Positions 1 to 64,000 of a stretch of 64,000 bases of DNA are shown here, piece by piece. Each line of letters begins with the position of its first letter. The stretch's first letter is position 1. The notes under the pieces were generated by a model. That model searched no databases. It saw only the letters and a list, made by a program, of their open reading frames with translations, and had not been told where the DNA came from. This DNA is from Lactobacillus isalae. GTDB lineage: Bacteria > Bacillota > Bacilli > Lactobacillales > Lactobacillaceae. Both the position numbers and the translations under genes were made by a program. Location: the NCBI RefSeq assembly GCF_947539375.1, contig NZ_OX443569.1:310001-374000 (forward strand), read 5' to 3'.

Positions 1-315
1 GAATTGAATTCGGTGGTAAAATCTATTATTAGTCGCCATTTTAATTTGAATTTGGAAGAAAAGGAATTTAGGTTAGTTTTATCTGCGATACTAGTAAATT
101 TTTTATCTTATTCTGTTAAAGTTCAAAATTCAGATATTCAATTGATCAAGAAAGTATTTCAGGTACTAGATAATTTAAATGGAGAACCGGATAATTGTTT
201 TGCAAAATTAATGACTTTATATTATCGAGAATATTTTGCAGAAAATAGCAAAAATATGGAAGAAATTATAAAAGTCATAAGAAATAGCGGAATGGATAAA
301 ATATTAAAAAAGTAA
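1..315 (+). CDS. Rgg/RopB-like transcriptional regulator, C-terminal part (cut by window start)
   Basis: The reading frame is open from the window edge to the TAA at 313-315, so this is the last ~104 residues of a longer protein. What is visible is all-helical and K/E/N-rich, with no DNA-binding motif. It looks like the last TPR-type repeats of an Rgg/GadR/MutR regulator, whose helix-turn-helix would lie upstream and outside the window. The family call rests on this helical pattern and on context: it sits just before an 8-codon peptide ORF and a lanthipeptide operon on the same strand. Rgg proteins such as RopB sense short hydrophobic peptides encoded beside them. A plain TPR protein cannot be excluded. 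Confidence 0.5.
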   Translation, partial: ELNSVVKSIISRHFNLNLEEKEFRLVLSAILVNFLSYSVKVQNSDIQLIKKVFQVLDNLNGEPDNCFAKLMTLYYREYFAENSKNMEEIIKVIRNSGMDKILKK

Positions 316-319
316 AAAT

Positions 320-353
320 AAAAAGTGTTAAATTTAACACTTTTTATTTTTTT
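320..353 (+). terminator. Intrinsic terminator after the Rgg-like gene
   Basis: An 11-bp perfect stem (320-330 with 335-345), loop AATT, is followed by an interrupted T-run to 353. It separates the regulator from the peptide and lanthipeptide genes, so those need their own promoter between about 350 and 405. Confidence 0.8.
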
Positions 354-418
354 ATAAGAATTAATTTTAATATAAGTACATAAAGAAAGTTAGTTAAAAC
401 TGAAATGGAGGTATTCAG

Positions 419-445
419 ATGTTTATTCCCTGGTATCCACTTTAA
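419..445 (+). CDS. 8-residue peptide MFIPWYPL, candidate leaderless signalling peptide
   Basis: ATG at 419, then FIPWYPL and TAA. A full-strength ribosome binding site GGAGGT lies at 407-412 with a 6-nt spacer, better than that of most genes in the window, so translation is likely. The product is hydrophobic and aromatic with no leader. Established parallel: in Streptococcus pyogenes the 8-residue leaderless peptide SIP (MWLLLLFL) is encoded beside ropB, is secreted and re-imported, and activates transcription through RopB, an Rgg protein. The same arrangement here (Rgg-like gene, short peptide ORF, target operon) suggests a pheromone for the lanthipeptide cluster. The alternative is a translated leader that tunes expression of the next gene. 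Confidence 0.55.
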   Translation: MFIPWYPL

Positions 446-471
446 ATAGATGAATTGGTGAGATGATAACG

Positions 472-1971
472 ATGAAAATAATGAATATTAATTTGATTAA
501 GAATATAGAATATGCAGAATTACTATCACAACCGGAAAACTCGAAATTATCAAAATTAATATTAAAAAAATTGAAAAGTTTACCAGATTATGAAGTTAAA
601 CAAAATAATTTTTTTATAGAATGTATTTCTACTAAAAATATTATGAAAGAACAAGGGTGGAAAATTCATATTTCAGCTTCTAATAATAATTATATCCACA
701 TTTTAAAAGAAGTAATTAGAATAATAGTTCCACTGAATGTTTCTTTTAAATGGGTTTCTATTAAGAATAGAAATATTATGTTAACCAAAGATTTTTTGAG
801 AGAACAGGCTGGAAAATTCATTACTATTTATCCTCAGAATAATATTCAGTTTCAAGTTTTATGCAGGATATTTCAAAAAAAATTACGTCAATATAGTGGT
901 GTTCCTATTTTGACAGATAAGTCTATCGGAAATGTAATATCAATTAGATATGGTGGTTTTAAGAAAATATTGGATTACGATAATGAAGGAGATGGAATAT
1001 ATTGTATAAGAGATACAAACAAAAAATTGGTGTATGACAGAAGAGAAATTGGAATTTATAAGCCTGAGTGGATAACTGAGAATTTTGTAAAACCATTAAA
1101 TAATCTATATCCAAAACAAAAATCTAAGTTATTAGAACAATATAATTTTAAAAATGCACTTCAATTTACTAATTATGGTGGGGTTTATGAAGCAATTCAA
1201 AAGAAAGATAATTTACACGTTGTAATTAAAGAAGCAAAAAAATATTTTGGAGGAAATATATTTAATAATAGTTTCCCTAAGGATGTAAGATCAATTCGTA
1301 GAAATGAATATTTAATTTTACAAAAAATTAGTTTAATAAATGCTACTCCTAAACCAATAAGTTACTTTAAAGAAAAGTCAGGAGATTATCTAGTCGAAAA
1401 ATATGTTAGTGGAGATCTTCTAAGAACATTACGTCTTGAAAATCCATTGTATTATCCAAATGCTACAGAAGATGAGTATAATCAATATTTAAAGAAATTA
1501 TCCCATATATTTTTGGATTTATACTTTAAAATCAATAAAATAAACAAAAATGGGATTATATTAAATGATCTTACGCCAAATAATATTATCGTAGATTTAA
1601 AAACGAATTCAGCTAAAATAATTGATTTAGAAAGTAGTGTTGATCTGTCCTGTGAAAAAACTACCTATCCTTTATTTGTTACGCCGGGGTATTCAGAATA
1701 TTTTTATTCAAAAAAACTTAGCACAAACGATGATTTCTCATGGGTCATGTGTTTAATAGATATGTTGATAGCACGGGCACAACTACTAAATATTAATATT
1801 AAGTTAATAATTCAATCACTAGAATTTTGTAGAGAAATACAAGATTCATGGGCGCAATTATGTACCCATTTAATCTTGTATCTAGAACATTATAAAAATA
1901 ATTCTAAGACACAAAATTGTATAAAAGAAATATTAAGCGATCTAAACAAGGAAATTCAAATTTATGGATGA
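472..1971 (+). CDS. Class III lanthipeptide synthetase, lyase-kinase part (LanKC without cyclase)
   Basis: Predicted to phosphorylate Ser/Thr in the precursor peptide and eliminate phosphate to give dehydro residues. The first ~205 residues match the phospholyase domain of LanKC enzymes: WKIHISAS, AGKFITIYP, SIRYGGF, and DRR-x5-KPEWI. The Ser/Thr kinase domain follows at ~220-450: glycine loop YGGVYEA, VVIKEAK lysine, catalytic loop ILNDLTPNNIIVD near residue 365, and IIDLES as the metal-binding segment. The protein stops after the kinase, whereas usual LanKC enzymes (~850-900 aa) continue into a cyclase; that part is the next gene. ATG 472 is preferred over ATG 463 because GGTGAG (457-462) sits 9 nt before 472 but touches 463. 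It overlaps the next ORF by 8 bp, implying translational coupling. Confidence 0.85.
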   Translation: MKIMNINLIKNIEYAELLSQPENSKLSKLILKKLKSLPDYEVKQNNFFIECISTKNIMKEQGWKIHISASNNNYIHILKEVIRIIVPLNVSFKWVSIKNRNIMLTKDFLREQAGKFITIYPQNNIQFQVLCRIFQKKLRQYSGVPILTDKSIGNVISIRYGGFKKILDYDNEGDGIYCIRDTNKKLVYDRREIGIYKPEWITENFVKPLNNLYPKQKSKLLEQYNFKNALQFTNYGGVYEAIQKKDNLHVVIKEAKKYFGGNIFNNSFPKDVRSIRRNEYLILQKISLINATPKPISYFKEKSGDYLVEKYVSGDLLRTLRLENPLYYPNATEDEYNQYLKKLSHIFLDLYFKINKINKNGIILNDLTPNNIIVDLKTNSAKIIDLESSVDLSCEKTTYPLFVTPGYSEYFYSKKLSTNDDFSWVMCLIDMLIARAQLLNINIKLIIQSLEFCREIQDSWAQLCTHLILYLEHYKNNSKTQNCIKEILSDLNKEIQIYG

Positions 1972-3076
1972 TGTGAGTATATTATGTCAAAAAACTTTAA
2001 TAAGTGGAAAAAATCGATTAATAGATATTTTAAGTCAAAAAAATTATATGTCTAAACTGACCCCGTATTTTTCCAATACCTATAATTTTTTATATGGTAC
2101 AGCGGGAGTATTGTATGGATTACAGCAGTTTGATGAATCTATTCCTCAAGACTTATTAGACGCTACTTTAGAGAAAATAAAAAGTAAAGATAATGAAGTT
2201 CTTCCCTCGTCACTTTCGCGAGGTAAATTGGCTCCAATGATAGTGATTTATCGTCTAACGCTAGATCCAAATTTGGAAAATAAAATATCAAATTTATTAA
2301 ATTGTGAATTTTCTAGGATTGCTTTCTCTAAAAAAATATCTTTTTCTCTGGACAATGGATTAAGTGGAATAGGTATATTATCTTTAATAATGTATGAAAT
2401 AACCCAAAAAGAGTATTATCTTTCTATTCCGGATATTATTGTAAAAATCATTTTACAACAAAAGATTATTTTATCTACATTTGGTTTAGCTTATGGAAAC
2501 ACAGGGGTAGCTGTATTTCTAATTAAGTATTATAAGTACAGAAAGAAAATTTCTATACTTAAACAGTCAAAAAAATATATATTAACAGATATCCAAAAAG
2601 GTCAATTAATAAATGGAAAAAATAAATTAAGAGGAATTAGATGCAATTTAAAATCTAATATACCTTACATATACATTCCCTATGGTACTGCCGGTATAAT
2701 TAAGACTACTTTGTTATATTTAGGAGAAATAGATGATCTTGGTTTGAGAAAAGAATTAAATTTTTTAGTAAATTCATTGAAGGTGTCGTCTACATTGCAG
2801 TCTGGCTATGCTTTTGGTACAGCGGGTATTATTTCAACTTTAAATGATATTTTAAAATTTGATAAAACTGATCCGTACCAGGTAAGAATATATTTTGAAA
2901 AGTTAATTCGATCATTATTATCGACAGGCTTTAAAATGAAAAATCAAATTATTTTTTCTGGTGATCAAAACTTTAAAGAATTTATAGATTACGGATCTGG
3001 TTCAATGGGAATCTTATTAACTTTAAAAAAGATTATCGATAATCAAGAATTTGATCCTATTTTTAAAGATTTGTAA
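1964..3076 (+). CDS. LanC-like cyclase, separate from the kinase, apparently zinc-less
   Basis: A 370-aa protein built of repeated glycine motifs typical of the alpha/alpha barrel of lanthionine cyclases: FLYGTAGVLYGL (~44), GLSGIG (~135), LAYGNTGVAVFL (~175), YIPYGTAGI (~240), YAFGTAGI (~282) and DYGSGSMGI (~345). The Cys, Cys-His zinc ligands of class I/II LanC and of class IV synthetases are not seen; class III cyclase domains are known to lack them. With the upstream protein it adds up to ~870 aa, the size of one LanKC enzyme. So this is either a stable two-gene version or the result of a split at the ATGGATGA overlap. Its likely role is closing Ser/Cys rings in the 42-aa precursor encoded next. 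Confidence 0.75.
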   Translation: MDDVSILCQKTLISGKNRLIDILSQKNYMSKLTPYFSNTYNFLYGTAGVLYGLQQFDESIPQDLLDATLEKIKSKDNEVLPSSLSRGKLAPMIVIYRLTLDPNLENKISNLLNCEFSRIAFSKKISFSLDNGLSGIGILSLIMYEITQKEYYLSIPDIIVKIILQQKIILSTFGLAYGNTGVAVFLIKYYKYRKKISILKQSKKYILTDIQKGQLINGKNKLRGIRCNLKSNIPYIYIPYGTAGIIKTTLLYLGEIDDLGLRKELNFLVNSLKVSSTLQSGYAFGTAGIISTLNDILKFDKTDPYQVRIYFEKLIRSLLSTGFKMKNQIIFSGDQNFKEFIDYGSGSMGILLTLKKIIDNQEFDPIFKDL

Positions 3077-3100
3077 ATATTTTGAAAGAAGGTGAGAAAC

Positions 3101-3229
3101 ATGAAAAACATTGAAACTGTAGTAGATTTGCAAGATTTGCAATCTATTCCAATGAAAGATCACAAAGCAACAGCAAATGATAATCATTTTGCAAGTAGTT
3201 TAAGTTGTGGATGTTCTGCATTTCATTAA
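3101..3229 (+). CDS. Class III lanthipeptide precursor peptide (42 aa)
   Basis: ATG 3101 follows a good site GAAGGTG (3087-3093). The leader segment VVDLQDLQ (residues 7-14) closely matches the class III leader motif, for example ILELQDLE in the labyrinthopeptin precursor, which the synthetase recognises. The C-terminal end SSLSCGCSAFH (32-42) is the probable core. It has four Ser and two Cys, and S32-x2-S35-x2-C38 fits the labionin pattern S-x2-S-x(2-5)-C; S33 and C36 offer lanthionine alternatives. It lies 24 nt after the cyclase gene and before the exporter, with a hairpin behind it. The leader/core border is not obvious; the ~17 polar residues between motif and core have no GG site. Confidence 0.85.
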   Translation: MKNIETVVDLQDLQSIPMKDHKATANDNHFASSLSCGCSAFH

Positions 3230-3241
3230 TAAAGTATTCAT

Positions 3242-3277
3242 AAATAAGAATGTTAGTAATAACATTCTTATTTTGTC
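3242..3277 (+). terminator. Attenuator/terminator hairpin between precursor and exporter
   Basis: A perfect 14-bp stem (3242-3255 with 3260-3273), loop GTAA, is followed by TTTTG. It lies 12 nt after the precursor stop. Partial termination or 3'-end protection here would give more precursor mRNA than exporter mRNA, a common layout in lanthipeptide operons. Confidence 0.75.
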
Positions 3278-3297
3278 TCTAATTAGGAGAAAAGGGT

Positions 3298-4872
3298 ATG
3301 AAAATCAACTTCAAATGGATAATTAAAAATCTTCCTATTTGGTTAATCGGATTAATTATAATTTTTTTAATTTTAGGTGGTTTTGAAGGTGTAGTAAATG
3401 GAATTATTTTAGGACAATTTCCAAATCTTGTGGATGCATCTTCAAACAAATTAATCTTATTTTTGATTCAAAGTAGTGGAATTTTCTGTATTGTCTATAC
3501 AGCTTTAGTTTTGAAAAATATACTCTTAAATTATGCACGGAAAATTTTAAGAGTTTCTCTAAAAAAAACTATGCTTCTAAGTAGTTTTTCAAATCATCAA
3601 GAAACAGAAAAAGGTTTGAATCAAATTAGTAATGATGCAGCCAAAATCGATGAGAATTATTTCTCTCTAATTGCCGAGATTTTATCTACTGCTGTGGCAG
3701 CAGTTATTTCGACTATTTATGTATTACAGGTTAATATTCTAATGGGAATTATTTTTGTAACCTTTTCTTGTCTAAGTTTAATCCCGATGCTTTTTGGTAA
3801 GAAAAAACTTGGAAGGCTAGGAGACGAATGGAGTAAAAGTAATACTAAGGTAATGCATACGGCTGGTGACTGGCTTCGTGGTTTTAGAGATATTTTGCAA
3901 TATAATGCACAAAGAACATTCTTTAATCATGTTTCCTCTACAATTAATCAAAGTGAAAGTATTCTTTTAAAGCAAGAAAATTTACAGTGGCTTGTGCAAT
4001 ATGTAAACTTATTGTTTACAATTTTAGCATTAGTAGGTCCATGGGCTATTGGCTTCTACTTTATTGTCAACCACTTATTTAACGTTACAATTAGTGCACT
4101 TCTTTCCTTAACTCTTTCTGCAAATAGTGTAGTTCAAAATTTTCGGATTTTAATGCAGTGTTGGTCAGAAGTAGCCGGAACAACAAATATACGTAAGATT
4201 GATGAAATTAACGAAGATATTTTAGAGCAATCAAAAATAGAATTATGTAAGCCGAATATTAAGTTGGAAAATATCAATGTAACATATGATGAGCGAGTAA
4301 TTTATAATAATCTAAATTTTGATATTCCTTACGGTAGTAAGATTTTACTACAAGGACCATCAGGAGCAGGGAAGAGTACATTTTTGAATTTAATAGCTGG
4401 TGTAATCAAGCCTAATAAAGGAAAAGTGTTGATTAATAAAAGAAAACCAAATTTAGCTGATATAACATATATTGCGCAGACGCCATGGATTTTTGAGGGA
4501 ACAATCAGAGATAATTTATGTTTAGGCGAAAAATATTCTGATAAAGAGCTAATGAAAATCTTGGAAAAAGTAGGATTAGTAGCAGAACTAGGAGAAAATA
4601 TCCTTAATAGAAAAATAAATCCAACTCAGGAAAATATTTCGGGCGGACAAAAGCAAAGATTAGTAATTGCTCGTGCGCTTTTAAGAAATAAATCTATTAT
4701 TTTACTTGATGAAATCACTGCTGCTTTAGATGATAAGAATAGTGATAAGATTAGAGAACTAGTATATCAAGTCCCTGGAACAATTATTGAAAGTGCACAC
4801 CATATTAATAATCGCCTTCTTGATAAATATAGCTTTGTTAAAAAGACAGTTAAAGATCAAAAACTAATATAA
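3298..4872 (+). CDS. ABC exporter (fused membrane and ATPase domains), putative lanthipeptide transporter
   Basis: 524 aa. The N-terminal ~300 residues hold about five to six membrane segments (from residue ~14) of an ABC type-1 exporter. The ATPase domain follows, with Walker A GPSGAGKST near 353, Q-loop IAQTPWIF, signature ISGGQKQRL near 448, Walker B SIILLDE and a late His in SAHHI. The site AGGAG lies just upstream. There is no N-terminal C39 peptidase domain, so it should export the peptide without cutting the leader; leader removal must be done by another protease. No dedicated LanFEG immunity genes follow, so self-protection may come from this exporter or be unnecessary. Last gene before a terminator. 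Confidence 0.8.
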   Translation: MKINFKWIIKNLPIWLIGLIIIFLILGGFEGVVNGIILGQFPNLVDASSNKLILFLIQSSGIFCIVYTALVLKNILLNYARKILRVSLKKTMLLSSFSNHQETEKGLNQISNDAAKIDENYFSLIAEILSTAVAAVISTIYVLQVNILMGIIFVTFSCLSLIPMLFGKKKLGRLGDEWSKSNTKVMHTAGDWLRGFRDILQYNAQRTFFNHVSSTINQSESILLKQENLQWLVQYVNLLFTILALVGPWAIGFYFIVNHLFNVTISALLSLTLSANSVVQNFRILMQCWSEVAGTTNIRKIDEINEDILEQSKIELCKPNIKLENINVTYDERVIYNNLNFDIPYGSKILLQGPSGAGKSTFLNLIAGVIKPNKGKVLINKRKPNLADITYIAQTPWIFEGTIRDNLCLGEKYSDKELMKILEKVGLVAELGENILNRKINPTQENISGGQKQRLVIARALLRNKSIILLDEITAALDDKNSDKIRELVYQVPGTIIESAHHINNRLLDKYSFVKKTVKDQKLI

Positions 4873-4878
4873 TTTTTA

Positions 4879-4908
4879 AAAGACTTGATCAGTTCAAGTC
4901 TTTTTTTG
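4879..4908 (+). terminator. Terminator after the lanthipeptide operon
   Basis: A 10-bp stem AAAGACTTGA/TCAAGTCTTT (4879-4888 with 4894-4903) is followed by a T-run. It closes the ABC exporter transcript. Confidence 0.85.
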
Positions 4909-4964
4909 TAACAAATCTTAGTTCATAATAAATATGATACGTAAATTTAGAAAGAAGGACCTTT

Positions 4965-5888
4965 ATGTCAAAAAAGCCCTTGATTATTAGTACAGATCCT
5001 GGAATCGATGATGTTGCTGCAATGACTATCAGTCTTTTTGCAGCTGAACTTGATGTTAAGATGATTGTGCCAACTTGGGGCAATGTTTCTTTAGAGCATA
5101 CCCTACAAAATACTCTTGATTTAGAGAAGTTTTTACATACTAAAGTGCCTGTAGTTAAAGGCGCTAATCAACCACTAGTGCGTCCAGCCATTAGCGCTGC
5201 TTCTGTTCATGGTAAAACAGGGATCGCTGGTTTTGAATTTGAAACTGCAAATGATGATTTGTTTGAAAAAGGACTTGCTGCTACTAAAATGTATGAAGCA
5301 ATTAAAAATAGTCCTGAAAAAGTAACCCTTTTAGGAGTTGGTCCCTTAACTGATTTCGCACTTTTATTTAAGCAATATCCTGATGTAGTGGAAAATATTG
5401 CCGAAGTTTATATTATGGGTGGAAATATTGGTCACGGAAACCATAGTCCATTTGCTGAATATAATATTGCCGGCGACCCAGAAGCTGCTCAAATTGTTTT
5501 TCATTCTGGATTACCAGTCTATGTCGCTCCGCTTGAAATTGGTGACAAGGCGCATTTAACTAAAGATCAAATGGACAAAATTAAGGAATGCGGTGAAGTT
5601 GGAAATATGCTATATTCGATGTTTTCAAATATTCACGAACCTGATGGGGATACAAGAATTAAGATTTATGATCCAACTGCTGTAGGGATTATGCTTCATC
5701 CTGAATTTTTTACCTTAAAATCAGCTAATGTTGAGATTGAATTAGCTGGCCGCTATACATATGGCGCTAGCGTAATGGATTTCTTAAGTGAAAAACATAA
5801 TGCACAAATTGCAACCGACGTCGATACAGAGAAGTTTGCGACTTGGTTCATTCAGAGTATCCAAGCTGCCAATAATGGGAGAAAATAA
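4965..5888 (+). CDS. Inosine-uridine preferring nucleoside hydrolase family protein
   Basis: 307 aa, full family length. The N-terminal calcium-binding signature STDPGIDD lies at residues 10-17. VGPLTDFALL, VYIMGG and FAEYNIAGDPEAA with the Asn/Asp ligands follow, then DPTAVG. The family cleaves the N-glycosidic bond of ribonucleosides to free base and ribose for salvage. A good site AGAAGGA precedes ATG 4965. Its stop overlaps the start of the following GntR gene (TAATG), so the two form one transcript. Whether it prefers pyrimidine or purine nucleosides cannot be told from the sequence. Confidence 0.9.
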   Translation: MSKKPLIISTDPGIDDVAAMTISLFAAELDVKMIVPTWGNVSLEHTLQNTLDLEKFLHTKVPVVKGANQPLVRPAISAASVHGKTGIAGFEFETANDDLFEKGLAATKMYEAIKNSPEKVTLLGVGPLTDFALLFKQYPDVVENIAEVYIMGGNIGHGNHSPFAEYNIAGDPEAAQIVFHSGLPVYVAPLEIGDKAHLTKDQMDKIKECGEVGNMLYSMFSNIHEPDGDTRIKIYDPTAVGIMLHPEFFTLKSANVEIELAGRYTYGASVMDFLSEKHNAQIATDVDTEKFATWFIQSIQAANNGRK

Positions 5889-6616
5889 TGACTGATTTAG
5901 TCTATCGCTCAGTAATGCGCGATATTAAACAAAAAATACTTAATAATGAATATGAAGATATGCGCTTACCAGATGAGCGAAGCTTAAGCGATTATTACCA
6001 TGTAAGCCGTTCATCTATGAAGCGGGCTTTAGGATTGCTTGCTCAGCAAGGAATAGTTTTTAAAAAAAGGGGTAGTGGCACTTTTATTAATCCTCTTTAC
6101 TTAAAGAATCAAGCTCTGTTTAAATATGAGGGTTCAAACCTAGGTATTACGGATTCTTTTAGTGTTCCTGGTAAAAAGCAAAGTATTGAGCTACTAGACT
6201 ATCAAGTAATTAAGGCTGATGATGATTTAAGACAAGATCTATTTTTGAAAGAATCAGATTTTGTCTACCAAATTAAGAGACTGCGTTTATTAGATGATCA
6301 ACCATTTTTGATTGAAACTGGTTTTATCCCAATTAAGATTACACCAGAATTAAATCCAGATATTTTAAAGGGATCGCTATTTAATTATTTAGAAGATACG
6401 CAAAACAAAACTGTAACGCGGTCATTCTTAACAATTACTGTTGAACCTTCAACTTTAGAAGATCAATCGAAGCTAATGCTTGCACCTAATGAACCAGTAG
6501 GAGTAATGGAAGGTATTTTCTTTTTAGATGATGGGACGCCATTTGAAGTTTCAAATATGCGGATTCACTATAAGTATATGAAGTACAATACTTTCGTTAA
6601 CTTAAGTCAAGAATAA
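5888..6616 (+). CDS. GntR/HutC-type regulator with UTRA ligand domain
   Basis: 242 aa. Winged helix-turn-helix at residues ~5-70 (LPDERSLSDYYHVSRSSMKRALGLL, then a GSGTF wing) and a UTRA effector domain at ~90-235 (VYQIKRLRLLDDQPFLIETGFIP; GVMEGIFFLDDGTPFEVSNMR). It overlaps the nucleoside hydrolase gene by one base, so it very likely controls that operon in response to a nucleoside or sugar phosphate. Confidence 0.88.
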   Translation: MTDLVYRSVMRDIKQKILNNEYEDMRLPDERSLSDYYHVSRSSMKRALGLLAQQGIVFKKRGSGTFINPLYLKNQALFKYEGSNLGITDSFSVPGKKQSIELLDYQVIKADDDLRQDLFLKESDFVYQIKRLRLLDDQPFLIETGFIPIKITPELNPDILKGSLFNYLEDTQNKTVTRSFLTITVEPSTLEDQSKLMLAPNEPVGVMEGIFFLDDGTPFEVSNMRIHYKYMKYNTFVNLSQE

Positions 6617-6620
6617 AAAT

Positions 6621-6666
6621 AAGACATCGTTTTTCTCGGGGGATGAGAGAAGCGATGTCTTTTTTG
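6621..6666 (+). terminator. Terminator after the GntR gene
   Basis: Stem AAGACATCG with CGATGTCTT, extended inward by TTCTC/GAGA pairs, followed by T6. Confidence 0.85.
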
Positions 6667-6680
6667 ATAAATAGAATAGT

Positions 6681-7007
6681 TTAATCAAATTGTAAACTAT
6701 TATCAATTGATGCCAGATATACATAGTTTAAGTTAGTATTTTTACATTGTTCACTAAGAGAATTAATTAAAGCATCTTGTTCTTTGTTGATTGGAATTTG
6801 TTTAAGCGCTATTTGTGATTGTAAATACATGACTAACTTATTACTCCAAGCAGCTGCGTCATCATGGTTCTCAGCTTTGGCTATAACTTTTAAAATTGTT
6901 TGTTCAAGAGGAAAATATGCCTTAATTTGAACTTTGCTGAAGCTAGCATATAAATCTTTCAGTGTTTTAACAATTTCATTTTGTTTAGTAATAGTAGTTT
7001 CTAACAT
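6681..7007 (-). CDS. Bacteriocin immunity protein-like (enterocin A immunity type), orphan
   Basis: 108 aa, soluble and all-helical. The segment WSNKLVMYLQSQIAL followed by I-P-I-N-x5-ALINSLSEQ resembles class IIa bacteriocin immunity proteins, where an NRLVNYL helix is followed by Q-x2-LI-x2-LSE. These four-helix-bundle proteins block pore formation by a cognate bacteriocin. GAGGT lies 9 nt before the start. No bacteriocin precursor or exporter is visible in the flanks, so this is an orphan immunity gene, as is common in lactobacilli. Assignment is from remembered family pattern, not a search. Confidence 0.6.
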   Translation of the reverse strand: MLETTITKQNEIVKTLKDLYASFSKVQIKAYFPLEQTILKVIAKAENHDDAAAWSNKLVMYLQSQIALKQIPINKEQDALINSLSEQCKNTNLNYVYLASIDNSLQFD

Positions 7008-7271
7008 GATAAAGACCTCACTATCTTAAATAACTAATTTATTTCTGGGCCCACTTAAATACTAGCATTTGCAATGTATGAAAAGACGGTTCTGTGCCTA
7101 TATTGCAGCTTTTATTAAGTGTTTGTCTTGATTTAAATAACATCATACTGAAATTTATCAGTGACTTGTTTCTTAAATACTGATAAATGCTTAGAATAAA
7201 GCTAAAAATACAGAGAAACACGCAAATATGATAGGGCTTTCTGATAAGATTAGACTTGTGAGGTGAGAGAG
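7008..7271. promoter_or_regulatory. Intergenic region with a 10-bp inverted repeat before the DeoR-type gene
   Basis: A 264-bp region between divergent genes. A perfect inverted repeat ATTTATCAGT (7153-7162) / ACTGATAAAT (7179-7188) with a 16-nt spacer is the only clear structure; it could be an operator of the DeoR-type regulator or a weak hairpin. A minus-strand frame at 7039-7221 lacks a convincing start and is not called. Confidence 0.35.
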
Positions 7272-8064
7272 ATGCAATCGCAAGTTGAAAGATTAGATTT
7301 AATTAGACGTACATTAGATGAAAGAAAAACAATTAGTACTCGTGAAATTATGCAATTATGCCAGGTTTCCTTTGATACGGCTAGAAGGGATGTAATTAAA
7401 TTAACCAATACTGGTCAAGCAATTCGAATTCATGGTGGATTGATGAAAATCAAGCAAGGAACAGTGCCTGACTATAATTCTAGAGCACATGTTTTATCAC
7501 CTATTAAGAATAAGATGGCTAAAATGACAGCGAAATATTTGACGGCTGATAAGTTAGTTAATATATTTAAATGCGTCAACTACGATTTCGCAGCTTTGCC
7601 ATTATTTAACAGGACTGAATGCCACAATTATGACAAATTCAATTGATAATGCAGGAGCCTTAATGATGGATAATTTGCCTAACGTGATTTTACTAGGTGG
7701 CTATTTGAACAAGGAAAATCACTATACATCTTCTTTAAATAGTTTGAAAGAAATTGATCAATATGAATTTGATATAGCAGTAATTGGAACGTCTTCAGTT
7801 AATAAAAATGGGGTTTTTGTAGTTAATCATTCTGATGCACAAATTGAAAGAGAAGTAGTTAATCGTGCAAAAACAGTTATTTTACTCGCTGAAGAATATA
7901 AATTTAAAGAAGACCGTTCTTCACCATATAAAGTAATGAATTGCGACCAGGCAGATATATTGATTACGGATAATCGACTAAAAACGCAATATCGAAAGTA
8001 CTTTAGAAAAAATATTAAAATTCGGGAAGTATTAGCGGAAGAACAAAAAATAAATGAGTTTTAA
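7272..8064 (+). pseudogene. DeoR-family regulator with an internal frameshift
   Basis: Residues 1-~95 carry a DeoR helix-turn-helix (RRTLDERKTISTREIMQL, CQVSFDTARRDVIKL, IRIHGGLM). The sugar-phosphate sensor domain continues in another frame to 8064 (TNSIDNAGALM, LPNVILLGG, YEFDIAVIGTSSV, K-V/I-LLAEEYKF). Near 7563-7570 the frame breaks: removing one T from the ATATTT run restores VNILNASTTISQLCHYL, which matches the D-A-S-T-T phosphate-binding part of the family. As read, only a DNA-binding fragment of ~124 aa would be made. ATG 7272 is preferred over GTG 7263 because the ribosome site GAGGTG ends just before. The frameshift may be a true mutation or a sequencing error. Possible target: the phosphoketolase gene downstream (inference). 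Confidence 0.75.
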
Positions 8065-8188
8065 AGATAATATTAAGTTACTTAAATTGGACCGTCCCAA
8101 TAATCTGAAAGGTTGAATTTTTGCACTGAATGCTCTATGATTAATACTGTAATAAGCAATGAAAACTATTTCAAGGAGATATTTTGGT

Positions 8189-10594
8189 ATGGCAGTAAAT
8201 TACGATTCTCAAGAATACTTAAAGAGTGTTGATGCATACTGGCGTGCAGCTAACTACTTATCAGTTGGTCAATTATTTTTAATGAATAACCCCCTATTAA
8301 AGGGTGAGTTAAAGGCCGAAGACGTAAAACCTAAGCCAATTGGTCACTGGGGCACAATCGTTCCACAAAACTTTATTTATGCTCATTTAAACCGTGCAAT
8401 TAAAAAGTATGATTTAAACATGTTCTATATTGAAGGTTCTGGTCATGGTGGTCAGGTAATGGTATCTAATTCATACTTAGATGGTTCTTATACTGAACGT
8501 TATCCAGAAATTACCCAAGATGAAAAGGGAATGGCGAAATTATTTAAGCAATTTAGTTTTCCAGGTGGAGTTGCTTCTCACGCTGCACCAGAAACTCCAG
8601 GATCAATTCATGAAGGTGGAGAGTTAGGTTATTCACTTTCTCACGGTGTGGGGGCAATTTTAGATAACCCAGATGTAATTGCAGCTGTTGAAATTGGTGA
8701 TGGTGAATCAGAAACTGGTCCACTTGCTACTTCTTGGTTCTCAAGTAAGTTTATTAACCCGATTAAAGACGGTGCTGTCATTCCAATCTTACAAATCAAT
8801 GGTTTTAAGATCTCTAATCCAACTATCGTTTCTAGAATGAGCGATGAAGATCTGACTAAATACTTTGAGGGAATGGGCTGGAAACCTTACTTTGTTTCTG
8901 CATATAAAGATGGTGAATTTAATGGTTACAAGGACCATATGGAAGTTCACCAAGAAATGGCTAAGACCATGGATGAAGTAGTTGAAGAAATTAAGGCTAT
9001 TCAAAAGCATGCTCGTGAAAATAACGATGATTCATTAGTGAAATGGCCAATGATTGTCTTTAGAGTACCTAAGGGCTGGACTGGACCTAAGTTTGACTTA
9101 GACGGTAACCCTATCGAAAATAGTTTCCGTGCTCACCAAATTCCAATTCCAGTTTCTCAAGGCGATATGAGTCATAAAGAAATGCTTACTGACTGGATGG
9201 AAAGTTACAAGCCAGAAGAATTATTCAACGAGGATGGTTCACCTAAGGATATTGTTAAAGAAAATACCTTGTCAGGTGATCAAAGAATGGCCATGAATCC
9301 GGTAACTAATGGTGGCATTAACCCAAAGGTTTTGAATATGCCAGACTACCGTGAATTTGCGGTTAAATTTGATAAACCAGGTTCTGTTGAAAAGCAAGAT
9401 ATGGCTGAATGGGCAAAATATTTGGATAAGATGGCTGCATTAAACCCAAATAATTTCCGTGGTTTTGGTCCAGATGAAACAAAATCTAACCGTTTATTCC
9501 AACTTTTAGACAATCAAAAGCGTCAATGGATGGAGAATATTCACACTCCAAATGATGAAAACTTGGCTCACGAAGGTCGTGTAATTGATTCACAATTATC
9601 TGAGCACCAAGATGAAGGTTGGCTTGAAGGTTATGTTTTGACTGGTCGTCATGGATTCTTCGCTACTTATGAAGCTTTCGGTCGTGTAGTTGACTCAATG
9701 CTTACTCAACACATGAAGTGGTTAAGAAAGGCTAAGGAACAAGCATGGAGACATGATTATCCAGCCTTAAACTTAGTTGATACTTCAACTGTCTTCCAGC
9801 AAGACCATAATGGTTATACTCACCAAGATCCTGGTATGTTAACTCACCTTTATGAAAAAAATCGTCCAGATTTAATTCATGAATACTTACCAGCAGATAC
9901 TAACTCACTTCTTGCAGTATCTGATAAGGCGTTTAGAGATCGCGAATGCATTAACGTTTTGGTAACTTCTAAGCAGCCACGTCCTCAATGGTTCTCAATT
10001 GAAGAAGCTAAGAAGTTAGTTGATAAGGGACTTGGCTATGTTGACTGGGCATCAACTGATAAGGGCGCAAAACCTGATGTTGTTTTTGCTTCAACTGGTA
10101 CTGAACCAACAATTGAAACTTTGGCTGCAATTGATTTGCTACACAAGAAGTTCCCAGACTTGAAGATTCGCTACATTAATGTCATTGATGTGATGAAATT
10201 AATGTCTACTGAAAAGAATCCAAATGCAATTAGCAATGAAGAATTTGATCGTCTCTTCCCAAAGGGCACACCAGTAATTTTTGCTTGGCATGGATTTAAA
10301 CCAATGATGGAATCAATTTGGTTTGACCGTGGACGCGGTAAGAATGATGTTCATATTCATGGCTATGAAGAAAATGGTGATATCACTACACCATTTGATA
10401 TGCGTGTGTTGAACCATATGGATCGCTACGACTTAGCTAAAGATGTAGTAGAAAGTATTCCTGAATTAAGTGAAAAGAATGCTGACTTCATTGACGAAAT
10501 GGACAGCTTACTTGCTAAACATCACCAATACATTCGTGATAATGGTAAAGATATGCCTGAAGTTACTGAATGGAAATGGAATGGTTTGAAATAG
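8189..10594 (+). CDS. xfp: Xylulose-5-phosphate/fructose-6-phosphate phosphoketolase
   Basis: Thiamine diphosphate enzyme that splits xylulose 5-phosphate (and usually fructose 6-phosphate) with phosphate into acetyl phosphate and an aldose phosphate. The start at ATG 8189 (801 aa) is chosen because AAGGAGA (8173-8179) sits about 9 nt before it; the longer frame from 8159 has none. Family motifs are clear: [20 protein letters not shown], the phosphoketolase signature EGGELGY near residue 142, the ThDP/Mg motif [14 protein letters not shown] near 170, and [12 protein letters not shown] in the second half. Transcribed alone, with a terminator behind. The codon choice (CTT/GGT/GAA-rich) suggests high expression. 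Confidence 0.97.
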
Positions 10595-10615
10595 AATTAA
10601 AATAATTTCTCGAAG

Positions 10616-10644
10616 AAGACCTAATTAGATTTGGGTCTTTTTTG
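10616..10644 (+). terminator. Terminator after xfp
   Basis: Stem AAGACCTAA with TTGGGTCTT (one G-T pair), followed by T6. Confidence 0.8.
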
Positions 10645-10760
10645 ATTATAGTTATTAAAAAATAGTTCTATGCGCATCAAGTATTTTGTTGTTATAATAG
10701 TTCTGTAAAATGTAGGGTATAGTCTTATTTGTAAGGAATTTTGTAGAAAGGGATGATTAG

Positions 10761-11417
10761 ATGGAATTTAAAGATGTTTTGGCACTTGAACATGCAACAA
10801 GAAAGTTTAATGATCAAAGAGTAAGTGAAAATACCGTTCGGAAAGTTATAGAGGAAGCACAACGGACACCTTCTTTGCTTAATTCGCAACCTTGGCGGAT
10901 TTATGTTGCTGAAGGCGATGTAGCAAAGGCAATTAGAAAAGAGCATGAAGAAAAGACTTTGGCTAATGAAGATCCGCATGAAGATTTCCCATCTTTGCTA
11001 AAAGTGGAATGGGATACATTCCCAAGTAAAAATATGGCAACAATGAGCGAAACTTTAGACTACTTCTTACGTGGTGAATCAGATGATTTTGATCAAGCTC
11101 AATTAAAGTTGTTCAATGCTCCAGTAATCGTCTTTTTAACCATACCTAAAAAATCTCCAGCTTGGTCAATTTTTGATCTTGGTGCATATTCACAGACACT
11201 GATGCTTGCTGCCACTAACCGTGGTTTGAGTACAATGCCTGCACATGCTTTTGTTAAATATCCAGATGTAATTCGAAAGTACTTAGATATACCAGAAGAT
11301 GAAGCGATTGGTATTGGTATTGGATTAGGTTATCCTAATAAGAAGGCTACAATCAATGATTATAAGTCTAAGCGTGTACCTTTAGATGAAATCTTAAAAA
11401 TGAAAAAGAATATTTAA
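10761..11417 (+). CDS. Nitroreductase family protein (FMN), copy 1
   Basis: 218 aa, the usual family length. It shows the N-terminal FMN phosphate motif with HATRKFNDQRV, the SLLNSQPW flavin contact, the DLGAYSQTLMLAATNRGLSTMPAHAF helix and the C-terminal GIGIGLGYPN-K motif that binds the flavin. Likely an NAD(P)H-dependent oxidoreductase acting on quinones or nitro compounds. A close paralogue of the same size lies at 44650-45312. Site AAAGGGATGATTAG precedes the ATG. It stands alone between two terminators. Confidence 0.9.
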   Translation: MEFKDVLALEHATRKFNDQRVSENTVRKVIEEAQRTPSLLNSQPWRIYVAEGDVAKAIRKEHEEKTLANEDPHEDFPSLLKVEWDTFPSKNMATMSETLDYFLRGESDDFDQAQLKLFNAPVIVFLTIPKKSPAWSIFDLGAYSQTLMLAATNRGLSTMPAHAFVKYPDVIRKYLDIPEDEAIGIGIGLGYPNKKATINDYKSKRVPLDEILKMKKNI

Positions 11418-11421
11418 TAAT

Positions 11422-11470
11422 AAGACTCTTGAAGAAATCAGCGTTTTAAATCTTCAAGAGTCTTTTTTCT
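11422..11470 (+). terminator. Terminator after nitroreductase copy 1
   Basis: A 14-bp perfect stem AAGACTCTTGAAGA/TCTTCAAGAGTCTT (11422-11435 with 11451-11464), then a T-run. Confidence 0.9.
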
Positions 11471-11529
11471 TTATTTAAAATAAAATTAAAATATGGCATA
11501 ATTATAAAAAACAACTAAAGGTGATAAAA

Positions 11530-12225
11530 ATGACATTATTAGTTTCTCCTACTCAATGGGCCAATTGGGATCAATGGTTTAATTACACCTTACCTGGCTA
11601 TATTTTAATTTTAGGGACTATCTTTTTGTTTGTCGGATTAATTCCATTTTTATGCGTACGGAATAAAATTACTATCAGTTTATTTGGGATAACAACTACT
11701 GTTTTATGTATTTTCTTAGGCGCATCTTATTTTAAAAATAAAGAATCAACAGAGTATTTGCAGGAAAATCACTACTTAACAGCAATGGTGCGAGTGTATG
11801 ATGCTCAAATTTTTGCTAATAAATACTATGATCCTGATGAAATTGAAGCATTTAAATATGTAGCTGATATTAAGACACCATCTCACTTGCCATCAATTTA
11901 TCAAAAGATACCGGTAAGACAAGAGGTGACTTATCTTGGTAAAAACGATTATTATGCCTTTGTTAAATTAGACAATACAGTAATGAAATTTAGTTTGGCA
12001 GATTGTAAGAAAATTCCTGGCAATAAGGCATACTTTACTGGGTATCATTTTAAGATAAGAAATAAAAAGTTTCTAAAGCTGGGCTTTATTGATCTAAAGC
12101 ATAATTTGCGTGATAAGGTTGAATTACCAGAAAATTCATATAATAAGCAAGTATCAGAAAATATTGAAGAAAATTATAATCATCCCGGATTAGTTGCAAA
12201 CTGGATCCCTGATTCGGAGAAATAA
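11530..12225 (+). CDS. Unrecognised membrane-anchored protein
   Basis: 231 aa from ATG 11530, chosen because AAAGGTGA lies 6 nt before it. Two hydrophobic segments at about residues 17-38 and 45-65 (YILILGTIFLFVGLIPFLCV; ISLFGITTTVLCIFLGASYF) anchor it in the membrane. The remaining ~165 residues are polar and probably extracytoplasmic, with mixed beta/alpha character (VTYLGKNDYYAFVKLDN). No enzyme motif is seen. It lies 50 bp before the CNNM/CorC gene on the same strand with no terminator between, so they may be co-transcribed. I do not recognise the family. Confidence 0.75.
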   Translation: MTLLVSPTQWANWDQWFNYTLPGYILILGTIFLFVGLIPFLCVRNKITISLFGITTTVLCIFLGASYFKNKESTEYLQENHYLTAMVRVYDAQIFANKYYDPDEIEAFKYVADIKTPSHLPSIYQKIPVRQEVTYLGKNDYYAFVKLDNTVMKFSLADCKKIPGNKAYFTGYHFKIRNKKFLKLGFIDLKHNLRDKVELPENSYNKQVSENIEENYNHPGLVANWIPDSEK

Positions 12226-12275
12226 TGCTAAAATAGAGATGTAATTATTTAATATATAAAAAAGGTGAAGATCAC

Positions 12276-13655
12276 TTGTCTACAAGTACTATAACTACTA
12301 ATTTAATTGTTATTTTCATAACGTTTTTAATTGCGATTTTCTTTGTGGTCGCTGAATTTGCATTGGTGCAAACTAGATCTAGTCAGCTAGAAGATATGCT
12401 GGCAAACGGTCAAGGTAATCCTAAGAAATTAAAGCGTGCTTTGCACATGGTTCATAACTTGAATGAATCATTATCTACTACTCAAGTAGGTACTACTTTA
12501 GTTGGTGTTATTTTAGGTTGGATTGGTCAAGGAACAATTGAAGAATTATTGACTGATGTATTTAAGATGACGCCTTGGTTTGGAGCTAAAACTAGCGGGG
12601 TATTAGGAGCAGCTTTAGGTGTTGTACTTTTAACTTACTTAGAAGTTGTTGTCACTGAAATTGTGCCAAAGAATATTGCGATTGATATGCCTGTAAAGTG
12701 TTTGATGGCTGTTGTTACTCCTTTGGCTGTCTTCCACACAGTAGTATATCCATTTGTTTGGCTACTTAACCATAGTGCCAATGGGTTGCTTCATTTGTTG
12801 GGGATGCAATCAGCAGATGAAGAAAGTGAAGTTTATTCACAATCTGAAATTTTACGTTTATCACGCAATGCCGTAACTGGTGGGTCACTTGATAAAGACG
12901 ATCTTTTATATATGGAGCGTGCCTTTGAATTAAACGATAAGGTTGCTAAAGATATTATGACTGACCGTACTCAGCTTCAAGTTCTAAATGCTACTGATAA
13001 TGTAAAGACAGCACTCGAGAAATACATTAAAGATGGTTTTAGTCGTTTCCCAGTTGTACGTGACAACGATAAAGACGACGTTGTAGGATATGTTTATGCT
13101 TACGATATAGTCAGTCAAGACCAAGAAAATCCGGATGTTCCAATTACAAGAATTATCAGAGCGATTATTACGGTACCTGAATCAATGTTAATTCAAGATA
13201 TCTTGAAGTTAATGATTAAAAAGCACACGCCAATCGTTTTGGTAGTAGATGAATATGGTGGAACTAGCGGTATTGTAACCGATAAAGATATTTATGAAGA
13301 ACTATTTGGATCCATCAAAGATGAAATTGATGATGTTTCTGATGAATATATTGTTCGCGATGACCATGGTAATATTCATGTTTCAGGAAAAACTACCTTA
13401 TATGATTTTGAACGTTATTTCCACACTAAGCTTAAGAGCTTTGAAGATAGTGACATCATTACAATTGGTGGTTATATGATGGAACATTATCCTAACTTAA
13501 AGAAGGGCGAATCTGTTGATTTAGAGGGCTTCAAGTTTAAGTTGGTAAATATTGAACAAGGCTTTATGCGTTGGTTCTTGGTTTCTAAAATCGAGGATAA
13601 TGCTGGAGAAAAATCAGAAGATAACGATCAAAATAGTGAAGAAAAAGCTAAATAA
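12276..13655 (+). CDS. CNNM/CorC (hemolysin-like) transporter-associated protein
   Basis: 459 aa. A DUF21 membrane domain with four hydrophobic segments spans ~1-190, including VAEFALVQTRSSQLE near 26. A CBS pair follows at ~210-340 (MTDRTQLQVL, FSRFPVVRD, VVDEYGGTSGIVT), then a CorC_HlyC domain at ~355-435 and an acidic tail. The family is tied to Mg or other divalent-ion efflux and resistance. Start is TTG at 12276, after AAAGGTGA; the first ATG lies much further downstream inside the conserved domain. Confidence 0.9.
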   Translation: MSTSTITTNLIVIFITFLIAIFFVVAEFALVQTRSSQLEDMLANGQGNPKKLKRALHMVHNLNESLSTTQVGTTLVGVILGWIGQGTIEELLTDVFKMTPWFGAKTSGVLGAALGVVLLTYLEVVVTEIVPKNIAIDMPVKCLMAVVTPLAVFHTVVYPFVWLLNHSANGLLHLLGMQSADEESEVYSQSEILRLSRNAVTGGSLDKDDLLYMERAFELNDKVAKDIMTDRTQLQVLNATDNVKTALEKYIKDGFSRFPVVRDNDKDDVVGYVYAYDIVSQDQENPDVPITRIIRAIITVPESMLIQDILKLMIKKHTPIVLVVDEYGGTSGIVTDKDIYEELFGSIKDEIDDVSDEYIVRDDHGNIHVSGKTTLYDFERYFHTKLKSFEDSDIITIGGYMMEHYPNLKKGESVDLEGFKFKLVNIEQGFMRWFLVSKIEDNAGEKSEDNDQNSEEKAK

Positions 13656-13660
13656 TCGTC

Positions 13661-13687
13661 AAAAGCACCTCAAGATAGGTGCTTTTT
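13661..13687 (+). terminator. Terminator after the CNNM/CorC gene
   Basis: Stem AAAAGCACCT/AGGTGCTTTT (13661-13670 with 13677-13686) and T-run. Confidence 0.9.
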
Positions 13688-13752
13688 TGTATAATTAAAT
13701 GTTATAATTCTACTATTAACAAAGCATTTGTAGAAGGATATAGAGGGTTAAG

Positions 13753-14322
13753 ATGCAAAATAGTGATAATATTGACAACATTATTGATCGTGTTTTATTC
13801 AGTCAAGATGACATTGAAGAAATTTGTCAAAGACTTGGCAAGCAATTGACTGAAGATTACGCAGGTAAGTTTCCATTGGTTATTGGTGTGTTAAAGGGTG
13901 CAGTTTACTTTATGACTGATCTAACCCGCCACATGAATGTGAAGATGCAAAATGACTTTATGGATGTTTCAAGTTATGGTGATGGCTTTGAATCTACTGG
14001 TAAGGTTAGATTGGATATTGACGTTCAAGCTGATGTTAAAGGTAGAGATGTATTATTAGTTGAAGATATCGTTGATACTGGACACACCTTGAAATTCATG
14101 AAGGATTTATTAACTGAACGTGGCGCTAAAAGTGTAAAATGTTGCGCGCTTCTTAACAAAACTGAACGCCGTGAAGATGATGTAGTTGTAGATTACTATG
14201 GTTCAAAAGTTGAAAATGAATTTGTAGTTGGATATGGTTTAGACTACTTAAATGCTTACCGGAATTTACCTTATGTTGGTGTCTTAAAGCCAGAAGTTAT
14301 TCAAGCAAATTTAAACCGCTAA
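13753..14322 (+). CDS. hpt: Hypoxanthine(-guanine) phosphoribosyltransferase
   Basis: Purine salvage enzyme converting hypoxanthine or guanine with PRPP to IMP or GMP. 189 aa, the normal length. The PRPP-binding motif VLLVEDIVDTGHTL lies at ~100-113; the flexible-loop motif SSYGDG (~73), the G-V-L-KGAVYFM segment (~46) and the C-terminal VGYGLDY base-binding loop are all present. Transcribed alone before a bidirectional terminator. Confidence 0.95.
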   Translation: MQNSDNIDNIIDRVLFSQDDIEEICQRLGKQLTEDYAGKFPLVIGVLKGAVYFMTDLTRHMNVKMQNDFMDVSSYGDGFESTGKVRLDIDVQADVKGRDVLLVEDIVDTGHTLKFMKDLLTERGAKSVKCCALLNKTERREDDVVVDYYGSKVENEFVVGYGLDYLNAYRNLPYVGVLKPEVIQANLNR

Positions 14323-14348
14323 TAATTAATTGTTTTTGTAGAAATTAA

Positions 14349-14398
14349 AAAGGGTTGAAATTACTCGCTGTTTGGCGAATCTTTTCAACCCTTTGTTT
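14349..14398. terminator. Bidirectional terminator between hpt and the permease
   Basis: Stem AAAGGGTTGAAA/TTTCAACCCTTT (14349-14360 with 14383-14394) between convergent genes. Confidence 0.85.
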
Positions 14399-14403
14399 AT
14401 ATG

Positions 14404-15714
14404 CTAATCAGCTTTATTATGTTTTTTCATATAGTAATAGATTGGTAAACCTAATGCTGTTAGCCCAATTCCAGTTATTGAAAGCCAGAATTCATTAATT
14501 ACAGTACTAATTACAATAAATAAACCACCACCAATTGAAATAATTGGAATAATTGGATACCAAGGAACCACGTAAGGACGATTTAATTTTGGCTCGCGGT
14601 AGCGTAAAATTACAACTGCAATTGAAATTAATGTTGTAAAAGTCCACATTACGAAAACTAGCATATTGGTCAAGAGATCGAAAGTTCCTAGTAAAATCAT
14701 GATTAAAGAAACTGTTAGAATAATTAGAGCACTAATTGTTGGGACGCCTGTATTAACGTTAGTTCGACCAATTTTATCTGAAAATGGCAACATTTTATCT
14801 TTAGCTAAAGTATATGGAATTCTCATCCCAGTAAGCATAAATCCATTAATTGCTCCATAAACAGAAATTAAAATTCCGATAGTAATTAACTTACCGCCCA
14901 AACTCCCAAATAATTTTAAAGAAGCGAGATATGCTGTATTTTGATTTCCAATAATTTCTTTAAAAGGAATAGTAGTTAGAAAAGCGTAATTTACTAATAC
15001 ATAGATTAAAGTAATAGCGGATAGTCCAATAATAATCGCTCTTGATAGATTTTTCTCTGGTTCTTTAACTTCTCCTGCTAAATTTGTTACATTGATCCAG
15101 CCATCATAAGCAAATAAGGCAGCTAATAAACCACCGCTCAAACCAGCCCAAAAAGAGACATTTTGACCAGAGGTTAGTGGCAGTAAATCAACACTGATTT
15201 TTGTAGGATTAAAAAGTCCAAAAATTACAATCAAAGCAATTGGGATGGCCTTAAGAATCGTCATTGCTGACTGCATTCTAGTCGAAAATTTAGTAGAAAT
15301 AAAATTAAGACCCATTAAAAATAGAGCAAGTAAAATAGCAACTAAGGTTGCATATTTAGTCGGTAAGCCAAATAAAACAACGAATTGCTGCCCAAAAACT
15401 ACGCTTAAAGCGGCAATATTGGCTGGAAAGTAGACTAACATTTGAGCCCAACCAAATAAAAATCCCCAAACTTTTCCATAAGTATATTCAATATATTTTA
15501 TTGATCCACCAGTAACTGGCAGTGCGGCAGCAATTTCAGAAACTGTTAGACCTGACGCAATAGAAACGATTCCGGCTAAAATCCAAACAAAAAGAGTTAA
15601 GGATGGAGTTCCCGTTTCATGACTAATACTTCCAATTTTAAAGAAGACACCTCCGCCGATTACAGTTCCGACAACTGTAGCTAGAGCCTGTCCAAAGCTA
15701 ATTTGTCTTTTCAA
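14404..15714 (-). CDS. APC-family amino acid permease
   Basis: About 436 aa and 12 membrane segments. The N-terminal ATVVGTVIGGGVFFKIG matches the substrate-binding GxG loop of APC transporters, and the following SGLTVSEIAAALPVTGG is the conserved TM2-loop. TTG 15714 is favoured because AAAGGA lies ~9 nt before it; the frame opens further upstream at TTG 15732. It resembles serine/threonine or basic amino acid exchangers, but the substrate cannot be assigned. Convergent with hpt and divergent from the GH25-like gene. Confidence 0.88.
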   Translation of the reverse strand: MKRQISFGQALATVVGTVIGGGVFFKIGSISHETGTPSLTLFVWILAGIVSIASGLTVSEIAAALPVTGGSIKYIEYTYGKVWGFLFGWAQMLVYFPANIAALSVVFGQQFVVLFGLPTKYATLVAILLALFLMGLNFISTKFSTRMQSAMTILKAIPIALIVIFGLFNPTKISVDLLPLTSGQNVSFWAGLSGGLLAALFAYDGWINVTNLAGEVKEPEKNLSRAIIIGLSAITLIYVLVNYAFLTTIPFKEIIGNQNTAYLASLKLFGSLGGKLITIGILISVYGAINGFMLTGMRIPYTLAKDKMLPFSDKIGRTNVNTGVPTISALIILTVSLIMILLGTFDLLTNMLVFVMWTFTTLISIAVVILRYREPKLNRPYVVPWYPIIPIISIGGGLFIVISTVINEFWLSITGIGLTALGLPIYYYMKKHNKAD

Positions 15715-15834
15715 TATGAGCGTTCCTTTCAACTTATAATACGAGTGTTGTTGTTGCTATCATTTTATACTAAATTATAGTGAAAGTGGTATAGAAAGAA
15801 GAAGTTCGCTAAAATAGCTAATGGAGGGATGACT

Positions 15835-16548
15835 GTGCATCGTTATCGACATAAATATACTTTCCCAAGTATTATTATTCTGCTCGTATTAGCTATTTTG
15901 GGATTAGTGTGGGCATACTTTAATATGAGACAAAATACAACTGTACCGCGTGGCTCAAATATGAGCGTTCTCGGAATTGAACTAGATCAAACTAAAGACT
16001 ATGTTGATTTGCATAAATTAGAAAAGAATGGAATTTCTTTTGTTTACTTGCGGTCAACGCAGGGAAAATCATATTTTGATGATAATTATTTACTATACCG
16101 TGATCAACTTCAGGGGACTAACTTGAATTTTGGTACAATTATTGCTTATAGCGATGAGACAAGCAATCAAGATCAGTATCAGTATTTCTTAAGTAAGGTT
16201 GGAACTAATACTGGGAGTTTACCAATTATGATTGTTCCTGCTGCTAGTCATTTAACAAAATCATATTGGCAACAAATGGGCGAATTTGCGCAAATGATCA
16301 ATAATAATTTAGGTAAACGCGTCATGATAGCAGGTGATTATCACTATCGCAGTTATTTTCCTGAAGGAACCAGATTTTTATATACAGGTGCCAGTTTAAA
16401 AGATAGACGGCACTATGCTTTTTGGTGTTACACTCAAAATGGACGAGTAAAAAATATCGATAATTTAAATAGAGATGTAACGATGTTTGCTTATATTGGA
16501 ACTAATACGCAGTATGAGCAGTTATATAGTCAACAGAAAATGCAATAG
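15835..16548 (+). CDS. GH25 lysozyme-like membrane-anchored protein, catalytic residues apparently lost
   Basis: An N-terminal membrane anchor (residues ~10-30) is followed by a GH25-type barrel: GIELDQTKDYVDLHKL, GISFVYLRSTQGKSYFDD and a YFLSKVG strand resemble muramidases of the Lyc25 group. The acidic residues normally used for cleavage (GIDVS start and a D-x-E after the LPxM strand) are replaced here by GIELD and MIVPAAS. It may therefore bind rather than cut peptidoglycan. GTG 15835 is preferred, with GGAGGG at 15823-15828 giving 6-nt spacing; the ATG at 15829 directly abuts that site. It is followed at 10 nt by the helicase gene. Confidence 0.65.
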   Translation: MHRYRHKYTFPSIIILLVLAILGLVWAYFNMRQNTTVPRGSNMSVLGIELDQTKDYVDLHKLEKNGISFVYLRSTQGKSYFDDNYLLYRDQLQGTNLNFGTIIAYSDETSNQDQYQYFLSKVGTNTGSLPIMIVPAASHLTKSYWQQMGEFAQMINNNLGKRVMIAGDYHYRSYFPEGTRFLYTGASLKDRRHYAFWCYTQNGRVKNIDNLNRDVTMFAYIGTNTQYEQLYSQQKMQ

Positions 16549-16558
16549 AGGAAATAAG

Positions 16559-17788
16559 ATGTATTCACAAGCAATTACACACGTTTTAGAGAAAGAACAT
16601 AAAATCAAGCCTACTTTAATCCAGGAGAGGACATATGACGCTATTCGTAATGGTGCAAGTCTAGTAGGATTAGCTAAGACCGGTACAGGAAAGACTTTAG
16701 CCTATGGATTACCGGTTATGGAAAGAATTGCTGAAATTGGTGGCTGCGGCATTATTTTAGAGCCAACCACTGAGCTTGCTATTCAAACTAGAAATAATCT
16801 TTTACTTTATGCCAAGGCATTAAACCTTAAGACCATTGCGCTAGTTGGGGCAGGTAATAGAAAAAGACAATTAGAACGATTGAAGAAAGAAAAGCCAGAG
16901 ATAATTATTGCAACTCCAGGTAGATTCTTTGATTTTTTGTCTGAAAATCGAATTAAGTATCAGAATATTAATGCCTTGGTTATTGATGAAGCAGATGATA
17001 TTTTGGAGTTTGCAAAATTAGATTTATTGACTTCTTTGGGACAGAACCTATCTTCAACTGCACAAATTTTGCTTTTTGGAGCTTCAGAATCAGAAATTAC
17101 TAAAGATGCGGAAGAGCTTTTTAACCATACTTTCTTATTAATTGATGTTCGCCCGGAACAGAAGTCTGAAGTTAAGCACTATTTCTTACAAGTCTCCAAT
17201 GAATATAAGATGCAGTTTTTGCAGCGACTAGCAAAACTAGACAAATTTAAGGGAATTTTGTTTTTTGATAGCAGCGAAACTGAAATGAGATTTGCTAGAA
17301 TTTTTAGTCATAGTAAGACTAAGTTTGCAGTTTTAAGTAATGAAACTAATAAGCAAAATAGAGAAAAAGTTCTTAGTGATTTTAGGGCAGGTAGAATTAA
17401 GTTCTTGTTTGCGACTGATTTAGCAGCACGTGGATTAGACTTACCTGATGTTAGCTATGTTATTAATTTTGAAATACCTAGTGAAGTTAATACTTATTTG
17501 CATAGAAGCGGTAGAACTGGTCGGATGAATAAATCAGGTACTGTTGTTACTCTGGGAGATGACCATGATTTTAGAAATCTGAAAAAGTTGCTTGATGATA
17601 CTTACCAAGTTGACAGAGCCTATTTTGCTGGCTATAGTTTAACAACTGAAAAGCCAAAGCCTAAGAACGAAGAAAAGGAAAAGAAAGAAAAGAAACGACC
17701 GGAAAATAAGCCAAAGCATAAAAAGAAACGTTGGCGTAATAAGAAGAATAAGGGATATCATCCGCGAAAGGGTAGAAGAGAAAAATAA
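16559..17788 (+). CDS. DEAD-box RNA helicase
   Basis: 409 aa from ATG 16559 (AGAGGAAATAAG before it). Motifs: AKTGTGKT (I), ATPGR (Ib), VIDEADD (II), FGASE in place of the usual SAT (III), ATDLAARGLDLP (V) and HRSGRTGR (VI). The last ~50 residues are very Lys/Arg-rich (KKEKKRPENKPKHKKKRWR), as in CshA/CshB-like helicases that bind RNA through a basic tail. Likely role: ATP-dependent unwinding in ribosome assembly or RNA decay. Its stop overlaps the next ATG (TAATG), an odd pairing with a PTS permease. Confidence 0.93.
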   Translation: MYSQAITHVLEKEHKIKPTLIQERTYDAIRNGASLVGLAKTGTGKTLAYGLPVMERIAEIGGCGIILEPTTELAIQTRNNLLLYAKALNLKTIALVGAGNRKRQLERLKKEKPEIIIATPGRFFDFLSENRIKYQNINALVIDEADDILEFAKLDLLTSLGQNLSSTAQILLFGASESEITKDAEELFNHTFLLIDVRPEQKSEVKHYFLQVSNEYKMQFLQRLAKLDKFKGILFFDSSETEMRFARIFSHSKTKFAVLSNETNKQNREKVLSDFRAGRIKFLFATDLAARGLDLPDVSYVINFEIPSEVNTYLHRSGRTGRMNKSGTVVTLGDDHDFRNLKKLLDDTYQVDRAYFAGYSLTTEKPKPKNEEKEKKEKKRPENKPKHKKKRWRNKKNKGYHPRKGRREK

Positions 17789-19119
17789 TGGCATCTTTAG
17801 TTAAATGGTTAGAAACTTATGTTTTGCCACCCGCCTCTCGATTAGCTCAAATCCGTTGGTTAGTTGCAATGCGAGATACTTTTGTTTCGTTATTGCCAAT
17901 CACGATTGCTGGCTCAATTGCAATGCTGTTTAATAGCATCATACGGGCTGCTAAGGTACAGATGCATTGGGATACTTTTTATTCTTTAATGCAACCTGTT
18001 GTCGCAATTGACAATATTATTTGGGAAGGTACCTTTGCGCTTTTTGCTGTATATTTTGCGATCTCTTGGGGTTATCACCTAGCTAAAACTTATGAGGTAA
18101 ATCGCTTTGCTGGTTCAATTGCGTCTTTAGTTGCTTTTTCAATGAGTATTAGTGATTCGGTAAAACTACGTATTGATGGGGATGTAGTTGATATTAAAAA
18201 TGCCTTTGATATTAAGCAATTCTCAACGATGGGATTATTTACAGCAATTATTTTTGGTTGTATTGGGACAGCGCTATTTATTACGTTTTACAAGGCGAGA
18301 ATTCGTTTAAAAGTTGATAGTAGTATGCCTCATGCAGAATGGGTTGCTTTTAGCACCTTAGTTCCAATTTTGCTTTCAGTTTTTATTGTTGGATTTGTTA
18401 ATTTTGCTTTCCAGCGTCTTACTGGAACTTACTTTGGAAATTGGTTACTTACTACTATTCAAAGACCTTTAGTCAACTTGGGACAAGGTTTTGGAGTAGT
18501 TTTATTAGTTACATTTTTAGTTCAAATATTTTGGTTCTTTGGGATCAATGGTATCAGCGTTTTAACACCAGTAATGGATTCTTTGTGGTTAACGCCAGAA
18601 AACATTAACGTTACAGCAGTTAGAAATAGCGATCATGTCCCTTATATTTGGGTACGAGATTCCTTTAATGTTTTTGCATGGTTTGGTGGAGCGGGTGGAA
18701 CTTTAGTCTTGATTATTGCTATTTTAATGTTTTCTAAACGTAAAGATTACCGAACTATAGCAAAAATGGCTGTTGCACCAGGAATTTTTAATATTAATGA
18801 ACCTATTATTTTCGGCTTGCCTGTTGTATTTAATCCCGTATATTTGATTCCTTTTGTAGTAGCACCATTAGTAAATGTATCGCTTGCTTATTGGGCTACA
18901 CAGGCAGGGTTAGTTAATCCGGTTCAAATATTTGTTCCAACAGTTATGCCGCCACTTATTGGACCGTTCTTGGCATGTAACTATGACTGGCGAGCTATTG
19001 TTTTAGCGCTTATTAATATGGTTATTGCACTTCTTATTTGGATGCCATTTGTTTTTGCGGCCGATAAAATTGCCAAGCAGGATAATAATCAACGTAATTT
19101 CTATTTGCCGCAGTATTAA
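17788..19119 (+). CDS. PTS cellobiose/lactose-family EIIC permease, copy 1
   Basis: 443 aa with about ten membrane segments. VLPPASRLAQIRWLVAMRDTFVSLLPITIAGSI at the N-terminus and APGIFNINEPIIFGLPVVFNP near residue 330 are hallmarks of the Lac/Cel EIIC family; the NEP-I glutamate binds the sugar. No EIIA or EIIB gene is adjacent, so it must use partners encoded elsewhere. It starts inside the helicase stop codon. A second EIIC of the same family is at 61841-63163. Confidence 0.9.
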   Translation: MASLVKWLETYVLPPASRLAQIRWLVAMRDTFVSLLPITIAGSIAMLFNSIIRAAKVQMHWDTFYSLMQPVVAIDNIIWEGTFALFAVYFAISWGYHLAKTYEVNRFAGSIASLVAFSMSISDSVKLRIDGDVVDIKNAFDIKQFSTMGLFTAIIFGCIGTALFITFYKARIRLKVDSSMPHAEWVAFSTLVPILLSVFIVGFVNFAFQRLTGTYFGNWLLTTIQRPLVNLGQGFGVVLLVTFLVQIFWFFGINGISVLTPVMDSLWLTPENINVTAVRNSDHVPYIWVRDSFNVFAWFGGAGGTLVLIIAILMFSKRKDYRTIAKMAVAPGIFNINEPIIFGLPVVFNPVYLIPFVVAPLVNVSLAYWATQAGLVNPVQIFVPTVMPPLIGPFLACNYDWRAIVLALINMVIALLIWMPFVFAADKIAKQDNNQRNFYLPQY

Positions 19120-19169
19120 ATTTTTAATAGTTAAAAATCAGTTTTTATGTTAAAGTAGAAACTGGTTCT

Positions 19170-19242
19170 GACCCCGTAGTTCATCTGGATAGAACAATGG
19201 TCTCCTAAACCGTAGAGGTGAGTTCGAATCTCACCGGGGTCA
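19170..19242 (+). tRNA. tRNA-Arg (anticodon CCT)
   Basis: The acceptor stem GACCCCG (19170-19176) pairs with CGGGGTC (19235-19241), discriminator A. The anticodon stem-loop GGTCTCCTAAACC gives CCT, and the T-arm is TGAGTTCGAATCTCA. The CCA is not encoded. Decodes AGG. Confidence 0.95.
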
Positions 19243-19258
19243 TAGTTTAAGTGAAAAA

Positions 19259-19296
19259 TAAAAATAGTTGGCTTTATTAAGTCAACTATTTTTTTG
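19259..19296. terminator. Terminator after tRNA-Arg(CCT), shared with a convergent small gene
   Basis: Stem AAATAGTTGGCTT with AAGTCAACTATTT, then T-run. It also lies at the 3' side of the minus-strand gene at 19308. Confidence 0.8.
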
Positions 19297-19307
19297 CTAT
19301 AAGGCTT

Positions 19308-19493
19308 TTACACATACTTTAATGGATTAATAAAAATCTCTAAAACAATCCAGAGAAAAATAATTAATAGGATTGCAATGATTCCAATTAAAACGTGTTT
19401 AGTTTTCTGAGGATATGAATTTCCTAAAAGAAATACTAAACAAAATACTATAATAGTAATTAAAATTGCAGCCAAAGATAAAAAACTAAACAT
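19308..19493 (-). CDS. Small two-pass membrane protein, unknown
   Basis: 61 aa with two hydrophobic segments (residues ~3-25 and ~34-55) split by a basic NSYPQKTKH loop. The ribosome site AAGGAAAGTGAG precedes the ATG, which supports real translation. The sequence gives no function. Confidence 0.6.
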   Translation of the reverse strand: MFSFLSLAAILITIIVFCLVFLLGNSYPQKTKHVLIGIIAILLIIFLWIVLEIFINPLKYV

Positions 19494-19615
19494 AATTACT
19501 CACTTTCCTTATAGTATATAAGTATAAATTAGTTTTTCAGATAGTACCAAAGAAAAATAAAGTAAGCTATAGTATAAGAGATAAGCTAGCTATTAAGATA
19601 AGGGAAACCAAAGTT

Positions 19616-20758
19616 ATGAAAAAAATAAAGGTAATGACAGTTTTTGGTACGAGACCAGAAGCTATCAAGATGGCACCGTTAGTTCTAAAATTGAAGCAAG
19701 ATGATCGTTTCGAGGAAATTACTGTAGTGAGTGCTCAACATCGAGAAATGTTAGATCAGGTTTTAGATACTTTTAAAATTAAGCCTGATTATGATTTTAA
19801 TATTATGCATAAAAATCAAACTCTAGAAGATATTACTTCTAAAGTAATGCTTGATATGGCTAAGGTAATTAAAGAGGAACAACCAGATATCGTTTTAGTT
19901 CATGGCGATACTACAACTAGTTTTGCAGCTGGTCTAGCGACTTTTTATGAGCAAACAACCCTTGGTCATGTAGAAGCTGGTCTTCGTACTTGGAATAAGT
20001 ATTCACCGTTTCCAGAAGAGATGAACCGGCAAATGACAGATGATATGGCTGATCTTTATTTTGCGCCAACTAAATTAAGCAAGCATAATTTAATTAAAGA
20101 AAATCACGTTGCTAATAATATTTATGTAACTGGAAATACAGCAATTGATGCTTTAGAGCAAACGGTAAAAAAAGACTATCATCACGATGTTCTTGATGAA
20201 ATTACGCCAGGAAATAAAGTGATTTTAGTTACTATGCATCGTAGAGAAAATCAGGGAGAGCCGATGCGGCGTGTTTTTAAGGTGATGAAGCAGGTGATAG
20301 ATAGTTATCAAGATGTAGAAATTATCTATCCCGTTCATCTTTCTCCACGGGTGCAAGAAGTAGCTAAAGAAGTATTAGCCGGAGATCCTCGCATTCACTT
20401 AATTAAGCCACTTGATGTAGTTGATTTTCATAATTTAGCTAAAAGAAGTTACTTTATCATGACTGATTCAGGTGGTGTGCAAGAAGAAGCTCCTTCTCTT
20501 GGAAAACCTGTATTAGTCTTGCGCGATACAACAGAGCGTCCCGAAGGTGTTAAAGCTGGAACCTTGAAACTTGTCGGAACTGAAGTAGATAAGGTTCATG
20601 ATGAGATGATTTGCTTACTTGAAGATAAGGATGCCTATAATAAAATGGCCAATGCTAAAAACCCATATGGGGATGGAAAAGCTTCTGAGCGCATTATGAA
20701 TGCAATTGCATATTATTTTGATAAAGAACACAACCAAAGACCCGCAGATTTTAGATAA
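19616..20758 (+). CDS. wecB: UDP-N-acetylglucosamine 2-epimerase (non-hydrolysing)
   Basis: Converts UDP-GlcNAc to UDP-ManNAc for wall polymers such as teichoic acid linkage units. 380 aa. Motifs: FGTRPEAIKMAPLV at the N-terminus, VHGDTTTSFA (~98), GHVEAGLRT (~121), PEEMNRQMTD (~137), TMHRRENQGEP (~205), TDSGGVQEEAP (~284) and VLRDTTERPEG (~303). Known as MnaA in other Firmicutes. Transcribed alone. Confidence 0.95.
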   Translation: MKKIKVMTVFGTRPEAIKMAPLVLKLKQDDRFEEITVVSAQHREMLDQVLDTFKIKPDYDFNIMHKNQTLEDITSKVMLDMAKVIKEEQPDIVLVHGDTTTSFAAGLATFYEQTTLGHVEAGLRTWNKYSPFPEEMNRQMTDDMADLYFAPTKLSKHNLIKENHVANNIYVTGNTAIDALEQTVKKDYHHDVLDEITPGNKVILVTMHRRENQGEPMRRVFKVMKQVIDSYQDVEIIYPVHLSPRVQEVAKEVLAGDPRIHLIKPLDVVDFHNLAKRSYFIMTDSGGVQEEAPSLGKPVLVLRDTTERPEGVKAGTLKLVGTEVDKVHDEMICLLEDKDAYNKMANAKNPYGDGKASERIMNAIAYYFDKEHNQRPADFR

Positions 20759-20762
20759 AAAT

Positions 20763-20791
20763 AAAACTCCAGATATTTATCTGGAGTTTTT
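20763..20791. terminator. Bidirectional terminator between wecB and gtrA-like gene
   Basis: A 13-bp perfect stem AAAACTCCAGATA/TATCTGGAGTTTT with a 2-nt loop, between convergent genes. Confidence 0.85.
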
Positions 20792-20799
20792 ATTATGTA

Positions 20800-21309
20800 T
20801 TATTTCTTATTAAAATGATCTTTAAACTTTTTAGCAAACTTGCTGCTTGTGTTAAGGAAAATAGATTTTGTGGTTAGATAGTTAAAAATACCCACTAAAA
20901 TTTGATCAATAATTTTCACAAAAAGTGCATTCCAGTGAAGCCATGAAATTCCAACTAGCATAATTAAGTTGTCGGGAATTAAGCTAATAATACGATAGAT
21001 AAAAAATAAACAAAGCTGGTAAACAACGCCATGTTTTTTATCAACGTTTTGAATGAATACACCGTGCTTATTAAAAGAAAAAGAAGCTAAGTTAGAAATA
21101 ATAAATGCAATCGTGTTGGCATAAATTACTGGAATTTTCCAAACATTATGAAATAAAAGAAAGCAGACAATGTTAATAATTGCTGCTAGAAAGCCAAAAA
21201 TAACATAAACATAAAAGTTTCGGTGTCTAGCAACAAGTCTACTCCCGAGCTTTCGTAATTGCTCTTGAGTAATTTTTTGCCCCTTTCTTTTATGATGATT
21301 TTTAGTCAT
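20800..21309 (-). CDS. GtrA-family membrane protein
   Basis: About 169 aa from ATG 21309 (GAGG before it). A basic head is followed by four hydrophobic segments beginning FYVYVIFGFLAAIINIVCFLLF, with the conserved N in FNKHGVF between segments 2 and 3. GtrA proteins are thought to flip lipid-linked sugars or assist wall glycosylation. It overlaps the upstream flavodoxin gene by 8 bp. Confidence 0.85.
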   Translation of the reverse strand: MTKNHHKRKGQKITQEQLRKLGSRLVARHRNFYVYVIFGFLAAIINIVCFLLFHNVWKIPVIYANTIAFIISNLASFSFNKHGVFIQNVDKKHGVVYQLCLFFIYRIISLIPDNLIMLVGISWLHWNALFVKIIDQILVGIFNYLTTKSIFLNTSSKFAKKFKDHFNKK

Positions 21310-21748
21310 TAAATGCCTCAATTATTTCTTCAGTAGCTTGATCAATTAAATCGATATCTTCATCATCAACAGCATTTTCGATTTTTACTGGTTTTGCTAC
21401 TTCAACGGCACCGCATTTAATAAATGCTTTTTCAAAATCATCTACGTTTTCGCAGTAATGATCCTTGTATGTCTTATCTCCTGAACCCATTACTGCAAAT
21501 TTTTTACCAGAGAGATCAAGAGTAATTAATTGGTCATAAAAGTCTTTTAATTCATCAGTCATGACACCTTCGCCGTAGGTATAGGTAACCATTACGCAAA
21601 GGTCAGCATCAAGATAAGAAGTAGCGTCTGCAAAGCTGACATCAATATTTTCGACGTCAAAGCCTGCATCCTGTAAGTTCTCTTCTAAAATCTCTGCCAT
21701 ATCTTCATCATTACCAGTCATGCTGGCAAAGACAATTTGTGCTTTCAT
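21302..21748 (-). CDS. Flavodoxin
   Basis: 148 aa. The N-terminal FMN phosphate loop FASMTGNDEDMAE (S/T-rich), VTYTYGEGVMTDEL (~55) and GSGDKTYKDHYC (~87) are the three flavin-contact segments of flavodoxins; the acidic composition also fits. Single-electron carrier, partner unknown. First gene of a two-gene unit with the GtrA-like gene. Confidence 0.9.
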   Translation of the reverse strand: MKAQIVFASMTGNDEDMAEILEENLQDAGFDVENIDVSFADATSYLDADLCVMVTYTYGEGVMTDELKDFYDQLITLDLSGKKFAVMGSGDKTYKDHYCENVDDFEKAFIKCGAVEVAKPVKIENAVDDEDIDLIDQATEEIIEAFND

Positions 21749-21933
21749 GTAAAAAACTTCTTTCTATAACGTTTTCTCCTATTATACTAAAGAAGTGAGA
21801 GAGTTTGTAAATCTTAAGAGAAATTATTTAAGAAAAGCTTTATAATGAATTTTTGAGACTATCTCAATCACTATTAAATTATGCCTATTTAAGGTATGCT
21901 AAAAGTATATAAATTAAAAAAGGAGATTTTTTA

Positions 21934-22758
21934 ATGATAACAATTAAGTCGAAACGCGAATTGCAAGGAATGCAAAAATCTGGTCGCGTTTTAGCAGCAA
22001 TGTTTGAAGGTTTACGTGATGTTATTAAGCCTGGAATTTCTACTTGGGAAATCGAAGAATTTGCTCAAGATTTTATGAAAAAACATGGTGGTCGTCTTTC
22101 AGAACAAGGCTTTGAAGGATACAAATACGGCACTTGTATCAGTGTAAATGATGAAATTGCCCACGCAATTCCTAGAAAAGATAAGATTTTAAAGGAAGGC
22201 GATTTAGTTAGCGTTGACGTAACTTGTAACGTAGACGGTTATGAAACTGATTCATGTACTACTTACGGTGTTGGTGAAATTTCAGCTGAAGATCAAAAGT
22301 TAATGGATGTTACTAAGAAAGCGATGTACATGGGTATTGATCAAGCAGTTGTTGGTAACCGTATTGGTGATATCGGTAGCGTTATTCAAAATTATGTTGA
22401 AAATGAAAATGGCTACGGAGATGTTCGTGAATTAGTAGGCCATGGAATTCAACCATCAATCCATGAAGATCCTGAAGTTCCTCACTGGGGTAAAGCTGGT
22501 CACGGTTTACGTTTGCGTGAAGGAATGACTATTACAGTTGAGCCAATGGTTGAAGCTGGTGGTGATTGGAGAATTGAACAAAAGACTGTTTCAGATCCAA
22601 ATGATGACTGGGTTTACTACGCAACGCCAGATGGATCAAAAGCTGCTCAATTTGAACATACTTTTGCTATTACTCCAGATGGTCCTAAGATCTTAACTTT
22701 ACAAAAACCATACGATGGCTATGAAAAATATCTTCCTCACTTTTTAGATGAAGATTAA
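21934..22758 (+). CDS. map: Methionine aminopeptidase type I
   Basis: Removes the N-terminal Met from nascent proteins. 274 aa. Two-metal ligands are seen in order: DVTCNVDGYETDSCTT (D,D), GHGIQPSIHEDPEVPHWG (H), VEPMVEAG (E) and QFEHTFAI (E). AAAAGGAG precedes ATG 21934. It is followed at 14 nt by the YihY gene with no terminator between. Confidence 0.95.
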   Translation: MITIKSKRELQGMQKSGRVLAAMFEGLRDVIKPGISTWEIEEFAQDFMKKHGGRLSEQGFEGYKYGTCISVNDEIAHAIPRKDKILKEGDLVSVDVTCNVDGYETDSCTTYGVGEISAEDQKLMDVTKKAMYMGIDQAVVGNRIGDIGSVIQNYVENENGYGDVRELVGHGIQPSIHEDPEVPHWGKAGHGLRLREGMTITVEPMVEAGGDWRIEQKTVSDPNDDWVYYATPDGSKAAQFEHTFAITPDGPKILTLQKPYDGYEKYLPHFLDED

Positions 22759-22772
22759 TAGTAGTAAAGTTT

Positions 22773-23696
22773 ATGAAATCTTTTCTCAATCAGACTAAAA
22801 ACCGTACAACAGAGTTTTTTCAATTATTATCTAAATATATTAGTCGAGGCGAAATAAACCAGACTTCAATTATTATTGCTTACTATGTATTGCTGAGTAT
22901 TTTTCCAATAATCATTATTATTGGAAATGTTTTGCCTTTATTTAGTATCGATACTAAACCAATTGCTCGCTATCTTGAGTTGATTTTTCCCTCTCAAGTT
23001 TCAAGTTTAATCATGCCAATTATTAATGCCTTATTGAAGAAGCATTCAAGTGGCTTTATTTCCTTGGGTATTGTGATTGCAATTTGGTCATTAAGTTGTT
23101 TGGTTAATTCAATTCGTCTAGCTGCAAATAAGATTTATGGTGTTGATAAGCAAGAAAAAGGAAAGTCTTGGTGGAATTATTTACTAGCTAGGACTTTTAC
23201 TTTTGCACTTTCTGTAATCTTAGTAGTTGGTTTTTCAGTAATAATCTTTATTTTCACTTTTGGTAGACAAATTATGGAATTTTTAGCGCCAATTTTTAAT
23301 CTATCATTATGGTGGGTATATAAGTTAGAAAATTACCGTTGGCCGATTATCATTATTATGACCATTATTGTTAACTTATATATTAATTATGTGATTCCGA
23401 ATATCCGAGTTAAAAAACGTGTGGTTTGGCCCGGAGTATGGTTTACTGTAATAAGTTGGAGCGCCCTGTCATATTTCTTTGGTTTATACCTAAGACAATT
23501 TGGGACGCGCTGGCAAAACTACGGGATTGTAGGTTCATTTATCATTTTCATGTTGTGGCTGAATGTAGGTTCATTATTACTATTGCTTGGAATTTGTATC
23601 AATGCAGTAGGTAATGAATTAAAAGATAGAAAGATTGAATATAGTCAAAGCCCGATTTTGAGAATTTTTAGGAAAAATAAAAAAATACCTAAATAA
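22773..23696 (+). CDS. YihY/BrkB-family inner membrane protein
   Basis: 307 aa and about six membrane segments. It has the family pattern TSIIIAYYVLLSIFPIIIIIGNVLPL near residue 30 and a central IWSLSCLVNSIRLAANKIY segment, with a later GSFIIFMLWLNVGSLLLLLG. The family was once named RNase BN, but members are membrane proteins of unknown function. The ribosome site is weak (AGTAAAGTTT), so translation may be coupled to map. Confidence 0.88.
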   Translation: MKSFLNQTKNRTTEFFQLLSKYISRGEINQTSIIIAYYVLLSIFPIIIIIGNVLPLFSIDTKPIARYLELIFPSQVSSLIMPIINALLKKHSSGFISLGIVIAIWSLSCLVNSIRLAANKIYGVDKQEKGKSWWNYLLARTFTFALSVILVVGFSVIIFIFTFGRQIMEFLAPIFNLSLWWVYKLENYRWPIIIIMTIIVNLYINYVIPNIRVKKRVVWPGVWFTVISWSALSYFFGLYLRQFGTRWQNYGIVGSFIIFMLWLNVGSLLLLLGICINAVGNELKDRKIEYSQSPILRIFRKNKKIPK

Positions 23697-23753
23697 GTTA
23701 ACGTAAGTTTGGTAAAATACACTATGGAAAGCTTATTTTGTGAGGAGAATAAA

Positions 23754-24662
23754 ATGAAAGTAAGAAAAGCAGTTATTCCAGCAGCTGGATTAGGTACTAG
23801 ATTTTTACCTGCAACTAAGGCTATGCCTAAAGAAATGGTACCAATTGTTGATAAACCGACAATTCAATTTATTGTAGAAGAAGCCAAAAAATCAGGAATT
23901 GAAGATATCTTGATTGTTACTGGTAAGAACAAGCGCTCAATTGAAGACCACTTTGACGCTAACCCAGAACTAGAACAAGATTTGGAAGAAAAGGGTAAGA
24001 CTGAGCTTTTACACTTGACCCAATCAATTACTAATTTAGGCGTTAACCTTTACTACACTCGTCAGCCACATCCAGCTGGTTTAGGAGATGCGATTTTAAG
24101 AGCTCGTAGCTTCGTTGGGGATGAACCATTTGCTGTTATGCTTGGTGACGATTTGATGGAGGACAAGGTTCCACTAACTAAGCAATTAATTGATCGTTAT
24201 GACAAGACTCATGCATCAACTATTGCTGTTATGCCTGTACCACATGAAGAAGTTTCTAAGTATGGTGTGATAGATCCAGATAGTGAAATTGAACCGGGCT
24301 TAATTAATGTTAAGGCCTTTGTTGAAAAGCCTGATGTTGATAAGGCACCTAGTGATTACGCAATCATTGGTCGTTACTTATTAACTCCAGAAATTTTTGA
24401 TATCTTAGCACATCAAAAACCTGGTCGTGGTGGTGAAATTCAATTAACTGACGCTATTGATACGATGAATAAGACTCAACGAGTATTTGCTCACGTATTT
24501 AACGGTGAACGTCATGATGTTGGTAACAAGGAAGGTTACATTGAAACATCAATTGAATATGGTCTATCTCACCCACAAATTAAAGATGATTTACGTAAGT
24601 ACATCATTGCAATGGGCCAAAAATTACAAAATGAAGATAAAAAGCCTAATAAGAATAAATAA
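23754..24662 (+). CDS. galU: UTP-glucose-1-phosphate uridylyltransferase
   Basis: Makes UDP-glucose for wall and exopolysaccharide synthesis. 302 aa from ATG 23754 with GAGGAG before it. Signature [19 protein letters not shown] at ~10-28, the [17 protein letters not shown] segment, LGDDLM (~130), VEKP and [10 protein letters not shown] (~235) are all present. Confidence 0.96.
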
Positions 24663-24683
24663 TAATTTTTATTAGCATGTTAG

Positions 24684-24717
24684 AAAGAAGCTATCAATTG
24701 ATAGTTTCTTTTTTTAA
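24684..24717 (+). terminator. Terminator after galU
   Basis: Stem AAGAAGCTATCAA/TTGATAGTTTCTT with essentially no loop, followed by a long T-run. Confidence 0.8.
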
Positions 24718-24766
24718 TAATTATTCTTTTTGTTGTTATGTAATAGTAATGAGAATCTTTTCATAA

Positions 24767-24973
24767 GAAGTTTTATCCAGAGAGCGACGAACAATCTCAA
24801 GTATTTTAGCTTATGATCAAGATGAGAAATACTATGAATTCGGTTTTCAGCAATTGAAACAAATATATCTTTTCAATTATGATATCTCCAAGAATGGTTT
24901 ACTAGTATCTAAAATGAGTGAATTAATAAAAAATGATAATCTACAAAGAGATTGGTTATTACTTTATGTTTGA
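24767..24973 (+). pseudogene. Coding remnant without start codon
   Basis: Between galU and the ABC transporter a 68-codon frame reads as ordinary protein (for example YYEFGFQQLKQIYLFNYDI and LIKNDNLQRDWLLLYV) but has no start codon near its 5' end, being preceded by a TAA. The helical, aromatic-rich character would fit the C-terminal part of a regulator or an abortive-infection-type protein, but I cannot name it. Probably the tail of a decayed gene. Confidence 0.35.
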
Positions 24974-25075
24974 AATAAAGGATGATCAATCTTTTTTTGT
25001 CAAAAAATGTAATCTTTTTGCCAATTCCTTATAAGTAGTGAGAAAATATAAGTAATATTTTTTTATAAGGATTAA

Positions 25076-26038
25076 ATGATGATTGAATACAAAAATATTT
25101 CAAAGAACTATCACGAGCAAGAAATCCTAAAAGATGTTTCTTTTACAGTAAAAAAAGGAGATATCTTCGTCTTAGTTGGGCCTAGTGGCAGTGGCAAGAC
25201 TACGCTATTAAAAATGTTTAATAGACTGATTGAACCAACAAAAGGTGAGATATTGTTAGATGATAAATCAATAAAAGACTACGATTTACGTAAATTAAGA
25301 GAAAAAACAGGCTACGTTTTGCAGACGGCCAGCTTGTTTCCAAATTTGACTGTTGGTGAGAACATTACAATTGTCTTAGAGCAAGAAGGCGTTAGTCGAA
25401 AAGAGCGACGTAAGAAGCAAGAAGAATTGCTAAAATGTGTTGATTTAGATCCAAAATTGTATTGCGATCGGATGCCAAATGAGCTTTCAGGCGGTGAGCA
25501 ACAAAGAGTAGGAATTATTCGTGCGCTAGCTGCAAATCCTGAGGTAGTTCTTATGGATGAGCCTTTTTCTGCGCTTGATCCAGTCGTGAGAAAACAATTA
25601 CAAGATTTATTGCTTAATCTCCATGATCAGCTCAATAAGACTGTGATATTTGTAACGCACGATATGCAGGAAGCAATTCGGCTAGGCAATACAATAGGTG
25701 TGTTACATAAGGGCGTATTAGAACAAGTAGGGAAGCCCAGAGAAATTTTACGTCATCCTGCAACAAAGTTTGTTCAAGAGTTTTTTGCAGGAAATCGTAT
25801 TAATCAAAAACTTGATCTGGAAACCTTGCTTAAGAGCGAGTTAGGAGTAGATCCTAGATTTTATCCAAAGGTAGAGACTTTAGTTCGCTATCATGTGTAT
25901 AGTGTGCAAGATTTGATTAAAGATTGCTCTAATCATCCCAATAGTTTATTTATTGCGGAAACAGAATTTGGCGAGTTTTTAATTGAACCAAAACGTGTTT
26001 GGAATTTCTTTTTAAAGTGGGTGGCTGGAAATGATTAA
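25076..26038 (+). CDS. OpuC/EgtV-type ABC transporter ATP-binding subunit
   Basis: 320 aa. Walker A GPSGSGKTT at ~35-43, QTASLFPNLTVGENI, signature LSGGEQQR near 139, Walker B VVLMDEPFSALDP, and a switch His in VTHDMQEA. The C-terminal ~80 residues take the place of the CBS region of osmoprotectant transporters. It overlaps the permease-binding protein gene by 8 bp. Family substrates are glycine betaine, choline, carnitine or ergothioneine. Confidence 0.92.
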   Translation: MMIEYKNISKNYHEQEILKDVSFTVKKGDIFVLVGPSGSGKTTLLKMFNRLIEPTKGEILLDDKSIKDYDLRKLREKTGYVLQTASLFPNLTVGENITIVLEQEGVSRKERRKKQEELLKCVDLDPKLYCDRMPNELSGGEQQRVGIIRALAANPEVVLMDEPFSALDPVVRKQLQDLLLNLHDQLNKTVIFVTHDMQEAIRLGNTIGVLHKGVLEQVGKPREILRHPATKFVQEFFAGNRINQKLDLETLLKSELGVDPRFYPKVETLVRYHVYSVQDLIKDCSNHPNSLFIAETEFGEFLIEPKRVWNFFLKWVAGND

Positions 26039-27581
26039 ATCTTTGTGGCAAATGCTGATAACAGAACATGATCAAATCTGGGCTACAACGCTTGTACATA
26101 TTAAAATTTCGCTGATTGCGCTTCTTATTGCAATGGTCATTGCAATTCCATTAGCTTTTATCTTAAAAGGACATAAAAAGGCAGCTGAATTCACATTGCA
26201 AATTGCTGGAATTATTCAAACTATTCCAAGCTTAGCAATTTTAGGTTTACTGCTACCATTTGTCGGAATTGGAACAATGCCTGCAATCATTGCTCTAGTT
26301 TTATATGCGATAATGCCAATTTTTCAGAATACTTATTCAGGCTTAACTGATATTCCTGAAAACTTAGAAGAAGCTGCTACAGCCTTTGGTATGACAAAAT
26401 GGAAGAAGTTACAGCGATTAGAAATTCCAATGGCAATGCCGATGATTTTTGCTGGAGTTCGAATTGCTTTGGTAATGATTATTGGTACTGCAACTTTGGC
26501 AGCTTTGATTGGCGGCGGAGGCTTGGGTACTTACATTTATGTTGGTATCAATTCAAACAATAATACAGAAGTTCTAATGGGCGCTATTTTATCTGCTCTT
26601 CTTGCCCTAGTATTTAGTGGCGTTTTAAAATTTATTGCTAAAAATAATAAACGACTCAAGTGGGGAAGTATTATTATTGCTGGAATTTTGCTCATTTGGG
26701 GCGGAAGTAGTTTATATACTCACTTTACTAGTACTTCAAAGAATAATATTGCTGAACCAAAACAAACAATTACAATTGCCGGAAAAATGGGATCTGAACC
26801 TGCTATTTTAATTAATATGTATAAGGATTTGATTGAGAAAAATGATCCAAATACAAAGGTAGTCTTAAAACCTAATTTTGGTGGAACAACATTTTTGTTC
26901 AAGGCACTTCAAACAGATAAGGTTGACATTTATCCTGAATTTACAGGAACAGTCTTACAGACATTAGTTAAAACGGGTAAAAAGACTGGCAATGATCCAA
27001 ATCAGGCTTACGTTGAAGCCAGAAGCGACTTAAAGAAACAATTTGGCATGGAATACCTAAAGCCAATGGCTTATCAAAATGGTTATGCTTTAGCTACAAC
27101 CCAAAAGTTTGCTAAAGATAATCACCTAACTAAAATGAGTGATTTAAATCGAGTAAATAAAAAAGTTCATGCGGCTTTTGACCCAGATTTTACTTCCTTA
27201 AAAGATGGTTATCCAGGTTTAAAGAATGTTTACAAGCTGGACTTTGCTTCCATTAAAAGTACTGAATCAAGCATTCGTTATCACGCTATCGCTAACAATC
27301 AGGCCAATGTAGTTGATGGCTACACTACTGATGCTGAGATTAAGAAGTACAACTTAGTGATGCTTGATGACGATAAAAAATTCTTCCCACCATATCAAGG
27401 TGCACCTTTGATGAGAGCAAAATTTGCAGAAAGAAATCCGCAAATTGTAAAAGCATTAAATAAATTAGCGGGTAAAATTACAACTCAAGAAATGCAGGAA
27501 ATGAATTATCAGGTTAATGTTAAGCATGAAAAGCCAGCTAAAGTAGCTCATGATTATTTAGTAAAGCATGGATTAATTTAG
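26031..27581 (+). CDS. OpuC/EgtU-type permease fused to substrate-binding domain
   Basis: 516 aa. Residues 1-210 form a MetI/OpuAB-like permease (five to six segments; the coupling motif EAATAFGMTKWKKLQRLEIPMAMP is clear). A further membrane segment near 215-235 leads into an extracytoplasmic binding domain ~245-516 (ITIAGKMGSEPAIL, FGGTTFLFKAL, DIYPEFTGTV, VDGYTTDAEI, FFPPYQGAPL). Such fusions exist in choline/betaine importers and in the ergothioneine importer EgtU of streptococci. The sequence alone does not tell which ligand is used. Confidence 0.88.
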   Translation: MIKSLWQMLITEHDQIWATTLVHIKISLIALLIAMVIAIPLAFILKGHKKAAEFTLQIAGIIQTIPSLAILGLLLPFVGIGTMPAIIALVLYAIMPIFQNTYSGLTDIPENLEEAATAFGMTKWKKLQRLEIPMAMPMIFAGVRIALVMIIGTATLAALIGGGGLGTYIYVGINSNNNTEVLMGAILSALLALVFSGVLKFIAKNNKRLKWGSIIIAGILLIWGGSSLYTHFTSTSKNNIAEPKQTITIAGKMGSEPAILINMYKDLIEKNDPNTKVVLKPNFGGTTFLFKALQTDKVDIYPEFTGTVLQTLVKTGKKTGNDPNQAYVEARSDLKKQFGMEYLKPMAYQNGYALATTQKFAKDNHLTKMSDLNRVNKKVHAAFDPDFTSLKDGYPGLKNVYKLDFASIKSTESSIRYHAIANNQANVVDGYTTDAEIKKYNLVMLDDDKKFFPPYQGAPLMRAKFAERNPQIVKALNKLAGKITTQEMQEMNYQVNVKHEKPAKVAHDYLVKHGLI

Positions 27582-27594
27582 AAAAGAGATAAAA

Positions 27595-28005
27595 ATGACA
27601 AAATATACAGTAAAAAGTGAATTAACTGATACTCCTTGGCAAATTGAAAATAGAACTAAGAAGAATAAGTTTATGGCTGATGAATCAGCAAACGGTAAAA
27701 ATGTTGCTCCTAATCCAGTAGAGTATTTAGCAGGTGCAGTGAATTCTTGTATCTCAATTTCTGCAGGGATGATTGCAAATGTCCATCATTTAGATGTAAA
27801 GAACTTTAAGGTAACTAACCAGGCAATTACTACTAAGCTCGGCCATGGGAAGTCCGTTGTTAGTGAAATGTTAATTACAGTTTCTTTTGACAGCTCTATG
27901 TCTCAAGAAGAAAAGCAGGAATTTTTAGCTCATACTCTACATGTTTCAACTGTTTATCAAACAGTATCTCAAAGTGTTAAAACCTACGTAGAATTAGAAA
28001 AATAA
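27595..28005 (+). CDS. OsmC/Ohr-family protein
   Basis: 136 aa. The central helix NPVEYLAGAVNSCISISAGMIA carries the first cysteine of the peroxide-reducing pair (~residue 51). The second cysteine of classical OsmC/Ohr proteins is absent (segment VSTVYQTVSQSVKTYVELE has none), so typical thiol peroxidase chemistry is doubtful. It lies 13 nt behind the transporter genes and probably shares their transcript, which would fit a stress-related role. Confidence 0.8.
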   Translation: MTKYTVKSELTDTPWQIENRTKKNKFMADESANGKNVAPNPVEYLAGAVNSCISISAGMIANVHHLDVKNFKVTNQAITTKLGHGKSVVSEMLITVSFDSSMSQEEKQEFLAHTLHVSTVYQTVSQSVKTYVELEK

Positions 28006-28014
28006 TATTTCAAG

Positions 28015-28050
28015 ATGCTCTTAGTCGGTCAGACTAGGGGCATTTTTTTA
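28015..28050 (+). terminator. Terminator after the OsmC-like gene
   Basis: Stem ATGCTCTTAGTC/GACTAGGGGCAT (one G-T pair), loop GGTCA, then T7. Confidence 0.85.
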
Positions 28051-28154
28051 AGTTTTTTCGATAAAAAGCAAAATTTTTTAAAATTAACATTATTATAGTT
28101 ATTAGAAAAATATCGACTGCTATAATATTAGTAAACCAATAAAGAGGGATAAAT

Positions 28155-28766
28155 ATGGATATTTATGGTGGCTACACTCCAGTTTTAGATGAGTTACTTA
28201 ATCAGATACTGAATCACTTTAAAGAAGAAAATAAAATTCACCAGGAACAAACCGGCGATAGTCTCTATGAACACCTAATTGGTCGGGTTAAAAGACCTGA
28301 GAGTATGATTGAAAAATGTCAGCGAAAAGAATTGCCAGTAAATCCTGAGTCAGCTTTGAAAGAAAATCGAGATAGTGTTGGTATTCGCGTTGTCTGTAAT
28401 TTTATTGATGATATTTATACTTGTATTGACCTGATTAAAGATTGGGATAATGTAGAAATTGTTAAGCAAAAAGACTATATCACCAATGCCAAACCTAACG
28501 GCTATCGTTCTTACCACATGATTTTAGATGTTGAAAGACCTGAGAAAGATATTGAAGGCAATAATCCAGGACACTACTATGTTGAAGTACAGCTTAGAAC
28601 GATTGCAATGGATACCTGGGCAAGTTTAGAGCATGAAATGAAATATAAGCATAAGATAAAGAATCCTGAAATGATTGGTAAAGAGCTAAAGCGAGTTGCA
28701 GATGAATTAGCGTCTTGTGATGTAAGCATGCAGACTTTGCGTCATTTAATTAGAGAGGAAGATTAA
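28155..28766 (+). CDS. Small alarmone synthetase (RelQ-type GTP pyrophosphokinase)
   Basis: 203 aa with only the (p)ppGpp synthetase domain. LIGRVKRPESMIEKCQRK (substrate loop), DSVGIRVVCNFIDDIY, KPNGYRSYHMI (G-loop-like motif) and VEVQLRTIAMDTWASLEHEMKYK are all intact. There is no HD hydrolase, TGS or ACT domain. It is the first gene of an operon with a two-component system, spaced by 3 nt. Confidence 0.92.
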   Translation: MDIYGGYTPVLDELLNQILNHFKEENKIHQEQTGDSLYEHLIGRVKRPESMIEKCQRKELPVNPESALKENRDSVGIRVVCNFIDDIYTCIDLIKDWDNVEIVKQKDYITNAKPNGYRSYHMILDVERPEKDIEGNNPGHYYVEVQLRTIAMDTWASLEHEMKYKHKIKNPEMIGKELKRVADELASCDVSMQTLRHLIREED

Positions 28767-28769
28767 ATT

Positions 28770-29435
28770 ATGAAGATTTTGCTGGCAGAGGATGAAGAAC
28801 AGTTATCCCGTGTTTTAGTAGCAGCAATGAAAAGCGTTAATTATGACGTCGATGCTGTTTTTAATGGTCGGGATGCAGTAGAACTTGCTAAAAAGAACTC
28901 ATACGATGTAATTATTTTAGACATCATGATGCCGATTATGGATGGAATTACGGCGCTAAAACAAATTCGTAAAAGTGGCGATAAGACCTATGTCTTAATG
29001 CTTACTGCAAAGGCAGAAATTGATGATCGAGTAACTGGCTTAGATAGTGGAGCTGATGATTATTTGACTAAACCATTTTCACTAAAAGAGCTACTTGCAC
29101 GCTTACGTTCAAAAGAAAGGCGCGATGACCAATATACACCTAATGAGGTTGAGGTTGGGGATCTTGCCTTAAATGTTGCTGAACAGGAATTAGTAAGTCA
29201 TAATTCAATTCGATTAGGCAGTAAAGAAACGCAACTTTTAAATTACTTAATGCTTAATGAAGGTAAAGAATTCTCAACTTCTGATTTATTAGCGCATGTT
29301 TGGAAAGATGAAGACGATGCTAATGAAGATGTAGTGTGGATTTATATTTCTTACTTGAGACAAAAGCTGCAATCGATTCAAAGTTCAGTCCAGATTGTAG
29401 GTGAAAAAGGTGGTAGTTTTTCATTAATTAGGTAG
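28770..29435 (+). CDS. OmpR-family response regulator
   Basis: 221 aa. Receiver domain with acidic pocket E7-D8-E9, phospho-acceptor D51 in IILDIMMP and K101 in TKPF, then a winged helix at ~125-220 (VEVGDLALN, LGSKETQLLNYLMLNEGKEFS, NEDVVWIYISYLRQKL). It sits between the alarmone synthetase and the kinase with gaps of 3 and 9 nt. Confidence 0.93.
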   Translation: MKILLAEDEEQLSRVLVAAMKSVNYDVDAVFNGRDAVELAKKNSYDVIILDIMMPIMDGITALKQIRKSGDKTYVLMLTAKAEIDDRVTGLDSGADDYLTKPFSLKELLARLRSKERRDDQYTPNEVEVGDLALNVAEQELVSHNSIRLGSKETQLLNYLMLNEGKEFSTSDLLAHVWKDEDDANEDVVWIYISYLRQKLQSIQSSVQIVGEKGGSFSLIR

Positions 29436-29444
29436 GTGAGATTA

Positions 29445-30719
29445 ATGATTCAAAAATTTCGCTGGAAGTTTATTGGAATGTCGATCACTGCATTGTTCGT
29501 AGTTTTAGTCATAACTTTAGGTGCCTTGTTAGGAGTTAGTTACACTCAGAGTCATAATGAAGTTGATCGGGTTTTAACAGCCTTAGTTAATAATCAAGGG
29601 CAACTAACTCCTAGAACTGCTAAGCCAGTTTTTGGTAATCAAAAGGATCCAATTAATAAGAATTTTTTATCAGGAGAATATAATCCGGAAGCTGTTTTTC
29701 AATATCGTTATTTTACCGTAGCTAGTACGTACAATAATACGCCTCGTATTGTAAATGACGATAACGTCTATGATGTTGGTAGATCAGAGATTCTTAAGAC
29801 TAGTAAGCAAATTTTTAAGAATAAATCAACTAGTGGATCCATTGATATTGGTAATAATCAGTATGCTTACCGAGTAGGTAAGAATCAAAAAGGATACAAA
29901 TTCATTGTTTATTTAAATGAATCATTGATATACCATCGTTTTTCTTTATTGCTTAGAGTATCAATAGTACTCGGAATTATTGCCTTGATTGTTTTTGCTC
30001 TGATTTTGATTTTGGTATCGAAAAAGGCAATTGGGCCAATTATTACCACTTATCGTAAGCAGCGCGAATTTATCACTAACGCGGGGCATGAATTAAAGAC
30101 TCCTTTAGCAATTATTTCGGCTAATACTGAAATGGAAGAAATGCTGGGGAATAATTCAGAATGGAATAAAAGTACAAAAGAGCAGGTTGATCGCTTAACT
30201 AGATTGATTAATCGTTTAATTGCTTTAGCTAGGACTGGTGAAACTGGAGAAGTTGTTTTAAATAAGGTAAACTTTTCTGAAATAGTCAAAAAGAATGTTA
30301 CAAGTTTTAAGTCCGTAATGCAGAAGAATGACTTGAAATATAATGCGATGATTATGCCTGATTTGTATGTTAAAGCTGAAAGTAATATTTTAAGTGAATT
30401 GACAAATATTTTGCTCGATAATGCACGTAAGTATTGTGATAAAGATGGAGAAGTTAGGGTAAGCCTTGTTAAAGGTAAGCTTGGAACAAATGCAATTTTA
30501 AAAGTTGCGAATACTTATAAAGAAGGTAAGGGAAAAGATTATTCTCATTTCTTTGAGAGGTTTTATCGTGAAGATGAATCTCATAATTCAAAGAAGTCTG
30601 GATTTGGTATTGGTTTAGCAATGGCACAAGAGATTGTGCAAACTTTCCATGGTAAGATTCACGTTAGTCATAAAGATGACATGATTGTTTTCACAGTGAT
30701 TTTAAGATTAGCAAAATAA
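29445..30719 (+). CDS. Membrane sensor histidine kinase
   Basis: 424 aa from ATG 29445. Membrane segments at ~10-32 and ~165-190 bracket an extracellular sensor of ~130 residues. The H-box ITNAGHELKTPLAII has H215; the N-box NILLDNARKY and an F-box SHFFERFYRED, then GFGIGLAMA, follow. The first glycine box, usually DxGxG, reads VANTYKEGKGKD here, so ATP binding may be altered. It pairs with the response regulator just upstream. Confidence 0.92.
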   Translation: MIQKFRWKFIGMSITALFVVLVITLGALLGVSYTQSHNEVDRVLTALVNNQGQLTPRTAKPVFGNQKDPINKNFLSGEYNPEAVFQYRYFTVASTYNNTPRIVNDDNVYDVGRSEILKTSKQIFKNKSTSGSIDIGNNQYAYRVGKNQKGYKFIVYLNESLIYHRFSLLLRVSIVLGIIALIVFALILILVSKKAIGPIITTYRKQREFITNAGHELKTPLAIISANTEMEEMLGNNSEWNKSTKEQVDRLTRLINRLIALARTGETGEVVLNKVNFSEIVKKNVTSFKSVMQKNDLKYNAMIMPDLYVKAESNILSELTNILLDNARKYCDKDGEVRVSLVKGKLGTNAILKVANTYKEGKGKDYSHFFERFYREDESHNSKKSGFGIGLAMAQEIVQTFHGKIHVSHKDDMIVFTVILRLAK

Positions 30720-30758
30720 AAGCAGCTAGTTTTCAGGTTTGAAGACTAACTGCTTTTT
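30718..30758 (+). terminator. Terminator after the histidine kinase gene
   Basis: Stem AAGCAGCTAGTTTTCA with TGAAGACTAACTGCTT, T6. Nearly the same as the terminator at 33292-33332. Confidence 0.85.
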
Positions 30759-30889
30759 TGTGTTGAATTAAAAAAAGTATGTACATTTTTTAATTCTTAT
30801 GTTTTATTAGAAAAGGTGTGTTTTAACGAAAATACTGTGGGAATTAATCAAATTATTTTGATTAAAGTGTTTTTCTAAAGGGGTAAGAA

Positions 30890-32344
30890 ATGGAAAAATT
30901 TTGTCCAAATTGTGGTAAAGAAATAAAAGGAGAAGCAGACTTCTGTCCAAATTGTGGTTATAAATTAAAGAAAGAAAAGATTTCAAAACCATCACAGCCA
31001 ATAATTCAGAAAAATGGCGATGAAATTCGCTCGCAAATTCAGCACTCAAAAAAGAAACCAATGAGTAAACGCAATAAAATTATTCTTAGCATTGTTGGCG
31101 TGCTTGCTGTCTTATTTGTTTGTTTCTATGCATGGGGATCTAGTTATTATAGTGAACATAATCAAGTGAGAAGAATTGTTTCTGCTTTGAAAGATCCAAA
31201 TAAAAAGGTAAGTCAGTATATTACTTCTACTGATCCTGATTTGAAGGTTACAGATGAAAATGTTAAACCACTTCAAAGATACTATTCTAATCATAAAACA
31301 CAAGCAGATAATGCAATTTATGCGCTTGAGCATCAAACTGATAGTTATGGTGTAAACTTTGAACAAACTGGCAGATATTTTTTGTTGTTTCCCAAATATA
31401 AGTTGCAAGTTCCAGCATTTACACCAACAGTCCGTACTAACCATTCAAATTCAGAAGTGAAAATGAATGGTAAAAACATTGGAAAACTAACAGGTAGTGC
31501 AAGCGATTATTCAAAGAAATTGGAACCTCTTTTACCGGGCCAATATAACTTTTCAATTAAATCAACAGTTCAAGGAAGAAAGCTTTCTACAACTGCTGAA
31601 ACAGATATTTGGTCTAATAAAACGGTCAATTTAAATATTAAGACTGAAACACTTGAAATTAAAAGTTTGCCCAATGGAATTGTTTATATAAATGATAAGA
31701 AAGTTGGAACATTAAATAGCAAGGGAAAATTACTTCTGAAAGAATATCCAATTTCTGGTAATATGAATCTTTATGTTCGTGCTGCCGTAAATAATCGAAC
31801 TATTCAATCGGAAACTATTGATAATCTTTCAGAAGGTCTTGATTATGCGTCTGATGGCACTGATACGATTAGTACAGATGGTAATAAGTATGTAATTAAA
31901 CCTGAATGGAAAGGTTTAGTAAATAAGGATGACGCAAAAAGCGTATTAAGTGATGCTTTTGATATTCCTGATCCAGACCAATTCGTTGATGGTAGTGATA
32001 ATAGCGACTATGTTGAAATGAAGAAGATGATTGATAGTTATAAGGATCAAGATGATATTAGTAATGTTGAATCAGAAGTAAGTGTTCAATCAATTACGCC
32101 ATATGATAATAATTCATCTGAAGTAACTTATAGCGTTAAATGGACTTTTGTCCATGATGATTATGATCGTGTTCAAGTAATGCAATATACAAATGCCGTT
32201 TTAACTAATGAAAAAGATGAATCAGGTGCTAAAATTAAAAAGATTGGTACAGGTAAATTAACTAAAGATCATAAAGTGACTACTGGAGACAGTAGTAATG
32301 ATACTGATACCAATAGTGATTCTGATTCAGATAATGATGATTAA
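30890..32344 (+). CDS. Zinc-ribbon membrane protein, TcaA/YvbJ-like
   Basis: 484 aa. A four-cysteine zinc ribbon lies at residues ~4-22 (CPNCGKEI...CPNCGYKL). A basic stretch and a membrane segment at ~65-85 come next, then a large outer part with repeated Ig-like or ubiquitin-like modules (KIKVNGK- and VYINDKKVGT-type turns) and an Asp/Ser-rich tail. TcaA-like proteins sit at the cell wall and affect sensitivity to wall antibiotics. GGGGTAAGAA precedes the ATG. Linked with the next zinc-ribbon gene. Confidence 0.8.
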   Translation: MEKFCPNCGKEIKGEADFCPNCGYKLKKEKISKPSQPIIQKNGDEIRSQIQHSKKKPMSKRNKIILSIVGVLAVLFVCFYAWGSSYYSEHNQVRRIVSALKDPNKKVSQYITSTDPDLKVTDENVKPLQRYYSNHKTQADNAIYALEHQTDSYGVNFEQTGRYFLLFPKYKLQVPAFTPTVRTNHSNSEVKMNGKNIGKLTGSASDYSKKLEPLLPGQYNFSIKSTVQGRKLSTTAETDIWSNKTVNLNIKTETLEIKSLPNGIVYINDKKVGTLNSKGKLLLKEYPISGNMNLYVRAAVNNRTIQSETIDNLSEGLDYASDGTDTISTDGNKYVIKPEWKGLVNKDDAKSVLSDAFDIPDPDQFVDGSDNSDYVEMKKMIDSYKDQDDISNVESEVSVQSITPYDNNSSEVTYSVKWTFVHDDYDRVQVMQYTNAVLTNEKDESGAKIKKIGTGKLTKDHKVTTGDSSNDTDTNSDSDSDNDD

Positions 32345-32414
32345 AGCTGAAAGATACAAAAATAAACAGTGGAATGACATACATATTTTAAGAAAATAGA
32401 AAGTGGGATTTATT

Positions 32415-33275
32415 GTGAAGAAGTGTCCAAATTGTGGATCTGAAATGGAAGCTGATGTAAACTTTTGTACTGTTTGTGGGACAGATCTTAGAAATATTTC
32501 TGCTGCAAACGATCAAGAGAATCTAAATAGTCAATCTAAGGATTCATCTAAGTCTAATTCAGTAAATAAACTGCAAGAAAATGAAACATTTTCAAGAGTT
32601 ACAGCAGCAGTTAAAAATTTTGATAAAGATAGCTTGTGGAATTGGTTTGTTACTTCTTGGAAAACGCCAAGTGCCAATCAGAAAGGCGAAAAATGGTATG
32701 GAATTGTTACTATTTTAATTGAAATGGTTCTTTTCATCTGGGGAACCGTCTTTGGAATTAAGAAAGCCGTAATTCAAATTACCGGAATCAATACCTCGAA
32801 CAATACTGAATTTCAAAATAACTTCAACCAGGTATTTCATAGCCTTACAATTGATTTGTTTTTAGCAGTTTTCCTATTAGGAGCTGGAGTAGTTGTTGGA
32901 TCATATTTTGCTCATAAATTTGTTAATGAAAAAAGTCCAGCATTTTTAGATTATACCAATAAGATTGTTCAATTAAGTAATATTAATGCCATTGTAGTTT
33001 TAGCCGTAACGCTTTTAAGCTTTATTGATTATAAAGGGTTAATTTCAATTATTAGTCTTTTAGCCTTATTTGCTGGCTTGCTCTTTTTAATTGCCGGGGC
33101 AGTTTCTATTTGCGAAGGGCATGGAGAGAATCGTGATTCTTTCTGGGGTGTTATTATCTATGTGATAATTATGCTAGTAGTAGCAGGTGTAGTTTGTTTA
33201 ATTCTTAAGAATCAAGTTATTAGTCAGGCACAAACTATTTTTGGTAACTTTACTAAATCTTTCTTTAACTATTAA
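32415..33275 (+). CDS. Zinc-ribbon membrane protein (multi-pass)
   Basis: 286 aa from GTG 32415, chosen because it gives MKKCPNCGSEM, the usual start of such proteins, with AGTGGGA upstream; the longer frame begins at GTG 32403. A four-cysteine ribbon (3-21), a Ser/Asn-rich linker and then about five membrane segments (from residue ~95) follow. Function unknown. It lies 70 bp after the TcaA-like gene, so the pair may work together at the membrane. Confidence 0.78.
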   Translation: MKKCPNCGSEMEADVNFCTVCGTDLRNISAANDQENLNSQSKDSSKSNSVNKLQENETFSRVTAAVKNFDKDSLWNWFVTSWKTPSANQKGEKWYGIVTILIEMVLFIWGTVFGIKKAVIQITGINTSNNTEFQNNFNQVFHSLTIDLFLAVFLLGAGVVVGSYFAHKFVNEKSPAFLDYTNKIVQLSNINAIVVLAVTLLSFIDYKGLISIISLLALFAGLLFLIAGAVSICEGHGENRDSFWGVIIYVIIMLVVAGVVCLILKNQVISQAQTIFGNFTKSFFNY

Positions 33276-33291
33276 ATTTAATACGAGATAA

Positions 33292-33333
33292 AAAGACAGC
33301 TAGTTTTCAGATGTGAAGACTAGCTGCTTTTTT
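33292..33333. terminator. Terminator between the zinc-ribbon gene and pepX
   Basis: A 13-bp stem CAGCTAGTTTTCA/TGAAGACTAGCTG (one G-T pair) and T-run, between convergent genes. It repeats the sequence of the terminator at 30718. Confidence 0.85.
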
Positions 33334-33422
33334 GTATATATTATATTTTTTAAATTATCATCTTAAAAATGAATCCAATACATGGTTGAACTTGAAGTTT
33401 CCATCTAAATTATCTCCTTTTT

Positions 33423-35807
33423 TTACATTTCATGAAAGATCAATTGAGTCTTATCTAAGTCAATTGTATAAGTTTCATCTTCAAGCGGACGCTTAGTCAT
33501 TCCTTGATCGGTTGAATAGATAATCAAACCTAATCTTGCACCAGCTGGTAAGCGATAGAAGGTAGGTTGCAATTCGAATTCTAAGTTATAGAATTTACCT
33601 GCTTCAATCTTTTCTGCATGTTTCATATCAGCGTAGTTTTGGACGTTCATATGACCCTTAGTAATTAGCTTAGCTTTAGTTTCTTTATCAGGAACAAATT
33701 CCTTCATTACTTCTGTACCAAAGCGATAGCCTAATTCTTGGATTTGATCATTGAATGATTTAGGAATAGGAGTAAGACGTTTTCTTGATCCTAAATCAAC
33801 TAAGGCTACTGAAATTTGTCCCTTTGGAAGAGAGCTAGCAACACTCATTTTAATCTTAGGACGGCCAACTAAAGTTACAGTATGAATGAACTCATCAGTT
33901 ACAAAGCGTAATTGTTGATCAAGCCACTTTTCTTCACCAGAGATAAAGTCATATTGCCATTTACCTTCGGAAATTTTAGCTTCTTTGAAGACTTTACCAC
34001 CTTGGTCTGTGAATGAAAGTTTATCATTATCTTCGCCGCCATCTTTTAAGAGATTACCTTTTTTATCAGGGAAGTAAATTTCTTTTTTACCTAGTTCGTT
34101 GTTCCAAGTTGGTTCTTCATGCCAGATATCTGGTTGCAAGTTATCTTGGATCATAACATCTTCCCATTGTTTGTAAGCATTATTTTTAATGCCTAATAAT
34201 TCATGACAGAACCATAAGTTCATTAGGTCTGAGAAGTCAATTGAAAGTAGGTTATTCATGTTGTAGTGCGGCCCTTGGTGCAAGAATAATTTATGAGCAA
34301 TTGGTAATTTAGATACTTTTTGCCAAACTTTATAAACATTCTTTGGCTTAACATTCCAGTCATTTAACCCATGAACTGAGATCCAAGAACACTTAATATT
34401 GTCGGTGTGATGGCGGTAATTTCTAGCTTCCCAGAAGTCAGAATATTGACCAGTTTCACGATCTGATTTTTCTAAAAGACGTTTTTGCATAGCATCAAAC
34501 TTCGGCTTAATCTTGAGATAGTCGCCAGCATCCCAAAGGTTAGATTGACAAGTTTCAGCCAGCATATCTAAATCTTCACCTTGACAAGCTTCTGGAGCAA
34601 TAACGAGACCATGTTCACGATAGTAATCATACCAAGAAGAAATTGCTGCTTCTGAAACAACTGTTTTAAGTCCGGCAACACCCGTAGTTGCAATTGCAAT
34701 TTGAAGCGTACCTAAGTATGAACGGCCGGTCATTCCGATATTGCCATTACACCAAGAAGCTTTAGTTTCGTGCTTTCTCGTACGGTCAGTATAAGCAATT
34801 CTGTCTCCATGAAGCCATTCAATGATTTCTTTAGCACTTTCAGTTTCTTCTGGAGCACCAGTGATTCTCAAACCGTCTGAACCTCTTGTTCCGATTGCAC
34901 CTGCATAGACATTAGCAAAACCGCGTGCAAGCAAGTATTCATTTAAAGAATAGGCTGCTTTGTGGACTGCCTCTTCAGTTGCTGCTTGATCTTCGCTAGC
35001 TGGCTTTTTAGCCTTAGCAGTCGGCATTGCTTCATATTTAGGATAAGTACTCTTACTTGCGTCTTCTAAGTTAACGTCAACATTGTGGTTACGTTTTTCA
35101 TTAGCAATAATTCCGCCGAAATAGGGGTCAGCTGTATAAAGTGCAGGGAACTTGAAGTTGTTTGATTGATATGGACGAAAGACAGTTACTTGAAGTAAAT
35201 CAGGCTTGCCATCTTCATCAGTATCAAGATCGCTTTCGACATAAACAACTTCACGGATTACCTTACTCATATCAAAAACAGGTAAAGATTTTCCATTAAA
35301 GAACATAAACTTATTATTACCGTAAAATTGAGTAAAATATCCCTTGCCAGCCATATTATCAATGAAGGTTTGACCGTTTTTGGCGCGAGTATTAAGTAAA
35401 TGATAGAAGACCTTAATTAATTCATCACGGTCAATCTCTTCTTTTTCGGTATAAGGAAGAGCATTCGCTTTCATGCGAGCAAGTGGATCATTTAAATCAT
35501 AGTCATATCCTACATGATAGCCGAGTAATTGCAAGGCAATATTATAGAAACTATTGCGTGAAATTGTAGCCGGTTCTTTAGCCAAAAAATCTTTTAGACT
35601 TTCATTTTCGCTAACTGCGAACTCTGCAAGCTTAGCTTCTTTTGCACCGTAAGTTTTTGCTTCCGCAACTGAATTCTCAACTAGAGTAGCTAAAAGATCA
35701 GAAAAACTATTTTCTTTCCAAGTATCAGGTAAGAAGTTAATAGATTCTAATTCTTTAACCATTTGGTCAAAATCGGTTTTTAAATAGCCGTATTGATTAT
35801 ATTTCAT
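33423..35807 (-). CDS. pepX: Xaa-Pro dipeptidyl-peptidase
   Basis: Releases X-Pro dipeptides from peptide N-termini, important for use of casein and other proline-rich peptides. 794 aa, full length. The serine nucleophile lies in [14 protein letters not shown] near residue 363; the catalytic His is in HQGPHYN near 518. The N-terminal helical domain and the C-terminal jelly-roll are present. AAGGAG lies before the ATG. Divergent from pepN, with ~200 bp of shared upstream region. Confidence 0.97.
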
Positions 35808-36005
35808 ATATATAAGAACACTCCTTTTTTCTATTTCTCTTAATTTTTATTTTACTAGTTTTAATTGAATAAAAGAAGAATTAAACAATATTTCAAATTT
35901 TACTGATCACCTAAATTATTTTTAATTTAATCTAAAAACTGGTAAGTAAGATTTTAATTTCTTATAATAAATAATTGAGAAGTTAAAAATATTGGAGGTC
36001 CTAGT

Positions 36006-38540
36006 ATGGCAGAAGTTAAACGCTTTTATGAAACTTTTCATCCAGATCATTACGACATTTATTTAGATATTAGCCGTGAAAAAAAGAGATTCCATGGTAA
36101 AACCGTTGTCGTTGGGGATGCACAAGAAGAATTAGTTAAATTAAATCAAAAGTACTTAAAGATTACTTCAGTTCGTGTAGATCAAAAGAAAGCTGATTTT
36201 GACTACAACGATAAGGAAGAAGTAATTAATATTAAAGCTGGAAAAGTTGGCAAGATGAAGATTGAGGTTGACTTTGAAGGCAAGTTAACTGATTCAATGA
36301 TGGGTATTTATCCTTCTTATTACGAAGTTAACGGAGAAAAGAAGCAATTAGTTGGTACCCAATTTGAAACTACCTTTGCTCGTCAAGCCTTTCCATGTGT
36401 GGATGAGCCTGAAGCTAAAGCTACTTTTGCTCTTGCCATTAAATTTGATGAGAAGCCTGGCGAAACAATTATTTCTAACCAACCAGAAGAAAAGTTTAAA
36501 GATGGTGTTCACTACTTTAAGCCAACTTTACGTATGTCTAGCTACTTGGTTGCCTTTGTCTTTGGCGATATGCAAAGAAAGTTAACTAAAACTAAATCTG
36601 GCGTTGAAATTGGAGTGTTTGCAACCAAAGCACACCAAGCAAAGGAACTAGACTTTGCTTTGGATATTGCTAAGCGTTCAATTGAATTCTTTGAAGACTT
36701 CTATGAAACTCCATATCCATTAGAGCATTCATATCAAGTAGCACTTCCTGACTTTTCAGCAGGTGCGATGGAAAACTGGGGCTGTGTAACTTACCGTGAA
36801 GCATACTTATTGCTTGATCCAGATAATACTTCATTAGAAATGAAGCAATTAGTTGCAACTGTTATTGCTCATGAACTAGCTCATCAATGGTTTGGTGATT
36901 TAGTAACAATGAAGTGGTGGGACAACTTATGGCTTAATGAAAGTTTTGCTAACATGATGGAATATGTAGCAATCGACGCCTTGGAACCAAATTGGAAGAT
37001 TTGGGAAATGTTCCAAACTTCAGAAGTTCCAGCTGCTCTTCAAAGAGACGCAACTGACGGTGTACAATCAGTTCACGTGATGGTCAATGACCCTGCAGAA
37101 ATTGATGCCTTATTTGATTCAGCAATTGTTTATGCAAAAGGTTCAAGAATGTTGGTAATGGTACGTGCATTACTTGGAGATAAGGCACTTCGTGAAGGAT
37201 TAAAGAAGTATTTTGCAGCTCATAAGTATGGCAATGCTACAGGAGATGACTTATGGAAGGCACTTGGTGAAGCAAGTGGCTTAGATATTGGTGCGATTAT
37301 GCATTCATGGTTAGAGCAACCAGGTTATCCAGTAGTTAATGCTAAAGTTGAAGATGGCAAGCTAGTCTTAACTCAAAAGCAATTCTTCATTGGCGAAGGT
37401 AAGGAAGTTGGGCGTAAGTGGCAAATTCCATTGAACTCTAACTATGCTGCAGTTCCTAAGATTATGAAGGATGAGGAATTAGTTGTTGGTGATTACGCTG
37501 ATTTACTCGCTAATAACGGCACTCCATTCCGCTTAAATGTTGGTAATAATTCTGATTTTATTGTTAAGTATGATCAAACCTTACTGGATGATATCTTAAG
37601 CCATGTTGATGAGTTAGATGCAGTTGATAAATTGCAATTATTGCAAGACTTTAGATTATTAGCAGAAGGTGGCCAAATGTCTTATGCAGATATTGTGCCA
37701 CTTCTTCCTAACTTTGCAGATTCTACTTCACCAATTGTTAATAACGCCTTGTACAGAATTATGGCTACTTTGCGTAATTTTGTAACTCCTGGCTCAGATG
37801 AAGAAAAGCAGTTAAAGAAACTTTACAATTTGCTTTCTGAAAAGCAAGTTAAGCGTTTAGGCTTACTTCCTAAAGATGGCGAATCTAATGATGATAATTT
37901 GACTAGACCATATGTTGTTTCTGCTTCTCTGTACGCAGAAAATGACGATACTATTAATGGCCTTCATGCTATTTACTCAGAAAATTCTGATAACTTAGAG
38001 GGTATTTCAGCTGACATTAGAAGCGCTGTTTTAGTCAACGAAGTTAAGAACTTTGGTAATATGACCTTGTTTGATAAGTTGCTTAAGAAGTACCAAGAAA
38101 CTTCTGATGCAAGTTTGAAACAAGACTTATGTGCTGGTATTACTTCAACCAAGATGCCTGAAATTATTGACGCAATTGTTGATGATTTTGAAAATGCACA
38201 AATTATTAAGCCACAAGACTTACGTGCATGGTATAGAAATGTGTTAGCTAACCCATTTGGTCAAGAACAAGCTTGGAATTGGATTAGATTAGAGTGGCCA
38301 TGGCTTGAAGCAACTGTTGGTGGCGACATGGAATTTGCTACTTTCATTACTGTAACAGCAAATATTTTCCATACTGAAGAAAGATTGAACCAATTTAAGG
38401 ACTTCTTTGAACCAAAGATCAACACTCCAGGCTTAACTCGTGAAATTAAGATGGATACTAAAGTAATTGAAACTAAGGTAAACTTGGTTAAGAAGGAACA
38501 GGCTGCTGTTAATGCTGCAATTGCTAAAGCAATCGCTTAA
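36006..38540 (+). CDS. pepN: Aminopeptidase N (lysyl aminopeptidase, M1)
   Basis: 844 aa zinc enzyme that removes N-terminal residues from oligopeptides. The GAMENWG motif lies at ~253, with the zinc site HELAHQWFGD at ~289 and the third ligand E in NLWLNESFANMMEY. The C-terminal helical ERAP-like domain is complete. TTGGAGG precedes ATG 36006. Confidence 0.97.
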   Translation: MAEVKRFYETFHPDHYDIYLDISREKKRFHGKTVVVGDAQEELVKLNQKYLKITSVRVDQKKADFDYNDKEEVINIKAGKVGKMKIEVDFEGKLTDSMMGIYPSYYEVNGEKKQLVGTQFETTFARQAFPCVDEPEAKATFALAIKFDEKPGETIISNQPEEKFKDGVHYFKPTLRMSSYLVAFVFGDMQRKLTKTKSGVEIGVFATKAHQAKELDFALDIAKRSIEFFEDFYETPYPLEHSYQVALPDFSAGAMENWGCVTYREAYLLLDPDNTSLEMKQLVATVIAHELAHQWFGDLVTMKWWDNLWLNESFANMMEYVAIDALEPNWKIWEMFQTSEVPAALQRDATDGVQSVHVMVNDPAEIDALFDSAIVYAKGSRMLVMVRALLGDKALREGLKKYFAAHKYGNATGDDLWKALGEASGLDIGAIMHSWLEQPGYPVVNAKVEDGKLVLTQKQFFIGEGKEVGRKWQIPLNSNYAAVPKIMKDEELVVGDYADLLANNGTPFRLNVGNNSDFIVKYDQTLLDDILSHVDELDAVDKLQLLQDFRLLAEGGQMSYADIVPLLPNFADSTSPIVNNALYRIMATLRNFVTPGSDEEKQLKKLYNLLSEKQVKRLGLLPKDGESNDDNLTRPYVVSASLYAENDDTINGLHAIYSENSDNLEGISADIRSAVLVNEVKNFGNMTLFDKLLKKYQETSDASLKQDLCAGITSTKMPEIIDAIVDDFENAQIIKPQDLRAWYRNVLANPFGQEQAWNWIRLEWPWLEATVGGDMEFATFITVTANIFHTEERLNQFKDFFEPKINTPGLTREIKMDTKVIETKVNLVKKEQAAVNAAIAKAIA

Positions 38541-38561
38541 AAATAAAGATTAAATCTACTA

Positions 38562-38596
38562 AAAAATGCGCTTTCAGTTTTGAAAGCGCATTTTTG
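38562..38596 (+). terminator. Terminator after pepN
   Basis: A perfect 15-bp stem AAAAATGCGCTTTCA/TGAAAGCGCATTTTT. Confidence 0.9.
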
Positions 38597-38626
38597 ATAT
38601 AATTTATAAAATAGGGGTGACTTAAT

Positions 38627-39397
38627 TTGATAAAAACAATCTTTTTTGATGTTGACGGGACATTAGTTTCTCATAAGACAGATAGCGTACCAGCCAGTAC
38701 TAAAAGGACACTGGAGCTTTTACGTGAAAATGGAGTAAAACTTGTACTAGCTACTGGGCGTGATATGAGTCAATTAAAGAAATTGCCGGTCAAAGATATA
38801 AAATTTGATGGTTATGTGACGATGAATGGACAGCTCTGTTTAGATGAAAATGGAAAAGAACTTTTTGGTAATCCAATCGATGAAGTAGATACTGAAAAGA
38901 TGATTGAATTAATTAAAGAAAAAAGGGTCCCCATTACTACTATTGGTAAAGAAGGACCATACATTAATTTTGTAACTGATCAAGTCGTTGCTGCTCAAAA
39001 GGCAGTTTCTAGTAAAGTTGCGCCAATTGGCAAATATCATGGTGAAGAAGTTTATCAGTTTATTGCCTACGGAGATCGCAATGAATTAAAGACTTTGGTT
39101 GATGAATTGCCTAATTGTAAATTAAGTTGGTGGAATGAATATGCAGTAGATATCATTTCAAAAAATGGTGGTAAGTTGGCTGGTATTAAAAAGTATCTTG
39201 AGCTACAGAATCAAACTTTAGATGATGCAATGGCGTTCGGTGATGGTGAAAATGATCTAGAGATGCTTAAAGCTGTTAAAGTTGGAGTTGCTATGGGTAA
39301 TGGAGAAGAGCACGTTAAGCAAATCGCAGACTATGTAACTACTGATATTAATAAAGATGGAATATATAATGCCAGTATGCATTATAAGTTGATATAA
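38627..39397 (+). CDS. Cof-type HAD phosphatase
   Basis: 256 aa, HAD IIB cap type. Motif I FFDVDGTLVS (nucleophile D8), motif II LATGR, a conserved Lys in GGKLAGIKKYL, and motif IV GDGENDLEMLK. Likely dephosphorylates sugar phosphates or nucleotides; the substrate is unknown. Start is TTG 38627 after AGGGGTGAC. Confidence 0.9.
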   Translation: MIKTIFFDVDGTLVSHKTDSVPASTKRTLELLRENGVKLVLATGRDMSQLKKLPVKDIKFDGYVTMNGQLCLDENGKELFGNPIDEVDTEKMIELIKEKRVPITTIGKEGPYINFVTDQVVAAQKAVSSKVAPIGKYHGEEVYQFIAYGDRNELKTLVDELPNCKLSWWNEYAVDIISKNGGKLAGIKKYLELQNQTLDDAMAFGDGENDLEMLKAVKVGVAMGNGEEHVKQIADYVTTDINKDGIYNASMHYKLI

Positions 39398-39499
39398 ATA
39401 GTAATAAGATATTTTTCGAAAAAAATAAATTTTTTTTCGAAAAATAATTGACATCTACCTTCCTTTTCCCTATACTAGAATATGTTCTGTTAAGGAATT

Positions 39500-39573
39500 G
39501 GTTTGGTAGCTCAGCTGGATAGAGCAACGGTCTTCTAAACCGTGGGTCGTGAGTTCGAATCTCACCCAAATCA
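39500..39573 (+). tRNA. tRNA-Arg (anticodon TCT)
   Basis: Acceptor GGTTTGG (39500-39506) pairs with CCAAATC at the 3' end (one G-T pair), discriminator A39573. Anticodon arm ACGGTCTTCTAAACCGT gives TCT, and the T-arm GTGAGTTCGAATCTCAC is intact. Decodes AGA. Its 3' half is repeated at 40036, marking it as an integration target. Confidence 0.95.
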
Positions 39574-39610
39574 CTGATATGACGCTCCGTATGGGGCGTC
39601 TTTTTTTGTG
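39548..39610. repeat. Direct repeat copy 1 (attachment-site-like), tRNA-Arg 3' end plus terminator
   Basis: The tRNA 3' part and the sequence after it (42 bp identical, then three or so mismatches over the terminator) recur at 40036. This is the footprint of an element that integrated into the tRNA gene. The terminator stem GACGCTCC/GGGGCGTC at 39581-39600 is included. Confidence 0.85.
39581..39607 (+). terminator. Terminator of tRNA-Arg(TCT)
   Basis: Stem GACGCTCC-GTAT-GGGGCGTC (one G-T pair) with T7. Confidence 0.85.
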
Positions 39611-39690
39611 CAATTTTTTATTTGACCCCCAAATGACCCCCAAGCATATTTTTCTGTAGTAGTATTTTTTGCGATAGGTTAATTAATAAG

Positions 39691-39720
39691 TTGTATAACA
39701 AGTTTCAAACATGTTATACT
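39691..39720 (+). promoter_or_regulatory. Promoter of the antitoxin RNA
   Basis: TTGTAT (39691) and TATACT (39715) with an 18-bp spacer. It drives the plus-strand antisense RNA of the toxin module. Confidence 0.7.
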
Positions 39721-39726
39721 TTACTT

Positions 39727-39805
39727 GCAACGAAGTAAGGAAGTTAATATTTCAAGCACTCAAAAAGCATTACCTAGTCGTCACAAAAGGTAATGCTTTT
39801 TTTAT
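39727..39805 (+). ncRNA. Antisense antitoxin RNA (RNAII-like) of the Fst-type module
   Basis: Predicted ~75-80 nt RNA from the promoter above to the stem AAAAAGCATTACC/GGTAATGCTTTTT (39762-39774 with 39789-39801). That stem also terminates the toxin mRNA coming from the other strand. The RNA begins with CGAAGTAAGGAAGT (39731-39744), repeated exactly at 39934-39947 in the toxin start region, so it can base-pair with the toxin mRNA. This is the known RNAI/RNAII design of par from pAD1 and its chromosomal relatives. Confidence 0.75.
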
Positions 39806-39849
39806 CGCTTAGTGCAACCTTCTAAGCGTTGAGGGTAGAAAGGCAACTA

Positions 39850-39954
39850 TTAATGTTTACGGTTGTTATGCCGATCATCTAACCAGTGATCGAATAGTGC
39901 AAGCACTATCCCCACAAGGATAGGGGCGACAACCGAAGTAAGGAAGTCTTTCAA
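39850..39954 (-). CDS. Fst/Ldr-family type I toxin (34 aa)
   Basis: Starts at TTG 39954, 6-7 nt after a strong AAAGGAGGTGA site. The peptide opens KDFLTSVVAPILVGIVLAL, one membrane helix, and ends in the charged tail FDHWLDDRHNNRKH. This closely follows Fst of plasmid pAD1 (MKDLMSLVIAPIFVGLVLEM then a charged tail). Such peptides insert into the membrane and stop growth when made. The conserved proline after the first helix turn is present (P11). Confidence 0.88.
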   Translation of the reverse strand: MKDFLTSVVAPILVGIVLALFDHWLDDRHNNRKH

Positions 39955-39961
39955 GACGCTC

Positions 39962-39981
39962 ACCTCCTTTCGATGGGAGGT
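39962..39981 (-). promoter_or_regulatory. 5' hairpin hiding the toxin ribosome binding site
   Basis: In the toxin mRNA ACCTCC (39981-39976) can pair with GGAGGT (39967-39962) across the loop CATCGAAA, burying the Shine-Dalgarno sequence. Fst-type mRNAs are known to use such a stem to delay translation until the antitoxin binds. Confidence 0.7.
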
Positions 39982-40035
39982 AATAGTTGCCAAAAATAAT
40001 TATATCAAAATTAGATATATAATAATATGTATAAT

Positions 40036-40098
40036 CGTGAGTTCGAATCTCACCCAAATCACTGATATGACGCTCCGCATGGAGCGTCTTTTTTTGTA
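40036..40098. repeat. Direct repeat copy 2 (attachment-site-like)
   Basis: Repeats the last 26 nt of tRNA-Arg(TCT) plus the following 16 nt without mismatch, then a diverged copy of the tRNA terminator (GACGCTCC-GCAT-GGAGCGTC, T7). Distance between copies is 488 bp. Confidence 0.85.
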
Positions 40099-40122
40099 CA
40101 ATTTTCCTTCTTTTTGATATAT

Positions 40123-40172
40123 ACCAATTGTAAATAAAACCTCTTGACCAATTTTAAATATAGGGTTATTAT
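40123..40172 (+). promoter_or_regulatory. glmS promoter with a direct repeat over the -35 box
   Basis: TTGACC (40144) and TATTAT (40167) with a 17-bp spacer form a good promoter. ACCAATTGTAAATA (40123-40136) and ACCAATTTTAAATA (40147-40160) are near-identical and spaced by 24 bp, the second overlapping the -35 box. This suggests a regulator binding site. No glmS ribozyme-like sequence is seen. Confidence 0.6.
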
Positions 40173-40241
40173 TGCTCATATAACAACGAATTAACGATAG
40201 TCCATTTATTTAAAATGAACTATACCAAAGGAGAAAAAATT

Positions 40242-42053
40242 ATGTGTGGAATTGTTGGTGTGGTTGGAAAGCCTGCAAGAGACATTATTTTAAATGGTTT
40301 AACTAATCTAGAGTATCGTGGCTACGATTCAGCAGGTATCTATTTAAATGATTTAAACGGCAATGAATATTTAACTAAGGCAGTTGGGAGAATTTCTAAC
40401 TTAAAGGAGAAGTTAACCCCAGATGAGCAAGGCTTAGTTGGAATTGGTCATACTCGCTGGGCTACTCATGGAAAGCCAACTGTTGACAATGCACACCCTC
40501 ATTTTGATGAAACTAAGCGTTTTTACTTGGTGCATAATGGTGTAATTGAGAACTATGCTGAATTAAAGGAAAAGTATCTAAAAGACGTTAAATTCCATTC
40601 AAATACTGATACTGAAGTAGTGGTTCAATTAATTGGTAAGATTGCTCGTGAAAAGAACTTAGATGGCTTTTCTGCCTTTAAAGAAGCTTTGAAACTCGTT
40701 AAGGGTTCATATGCTTTTCTCTTAGTTGATAATACTGAGCCAGATCATGTTTTTATTGCTAAGAATAAATCACCAATGATGTTAGGACTGGGTGATGGTT
40801 TTAATATTATTGCTTCTGACGCAATTTCTGTTTTGGATCAAACTAAGACCTTTGTCGACTTGCAAGATGGTGATGTAGGTGATATTACCAAGGATTCTTA
40901 CACAATTGAAACCGTTGATGGTAAGAAAGTCGAACGTAAGCCTCATGTATTGGATATTGATCCAAATGCTGCTTCAAAAGGTACTTATGAATTCTATATG
41001 TTAAAAGAAATCGATGAGCAACCAAGCGTAATGCGTAAAATTTCTCAAACTTATTTTGATGAAAATGGTGACGTTAAGGTTGAGCCTCAAATCATTGATT
41101 CTATCTCTAAAGCAGACCGAATTTATATTTATGCAGCTGGTACTAGTTATCATGCCGGCTTAGTAGGAAAAACTCTCTTAGAACACTACACTGGTATTCC
41201 AACAGAAGTTGGTTTGGCTTCAGAAGCTGGCTATCACTTCCCAATGATGAGTAAGAATCCATTCTTTATTTTCTTAACTCAATCAGGTGAAACTGCTGAT
41301 TCACGTGTTGTTCTAAAAGAAGTTAATAAGCGAAATATTCCAAGTCTGACTATTACTAATGTAGAAGGATCAACTTTATCGAGAGAAGCAGATTATACTA
41401 TGTTACTAGAAGCTGGTCCGGAAATTGCGGTTGCATCTACTAAAGCTTATACTGCTCAAATTGCTGTTCAAGCAGTACTTGCTAAAGCCTTGGGAGAAGC
41501 ACTTAATAATCAAGATGCAAAAGATTGGAACTTGAAGCATGATTTGGCTATTGCTGCTGAAGGAATGCAACAACTTGTTGATAGCAAGGAAAGTTTAAAA
41601 GAAATTGCTGACAAGTATTTGATTAAGTCACGCAATGCTTTCTATATTGGCCGTGGAATTGACTATGCTGTTGCATTAGAGGGGGCTTTAAAGCTTAAGG
41701 AAGTATCATACATTCAAACTGAAGGTTTTGCAGCAGCAGAATTAAAACATGGAACCATTTCTCTAATTGAAAAAGGCACTCCCGTTATTGCTTTGATTAA
41801 TGATCCAGCAACTGCTGACCTAACTCGCGGTAATATTCAAGAAGTTGTTTCTCGCGGAGCTAATATTATTACAATTGCTGGTAAGGATTTTGCTAGAGAA
41901 GGCGACGATGTCGTATTACCTGAAATTAACTACTACATGTCTGCGCTTTTAACTGTTGTGCCAGCACAACTTCTTGCTTACTATGCATCTAAAGATAAGG
42001 GCTTAGATGTTGATAAGCCACGTAACTTAGCTAAGAGTGTTACAGTTGAATAA
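40242..42053 (+). CDS. glmS: Glutamine-fructose-6-phosphate aminotransferase
   Basis: Makes glucosamine 6-phosphate, the entry to peptidoglycan precursors. 603 aa from ATG 40242 so that Cys2 (MCGIVGV) is the N-terminal nucleophile; AAAGGAG precedes it. Glutaminase motifs EYRGYDSAGI, GHTRWATHG and HNGVIENY, then two SIS domains (AAGTSYHAG, TQSGETADS, ASTKAYTAQ) and the C-terminal DKPRNLAKSVTVE are intact. The ATG at 40215 is too far upstream. Confidence 0.97.
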   Translation: MCGIVGVVGKPARDIILNGLTNLEYRGYDSAGIYLNDLNGNEYLTKAVGRISNLKEKLTPDEQGLVGIGHTRWATHGKPTVDNAHPHFDETKRFYLVHNGVIENYAELKEKYLKDVKFHSNTDTEVVVQLIGKIAREKNLDGFSAFKEALKLVKGSYAFLLVDNTEPDHVFIAKNKSPMMLGLGDGFNIIASDAISVLDQTKTFVDLQDGDVGDITKDSYTIETVDGKKVERKPHVLDIDPNAASKGTYEFYMLKEIDEQPSVMRKISQTYFDENGDVKVEPQIIDSISKADRIYIYAAGTSYHAGLVGKTLLEHYTGIPTEVGLASEAGYHFPMMSKNPFFIFLTQSGETADSRVVLKEVNKRNIPSLTITNVEGSTLSREADYTMLLEAGPEIAVASTKAYTAQIAVQAVLAKALGEALNNQDAKDWNLKHDLAIAAEGMQQLVDSKESLKEIADKYLIKSRNAFYIGRGIDYAVALEGALKLKEVSYIQTEGFAAAELKHGTISLIEKGTPVIALINDPATADLTRGNIQEVVSRGANIITIAGKDFAREGDDVVLPEINYYMSALLTVVPAQLLAYYASKDKGLDVDKPRNLAKSVTVE

Positions 42054-42070
42054 AATTTAAATAAGTTAGT

Positions 42071-42118
42071 AAAATAGCGAATTAGTGATGTTTAAAGTGA
42101 CTAATTCGCTATTTTTTA
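42071..42118 (+). terminator. Terminator after glmS
   Basis: A perfect 16-bp stem AAAATAGCGAATTAGT/ACTAATTCGCTATTTT and T-run. Confidence 0.9.
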
Positions 42119-42192
42119 TTTAAGTATTTTTTGTCGAAAATATGGGCATTTGATTTAAAATAAAGATAGTTAATAATCAACGAGGAATAATT

Positions 42193-42612
42193 ATGCTATC
42201 AAAAATATCAATTCTACTTACGAATCACCAACTGACGTTAAAAGATATTTCACAAACTCAGAACTTGGCAGAGCAAGACTTAAAAAAGGCACTTAATGAA
42301 AATCCTGATAATTGGTCAAGTTCGATCTTATCGGCTTTTTCATCATCTTTGAATATGCGACCAGGAGATCTATTAGAACTCCTTGATCCAGTTTATGCTC
42401 TGAAGATTAATGATCATCATCAAATGATTCAAGGAATCTATATTGAAGATCCTGAAGTTTACGAACAAATTCGTTTTGTAGTAGAAAGTGAACACTTAGA
42501 GGGATGGCAGCCTGATGAGGAGGACATTTTAAGATTACTTGATGAAGCTCTTAATCCATCTGCTGAACTACAGGCTGATATTAACCGGATTTGGGGTGAA
42601 GAAGATGACTGA
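42193..42612 (+). CDS. Fic antitoxin candidate: HTH-like head plus VbhA-type inhibitory helix
   Basis: 139 aa with GAGGAATAATT before ATG 42193. Residues ~1-65 look like a Xre-type helix-turn-helix (LTLKDISQTQNLAEQDLKKAL, SSLNMRPGDLLELL). The C-terminal third reads VVESEHLEGWQPDEEDILRLLDEAL then a short helix. SEHLEG (99-104) fits the (S/T)xxxE(G/N) inhibitory motif of class I Fic antitoxins, and the text after it resembles VbhA/FicA proteins. It ends by overlapping the Fic toxin start (ATGACTGA). If right, the glutamate E103 blocks the toxin ATP site, and the HTH head could control the operon itself. Confidence 0.7.
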   Translation: MLSKISILLTNHQLTLKDISQTQNLAEQDLKKALNENPDNWSSSILSAFSSSLNMRPGDLLELLDPVYALKINDHHQMIQGIYIEDPEVYEQIRFVVESEHLEGWQPDEEDILRLLDEALNPSAELQADINRIWGEEDD

Positions 42613-43195
42613 TGAAGTGCGGGATACAGAATGGTATCGTAAGAAATTTCTTTATCCAAATGGAACGCTTAAAAATAAGCTTAATATTACTGATGCAGCT
42701 GAGTTAGCCCAAAAAGAATATTTGGGCTCTGCAGTCCGCGCACTTGCTTTTTTAAGGGAGAACAAAAAGATTACTAGTGTAGAAGACTTAAAGAAAATAC
42801 ATCAAATTATGTTTGGATGGCTTTATGATTGGGCTGGCCAAATTCGCGATTATGAGCTAACTAAAGGAGATACTGAATTTTTAGAATATACTCGAATTAA
42901 GTTTGGAATTGAAGAAATAGATGAAAAGATCAAGCAATTAACAGCTAAGAAAGAATTAGTAGATACAGATTATGCTTTTTTACTTGATCGTTTGAACTAT
43001 CTGCATCCCTTTAGAGAAGGAAACGGTAGAAGCAGTAAGCTGTTCCTGCAGGCTCTGGCTGCTAATCATAATCAAGTGATTGATTATCCAAGATCAAATA
43101 AAGAATTGATTATGGCCCAAAATAATGCTGATATTAACCGAATTGCTCAGTTAATTAAAGTGAAACCAAAATCAAATAAAATAAATACTAAATAA
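42605..43195 (+). CDS. Fic-domain protein (probable AMP-transferase toxin)
   Basis: 196 aa from ATG 42605, which overlaps the antitoxin gene by 8 bp. The Fic core is YLHPFREGNGRSSKLFLQAL with catalytic His (motif HPFxEGNGR) near residue 137; the preceding beta-hairpin flap and the FGWLYDWAGQIRDYELTKGDTEF segment are typical. Fic proteins transfer AMP from ATP to a target Tyr/Ser/Thr; bacterial toxins of this kind modify gyrase and topoisomerase IV. Target unknown here. Confidence 0.9.
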   Translation: MTDEVRDTEWYRKKFLYPNGTLKNKLNITDAAELAQKEYLGSAVRALAFLRENKKITSVEDLKKIHQIMFGWLYDWAGQIRDYELTKGDTEFLEYTRIKFGIEEIDEKIKQLTAKKELVDTDYAFLLDRLNYLHPFREGNGRSSKLFLQALAANHNQVIDYPRSNKELIMAQNNADINRIAQLIKVKPKSNKINTK

Positions 43196-43238
43196 AATGC
43201 ATTCTAGTGATGAATTACACCATTAGAATGCATTTTTA
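43194..43238. terminator. Bidirectional terminator after the Fic gene
   Basis: Stem AAAATGCATTCTA/TAGAATGCATTTT (43194-43206 with 43224-43236) between convergent genes; it overlaps the stop codon of the acyltransferase gene. Confidence 0.8.
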
Positions 43239-44366
43239 GTTGAATAGAAAATTAATTTTTCTCAATTTATTTTCTTTAAGCCAGCTCCAAGCGAGATGTA
43301 GTAAGTAGGCGGAAGAAAATGATAAGATCCAGGTTAAAATCCACGTTCCCAAAAATGTTAAAAAGGGATGGTAATGAGCGTGAAACTGCATATTAAGGCC
43401 TCGCCAAATAAGCTGATTCCAAAATACATTAGAGAGATAGGCACGGTAAGCATAAATAGCTAAAAAATGAAAAACTTTTAAGCTAGTCTTAGAATTCTTT
43501 TTTACTTGATGGAGACAAAAAGTAGCAATAAGAGCAATCACAGCCAAAGCGTAAAATGTCATGGATGGTTTATAGTATGGAGCATTATTGAAATTGATTG
43601 GATGACCGAAACTTTGTAGTTCAATATTGGTCCAAATTAAGCAAATAATAAAAATAATACTAAGTAGCCACCAAAATTTGGTTAGAAATGCGTTGACACA
43701 ATTACGTAATTGCCAGGCTAAAACTCCATAAACGCCATAGATGAAAAATGAAATAAAGATTCTATCTAGTAAGTACCAATCATTTTGATGGATACCATGA
43801 AAAACATAGGTGTCATAGAACCAGAGCCAGGAAAAATAAAGTATGAAGGTGATAATTGCAATAATTTCCCCACGCTTTGCGTTATTCCCAACATAACGAC
43901 TGAGTACCCAAAAGAATGGCATTATGATGATAAATTGCAACATCATTGTATTGTACCAAAGATGTGGCGCTGCATTTCCATTAATAAATTGCCAGCAAAA
44001 AGTTTGAAAGTTATGATATTTGGTTATTTGTTGTTCCCATGGCATTCCGAGTAGATAAACCAAAGTCCACCAGATAGTTGGAACAAATAGGTTAGACCAG
44101 TTAGCACGAAAATACTGTTGATATGAAAAATTATCTTTTAAATCGCTGACTCTAATTGTTGTGTATAAAATACCAAAAATAAAAGCCGGGGCCGTATATT
44201 TAACTAAATTATATAAAATACAAAAAATATCTTGTGTATGGATTGGTTGTCCAGTATTCATAACCATTGGCATAATAGGTTGTGCCATGACGGCAGTACA
44301 GGCGAAAACTTTTAAATAGTCACCAATATCTGCTATTTTAAATGATGAAAATTGATATTTTTTCAT
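43236..44366 (-). CDS. Membrane acyltransferase family 3-like protein
   Basis: 376 aa with about ten membrane segments. DIGDYLKVFACTAVMAQPI at the N-terminus takes the place of the usual KGIAI(I)xVVxxH motif of acyltransferase-3 proteins; the motif His is not seen, being replaced by Gln in MAQP. The helix spacing and WWTLVYLLG/NGNAAPHLWYNTMMLQ loop fit the family. It may acetylate a wall sugar, or be a relative that lost this activity. Confidence 0.75.
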   Translation of the reverse strand: MKKYQFSSFKIADIGDYLKVFACTAVMAQPIMPMVMNTGQPIHTQDIFCILYNLVKYTAPAFIFGILYTTIRVSDLKDNFSYQQYFRANWSNLFVPTIWWTLVYLLGMPWEQQITKYHNFQTFCWQFINGNAAPHLWYNTMMLQFIIIMPFFWVLSRYVGNNAKRGEIIAIITFILYFSWLWFYDTYVFHGIHQNDWYLLDRIFISFFIYGVYGVLAWQLRNCVNAFLTKFWWLLSIIFIICLIWTNIELQSFGHPINFNNAPYYKPSMTFYALAVIALIATFCLHQVKKNSKTSLKVFHFLAIYAYRAYLSNVFWNQLIWRGLNMQFHAHYHPFLTFLGTWILTWILSFSSAYLLHLAWSWLKENKLRKINFLFN

Positions 44367-44649
44367 GAATTCATCCTCTTTTAATTAGAGAAAATATGTA
44401 GAAGCTCATTTTTAATATAGGTACTTTTTAGAAAAAAGACAAGTTTGCTATAAGAATTTACTTAACAATTATTAAAATTTGAACTAAGATATAGGCGACT
44501 GATCGAAACTTCTCCTCCTAAGAAGTGTAACAATTTATTTTTCTTCATTAGATCATGTTAAGCTGCAGTCATAACTGATTGCAGCTTTTTATTTTAGAAC
44601 AATAAAGGATTAAAATTAAAATGTTATTTCTAATAAAGAAGGTATAAAA
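44367..44649. other. 283-bp region without a gene, containing an orphan terminator
   Basis: No reading frame with start and ribosome site is seen on either strand. A clear terminator-like hairpin lies at 44560-44593 with no gene directly before it on that strand. It could end a short RNA made within 44400-44590, or be left from a lost gene. Confidence 0.5.
44560..44593 (+). terminator. Orphan terminator
   Basis: Stem AAGCTGCAGTCA/TGATTGCAGCTT (one G-T pair), loop TAAC, T5. Confidence 0.75.
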
Positions 44650-45312
44650 ATGAATGTAGAAGAAGCAATTTTAACTCGGCATGCAGTTCGCCTATTTAAT
44701 CCAGATGATAAAATTTCCAGAGAAAGTTTAGATAAAATTGTTGAGTTAGCACAACATGCACCTTCATGGGTAGATTCACAACCTTGGAAAGTGTACATTG
44801 CGACAGGTAAAACTTTAGCAGCAATTAAAAAGCGTCATGCTGAAAATGTTAAGAATGGGGTTAAAGCAAATCCAGATTGGCCAACTACTCACCGAGAAGA
44901 CTGGGCTAAGTTTCCAAGAGAAAATATGTTAAAGCATAATGAAGCAACAGCAAAATTTTGGGAGAATCCTGACTTATCTAATCTGACACGGCAAGAATTA
45001 CAAATCTGTCTTTATGATGCACCAGTAATTTGCTACTTAACAATTCCTAAGGATTCCAATCAGTGGTCAGACTATGACTTAGGGGCTTTTAGCCAAACTT
45101 TGATGCTAGCAGCCAAAGGAATGGGAATTGATTCAATGCCGGCTTATGAAATCGTAAAGTTTCCAGAATCTGTTAAAGAGATTATGAATATTCCAGACTC
45201 TGAATGGTTAGCAATGGGAATTGCTTTGGGATACGCTGATATGGCTACTAGAGTAAACGAATACCGTGCTCCGCGTGTAGCACTCGACGAGATGCTAAAA
45301 ATTAAGGACTAA
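44650..45312 (+). CDS. Nitroreductase family protein (FMN), copy 2
   Basis: 220 aa paralogue of the protein at 10761: HAVRLFNPDDK, PSWVDSQPWKVYIA, DLGAFSQTLMLAAKGMGIDSMPAYE and MGIALGYADM match position by position. AAGAAGGTATAAAA precedes the ATG. Substrate unknown; likely a flavin-dependent reductase. Confidence 0.9.
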   Translation: MNVEEAILTRHAVRLFNPDDKISRESLDKIVELAQHAPSWVDSQPWKVYIATGKTLAAIKKRHAENVKNGVKANPDWPTTHREDWAKFPRENMLKHNEATAKFWENPDLSNLTRQELQICLYDAPVICYLTIPKDSNQWSDYDLGAFSQTLMLAAKGMGIDSMPAYEIVKFPESVKEIMNIPDSEWLAMGIALGYADMATRVNEYRAPRVALDEMLKIKD

Positions 45313-45341
45313 AAAAGACGCCACGTTGGGGCGTCTTTTTG
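45312..45341 (+). terminator. Terminator after nitroreductase copy 2
   Basis: Stem AAAAAGACGCC/GGCGTCTTTTT (45312-45322 with 45330-45340). Confidence 0.85.
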
Positions 45342-45351
45342 GTAAGAATAA

Positions 45352-45912
45352 TTAATGAAGGGATGCAGTCTTTTGGGCCTGCATTTTTTCTTGCATTTGT
45401 TTTTGTAATTTTTGCATATCTTTGGTTGAGAGAGTTCTCCAGTTCGAAGGAAGAGTAAAAATATATTCTCGATGCTTCAACTCATTGTTATGACTAAATA
45501 CATTAAACATAATCCGACTAAAATTATCTTTGTAAACATAGCGAGTAGTTCTTATCTTAAGACTAGCTGTTTTACCCTGCTTAATTTTAGTTGAAACCTT
45601 ATCTAGTTTAATTGCTTTAGGCTTTTTTTGATCATTGTTGGTCTTATACAAGTATACTTTTTCTGTTCCGTTACCTAGAGGTTGATAAAGGAGAATTGGA
45701 AGAGCTGAGTTAGCGCTTGAAACTAGAGTTTGAGTAGAAGATACAGTTTTAGTTTTCATTCCCCAGTGATTGTAGTCATGTGCAACAATACCAAGAATAC
45801 AGAGTGAAGTAATAACTAAGGAAATCCATGAAACTAGGGTGTGTCCTTTGCCAGGGATAACATTGAAGTAAATAAATAAAATTGCTGCGAGAATTAAAAT
45901 TACGATTATCAT
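45352..45912 (-). CDS. DUF4811-like membrane protein, partner of the MFS pump
   Basis: 186 aa. Two hydrophobic segments lie at residues ~2-18 and ~25-43, then a polar outer domain (QTLVSSANSALPILLYQPLGNGTEKVYLYKT). Genes of this type commonly follow LmrB-like drug pumps in lactobacilli and are annotated DUF4811. The start codon overlaps the pump's stop, so both are made from one mRNA. Function unknown. Confidence 0.75.
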   Translation of the reverse strand: MIIVILILAAILFIYFNVIPGKGHTLVSWISLVITSLCILGIVAHDYNHWGMKTKTVSSTQTLVSSANSALPILLYQPLGNGTEKVYLYKTNNDQKKPKAIKLDKVSTKIKQGKTASLKIRTTRYVYKDNFSRIMFNVFSHNNELKHREYIFTLPSNWRTLSTKDMQKLQKQMQEKMQAQKTASLH

Positions 45913-47384
45913 TAGCCATTCACCTCTTCTTGATTCTCACGTGCACGGTTGCCCTTCTTTAAGAAGAAAGCAAGCACTAGAGCAACTAAAGCAAAGACAA
46001 TGCTCATTGCAAATGAAGCGTGGAATCCATCTAAAGTTGCATTGATTGCTTGATTTTTATATTGAAGTGGAAGGGTATGAAGTAGTTCTTTTGCCGGCAT
46101 ATGGTTGTTGGTTGTAGTGGTTAAAATTGAAACTAAAATAGCAGTACCAATTGAACTTAGAACCTGTCTAAAAGTATTGTTAACGGCTGTTCCGTGTGAA
46201 ATTTTGTCTAGCGGCAAAGAGTTCATCCCGGATGTAGTTACATTCATCATTACTAAAGCTACTCCGACCATTCGAATAGCATAAAGAACGATAATCATAG
46301 TATATGAACTTTGTTCAGTTAAAAATACAAATGGAATAGTACCTAGCGTTAAGAGTGTCATACCAGTAATCGCCATTTTACGGGCGCCATATTTATCAAA
46401 TAAACGTCCAGTGATAGGAGACATAATTCCAATCATTAAGGCACCAGGTAATAACATTAAACCTGAGTGAAAGGCTGAAACGCCACGCAAATTTTGAATA
46501 TATAATGGAAGCACCATTTCAATTCCGACCATTGCTAGGTTAGTGATTCCACTTAGAGCAGCAGCTAAAGAAAATTCAAAGTGTTTAAAGACAGTAATAT
46601 CTAAGAAGGGATCTTCCATCTTTAATTGACGAATTCCAAAAAGAATAACGAATACAATCCCGACACCGATAAATCCTAAAATTTCTGGATTAGTCCATCC
46701 CTTATTACCAGCTTCTGAAAAGCCGTAAAGTAAACTACCAAAACCAACAGTAGAACTTGTTACTGACCAGATATCAATTTTTTCTTTCTTAGTTGGCAGA
46801 ACATCTTTAATTAAGAAGAAAGCTAAGATGATAACGACGCCGGCAATTGGAGCAATAATGCTGAATAGGTAACGCCAAGAAAGGTTATCAACAATCCAAC
46901 CTGACAAAGTTGGTCCAATAGCTGGTGCTAGGCCAATAACGATACCAACTGTTCCCATAGCAGCACCACGCTTATTAGCTGGAAAGATGGAGAGCATAAT
47001 AGTTTGAAGAAGTGGCATCGTAACGCCAACGCCGAGTCCTTGAATAATTCTTCCAGTTAGTAAAGTTCCAAAATTTGGAGCAATTGCAGCTGTTACAGTT
47101 CCAATGAAGAAAACTGACATCGCTGTCAAATACATTTTTCTTGAGCCAAAGCGATTAATTAACCAAGCTGAGATCGGGATCATAACTCCATTAACTAACA
47201 AAAATGCAGTTGAAAGCCATTCAGCAGTTGCAGTGCTGATATGAAAGGAACGCATAATTGAAGGAAGAGCCGTTGCAAGTAAGGTTCCGTTTAAAACTGT
47301 ACAGAAAGAACCAATGATCAATACTAAAACAAGCAAGTTTCGATTATAGGCTTTTCCGTGAATATCGGTTGGTTGTTTATCCAT
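45912..47384 (-). CDS. DHA2-type (14-segment) multidrug MFS transporter
   Basis: About 490 aa from ATG 47384 (AAAGGAAAATTCAA before it). Fourteen hydrophobic segments; TALPSIMRSF near 40, WLINRFGSRKMYLT (motif A) near 82, GRIIQGLGVGVTMPLLQT and GPTLSGWIVDNLSWRYLF (motif C area) mark an LmrB/EmrB-like H+-coupled drug exporter. A MerR-type gene lies divergently upstream and is the likely regulator. Confidence 0.93.
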   Translation of the reverse strand: MDKQPTDIHGKAYNRNLLVLVLIIGSFCTVLNGTLLATALPSIMRSFHISTATAEWLSTAFLLVNGVMIPISAWLINRFGSRKMYLTAMSVFFIGTVTAAIAPNFGTLLTGRIIQGLGVGVTMPLLQTIMLSIFPANKRGAAMGTVGIVIGLAPAIGPTLSGWIVDNLSWRYLFSIIAPIAGVVIILAFFLIKDVLPTKKEKIDIWSVTSSTVGFGSLLYGFSEAGNKGWTNPEILGFIGVGIVFVILFGIRQLKMEDPFLDITVFKHFEFSLAAALSGITNLAMVGIEMVLPLYIQNLRGVSAFHSGLMLLPGALMIGIMSPITGRLFDKYGARKMAITGMTLLTLGTIPFVFLTEQSSYTMIIVLYAIRMVGVALVMMNVTTSGMNSLPLDKISHGTAVNNTFRQVLSSIGTAILVSILTTTTNNHMPAKELLHTLPLQYKNQAINATLDGFHASFAMSIVFALVALVLAFFLKKGNRARENQEEVNG

Positions 47385-47556
47385 TTGAATTTTCCTTTCT
47401 ATTGTCAAAAAATCTTACAAACTATAAAAACTATATTCTTAAATAATATCTTTGTCAAATTATCTTACATTGAGGTAAAAATATTTAACATATATATTGT
47501 AAAAACTGATATAAGCTATTACACTATAAATAAGATTACGGGGTAAGGAATTAATA

Positions 47557-48012
47557 ATGGAATCAAAAAAGATACTTCATAACGTTTTTCAAAATATTGA
47601 AGTAGGAATTGGCGAAGTTAGCAACGTAGTTGGTGTGTCTCAAAGACAATTACGCTATTGGGAAGAAAAAGGCTATATTAAGCCCGTTTCTGATAATAAT
47701 AGTGGTGTCAGAAGATATAATTTATCAACGCTTTACTTAATTGTTTTTATTAAAGAACAACTTGATAAGGGATTTACATTAGCAGCAGCTTTTGAGAGTT
47801 CAAAAAATATTAGCGTAAAGAGTAAAATTGTACGCACTTTTTTTGAACATACTTTTAATGATGTAAAAATTACCAATCCTGATAAGGGATATGGTGAAAT
47901 TGACCTAGGTGAATTACGGACTGACGATGATAAAATGTATCATTTCAAGGGTGTTGTTGATGAGCGTGGTCGATATGTAAAAATTGATGATAAAAAAGGA
48001 AGCATCGAATAA
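47557..48012 (+). CDS. MerR-family regulator
   Basis: 151 aa. N-terminal MerR helix-turn-helix: EVSNVVGVSQRQLRYWEEKGYIKPV, then SGVRRYNLSTLYLIVFIKEQLDKGFTLAAAF. The C-terminal half is short and has no cysteine metal site, so the inducer is likely a small organic compound or none. It is divergent from the MFS/DUF4811 genes, which it probably controls. Confidence 0.9.
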   Translation: MESKKILHNVFQNIEVGIGEVSNVVGVSQRQLRYWEEKGYIKPVSDNNSGVRRYNLSTLYLIVFIKEQLDKGFTLAAAFESSKNISVKSKIVRTFFEHTFNDVKITNPDKGYGEIDLGELRTDDDKMYHFKGVVDERGRYVKIDDKKGSIE

Positions 48013-48028
48013 ATGATGCTTCCTTTTT
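47999..48028 (+). terminator. Terminator of the MerR gene
   Basis: Stem GGAAGCATC/GATGCTTCC (47999-48007 with 48015-48023), T5; its 5' arm overlaps the end of the coding region. Confidence 0.85.
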
Positions 48029-48075
48029 AGGACAAGTCGATATTGTTTTTATTTCTATAAGTACATTAATGATAT

Positions 48076-49830
48076 TTATTTGCTAAAGCCAGCCTCATAC
48101 CAAACATTAACCGAAGGTCTCAATGACCATCCAGTTACTTTACTGTTAACAGCAGCTACAGAGTAAGCACTGCTAGTTGGAATTACGTAAGCTTTTTTAT
48201 ACATCCATCTTTGCCATTCATGGAATTTTTGAACTCGATATTGTTTATTAAAAGCTTTTGCAGAATCAATTTCATCTAATAACTTAGTGTTAGTTGGAGA
48301 AACAAACCGAGCAAAATTATATTGCATTTTTTCGCCATAAAAAATACTTGGAGAAGGATCTCCCGGAGCACTCCAACTCCCTTCTAGTACATCAATTTTA
48401 GGATCGCTTGATTTAACAGCATCCACCCAGCGATTGAATTCCATTGGACGACCACCAAGAAATTTTACATTTAGACCAACTTTTTTCCATTGTTGGATAT
48501 AATTACGCCAGATAGCTTCACTATTTTCATTAGATCCGCGAACTGCTAAGTTAATTACTAGTGGCTTACCATTGGGTTGTCTTCTATAGAGTGCACCAGG
48601 TGCTTTTTTGTAACCAGCTTTGTCTAGTAGCGCGTTTGCTTTATTCAAATTATATGAATAAGTTGGAATGTTTTTGTCGTAATAAGGGGTAAATTGTGAA
48701 GGAATTAAAGAATTAATTCTGTAATTTAATCCGTGATAGAAACGCTTATTGATAACATCAATGTTCATAGCATATGCCATAGCTTTTCTTAAAGCGGGAT
48801 TATTCATCTTCGCATGTGGATTTTCTACATTTTTACCTAGTTTTGCATCCCATTTACCAACTTTGAAAGCTAGGTAGTCATAGTTAGATGTCTTTTTACC
48901 AACGAAATTAACATCTTTTGTATTTTTTACTTGTTCCCATTGAGAACTTAAAACTCCAGCAACATCAAATTTTTTACTTTTGATTGCTTGTGATACGTTA
49001 GAACTAGTAATATTTGACATATAGATATGCTCAAAATTTGGTTTTCCACGCCAGTAATATGGATTTCTTGACCAGCTAGTTGATTGGCCTTGAACAGTTT
49101 TGTCCATTTTGTAAGGGCCAAAGTAGAGCGGATGCTTCCTAATTTGGTCACTAGAAACTAGTTTGTCGAAAGGTACCTTCTTCAAGTAATGATAAGGAGC
49201 GGCATGTTCCCAATAAAATCCATTAGCTGTGTTTAGCATAGCTGGGTTTAATTCTTTAAAATGAAGCACTAAAGTTTTTCCGTTAGGACCATCCGGCATT
49301 TCGATGCCTGAAATATTTTTGGCTTTTCCTGAATGATACTCAGCCATTCCTTTAATATCTTCAAGTGTAGAAGTATATTGGGTAGTATGTACTTTAGGGT
49401 TAGCTAAAATTTCGTAAGCGTACTCTAAATCTTTAGCAACTACCGGTTTCCCATCTGACCAGCGAACTTTCTTTTTAACTTTGATTTTAGCAGTATTGTT
49501 ATTATGGTTTAAAGTTAGACTCGCAGCTCCTTTATTAGTGATTTGATACTGATCATTAATATCAAATAATGGTTCATCCCCGGGTGCAGCAGCTTCGGAA
49601 TCAGGAGTAGTATCTGCAATTTCTGCAGAAAAAATTCCGGTAAACGGTGAGTCGTTTTCCAAAGCATACGTCAAAGTTCCGCCTTTTTTAATTTGTTTTT
49701 TGGGAACGGTTTGAGCAAACTTAATCGCCTGATTACTCGAATCAGTTTTCTTGGCCCCGCAAGCTGTCGACAAAATGGTGAGTGAACTTGCGAGAGCTAC
49801 ATACAGCAGTTTGGATTTTGACATTTTCAT
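48076..49830 (-). CDS. Oligopeptide ABC transporter substrate-binding lipoprotein (OppA-like)
   Basis: 584 aa from ATG 49830 with AAAGGAG before it. A signal peptide with lipobox LSTAC places Cys near residue 24, anchoring it to the outer face of the membrane. Family SBP_bac_5 features: GGTLTYALENDSPFTGIF, VRWSDGKPVVAKDLEYAYE, HPLYFGPYKM, NPALRKAMAYAMN. No OppBCDF genes are adjacent, so it must use a transporter from elsewhere. A T-box leader precedes it, so expression should rise when an amino acid runs short. Confidence 0.92.
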   Translation of the reverse strand: MKMSKSKLLYVALASSLTILSTACGAKKTDSSNQAIKFAQTVPKKQIKKGGTLTYALENDSPFTGIFSAEIADTTPDSEAAAPGDEPLFDINDQYQITNKGAASLTLNHNNNTAKIKVKKKVRWSDGKPVVAKDLEYAYEILANPKVHTTQYTSTLEDIKGMAEYHSGKAKNISGIEMPDGPNGKTLVLHFKELNPAMLNTANGFYWEHAAPYHYLKKVPFDKLVSSDQIRKHPLYFGPYKMDKTVQGQSTSWSRNPYYWRGKPNFEHIYMSNITSSNVSQAIKSKKFDVAGVLSSQWEQVKNTKDVNFVGKKTSNYDYLAFKVGKWDAKLGKNVENPHAKMNNPALRKAMAYAMNIDVINKRFYHGLNYRINSLIPSQFTPYYDKNIPTYSYNLNKANALLDKAGYKKAPGALYRRQPNGKPLVINLAVRGSNENSEAIWRNYIQQWKKVGLNVKFLGGRPMEFNRWVDAVKSSDPKIDVLEGSWSAPGDPSPSIFYGEKMQYNFARFVSPTNTKLLDEIDSAKAFNKQYRVQKFHEWQRWMYKKAYVIPTSSAYSVAAVNSKVTGWSLRPSVNVWYEAGFSK

Positions 49831-49878
49831 ATAAAATTCTCCTTTCGTCAAAAATCCAATAACAGCATGATTAAGAAA

Positions 49879-50175
49879 ACAAAAAGACGCCCCATTAGAT
49901 CACTTGATCCAATAGGGCGTCTTGTCGCTGTACCACCTATTTTTACTAGAAAACTAGTCTTTAAATAACGTACGGTTCAATACAAAAGAACGATACGCCG
50001 TCGCTATAAAGGGCTGTCCCTTAAACTACTCTAAATCGTAGTTTACGCTCAAAGGTGATTTTCATTAAGAGCCTACCTATTTCTTCACACCAACCAGAAA
50101 TTCTCTGCAAGGGTGGTTTCTTAATTACTTTTCCTTATCAAAGCTGTTTGATAATAATGTTTGTGCTCATAATAA
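49879..50175 (-). ncRNA. T-box riboswitch leader of the OppA-like gene
   Basis: Read on the minus strand, the T-box core AATAGGTGGTACAGCG (49941-49926) is followed by the terminator stem AAGACGCCCTATT/AATGGGGCGTCTT and T5. Upstream, GGTTGGTGTGAAGAAAT is the distal stem I loop, and TGAAAATCACCTTTGAG holds the specifier loop. By alignment to the usual GAAN-codon-ACC pattern the specifier is ATC (Ile) at 50059-50057; a shift by one to two bases would give other codons. Uncharged tRNA would favour the antiterminator and turn on OppA. Confidence 0.88.
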
Positions 50176-50512
50176 TACGCCGATTTGAAAATAAGTCAAT
50201 AATAAATTATATTTTTCTTATTTTTAATATAAATAATATTTTATGATTGCCTGATAAATTACAATTTGGTAAATGCAAAAAAATTAAGAAGAGATTTATA
50301 AATATATACTAGTTTTGCAAAAAAGTTGTTATTTATAATAATGCTGTATGTAAAGAAAAAAGAGTGTATATAAAATTTGTTTGCTGTGATTTATTAAAAT
50401 AACGTTATTTAATTTGATGGAAATATTATGAAAATGTAAGCAAAAAAGAAGATTTTTTTATTAAATAGGCTTATACTTATGGATGATTAGTGATAGAAAG
50501 GAACTATATACT
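50176..50512. other. 337-bp intergenic region without a recognised gene
   Basis: Very AT-rich. It should contain the promoter of the T-box transcript on the minus strand and that of the PNPOx-like gene on the plus strand. No ORF with ribosome site and no strong hairpin is seen. Confidence 0.5.
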
Positions 50513-50878
50513 ATGAAAAAATTAGATACAAATAAATTAACTGACAAGCAAGCAGATCTTTTTAAGAATAATTTAGTTTACATTGCTACTGTTGATGAAA
50601 ACGGTAATCCACAAGTTGGTCCTAAAGGTTCAATGACTGTATTAGATCCAAGTCATATGCAATATCTTGAAAAAACAAAAGGCGCAGCTTTTGAAAATAT
50701 TAAAAATGGTTCTAAAGTAGCATTAGTTGCAGCAGATGTTCCTTCTCATACTGCCGTACAAGTTTTGGCTACTCCACATGTTCACGAAGATGACGAATAT
50801 GCCAAGAAAATCGTTTCTGGAACCGATACTCCTAATGCATATGTAGTAGTATTAGATATTGACGAAATTTTTGAATAA
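50513..50878 (+). CDS. Pyridoxamine 5'-phosphate oxidase-like flavin protein
   Basis: 121 aa from ATG 50513 (GAAAGGAAC upstream). Split-barrel pattern: NLVYIATVDENGNPQVGPKG, KGAAFENIKNGSKVALVAADV and a C-terminal YVVVLDIDEIFE strand. Family members bind FMN or F420; the true PNPOx active-site residues are not evident, so function is open. Confidence 0.82.
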   Translation: MKKLDTNKLTDKQADLFKNNLVYIATVDENGNPQVGPKGSMTVLDPSHMQYLEKTKGAAFENIKNGSKVALVAADVPSHTAVQVLATPHVHEDDEYAKKIVSGTDTPNAYVVVLDIDEIFE

Positions 50879-50915
50879 TTAAAAGTTATTCTGCGTGTAA
50901 TTTGAATAAATTAAG

Positions 50916-50954
50916 AAAGACTGAGTATTGATAAAATACTTAGTCTTTTTTTGC
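50916..50954 (+). terminator. Terminator after the PNPOx-like gene
   Basis: Stem AAAGACTGAGTATT/AATACTTAGTCTTT (one G-T pair) and T-run. Confidence 0.85.
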
Positions 50955-51036
50955 TAGATAACTTGCTTATTTTTTATATTAATGTAAGATTAAAATTAAT
51001 TGAATTAAATTATATGATTAAAAGGAGAAAATAAAA

Positions 51037-52353
51037 ATGGGTGCTTTATCAGAACAAGAACTAGCAGCTTTCTCTGCAGATTTTAATAAAGACAATAAAA
51101 ATAAAGTAGCATCTCGCGCTGCTCGTCAAAATGGATTATTTGAAGCTTCATTTAATGATGATGTTTCAAAGCGGTTAAATCATACATTTTCAACCGAACT
51201 TGATATTGGTGGGGTAACTGACCAAAAACATTCTGGTCGCTGCTGGGAATTTGCAACATTAAATGTTTTACGTCATCATTTTGGTAAGAAATATCACGTT
51301 AAAGATTTTACTTTCTCACAAGCATATAACTTCTTTTGGGATAAAATTGAAAGAGCAAATGCCTTTTATGATAGCATGATTCGTTTGGCAGATAAGTCAA
51401 TTGATGATCGTGAAGTTGAGACTTGGCTTAATTTTGCAGGTCAAGACGGTGGTCTATGGCAAATGGCAATTAATTTGGTTAAAAAATATGGAGTGGTTCC
51501 TTCATATGCAATGCCAGAGAATGCTACATCAAACAACACCACTGCATTAATTGATTCTTTGGCTCGTAAGGAAAGAAAAGATGCGTTAGTATTACGTAAG
51601 TTAGTTCAAGAAGGTAAGCTCGAAGAAGCAGAAAAGGCTAAGAAAGAGTTTTTAAATGAAGTTTACCGAATGGCTGCAGTAGCTTTGGGTGAGCCACCTA
51701 AGAAGTTTGATTTAGAATATCGAGATGATGATAAAAAATATCATTTAGAAAAAGATCTCACTCCACGCCAATTTGCCGAAAAGTATCTGAAAGATTTTAA
51801 TTGGGATGATTATGTTGTTTTGTTAAACTCACCTAACTATGATTACAACAAACGTTATCACCAAGGTTTATATGATAACGTTGCTGGCGGTCAACCAATT
51901 ACGGGCTTGAATGTACCAATTGAAGTTTTAGCAAGAGCAGCTGCAGCACAATTAAAGGATGGCAAAGCAGTTATTTTTGGAAACGATGTTTTAAAGCAGA
52001 TGGAGCGTAAAACTGGTTTCCTTGATACTGAGCTATATAAGACTGATGATCTGTTTGACGTTGATACGCAAATGAGTAAGGCTGATCGGTTAGCTACTGG
52101 TGAAGGCTCTGCAACACACGATATGACCTTAGTCGGTGTTGATGAAGACAATGGTGAGATTCGCAAGTGGAAGGTTGAAAATTCTTGGGGCGATAAATAT
52201 GGTCATAAGGGTTTCTACGAAATGAGCCAGAAGTGGTTTGAAGAATATGTTTACGACGTAGTTGTTGATAAGAAATACTTACCTGAAGACATAGTTAAAC
52301 TCTGGGAAGAGCCAGCTATTGATTTGAAACCTTGGGCACATATTGGCTTATAA
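51037..52353 (+). CDS. C1B cysteine peptidase (PepC/PepE/PepG group)
   Basis: 438 aa. Catalytic Cys in SGRCWEFATLN near residue 69, with Gln in VTDQKHSG before it. His in THDMTLVGVDED near 361, and Asn-Ser-Trp in KVENSWGDKYG. The length (438, not ~449) and the E after CW point to the PepE/PepG endopeptidase branch known in Lactobacillus helveticus rather than aminopeptidase C; this is an inference. Cytoplasmic peptide breakdown. Confidence 0.9.
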   Translation: MGALSEQELAAFSADFNKDNKNKVASRAARQNGLFEASFNDDVSKRLNHTFSTELDIGGVTDQKHSGRCWEFATLNVLRHHFGKKYHVKDFTFSQAYNFFWDKIERANAFYDSMIRLADKSIDDREVETWLNFAGQDGGLWQMAINLVKKYGVVPSYAMPENATSNNTTALIDSLARKERKDALVLRKLVQEGKLEEAEKAKKEFLNEVYRMAAVALGEPPKKFDLEYRDDDKKYHLEKDLTPRQFAEKYLKDFNWDDYVVLLNSPNYDYNKRYHQGLYDNVAGGQPITGLNVPIEVLARAAAAQLKDGKAVIFGNDVLKQMERKTGFLDTELYKTDDLFDVDTQMSKADRLATGEGSATHDMTLVGVDEDNGEIRKWKVENSWGDKYGHKGFYEMSQKWFEEYVYDVVVDKKYLPEDIVKLWEEPAIDLKPWAHIGL

Positions 52354-52370
52354 ACACCAGTAATTTAGAG

Positions 52371-52420
52371 TATCAAAAAGACTTTCTTTCTATAGTTTTA
52401 GAGAGAAAGTCTTTTTGATA
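52371..52420 (+). terminator. Terminator after the cysteine peptidase gene
   Basis: A long stem TATCAAAAAGACTTTCT/AGAAAGTCTTTTTGATA, 20-bp region with one mismatch. Confidence 0.85.
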
Positions 52421-52482
52421 GGTAAAAGTGAGACAGAAAAATTATTTGATCATCCTAATTTGTAATTTTTTCCGACACCATT

Positions 52483-52872
52483 TTATTTACAAAGTAATTG
52501 CTGTATTAGATAATTTATAACTTTATCAGTTTGTTGATTTAACCAAATAGAGTTAGGAAGTTGATATTTTATTGGCTTATTTGAATTCATTTTTTGAAAA
52601 ATAAAATTTATTCTTTCGACTTGGTCATATTTAAAAATTTTTCTTATTTCTAACCAGCATGAGCTATTGTTACAGAATAACAATAGAATTTGATTTTGAT
52701 TTTTTACAAAATATCTAAATGTATTTGAGTAAGAAGATAAGGTGATTGTCTTCTTTTTTGTTTCAGCAATTATATCATTTTGGGTTTGCAATTTTCTTCG
52801 ATCTTGTTCAAGTGAAGCTTGAATTTGATCTATTAATTGATGGTTGTTGAATGTATTATTTGTATTTTTCAT
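52483..52872 (-). CDS. TetR-type ligand-domain protein without DNA-binding domain
   Basis: 129 aa. The pattern LEQDRRKLQTQN...QILLLFCNNSSCWLEIRKIF is parallel to the C-terminal domains of the two genes that follow upstream on the same strand (KKDRKLLEK...ILLLLSQNGDI; EEDRAKLQK...LVSLLSSNGDI). No helix-turn-helix is present, and no strong ribosome site precedes this start. A short frame MSTKNEKYK then stop overlaps the start region, which would fit an internal deletion or frameshift. Either a decayed TetR gene or a protein that only dimerises with its relatives. Confidence 0.6.
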   Translation of the reverse strand: MKNTNNTFNNHQLIDQIQASLEQDRRKLQTQNDIIAETKKKTITLSSYSNTFRYFVKNQNQILLLFCNNSSCWLEIRKIFKYDQVERINFIFQKMNSNKPIKYQLPNSIWLNQQTDKVINYLIQQLLCK

Positions 52873-52974
52873 TTTTCGTGCTCATTTCTAATACCTTTTT
52901 TATCTTAGCGAAGAAAAGATACCTTGCTCAACAATCGATTAGTTTATAATTGCCGTATTTTGTTTACTTTATTC

Positions 52975-53538
52975 CTAAAAAAATTCTGAATAAGATTCAC
53001 ATAACAGTTTGCTAATACTATTTTTTGAAAGATTGTCATAATAAATAAGCCAGTTAATAACGACATTTAGATTTTTATCAACTGCATTATCCAAATAAAA
53101 TTGATTGGTTAATTGTCGATTTGTTAATTTAAATCTTTTTTCAAGTTCTTTTCTACCTAAATTTTTAATTTTAATTAGAAAACCGATATCTCCATTTTGA
53201 GAAAGAAGAAGTAGGATTTCTCTTCGCTTTTTAGCACAATAAGTCAAAGTATGATAATAACTATTAGCCTCAGATGAGATAACTTTATTTTCTTTAGTCT
53301 CTTTTTCTAGTAGCTTACGATCTTTTTTTAACAACTTTATAAGGTCCGAAATAAGTCCATCTTCAACTTTTTCTAATAATTCATTTTTATCTTTAAAGTA
53401 GCGATAGAACGTTCTAGAACTAACGTGTGAATTATTAATTATATCTCGATTAGTAATTTTTCTAAAAGGAATGTTTTCCATTGTTTCAAATAATCCATAA
53501 TGAATTTGCTCTACAGTACTATTGATTCTTATATCCAT
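52975..53538 (-). CDS. TetR-family regulator, intact copy of a tandem trio
   Basis: 187 aa from ATG 53538; the frame stays open to 53607 but the extra residues are not conserved. The helix-turn-helix ITNRDIINNSHVSSRTFYRYFKDKNELL is complete. The C-terminal domain has the AspIs/LL-x2-NGDI pattern of the neighbours and a late LNVVINWLIYYDNLSK helix. TGTTTAC-type motifs lie on both sides of its promoter. Likely controls itself and the sortase operon (inference). Confidence 0.82.
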   Translation of the reverse strand: MDIRINSTVEQIHYGLFETMENIPFRKITNRDIINNSHVSSRTFYRYFKDKNELLEKVEDGLISDLIKLLKKDRKLLEKETKENKVISSEANSYYHTLTYCAKKRREILLLLSQNGDIGFLIKIKNLGRKELEKRFKLTNRQLTNQFYLDNAVDKNLNVVINWLIYYDNLSKNSISKLLCESYSEFF

Positions 53539-53660
53539 TTCTATAGTTTCAACCTCTTCAATTTTTGCTCTAAATTTAATTTTGAGTAAACATGTTACTA
53601 AATTCAATTATCTAAAGATATAAGTTTGTCACATTGTGTTTACTTTTTTATAAAATTATT

Positions 53661-54300
53661 CTAATTTTGTCTTTGAGCAAGAATTTGCATTAATTCAACA
53701 GGTGAACTGGTTTGCACTAGGGCAGTTAAAGCTTTGATATCCGTTAAAGTCATGTCATCATAATGGGTTAACCAAAGAATTAATGCATTTTTAATAGCAT
53801 CTACATATATCACTTTAAAAACAGCATATGTACTTAGCTCGGGTACAGTACAAGTTTGAGGATTAATGCTAAATAAATGGGGACATCTAAGATCGAATTC
53901 TTTGTTTGCTAACTTAATTATTTCGTTATGAAAAGAAATATCTCCGTTAGATGAAAGGAGAGAAACTAATTCTTCTCTATACGCGTCACAATACTCTAGA
54001 GTAGAATTAAAAGCCAATTTAGTTGCCGTTCTAATTTTTTCAGTAGAATTATTAATTTCAATTTTTTGTAGTTTGGCTCGGTCCTCTTCCAAAGCATTCC
54101 ATAAACCTACTAATAATTCATTTTCTAGATCTTCTAATAATTCTTGTTTATTTTTAATAGTAGTTATAGAAGGTCTTTTTGCTAATTTCTGCGTAGTTAA
54201 GAATATCGGAAGTCGTACATTCACTAAAGCGTTTTTCTTCTAATACTTTGATAAATCCTCTAAAAATTCTATTTCTAGTATTTATACTTCGAAAATCCAT
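53661..54300 (-). pseudogene. TetR-family regulator with a frameshift in the HTH
   Basis: From ATG 54300 (GAGAGGAAAATTTT before it) the frame reads a normal TetR head, ending ILNYAEISKKTFYNYY and then stop. Deleting one T near 54154-54158 joins it to KNKQELLEDLENELLV, the continuation that runs to 53661. The HTH turn and following helix are therefore split at the key F-Y-x-Y-Y segment. The rest is intact (LVSLLSSNGDISFHNEI...NALILWLTHYDDMTL). Recent damage or a sequencing error. Confidence 0.8.
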
Positions 54301-54348
54301 AAAATTTTCCTCTCTTTAGTTATCTAGCTACATTAGTAAAGATTACCA

Positions 54349-54415
54349 TTGTATTTACTTTTGACATACATTGTTTACCACTTCTACTTTGTGTATGTAT
54401 TTAAGTGAAAACAAT
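54349..54415. promoter_or_regulatory. Sortase operon promoter with repeated TetR-like operator motifs
   Basis: TTGACA (54361) with TACTTT (54385) is a possible promoter for the sortase operon. TTGTATTTACTTT (54349), TTGTTTACCACTT (54371) and the inverted AAGTGAAAACAA (54403) lie in and around it. Related motifs occur near the TetR genes at 52958 (TTTTGTTTACTTT), 53584 (AGTAAACATG, inverted) and 53635 (TGTGTTTACTTT). Confidence 0.5.
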
Positions 54416-54483
54416 AATTTTTTACTAATACCTTGCTATAATTTCTTAGAAATCAACTGATGAAGATTATAGGGAGAACTTTT

Positions 54484-54738
54484 ATGAAACATAGAAAACT
54501 TTGGTATATGGGAAGTATCTTAATAATACTGTTGTCTTTTACTATTAATTTTGGTAACAGTCTTCAACGTAAAGTATTGCATGAAAAATCGGTTTATACC
54601 ACTAAAAAATTACCAACTGTTGCTTATGATAAGAGAAGTGACGAATTAAGAAATTTAGGCTTTGCAATTTTAAGTTTTCCAATTGTAAATTGCATAGATT
54701 TTATTAGTACAGCGCTTAAGAATAAAAAAGAAGCATGA
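54484..54738 (+). CDS. Small membrane protein upstream of sortase
   Basis: 84 aa from ATG 54484, chosen because AGGGAGAA lies before it. An N-terminal membrane segment (WYMGSILIILLSFTINFG) is followed by a short outer part and a second hydrophobic stretch LGFAILSFPIVNCIDFIS. No sorting signal (LPxTG) is present. Its end overlaps the sortase start by 4 bp (ATGA), so it may act with the sortase. Confidence 0.7.
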   Translation: MKHRKLWYMGSILIILLSFTINFGNSLQRKVLHEKSVYTTKKLPTVAYDKRSDELRNLGFAILSFPIVNCIDFISTALKNKKEA

Positions 54739-55400
54739 AAAAATTTATATATCGACTGTTAATAATTGGATTGTTTTTTATTGGGATAGATTTTTTTAGT
54801 CCGATTTTAGAAAGTTGGATCATTGATTTTTACCAACCTGAAATCAGTAATGTAGATAACATGCAGAATAATAATGATTGGAATTCAGTTAGATGCATAA
54901 GCTTGTTATCTTTAATAAAACAATTTTTTAAAAATGATCTTAAATATCAGGCAGTCCTTACTGTTCCTAGTTTAAAGATTGATATTCCCGTAGCAGAAAA
55001 TACTAATGATGCTGTATATCAATTTGGAGCAGGGATGTTAGTGAAAAGAAAAATAGATAGTAATTCAAATATTATTGTTGGAGCACATAATTTAGGTCCA
55101 TTTAGTAATGCATTATTTTCACCACTTGCAAACAATTATCTTATCGAAAGAAAAGTATTTATTACCAATTTTAAGCTAGTAAAAGAATACCAAATAGAGT
55201 CTGTTAGCATTATTTTTCCAAATCAAGTTAATTTAGTAGTTAATTCTAAGAAAAATTGGTTAACTATGTTGACTTGTACCAATGACAATAAAAAACGCGT
55301 ACTTGTTAGAGCTCGGCTAATAAAAACGTATAAATTTTCGCAGTTGAAAAAATCAATAAGAGATAGTTTTTACAGAAAAAAATTTAAATTTGAAAAATAG
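54735..55400 (+). CDS. Class A-like sortase
   Basis: 221 aa. N-terminal membrane anchor at ~5-25, then the sortase barrel: LTVPSLKIDIPVAENT, FGAGMLVKRKIDSNSNIIVGAHNLG with catalytic His118, LTMLTCTND with Cys181, and Arg188 in KKRVLV. The usual TLxTC reads TMLTC here. Sortases join LPxTG proteins to the wall; no substrate gene is near. Its barrel is short after the Cys and ends in a basic tail. Confidence 0.85.
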   Translation: MKKFIYRLLIIGLFFIGIDFFSPILESWIIDFYQPEISNVDNMQNNNDWNSVRCISLLSLIKQFFKNDLKYQAVLTVPSLKIDIPVAENTNDAVYQFGAGMLVKRKIDSNSNIIVGAHNLGPFSNALFSPLANNYLIERKVFITNFKLVKEYQIESVSIIFPNQVNLVVNSKKNWLTMLTCTNDNKKRVLVRARLIKTYKFSQLKKSIRDSFYRKKFKFEK

Positions 55401-55433
55401 TAAGGCACGTCCGAAGTTATAGTATTTTCGCAA

Positions 55434-56604
55434 ATTGCAATAATAAATTGAACACTTTTAGTTAAGCTGCTTGATAGATTAGATCTAATTCTCTTTCAAA
55501 GATTTCATCTGGTGTATGATAGGCCAGTTTCTTTCTTGGCAAAGAATTGCACCAGGTTTCAATATCAATGATGTCTTGTAAAGAATAGTTAGCTATTGCT
55601 TCTCCTTTAGAAATGAATCTGCGAATAAGACCATTGTGTCTTTCAACTGTTCCCTTATCACAAGAAGTGTAAGGATGGGCATAGTAAACCAGTGTATTGG
55701 ATGCTTTTTCTAGGTTGGAAAGATCTGCAAACTCTGAGCCATTATCAGTGGTAATGGTTTTAAAAATATCATTCCAATGTTCGCTGTATTGCCTTTAGAG
55801 TTCTTTAAAGGCCTGCATGACACTGACAGAAGTCTTGTCAGAAATACGAAGAATTAAGAACTCACGACTCATACGCTCAGATAAGGTTAGCAGCACCTCA
55901 TCAGCTTTGCTCTTATGTCCGAGAACTAAATCGCATTCCCAATGGCCAAACTCATTACGTTTATTGATCTCTTTAGGACGTTCTTCAATGCTTCTGCCAA
56001 GTTTTTTCTTATTTTTGCGAATACGATGAAGCTTGGTATTGCGTTTAAGCTTCTCTGGCAAGTCGTAATTATGTATATCTAATAGACCTTGGTCGACATA
56101 ATTGTAAAGAGTCTTAGTACAGACAACCTCTCTGCTGCTAAATGCGCCAACAGCAGTGGCACGATTACTGCACACATCAAGCGACCAGTCGTCTTTAAAG
56201 AAATGTTTGTGGACATAGCGCATGAATTGAGTTTTCCTGAGAAAGTCTGATTTGCGCCCACAATTTTTACGATGAGCTTGATATACATCATGTCCTTGAA
56301 AGTCCTTATATCTTTTGACTTTGCCATGATACAGTTCTACAGTACCGCGCTTAACCTCATAACTGATAGTAGAAGGAGTACAGTTTAATGCACGGGCAAT
56401 TGCACGCAAAGAATAGCCATCTTTCAAACGCAATTGAATAATAACTCTTTCCTCGAATGATATATGCTTGCCTTTAATGTGCTGATTCATGGTAGAATGT
56501 AAAGAGTCCATTTTGACCTCGTTTCTAAATGTTGTGTGGTAACTACATTCTATCAAACAGGTCCGAATGGACTTTTTATCAAGTGTTCAATTTAATTTTA
56601 CAAT
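55434..56604. mobile_element. IS30-family insertion sequence (inactivated)
   Basis: Ends are inverted repeats: AAATTGAACACTT (55445-55457) and AAGTGTTCAATTT (56581-56593) match perfectly, and the match extends outward imperfectly to ~24 bp (55434 and 56604; about 21 of 24 identical). One transposase gene on the minus strand fills the element. No clear target duplication is visible. Confidence 0.85.
55462..56511 (-). pseudogene. IS30 transposase with an in-frame stop
   Basis: From ATG 56511 (GAGGTCAAA before it) the frame reads an IS30 head (HISFEERVIIQLRLKDGYSLRAIARAL, CTPSTISYEVKRG) and the DDE core: WECDLVLG, TTDNGSEFAD and TVERHNGLIRRF. At 55795-55797 a TAA stop interrupts AFKEL-stop-RQYSEHW, and the same frame then continues cleanly to the TAA at 55462. 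The first D (WECDL) is before the stop, but the second D and the E come after it. So the product is inactive unless the stop is read through. Confidence 0.9.
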
Positions 56605-56698
56605 CAGCGGGTTTATAAAATTAAATAAATAAAAAATTTTGAGTTAAGATTTCTGCAACTTATTTAAGAAATAAAACCGTTCATTTATATATCGATCA

Positions 56699-56752
56699 CA
56701 AAAAGACTTTCTCTCTGTATTCTAATAGTGAATTCAGAAAGGAAGTCTTTTT
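56699..56752 (+). promoter_or_regulatory. Leader hairpin containing the ribosome binding site of the ABC operon
   Basis: AAAAAGACTT (from 56699) pairs with AAGTCTTTTT, and the stem continues inward with two mismatches and a G-T pair to ATTC/GAAT, about 20 pairs. The site GAAAGGAAG (56738-56746) lies in the 3' arm, and T6 follows just before ATG 56754. It resembles a terminator placed directly on the translation start, so it may block both reading through and ribosome binding. ACCGTTCAT at 56676-56684 fits the LytTR half-site pattern. Confidence 0.65.
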
Positions 56753-56753
56753 T

Positions 56754-57608
56754 ATGTTGATTGAAACTTTTAATTTAACTAAGAAATATGGCAAAAAGTT
56801 AGCCCTAAATAAGGCAAACTTACAAATTGATCGGGGACAGTTAGTAGCTTATTTAGGTACTAATGGTGCAGGTAAATCAACTACTATTAATATTTTGACA
56901 GGTCTACTTACGCCAACCAGTGGCACAATTACTTATGCTCCAAATTTAAAAATTGGTATTGTATTTCAAAATAGTGTTTTAGATAATGTTTTGACTGTTA
57001 AAGATAATTTATATTTGAGGGCACACATGTATCACAACGTTTCTAAAAAGTGGCTTGAAACTCTAATTGAGTTAATTGGGATCAAAAATTTTTTAAATCA
57101 AAAATATGGTACCTTGTCTGGCGGTCAAAGACGAAGAGTTGATATTGCTAGAGCATTAATTGATCATCCAGATATTTTATTTTTAGATGAGCCGACAACT
57201 GGGCTAGATTTACAAACAAGAATCGTAATTTGGAATTTACTGCAAAAATTGCAGAAAGAACAGGGGTTAACGATTTTTCTAACTACTCATTATTTAGAAG
57301 AAGCTGAAAATGCGGATCAAATGTATATTTTAGAAAATGGAAATGTTCTAGCTAATGGATCAGCAAAAGAAATTAAAGAAAAATATGCTCCAAACAAATT
57401 AAAACTAATCCTAAAAAGAGATCAAAAAATCAAAACAGATTATAAACCTTTTCGTACTAAGGGAGATCAAGTTGAGATAGATGGGTTAGATAGTCAACAG
57501 GTAATTGAGTTGTTAAAAGGTAATGAATCAAAGATTATTTCATTTGAATACCAAAAAGGATCAATTGATGATGCTTTTATTAAAGTTGCAGGAAAGGAAT
57601 TGCAATAA
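56754..57608 (+). CDS. ABC transporter ATP-binding protein
   Basis: 284 aa. Walker A LGTNGAGKST near 35, NSVLDNVLTVKDNL (Q-loop region), signature LSGGQRRRVDIARAL near 124, Walker B ILFLDEPTTGLD, and His in LTTHYLEEAE. The C-terminal extension (~215-284) is of the DUF4162 type found in drug or lipid exporters. It overlaps the permease gene by one base. Operon: ATPase, permease, LytTR regulator, DUF3021 protein. Confidence 0.92.
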   Translation: MLIETFNLTKKYGKKLALNKANLQIDRGQLVAYLGTNGAGKSTTINILTGLLTPTSGTITYAPNLKIGIVFQNSVLDNVLTVKDNLYLRAHMYHNVSKKWLETLIELIGIKNFLNQKYGTLSGGQRRRVDIARALIDHPDILFLDEPTTGLDLQTRIVIWNLLQKLQKEQGLTIFLTTHYLEEAENADQMYILENGNVLANGSAKEIKEKYAPNKLKLILKRDQKIKTDYKPFRTKGDQVEIDGLDSQQVIELLKGNESKIISFEYQKGSIDDAFIKVAGKELQ

Positions 57609-58462
57609 TGATTGCCTTAATTAAAAGAAATATCAAAATCTATTTTGCCAATAAGCCGGGAGTAGTCATGTCATGCTTTGGGGCTTTAATCTCATTTATA
57701 ATTTATATTGGATTTTTACAACAAAATCTTGTTAGTTCCTGGAGATATGTAAATCATGCAAAACAGCTATTAGATTTATGGATGTTAGGTGGGATTGTTT
57801 CAATAGCGGGAATTACTACTTCATTTCAAGCTCTTGGTCAAATGGTCAATGATAGAGAGAATCGGGCAATAGATGATATGAAATTAACTGCCTTAACTCC
57901 AATTAGTGAGAGTATGGCTTATGTAGTATCAGCTACTATAGTGAGTTTTTTGATGCAGATCGTTACGTTTATCGTCATGGCGGTTTATTTCTCAGTAGTA
58001 GATCAGGTAAAAATTGCGACCAGTGCATATTTACCTAGTTTAGGATTTATGTTATTGGGGGCAGTCTGCGCAACCTTGTTGAACTTAGTAATTGTTTTAT
58101 TTATTAATTCGTCAACTACTTTCAGCCGTTTATCTGCAGTAATTGGAGCAGCGGCTGGGTTTATGGTAGCTACTTATATGCCATATGGAACTTTATCAAA
58201 AACAGCTCAAAATATAGTAAAATTATTTCCAAGTAGTTATGAAGCAGCAAGCTTTAGAAGTTTACTTTTAAATAAAATAAGCCAGCAAGATGTTCCGGCT
58301 AGAATGCGTCAAGCGTTGATTGAATACTTAGGAATTCACTTTAAACTTGGTTCTCATCAATTGAATAATTGGGACAATGCTTTGATGATAATAGTTATGT
58401 CGGCTGTTTTAGGAATTGTAGTGAGTTTTTTAGCACTCATTTTGGGTAGAAAGAAGAAATAA
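57608..58462 (+). CDS. ABC-2 type permease
   Basis: 284 aa with six membrane segments: a first one at ~22-40, then the ABC-2 array (LWMLGGIVSIAGITTSFQAL, VVSATIVSFLMQIVTFIVMAVYF, LPSLGFMLLGAVCATLLNLVIVLF and others). The NDRENRAIDDMKLTALTPISES loop is the cytoplasmic coupling helix of daunorubicin-resistance-type exporters. Partner of the ATPase just upstream. Confidence 0.9.
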   Translation: MIALIKRNIKIYFANKPGVVMSCFGALISFIIYIGFLQQNLVSSWRYVNHAKQLLDLWMLGGIVSIAGITTSFQALGQMVNDRENRAIDDMKLTALTPISESMAYVVSATIVSFLMQIVTFIVMAVYFSVVDQVKIATSAYLPSLGFMLLGAVCATLLNLVIVLFINSSTTFSRLSAVIGAAAGFMVATYMPYGTLSKTAQNIVKLFPSSYEAASFRSLLLNKISQQDVPARMRQALIEYLGIHFKLGSHQLNNWDNALMIIVMSAVLGIVVSFLALILGRKKK

Positions 58463-58465
58463 TAC

Positions 58466-58918
58466 GTGATTGTAGAATTTGAGCCAAATTCTAATTTAAA
58501 AGAAGATCAAATTGAAGTTAAAGTAGTATCTGTCGAAGAGACGCAGCAAGTAAAGAAGCTAATAGATTATATTAAGAATTTCGATAAAAAGGTAGGTTCT
58601 ATTTTGCCTGTTAAAACGGAAGATAGAATTTTAACTGTAAAAATTGATGAGATCATTAAAATTGAAGTTGAAAAAATTGAATTAACTTTTTATACAACAA
58701 GTGCAGTTATTAAGACTAATGGGCGCTTGTATCAAGTTTTAGAAAAACTAAATAATGATTTTGTACAAGTTTCTAAGCATGGAATTATTAATTTGAATTA
58801 TCTTGAATCGCTTGAAGCGGGATTCACTGGTAACATGGTTGCAAGATTAGACTTTAAGCAAAAAACTGATGTATCAAGAAAATACTTACCTGAATTAGAA
58901 AAGAAATTAGGATTATAA
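58466..58918 (+). CDS. LytTR-domain DNA-binding regulator
   Basis: 150 aa, starting at GTG 58466. Residues ~45-148 are a LytTR domain: KTEDRILTVKIDEIIKIEVEKIELTFYTTSAVIKTNGRL, LEKLNNDFVQVSKHGIINLNYLESLE. There is no receiver domain; the N-terminal ~40 residues are unassigned. This small LytTR type is known beside ABC exporters and DUF3021 proteins, where it activates its own operon. Confidence 0.9.
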   Translation: MIVEFEPNSNLKEDQIEVKVVSVEETQQVKKLIDYIKNFDKKVGSILPVKTEDRILTVKIDEIIKIEVEKIELTFYTTSAVIKTNGRLYQVLEKLNNDFVQVSKHGIINLNYLESLEAGFTGNMVARLDFKQKTDVSRKYLPELEKKLGL

Positions 58919-58919
58919 A

Positions 58920-59318
58920 ATGAAAATTTGGCAAAAAATTTTAGATTATTTTGTAACTGGAATAGGATTTGGCGCAATTACGTATTTATTTATTCTTGGG
59001 ATAGTCTCAAATAATGTTGGAGATATTGATGTTCCTTTAAAAAGTGTTTTAATTGTTTTTATTTGTAGTGGTCTGATTGGAGAATTAAGTTTTTTGTTTC
59101 AGGCTGATTTATCTTATTTACTTGCTTTAGTTTTTCATTTAATTGGAACATTCAGTTTATTTTCAATAATGATGATACTTAATCATTGGATTATTAACTG
59201 GCAAACTTTGCTTATTTTCATTCTCGTATATATTGTAATTTGGATTATAATTCGTTTAACACAGCAAAGAGATATTAGAAAGATTAACCAACAGATAAAA
59301 AAGAGAAGTAGACGATAA
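58920..59318 (+). CDS. DUF3021-family membrane protein
   Basis: 132 aa with four hydrophobic segments (about 12-30, 42-60, 66-90 and 93-112) and a basic tail. It follows the LytTR gene by 1 nt. LytTR/DUF3021 pairs resemble LytTR regulatory systems, where the membrane protein inhibits its cognate LytTR regulator; applying this here is inference. Confidence 0.85.
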   Translation: MKIWQKILDYFVTGIGFGAITYLFILGIVSNNVGDIDVPLKSVLIVFICSGLIGELSFLFQADLSYLLALVFHLIGTFSLFSIMMILNHWIINWQTLLIFILVYIVIWIIIRLTQQRDIRKINQQIKKRSRR

Positions 59319-59336
59319 ATAAAATGTAAGGTAAAG

Positions 59337-59377
59337 AATAAGCCATAGCTTTCAAAAAACTATGGCTTATTTTTTTA
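59337..59377. terminator. Bidirectional terminator after the LytTR operon
   Basis: A perfect 12-bp stem AATAAGCCATAG/CTATGGCTTATT, T-run, between convergent genes. Confidence 0.85.
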
Positions 59378-59380
59378 TTA

Positions 59381-60829
<1,449 letters not shown>

Positions 60830-60939
60830 TTAACTAAGAAAAATTATATGAAAGAGCTTACTTTGATGGAAGACATATTATTAGTTTAGGTAAAGCTTTC
60901 TAGTATTAGATTTAGATACCAGGTTTGGAACAAGGTGTT

Positions 60940-61668
60940 CTAATTGTCTAGTTGATTGCGTAATGTTGTGACAATTGCTTCAACGATATACATTGCTGGA
61001 ATTTGTGAAGATAGATCGTAGTATCGGTGGAGTCTATATTCTTTTTCATGGTATGTTAGTGAATATCTGCTCATACGTGCAATAGTACTTGTAGGATCAC
61101 CAGTAATAGAAATGATGGTCGTATCTTCATCATTAACAAAACTATTTAAAAGTTCAATTAATTCAGTAGTTTTTCCCGATACAGAAAAGCAAATTAACGC
61201 ATTATTACTTGTATTTCTTAAACGTGCATGTAAAGGATAAAAAGGATCAGTTACTAGACTAGTATTATAACCAAGGGAAGCTAATTGACGTGAAGTATAT
61301 CCAGCAGTATAGGCTGATGACCCCATACCTAAAAATATAATGTTGTCACATTCAAATAATTTGTCTGCAACAATTTTAACCTTGTTAACTATATCGCTTG
61401 GAAAATTATTTTTATCGATAAAATTAAAGGTATGGATAGCTGGATTGCCTTCATTTTTATTTTTTATAAATGTTTTAAATTCTGGAAAACTATCGAATCC
61501 CATTTTATGAATAAAGCGCATTACTGAAGAATTCGAGACATGAGTCTTCTGGGCAATATCGCGTACTCGCATGTACACAACTTTATCACTATTTTCAGTT
61601 ACGTAGCGGTATAGAGCCATATCTACACTAGAAAGAGAAGATAAGTCTTTGAATCCAAAAAAGGCCAT
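60940..61668 (-). CDS. RpiR-family regulator (HTH plus SIS)
   Basis: 242 aa from ATG 61668, with GGAGGT just before it. HTH_6 domain at ~1-75 (RVRDIAQKTHVSNSSVMRFIHKMGF), SIS sugar-phosphate domain at ~105-235 (IIFLGMGSSAYTAGYTSRQLASLGY, NALICFSVSGKTTELIELL). It lies between the GH1 gene and the divergent EIIC and likely controls both, sensing a phospho-sugar. Confidence 0.9.
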   Translation of the reverse strand: MAFFGFKDLSSLSSVDMALYRYVTENSDKVVYMRVRDIAQKTHVSNSSVMRFIHKMGFDSFPEFKTFIKNKNEGNPAIHTFNFIDKNNFPSDIVNKVKIVADKLFECDNIIFLGMGSSAYTAGYTSRQLASLGYNTSLVTDPFYPLHARLRNTSNNALICFSVSGKTTELIELLNSFVNDEDTTIISITGDPTSTIARMSRYSLTYHEKEYRLHRYYDLSSQIPAMYIVEAIVTTLRNQLDN

Positions 61669-61787
61669 ATGAACCTCCAAAATAAATATATATCTTATTA
61701 GTACTAAAAGAACACTATGTTCCAATTAAGGAATATTATACTTCCTTTTCAAACTCGTTTCAGAATGATCTAGGTATATTGTATTAT

Positions 61788-61801
61788 TAATAGCGCTTTC
61801 A
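61788..61801. promoter_or_regulatory. cre-like site upstream of the EIIC gene
   Basis: On the minus strand TGAAAGCGCTATTA fits the CcpA consensus TGWAANCGNTNWCA at 13 of 14 positions. It sits 40 bp before the EIIC start, between the divergent regulator and permease genes, pointing to carbon catabolite control. Confidence 0.65.
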
Positions 61802-61840
61802 TAAAATTGAGTATGTAAGAGATGAAAAGAGGGGAAAATT

Positions 61841-63163
61841 ATGAAAGACTTCGTTAATAAGCATATATTGCCACCAGTTATGAAATTCGTAAATACTAAA
61901 GCAATACGTGCTCTAAGAGATGGGATGTTATTATCATTACCATTTATTATGGTCGGATCGCTATTTTTACTTTTAGCTTCCTTCCCAGTACCCAGTGTTG
62001 CTCAATGGATGGATCAAACGGGTTTAACACGTTTTTGGAATCAAGCCTATAATGCTTCATTTGGGATTGTTGCAGTTTTTGCTGTAGTTGGGATTGCCTA
62101 CACTTGGGCTAAGAATGATAAAGTGGACCCGTTACCAGCAGGAATGACTGCATTTGTTGGCTTTTTGATTATTATGAATCCTACTACAGCGGTAATGGAT
62201 GGTAGTAAGACAATTATTTCTTCAGCTAAAGCACCTAGTTTATTAAGTGGCTTTATAGATCGTACATGGTTAGGCGGTCAAGGAATGATCGCAGCTATTA
62301 TCATTGGTATGATTACAGGGTGGATCTATTCCTGGTTCGTTAAAAATAAGATTACTATTAAGTTGCCAGATCAAGTTCCACCAGCTGTAGCAGGATCATT
62401 TGTAGCTTTAATTCCTGCAGCTGTTTTAACGACTCTTTGGCTAGCTGTGTATGCATTCTTTGATAAAGTAGCTGGAACTACACTTACAGAGTGGATTTAC
62501 CATACTATTCAGACCCCATTGCAAGGATTATCTGACTCATTTGGTGGAATTTTAATAATGACGCTCTTAGTGCCATTTTTCTGGTTCTTTGGTGTTCATG
62601 GCTCAACCTTGGTTGGTGGAATAGTTGGACCAATCTTAAGTGCAAATGCATTACAAAATGCAGCTATTTTCAAAAAATATGGTTATGTAGATGCTGCTCA
62701 TGGTGGTCATATTGTTATTCAGGGATTGTTTGATCAGTTTTCAACTGTAACTGGTGCAGGCATGACAATTGGCTTGGTAGTGTTTATGACTTTCTTTGCT
62801 AAATCCCAACAAATGAAAGGAATAGGTAAGTTAGCATTGGTACCGGGAATATTTAATATTAATGAACCTGTGCTATTTGGTGTTCCGCTTGTATTGAATC
62901 CTTTATTAGCAGTACCATTCTTTATTATGCCGCCTTTGTCTGCTGGTTCGACATATTTATTAATTAAAGCAGGAATATTGCCATATTTGAATGGTGTACA
63001 AGTACCTTGGACGACTCCTCCAGTAATATCTGGATTCTTAATTGGAGGATGGAAAGTAGCTATTTGGCAAGCAATAATTTTGATTGTTAGTTTCTTTTTA
63101 TATTTACCATTTGCCCGTAAATATGACAACATGCTTTATGCACAAGAACAAAGTAAAAAATAA
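61841..63163 (+). CDS. PTS cellobiose-family EIIC permease, copy 2
   Basis: 440 aa and about ten membrane segments. HILPPVMKFVNTKAIRALRDGMLLSLPFIMVGSLF at the N-terminus, FWFFGVHGSTLVGGIVGPI in the middle and VPGIFNINEPVLFGVPLVLNP near 330 are Lac/Cel EIIC hallmarks. GAGGGGAAAA precedes the ATG. No EIIA/EIIB gene is adjacent. Pairs with the GH1 gene and RpiR regulator. Confidence 0.93.
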   Translation: MKDFVNKHILPPVMKFVNTKAIRALRDGMLLSLPFIMVGSLFLLLASFPVPSVAQWMDQTGLTRFWNQAYNASFGIVAVFAVVGIAYTWAKNDKVDPLPAGMTAFVGFLIIMNPTTAVMDGSKTIISSAKAPSLLSGFIDRTWLGGQGMIAAIIIGMITGWIYSWFVKNKITIKLPDQVPPAVAGSFVALIPAAVLTTLWLAVYAFFDKVAGTTLTEWIYHTIQTPLQGLSDSFGGILIMTLLVPFFWFFGVHGSTLVGGIVGPILSANALQNAAIFKKYGYVDAAHGGHIVIQGLFDQFSTVTGAGMTIGLVVFMTFFAKSQQMKGIGKLALVPGIFNINEPVLFGVPLVLNPLLAVPFFIMPPLSAGSTYLLIKAGILPYLNGVQVPWTTPPVISGFLIGGWKVAIWQAIILIVSFFLYLPFARKYDNMLYAQEQSKK

Positions 63164-63187
63164 GTTTTAATCATTTAGTTGAATATT

Positions 63188-63230
63188 AGAGAGTTCATTA
63201 ATAAGCAAAAACATTAATGGACTCTTTCTA
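63188..63230 (+). terminator. Weak terminator after EIIC
   Basis: AGAGTTCATTAAT pairs with ATTAATGGACTCT (one G-T pair); only a short T-run follows. Confidence 0.6.
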
Positions 63231-63301
63231 TATCAATATCTAACTTAAAAAATGTCAATAAGTGACTTGTTTCATAAATAAATACACCATAAAATATCTT
63301 T

Positions 63302-63315
63302 TGTAAGCGCTAAAC
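63302..63315. promoter_or_regulatory. cre-like site before the ROK gene
   Basis: TGTAAGCGCTAAAC carries the central AAGCGCT core of cre sites with two mismatches at the 3' end, 20 bp before the ROK start. Confidence 0.5.
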
Positions 63316-63334
63316 ATTAGAAGAAAGGATAATA

Positions 63335-64000
63335 ATGAAAAAGAATTATTTGAGCATTGATATTGGTGGAACTAACGTAAAATATGCAGAACTTGATAAT
63401 GCAGGAAATATTCTTGAACAAGGCAAAATCAAGACATCACATAATAAAGAACAATTTTTAAAAAATATTGATCAGATTGTAGATAAATATGTCAGGAAGG
63501 GGGTTAAAGGATTAGCTTTTTGTGCGCCAGGAAAAATCGCTCATACTAAAATTCATTTTGGTGGAGCACTTCCTTTTCTTGATGGAATTGATTTTGCGGA
63601 AAGGTATAAAAAATATGGTCTACCAGTTGCAGTAATTAATGATGGTAAAGCTAGCGCCTTAGCAGAGAACTGGCTTGGTAGCTTGAAAGATATGAAAAAT
63701 TGTGCTGCGATTACTTTAGGTACTGGAGTTGGCGGAGGAATAATTGTTAACGGTCAACTTTTAAACGGGGCGCACTTTCAAGCAGGTGAATTAAGTTTCT
63801 TGCAGCTTAATATGAAAGAACCAGGATTTGACGGATTTGCTGGTGGTTATGCTTCGGCTGTACAAATGATCAAGAATGTTAATAAAGCAATTGAGAATGA
63901 TGATGAAACTGATGGGTTAGCTGCCTTTGATGCAATTAATAATGAAGATAAAAATGCGAAGAATATTTTTGATGAGTATTGTAAGAGAATTGCTGCTATT
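63335..64000 (+). CDS. ROK-family sugar kinase (cut by window end)
   Basis: 222 codons are visible with no stop. GAAAGGATAAT precedes ATG 63335. ATP-binding SIDIGGTNVKYAEL at the start, AFCAPGKI near 60, sugar-binding VINDGKASALAEN near 100 and ITLGTGVGGGIIVNG near 127 are ROK motifs. The expected E-x-G-H region is replaced here by HFQAGELSFL. The CxCGxxGC zinc motif is not in the visible part. Likely a glucokinase or beta-glucoside kinase of the adjacent beta-glucoside cluster. Confidence 0.9.
   Translation, partial: MKKNYLSIDIGGTNVKYAELDNAGNILEQGKIKTSHNKEQFLKNIDQIVDKYVRKGVKGLAFCAPGKIAHTKIHFGGALPFLDGIDFAERYKKYGLPVAVINDGKASALAENWLGSLKDMKNCAAITLGTGVGGGIIVNGQLLNGAHFQAGELSFLQLNMKEPGFDGFAGGYASAVQMIKNVNKAIENDDETDGLAAFDAINNEDKNAKNIFDEYCKRIAAI

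Follow-up and report, generated by a model that had tools for sequence, protein, structure and literature searches.

Lyase-kinase and cyclase-like proteins encoded by two overlapping genes in a probable class III-like lanthipeptide cluster of Lactobacillus isalae

RESULTS

Genes and features of the locus

The window, a 64,000-nucleotide stretch of the Lactobacillus isalae contig NZ_OX443569.1, carries the following features at its left end.

1..315, forward strand: last 104 residues of an Rgg/GadR/MutR-type regulator, the upstream part of which lies outside the window
325..340, no strand assigned: palindrome GTGTTAAATTTAACAC, within a strong hairpin (312-352) with a T run after it
419..445, forward strand: 8-codon ORF MFIPWYPL, a candidate leaderless communication peptide
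472..1971, forward strand: LanK, a class III-type lyase plus kinase without a cyclase domain; alternative start at 463
1964..3076, forward strand: LanC, a separate cyclase-like protein of the class III type that lacks zinc ligands; 8-base overlap with LanK
3101..3229, forward strand: LanA precursor, 42 aa, MKNIETVVDLQDLQSIPMKDHKATANDNHFASSLSCGCSAFH
3242..3273, forward strand: hairpin separating the precursor and exporter genes (MFE of -17.2 kcal/mol for 3226-3290, z of -4.3)
3298..4872, forward strand: ABC exporter, membrane plus ATPase half, 524 aa
4878..4904, forward strand: terminator-like hairpin at the operon end (MFE of -12.4 kcal/mol for 4866-4915, z of -3.7)

The original prediction described a biosynthetic operon of a lyase-kinase, a separate LanC-like protein, a 42-aa precursor, and an ABC exporter, and all four are present at this place; what it missed is the Rgg regulator gene and the 8-codon ORF as a unit. 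The hairpin at 3242..3273 is probably a partial terminator or attenuator. The hairpin at 4878..4904 is absent from the listing of a consensus terminator scan, and a promoter scan was uninformative (38 found versus 32.6 expected). A domain search detected no protease or immunity gene within the cluster. A weak enterocin A immunity-like gene is present at positions 6681-7007 (17.3 bits, cut-off of 22.1); it lies outside the exchanged block described below and was left out of the cluster.

LanK, LanC, and the precursor have class III features

LanK has a RamC-type lyase domain at its N terminus (RamC_N, E=4.6e-34) together with a Ser/Thr kinase domain (Pkinase, E=2.7e-10), which is the arrangement found in class III LanKC enzymes and means that it is not an ordinary kinase. 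In a PDB search, it matches the class III LanKC chain 8sao_B (E=5.6e-43), and residues K253, D366, N371, and D385, which have roles in kinases, are among the positions that are invariant in an alignment with seven homologues. Start 472 is likelier than 463 because its GGTGAG is better spaced and because the homologue at locus L037 starts at the corresponding position, which makes the lyase-kinase more likely 499 aa long than the 502 aa first assigned to it.

Both enzymes match the NCBIfam class III model NF038151: residues 37-477 of the 499 in LanK align with model positions 33-468 (280.5 bits, E=3.2e-83), and LanC aligns with positions 519-833 (114.9 bits, E=3.9e-33). Both miss the equivalog cut-off of 575 bits. 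Among fused synthetases, L100 scores 672.7 bits and L114 scores 259.4 bits, which shows that fused members can also fall below the cut-off. LanC also matches PF05147 (E=1.4e-14), and like the cyclase domains of class III LanKC enzymes, it has no zinc ligands: in the alignment, the first ligand place is a gap (with a Pro two before the conserved Gly) and the others are Ala and Phe. The fused synthetase L046 of the same genome has C, C, and H at these places. ThurKC has Ser726, Phe770, and Asp771 there, whereas the last two places in LanC are Ala and Phe, and LanC therefore lacks the Asp suggested to act in metal-free catalysis.

The precursor has the leader motif VVDLQDLQ and a labionin-type core, SSLSCGC, and thus contains both the LxLQ-like leader motif (PMC7268733) and the SxxSx(2-5)C core motif (PMC11251773) described for class III precursors. 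Its computed mass is 4602.14 Da untagged, which would fall to 4584.13, 4566.12, 4548.11, and 4530.10 Da with the loss of one to four waters, and an example core peptide, FASSLSCGCSAFH, would be 1315.53 Da before water loss if the assumed cleavage site is correct. The core sequence FASSLSxGCS is common to the window, to L037, and to two loci that carry a deletion scar. The best NCBIfam match of the exporter is the streptosactin exporter GggC (199 bits, cut-off of 750), and no peptidase domain was found in the exporter by profile search.

The split between LanK and LanC recurs in a second lineage

In LanKC enzymes (ThurKC and its kin), three domains lie on one polypeptide. The window system shares with them the RamC_N lyase, the Ser/Thr kinase, the zinc-free cyclase, the LxLQ-like leader, and the SxxSx(2-5)C core, but its coding sequence is divided into two genes at the boundary between kinase and cyclase. 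Examination of related genomes showed that the split recurs in a diverged relative, the second Lactobacillus lineage L037, in which LanK is 48% identical, the two genes overlap by 14 bases, and the LanK/LanC frame offset calculated from coordinates is equal to that in the window. The LanC gene of L037 is itself broken into two frames, while LanK and the exporter are whole, so one of the two split lineages may lack a cyclase.

Fused genes that have been broken are found among relatives: a frameshift interrupts L082 at the kinase-cyclase boundary, L104 has an inserted transposase, and L174 has a frameshift near the C terminus. This raises the question of whether the split in the window is an artefact or the remains of such a gene. 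We consider this highly improbable. The LanC frame is closed 18 bases before its ATG in the window locus (L038) and 24 bases before it in L037, which argues against a frameshift or assembly error as the origin of the split; in L082, by contrast, the cyclase frame extends 84 bases further upstream and includes linker sequence. In addition, the split and its frame offset are alike in two lineages that share only 48% identity, the LanK protein is 100% identical on a contig of another species, and the genome of the window consists of one contig.

L082 and L104 were considered as further splits and rejected: we interpret both as fused genes, disrupted by the frameshift in L082 and by the transposase insertion in L104. 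Four more loci gave no further split: L175 is fused, L174 is fused with its frameshift near the end, L173 is a fragment, and L172 is broken at a contig end. Apart from the split ones, the 73 loci with a RamC_N-type lyase that we classified are fused, cyclase-less, reduced, or visibly broken. The literature searched, from which subscription papers were mostly absent, yielded no description of a class III synthetase that is naturally split, in line with the expectation that the two-gene layout would be new.

Distribution and transfer of the cluster

RamC_N was detected in 22 of the 100 genomes searched (own genome included), 20 of them from the genus of the window. Class III-type enzymes are therefore not rare in this genus, contrary to the view that class III peptides are mostly known from actinomycetes and a few bacilli; experimentally identified class III clusters have been described from Firmicutes (PMC12328550). 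Between the window and a second species, the block containing the cluster shows 99.4-100% identity and its flanks ~85%, which indicates that the block moved recently. In two other genomes, this site bears a deletion scar. A scan of genome contigs with LanK gave a single locus, in a sister MAG. To look for plasmid carriage, 72,556 plasmid records were searched by blastn, and the only match was an 88-base ABC stretch in 2 records. Descent from the genome's own fused synthetase, L046, is unsupported, since LanK pairs with L037 in the tree (100/100) and lies far from L046.

An Rgg-type regulator gene and an 8-codon ORF precede the operon

The whole regulator gene (L005:9503-10315, 270 aa) starts 498 bases outside the window. 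The protein exceeds the cut-off of TIGR01716 RGG_Cterm (40.7 bits versus 36.9) and matches HTH_3 (5.1e-6), which is what is expected of the Rgg/RRNPP-type receptor of a leaderless communication system. Its nearest solved chain is 5w4m (E=4.2e-5), named Rgg2 in PMC12186490; the PDB search gave three sequences at E<=0.001, which are Rgg2-type, and none is RopB. The hairpin at 312-352 (MFE of -15.3 kcal/mol, z of -7.4) would be the terminator of the regulator gene, and the palindrome within it is possibly also an Rgg operator. This palindrome is the genome's sole site with at most one mismatch to GTGTYAWATWTRACAC, and L037 carries GTGTCATATATGACAC at the same place.

MFIPWYPL is the sole ORF of 6 to 12 codons with GGAGG 4 to 9 nt before its ATG on either strand of the 64 kb, and its pattern occurs in 3 of 75 Lactobacillus genomes, always at this locus. 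The calculated mass of the peptide is 1065.54 Da, or 1093.53 Da when formylated. Leaderless peptides are described as short hydrophobic ORFs with a strong ribosome site and an adjacent receptor gene (PMC10518010), and the window has an adjacent hydrophobic ORF within the 8-10 residue range with such a site. In L037, the tiny ORF has 21 codons rather than 8 and overlaps the LanK start. This resembles a coupling device, and MFIPWYPL could likewise be a translated leader that tunes LanK translation, or a chance ORF, rather than a pheromone. We regard this as possible but rather doubtful: the ORF is all hydrophobic, is eight codons long, and adjoins an Rgg-type receptor gene, as published for leaderless peptides; IPWYP is kept in L037 despite third-base differences in the I and P codons; and at both scar loci, from which the enzymes are gone, the peptide has diverged and no ribosome site remains. 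Longer forms of leaderless peptides with C-terminal extensions have also been discussed (PMC10518010).

DISCUSSION

The sequence establishes the parts of the locus, the split, the lack of zinc ligands, the core motif, and the conservation. From the domain matches, the split shared with L037, the precursor core, the tiny ORF, and the recent transfer of the block as a whole, we think it likely that the locus is complete and directs the synthesis of a small class III-like lanthipeptide, with the usual LanKC made as two overlapping genes and probably under Rgg control. In the scheme that we infer, MFIPWYPL would exit the cell without a leader, re-enter, bind the Rgg protein, and turn the operon on. 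LanK would bind the leader helix near VVDLQDLQ, phosphorylate core Ser residues, and eliminate the phosphate to give dehydroalanine, while LanC would dock transiently on LanK and support its activity. LanC may then help a Cys thiol to add to dehydroalanine, forming lanthionine or labionin in SSLSCGC, after which a host protease would cut off the leader and the ABC protein would export the peptide.

The role of LanC bears on experiments with ThurKC. Severing ThurKC at 486/487 left a lyase-kinase that modified nothing by itself, but modification occurred when the cyclase was also present, and the authors could not explain why two halves that form no stable complex function together (PMC10604976). 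Likewise, the class III enzyme CcaM needs its zinc-free cyclase domain for dehydration and yields a ringless product (PMC10676384). LanC, with neither zinc ligands nor the ThurKC Asp, might thus be an activating subunit that LanK needs for dehydration and not a working cyclase, the product being a linear or spontaneously cyclised dehydropeptide; the broken LanC of L037 beside a whole LanK and exporter could be read in the same way. We find this unlikely. The SxxSxxC spacing is kept in L037, which suggests ring formation; the Asp is also missing in five of the seven fused zinc-free enzymes of the same alignment; the CcaM parts are reported not to work in trans (PMC10676384); and the broken L037 gene fits loss as well as dispensability. 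With other enzymes of classes III and IV, dehydration activity survived in the excised part alone (PMC10604976, PMC10676384), so LanC is perhaps dispensable for LanK. A natural enzyme already cut at the ThurKC boundary makes the question directly testable with two subunits and one small precursor, since peptide modification by the engineered ThurKC required both halves. A published survey required the kinase and LanC in one protein (PMC7268733), and split clusters would therefore have stayed unclassified.

It is improbable, in our view, that the system constitutes a separate lanthipeptide class, defined by two-protein LanK/LanC with a zinc-free LanC that licenses LanK (and is perhaps no longer a cyclase), control by an 8-residue pheromone, and a block swapped between Lactobacillus species. 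Class VI systems of streptococci resemble the window system in having a class III-like lyase and kinase, but they are described as one chain with a truncated cyclase and lyase and a short substrate with a four-residue ring (PMC10676316, PMC12328550). The window system has no such single short chain, its separate LanC covers NF038151 positions 519-833, and its precursor is 42 aa; class VI-fitting loci, at about 650 aa, form a clade apart from it in the tree. Several class VI-like loci have, by eye, an adjoining helix-turn-helix regulator gene of similar size, none of which matched the window regulator.

The arrangement upstream of LanK is like that of RopB-SIP and NrpR-NIP, in which an Rgg-type receptor gene, an 8-codon hydrophobic ORF with a strong ribosome site, and a biosynthetic operon adjoin one another. 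Leaderless systems are known for a polyketide/peptide hybrid, salivabactin (PMC12186490), and for virulence genes (PMC10518010), whereas the window system would make a lanthipeptide; we found no case of a leaderless pheromone controlling a lanthipeptide in the literature searched. If our reading is correct, a leaderless pheromone is linked to a lanthipeptide in Lactobacillus. The window operon differs from that of streptosactin in having no radical SAM gene, but its exporter is the same kind of ABC half-transporter as GggC, even at a score well under the model's cut-off, and streptosactin is likewise Rgg controlled (PMC13361665). A pneumococcal operon that contains a lanthionine biosynthesis gene is reportedly induced by Rgg939, which belongs to a different kind of Rgg/SHP system (PMC13361665).

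Organization of the locus

The host genome is a single contig of 2.12 Mb, of which the window comprises bases 310001-374000. The locus lies downstream of genes for a PfkB-family kinase and ribose-5-phosphate isomerase and upstream of a nucleoside hydrolase gene, with the following features.

Left end of locus: Rgg-type regulator gene, last 104 residues inside the window, start outside
Between regulator gene and 8-codon ORF: hairpin holding a 16-base palindrome
419-445: 8-codon ORF, upstream of LanK gene
472-1971: LanK (lyase-kinase) gene, RamC_N and Pkinase profile matches
1964-3076: LanC (separate cyclase-like protein) gene, match to C-terminal part of NF038151
3101-3229: precursor gene, between LanC gene and second hairpin
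Between precursor and exporter genes: second hairpin
3298-4872: ABC exporter gene, last gene of the cluster
3' of exporter gene: terminator-like hairpin

At 7263-8064, a DeoR-like regulator (by eye) is spread over two ORFs of 127 and 144 aa that overlap, as a frameshift would leave them; L038 (the sister copy of this locus, from another species) has a single 261-aa ORF there.

LanK and LanC together resemble a class III synthetase

The original prediction of a lyase-kinase and a cyclase on separate chains agrees with the profile searches: LanK contains RamC_N lyase (E=4.6e-34) and Pkinase (E=2.7e-10) domains, and the two proteins divide NF038151 (NCBIfam's class III model, 833 positions) between them, LanK covering it up to position 468 and LanC covering 519-833. 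The solved chains closest to LanK are class III LanKCs (8sao_B, E=5.6e-43), which we take to be ThurKC, a known one-chain enzyme. Alignment of LanK and seven homologues (one truncated at its N terminus) shows K253, D366, N371, and D385 to be among the invariant positions; they presumably correspond to the lysine, catalytic loop, and metal-binding residues of kinases.

At the zinc-ligand columns of the LanC alignment, the window protein has a gap (with Pro two residues before the conserved Gly), Ala, and Phe, while L046, a fused synthetase elsewhere in the host genome, has Cys, Cys, and His. ThurKC has Ser726, Phe770, and Asp771 at these places (PMC10604976). By sequence, window LanC is thus zinc-free and also lacks the Asp proposed as the base in ThurKC. 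Among seven fused zinc-free rows of the alignment, with L082 counted as fused, this Asp is present in two (L096 and L100) and absent from five.

We propose that LanK and LanC would cooperate in trans, because split ThurKC works in trans and the natural cut falls at the same domain boundary as the engineered one. When ThurKC was supplied as pieces 1-486 and 487-872, peptide was modified with both pieces and not with the first alone, although a stable complex between the halves was not observed (PMC10604976). In other class III/IV enzymes, the dehydrating part is described as active alone (PMC10604976, PMC10676384). LanC may either close rings or merely license LanK; the zinc-free class III cyclase domain of CcaM is described as required for dehydration, with rings not made (PMC10676384).

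In the precursor, a VVDLQDLQ leader precedes an SSLSCGC core, consistent with the class III precursor pattern SxxSx(2-5)C (PMC11251773), and four core Ser are predicted to be open to dehydration. The core in L037, a diverged locus from another Lactobacillus (G059), is SSLSVGC, retaining the second Cys and the spacing. Profile searches of the cluster revealed no leader protease gene, no immunity gene, and no peptidase domain in the ABC exporter.

The split is rare, although class III-type enzymes are not

The LanK gene ends 8 bases inside the LanC gene, which is read in a different frame; that frame is closed by a stop codon 18 bases upstream of the LanC ATG. L037 has the identical gene order (regulator-tiny ORF-LanK-LanC-precursor-exporter) at 48% (LanK), 61% (exporter), and 38% (regulator) identity, with a 14-base LanK/LanC overlap and a LanC frame likewise closed upstream. 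The two overlapping genes recur in L037, but its LanC is itself broken into two frames, which counts against the split reading.

Using two profiles, we classified 69 loci with RamC_N-type sequence and added four on re-checking. The second cyclase profile has window LanC among its seeds; the first, built without it, scores window LanC at 3.2e-17. Among the classified loci, a whole cyclase in its own closed frame occurs, besides the window, only in L038; L037 has the separate gene in broken form. L082 was rejected as another split: its cyclase frame continues upstream through a linker fitting the LanK end, and we read this locus, with its whole cyclase in a second frame, as a frameshifted fused gene. 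In L039, a second ORF matches the cyclase weakly and in part (9.3e-6). Broken loci include L085, L104, L113, and L172, with several situated at the end of a contig. Numerous single chains (600-850 aa) show no match to the cyclase profile, though their length could hold a diverged cyclase. Unfetched loci from the genome-set searches (G210, G311, G515, G467, G309:C33, and G909:C17) are open frames of at least about 800 aa or short fragments.

In a LanK tree of 36 rows (loci up to L117, leaving out the identical L038 and rows with ≤300 profile positions), the window and L037 group together (support 100/100). Their neighbour, with weak support (89/54), is L090, a fused enzyme that belongs to a different family within the order.

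In Lactobacillus, enzymes of class III type are commonplace, unlike the split form. Of the 100 genomes in the relatives set, the host's included, 22 have RamC_N; the order gives 31/395, the class 29/398, and the family 33/397, these sets overlapping.

Neither a natural split class III synthetase nor a lanthipeptide controlled by a leaderless pheromone is reported in the literature searched, which mostly excludes subscription papers. A 2020 survey called class III only if kinase and LanC were in a single protein and left 1392 LanC proteins unclassified after removal of 1279 unlikely and 381 contig-end cases (PMC7268733).

Movement and loss of the block

An uncultured Lactobacillus MAG contig encodes the identical LanK protein. 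In 500-base bins, the window and L038 are 99.4-100% identical from -499 to 5000, 83-90% right of this block, 77-87% left of about -2000, and 94-96% between there and the block. The block thus appears to have been exchanged recently between species, at the same site; L038 comes from a 79% complete MAG, which leaves a small probability of a chimeric contig. Two of 75 Lactobacillus genomes (G033, locus L069; G113, locus L070) carry scars at the same site, retaining the regulator (91%) and exporter (84%) around a deletion that begins near LanK codon 11 and ends within the precursor core.

The tiny ORF and the regulator

No ORF of 6-12 codons across the 64 kb other than the 8-codon one, MFIPWYPL, carries GGAGG at 4-9 bases upstream of its ATG. 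The corresponding place in L037 holds MIPWYPCPGC... (21 codons), with different third bases in the I and P codons. A pattern made from both ORFs picks out 3 of the 75 Lactobacillus genomes, always at this locus; these three matches follow from its construction, and the informative result is its absence elsewhere. The reversed control pattern occurs once. The two scar loci have lost the ribosome site, and their versions of the peptide are MFIPWYLL and MFIPCYPL. Leaderless communication peptides are described as mostly 8-10 hydrophobic residues, adjoining an Rgg-type receptor (PMC10518010), and the window regulator scores above the cut-off of the Rgg C-terminal model.

A second candidate leaderless peptide, MWWELPVILG, is encoded by a 10-codon ORF with a strong ribosome site (L042:5100-5132); on one side of it is the gene for a 282-aa regulator, on the other a lyase-kinase locus that lacks a cyclase. 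At L071, L072, L077, and L079, in other Lactobacillus genomes, an exporter of the same kind accompanies a relative of the Rgg regulator, and the interval between them contains neither a synthetase nor an evident precursor; a comparable palindrome (TGACAC arm) follows the regulator in L072 and L077.

Related lyase-kinase loci

Nine rows (L040, L041, L042, L043, L086, L102, L103, L106, and L107) form a clade (support 100/100) of lyase-kinases, 416-493 aa long, and no cyclase match appears in the stretches retrieved around them. Each of the nine loci encodes a precursor-like peptide akin to the L041 one (for L042 weakly, E=5e-4), whose leader resembles NHLP model NF038399 (31 bits, cut-off 40), and several cores are GALSGAHSxxC or near it. 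A related ~100-aa partner protein, with no family match where tested, occurs in 8/9 loci, and L040, L086, and L103 additionally carry a prolyl-oligopeptidase-family gene. This clade possibly represents an undescribed RiPP kind.

The fused host synthetase (L046:6386-8986, C1 about 1.766 Mb; 866 aa) scores highest against a class IV model, below its cut-off. Its locus also encodes two Rgg regulator relatives in tandem and a precursor ending in CGYTCSKTC, preceded by a 15-codon ORF, MVIIVLPVLPHDFNK. In another family of the order, L039, L084, L087, L088, and L089 combine precursors of 27-32 aa (e.g., MTQF...TWKC) with a roughly 650-aa synthetase, which in L039 and L084 may be divided over two ORFs, and an exporter that is MFS-type by eye; this arrangement seems to fit class VI as described in reviews.
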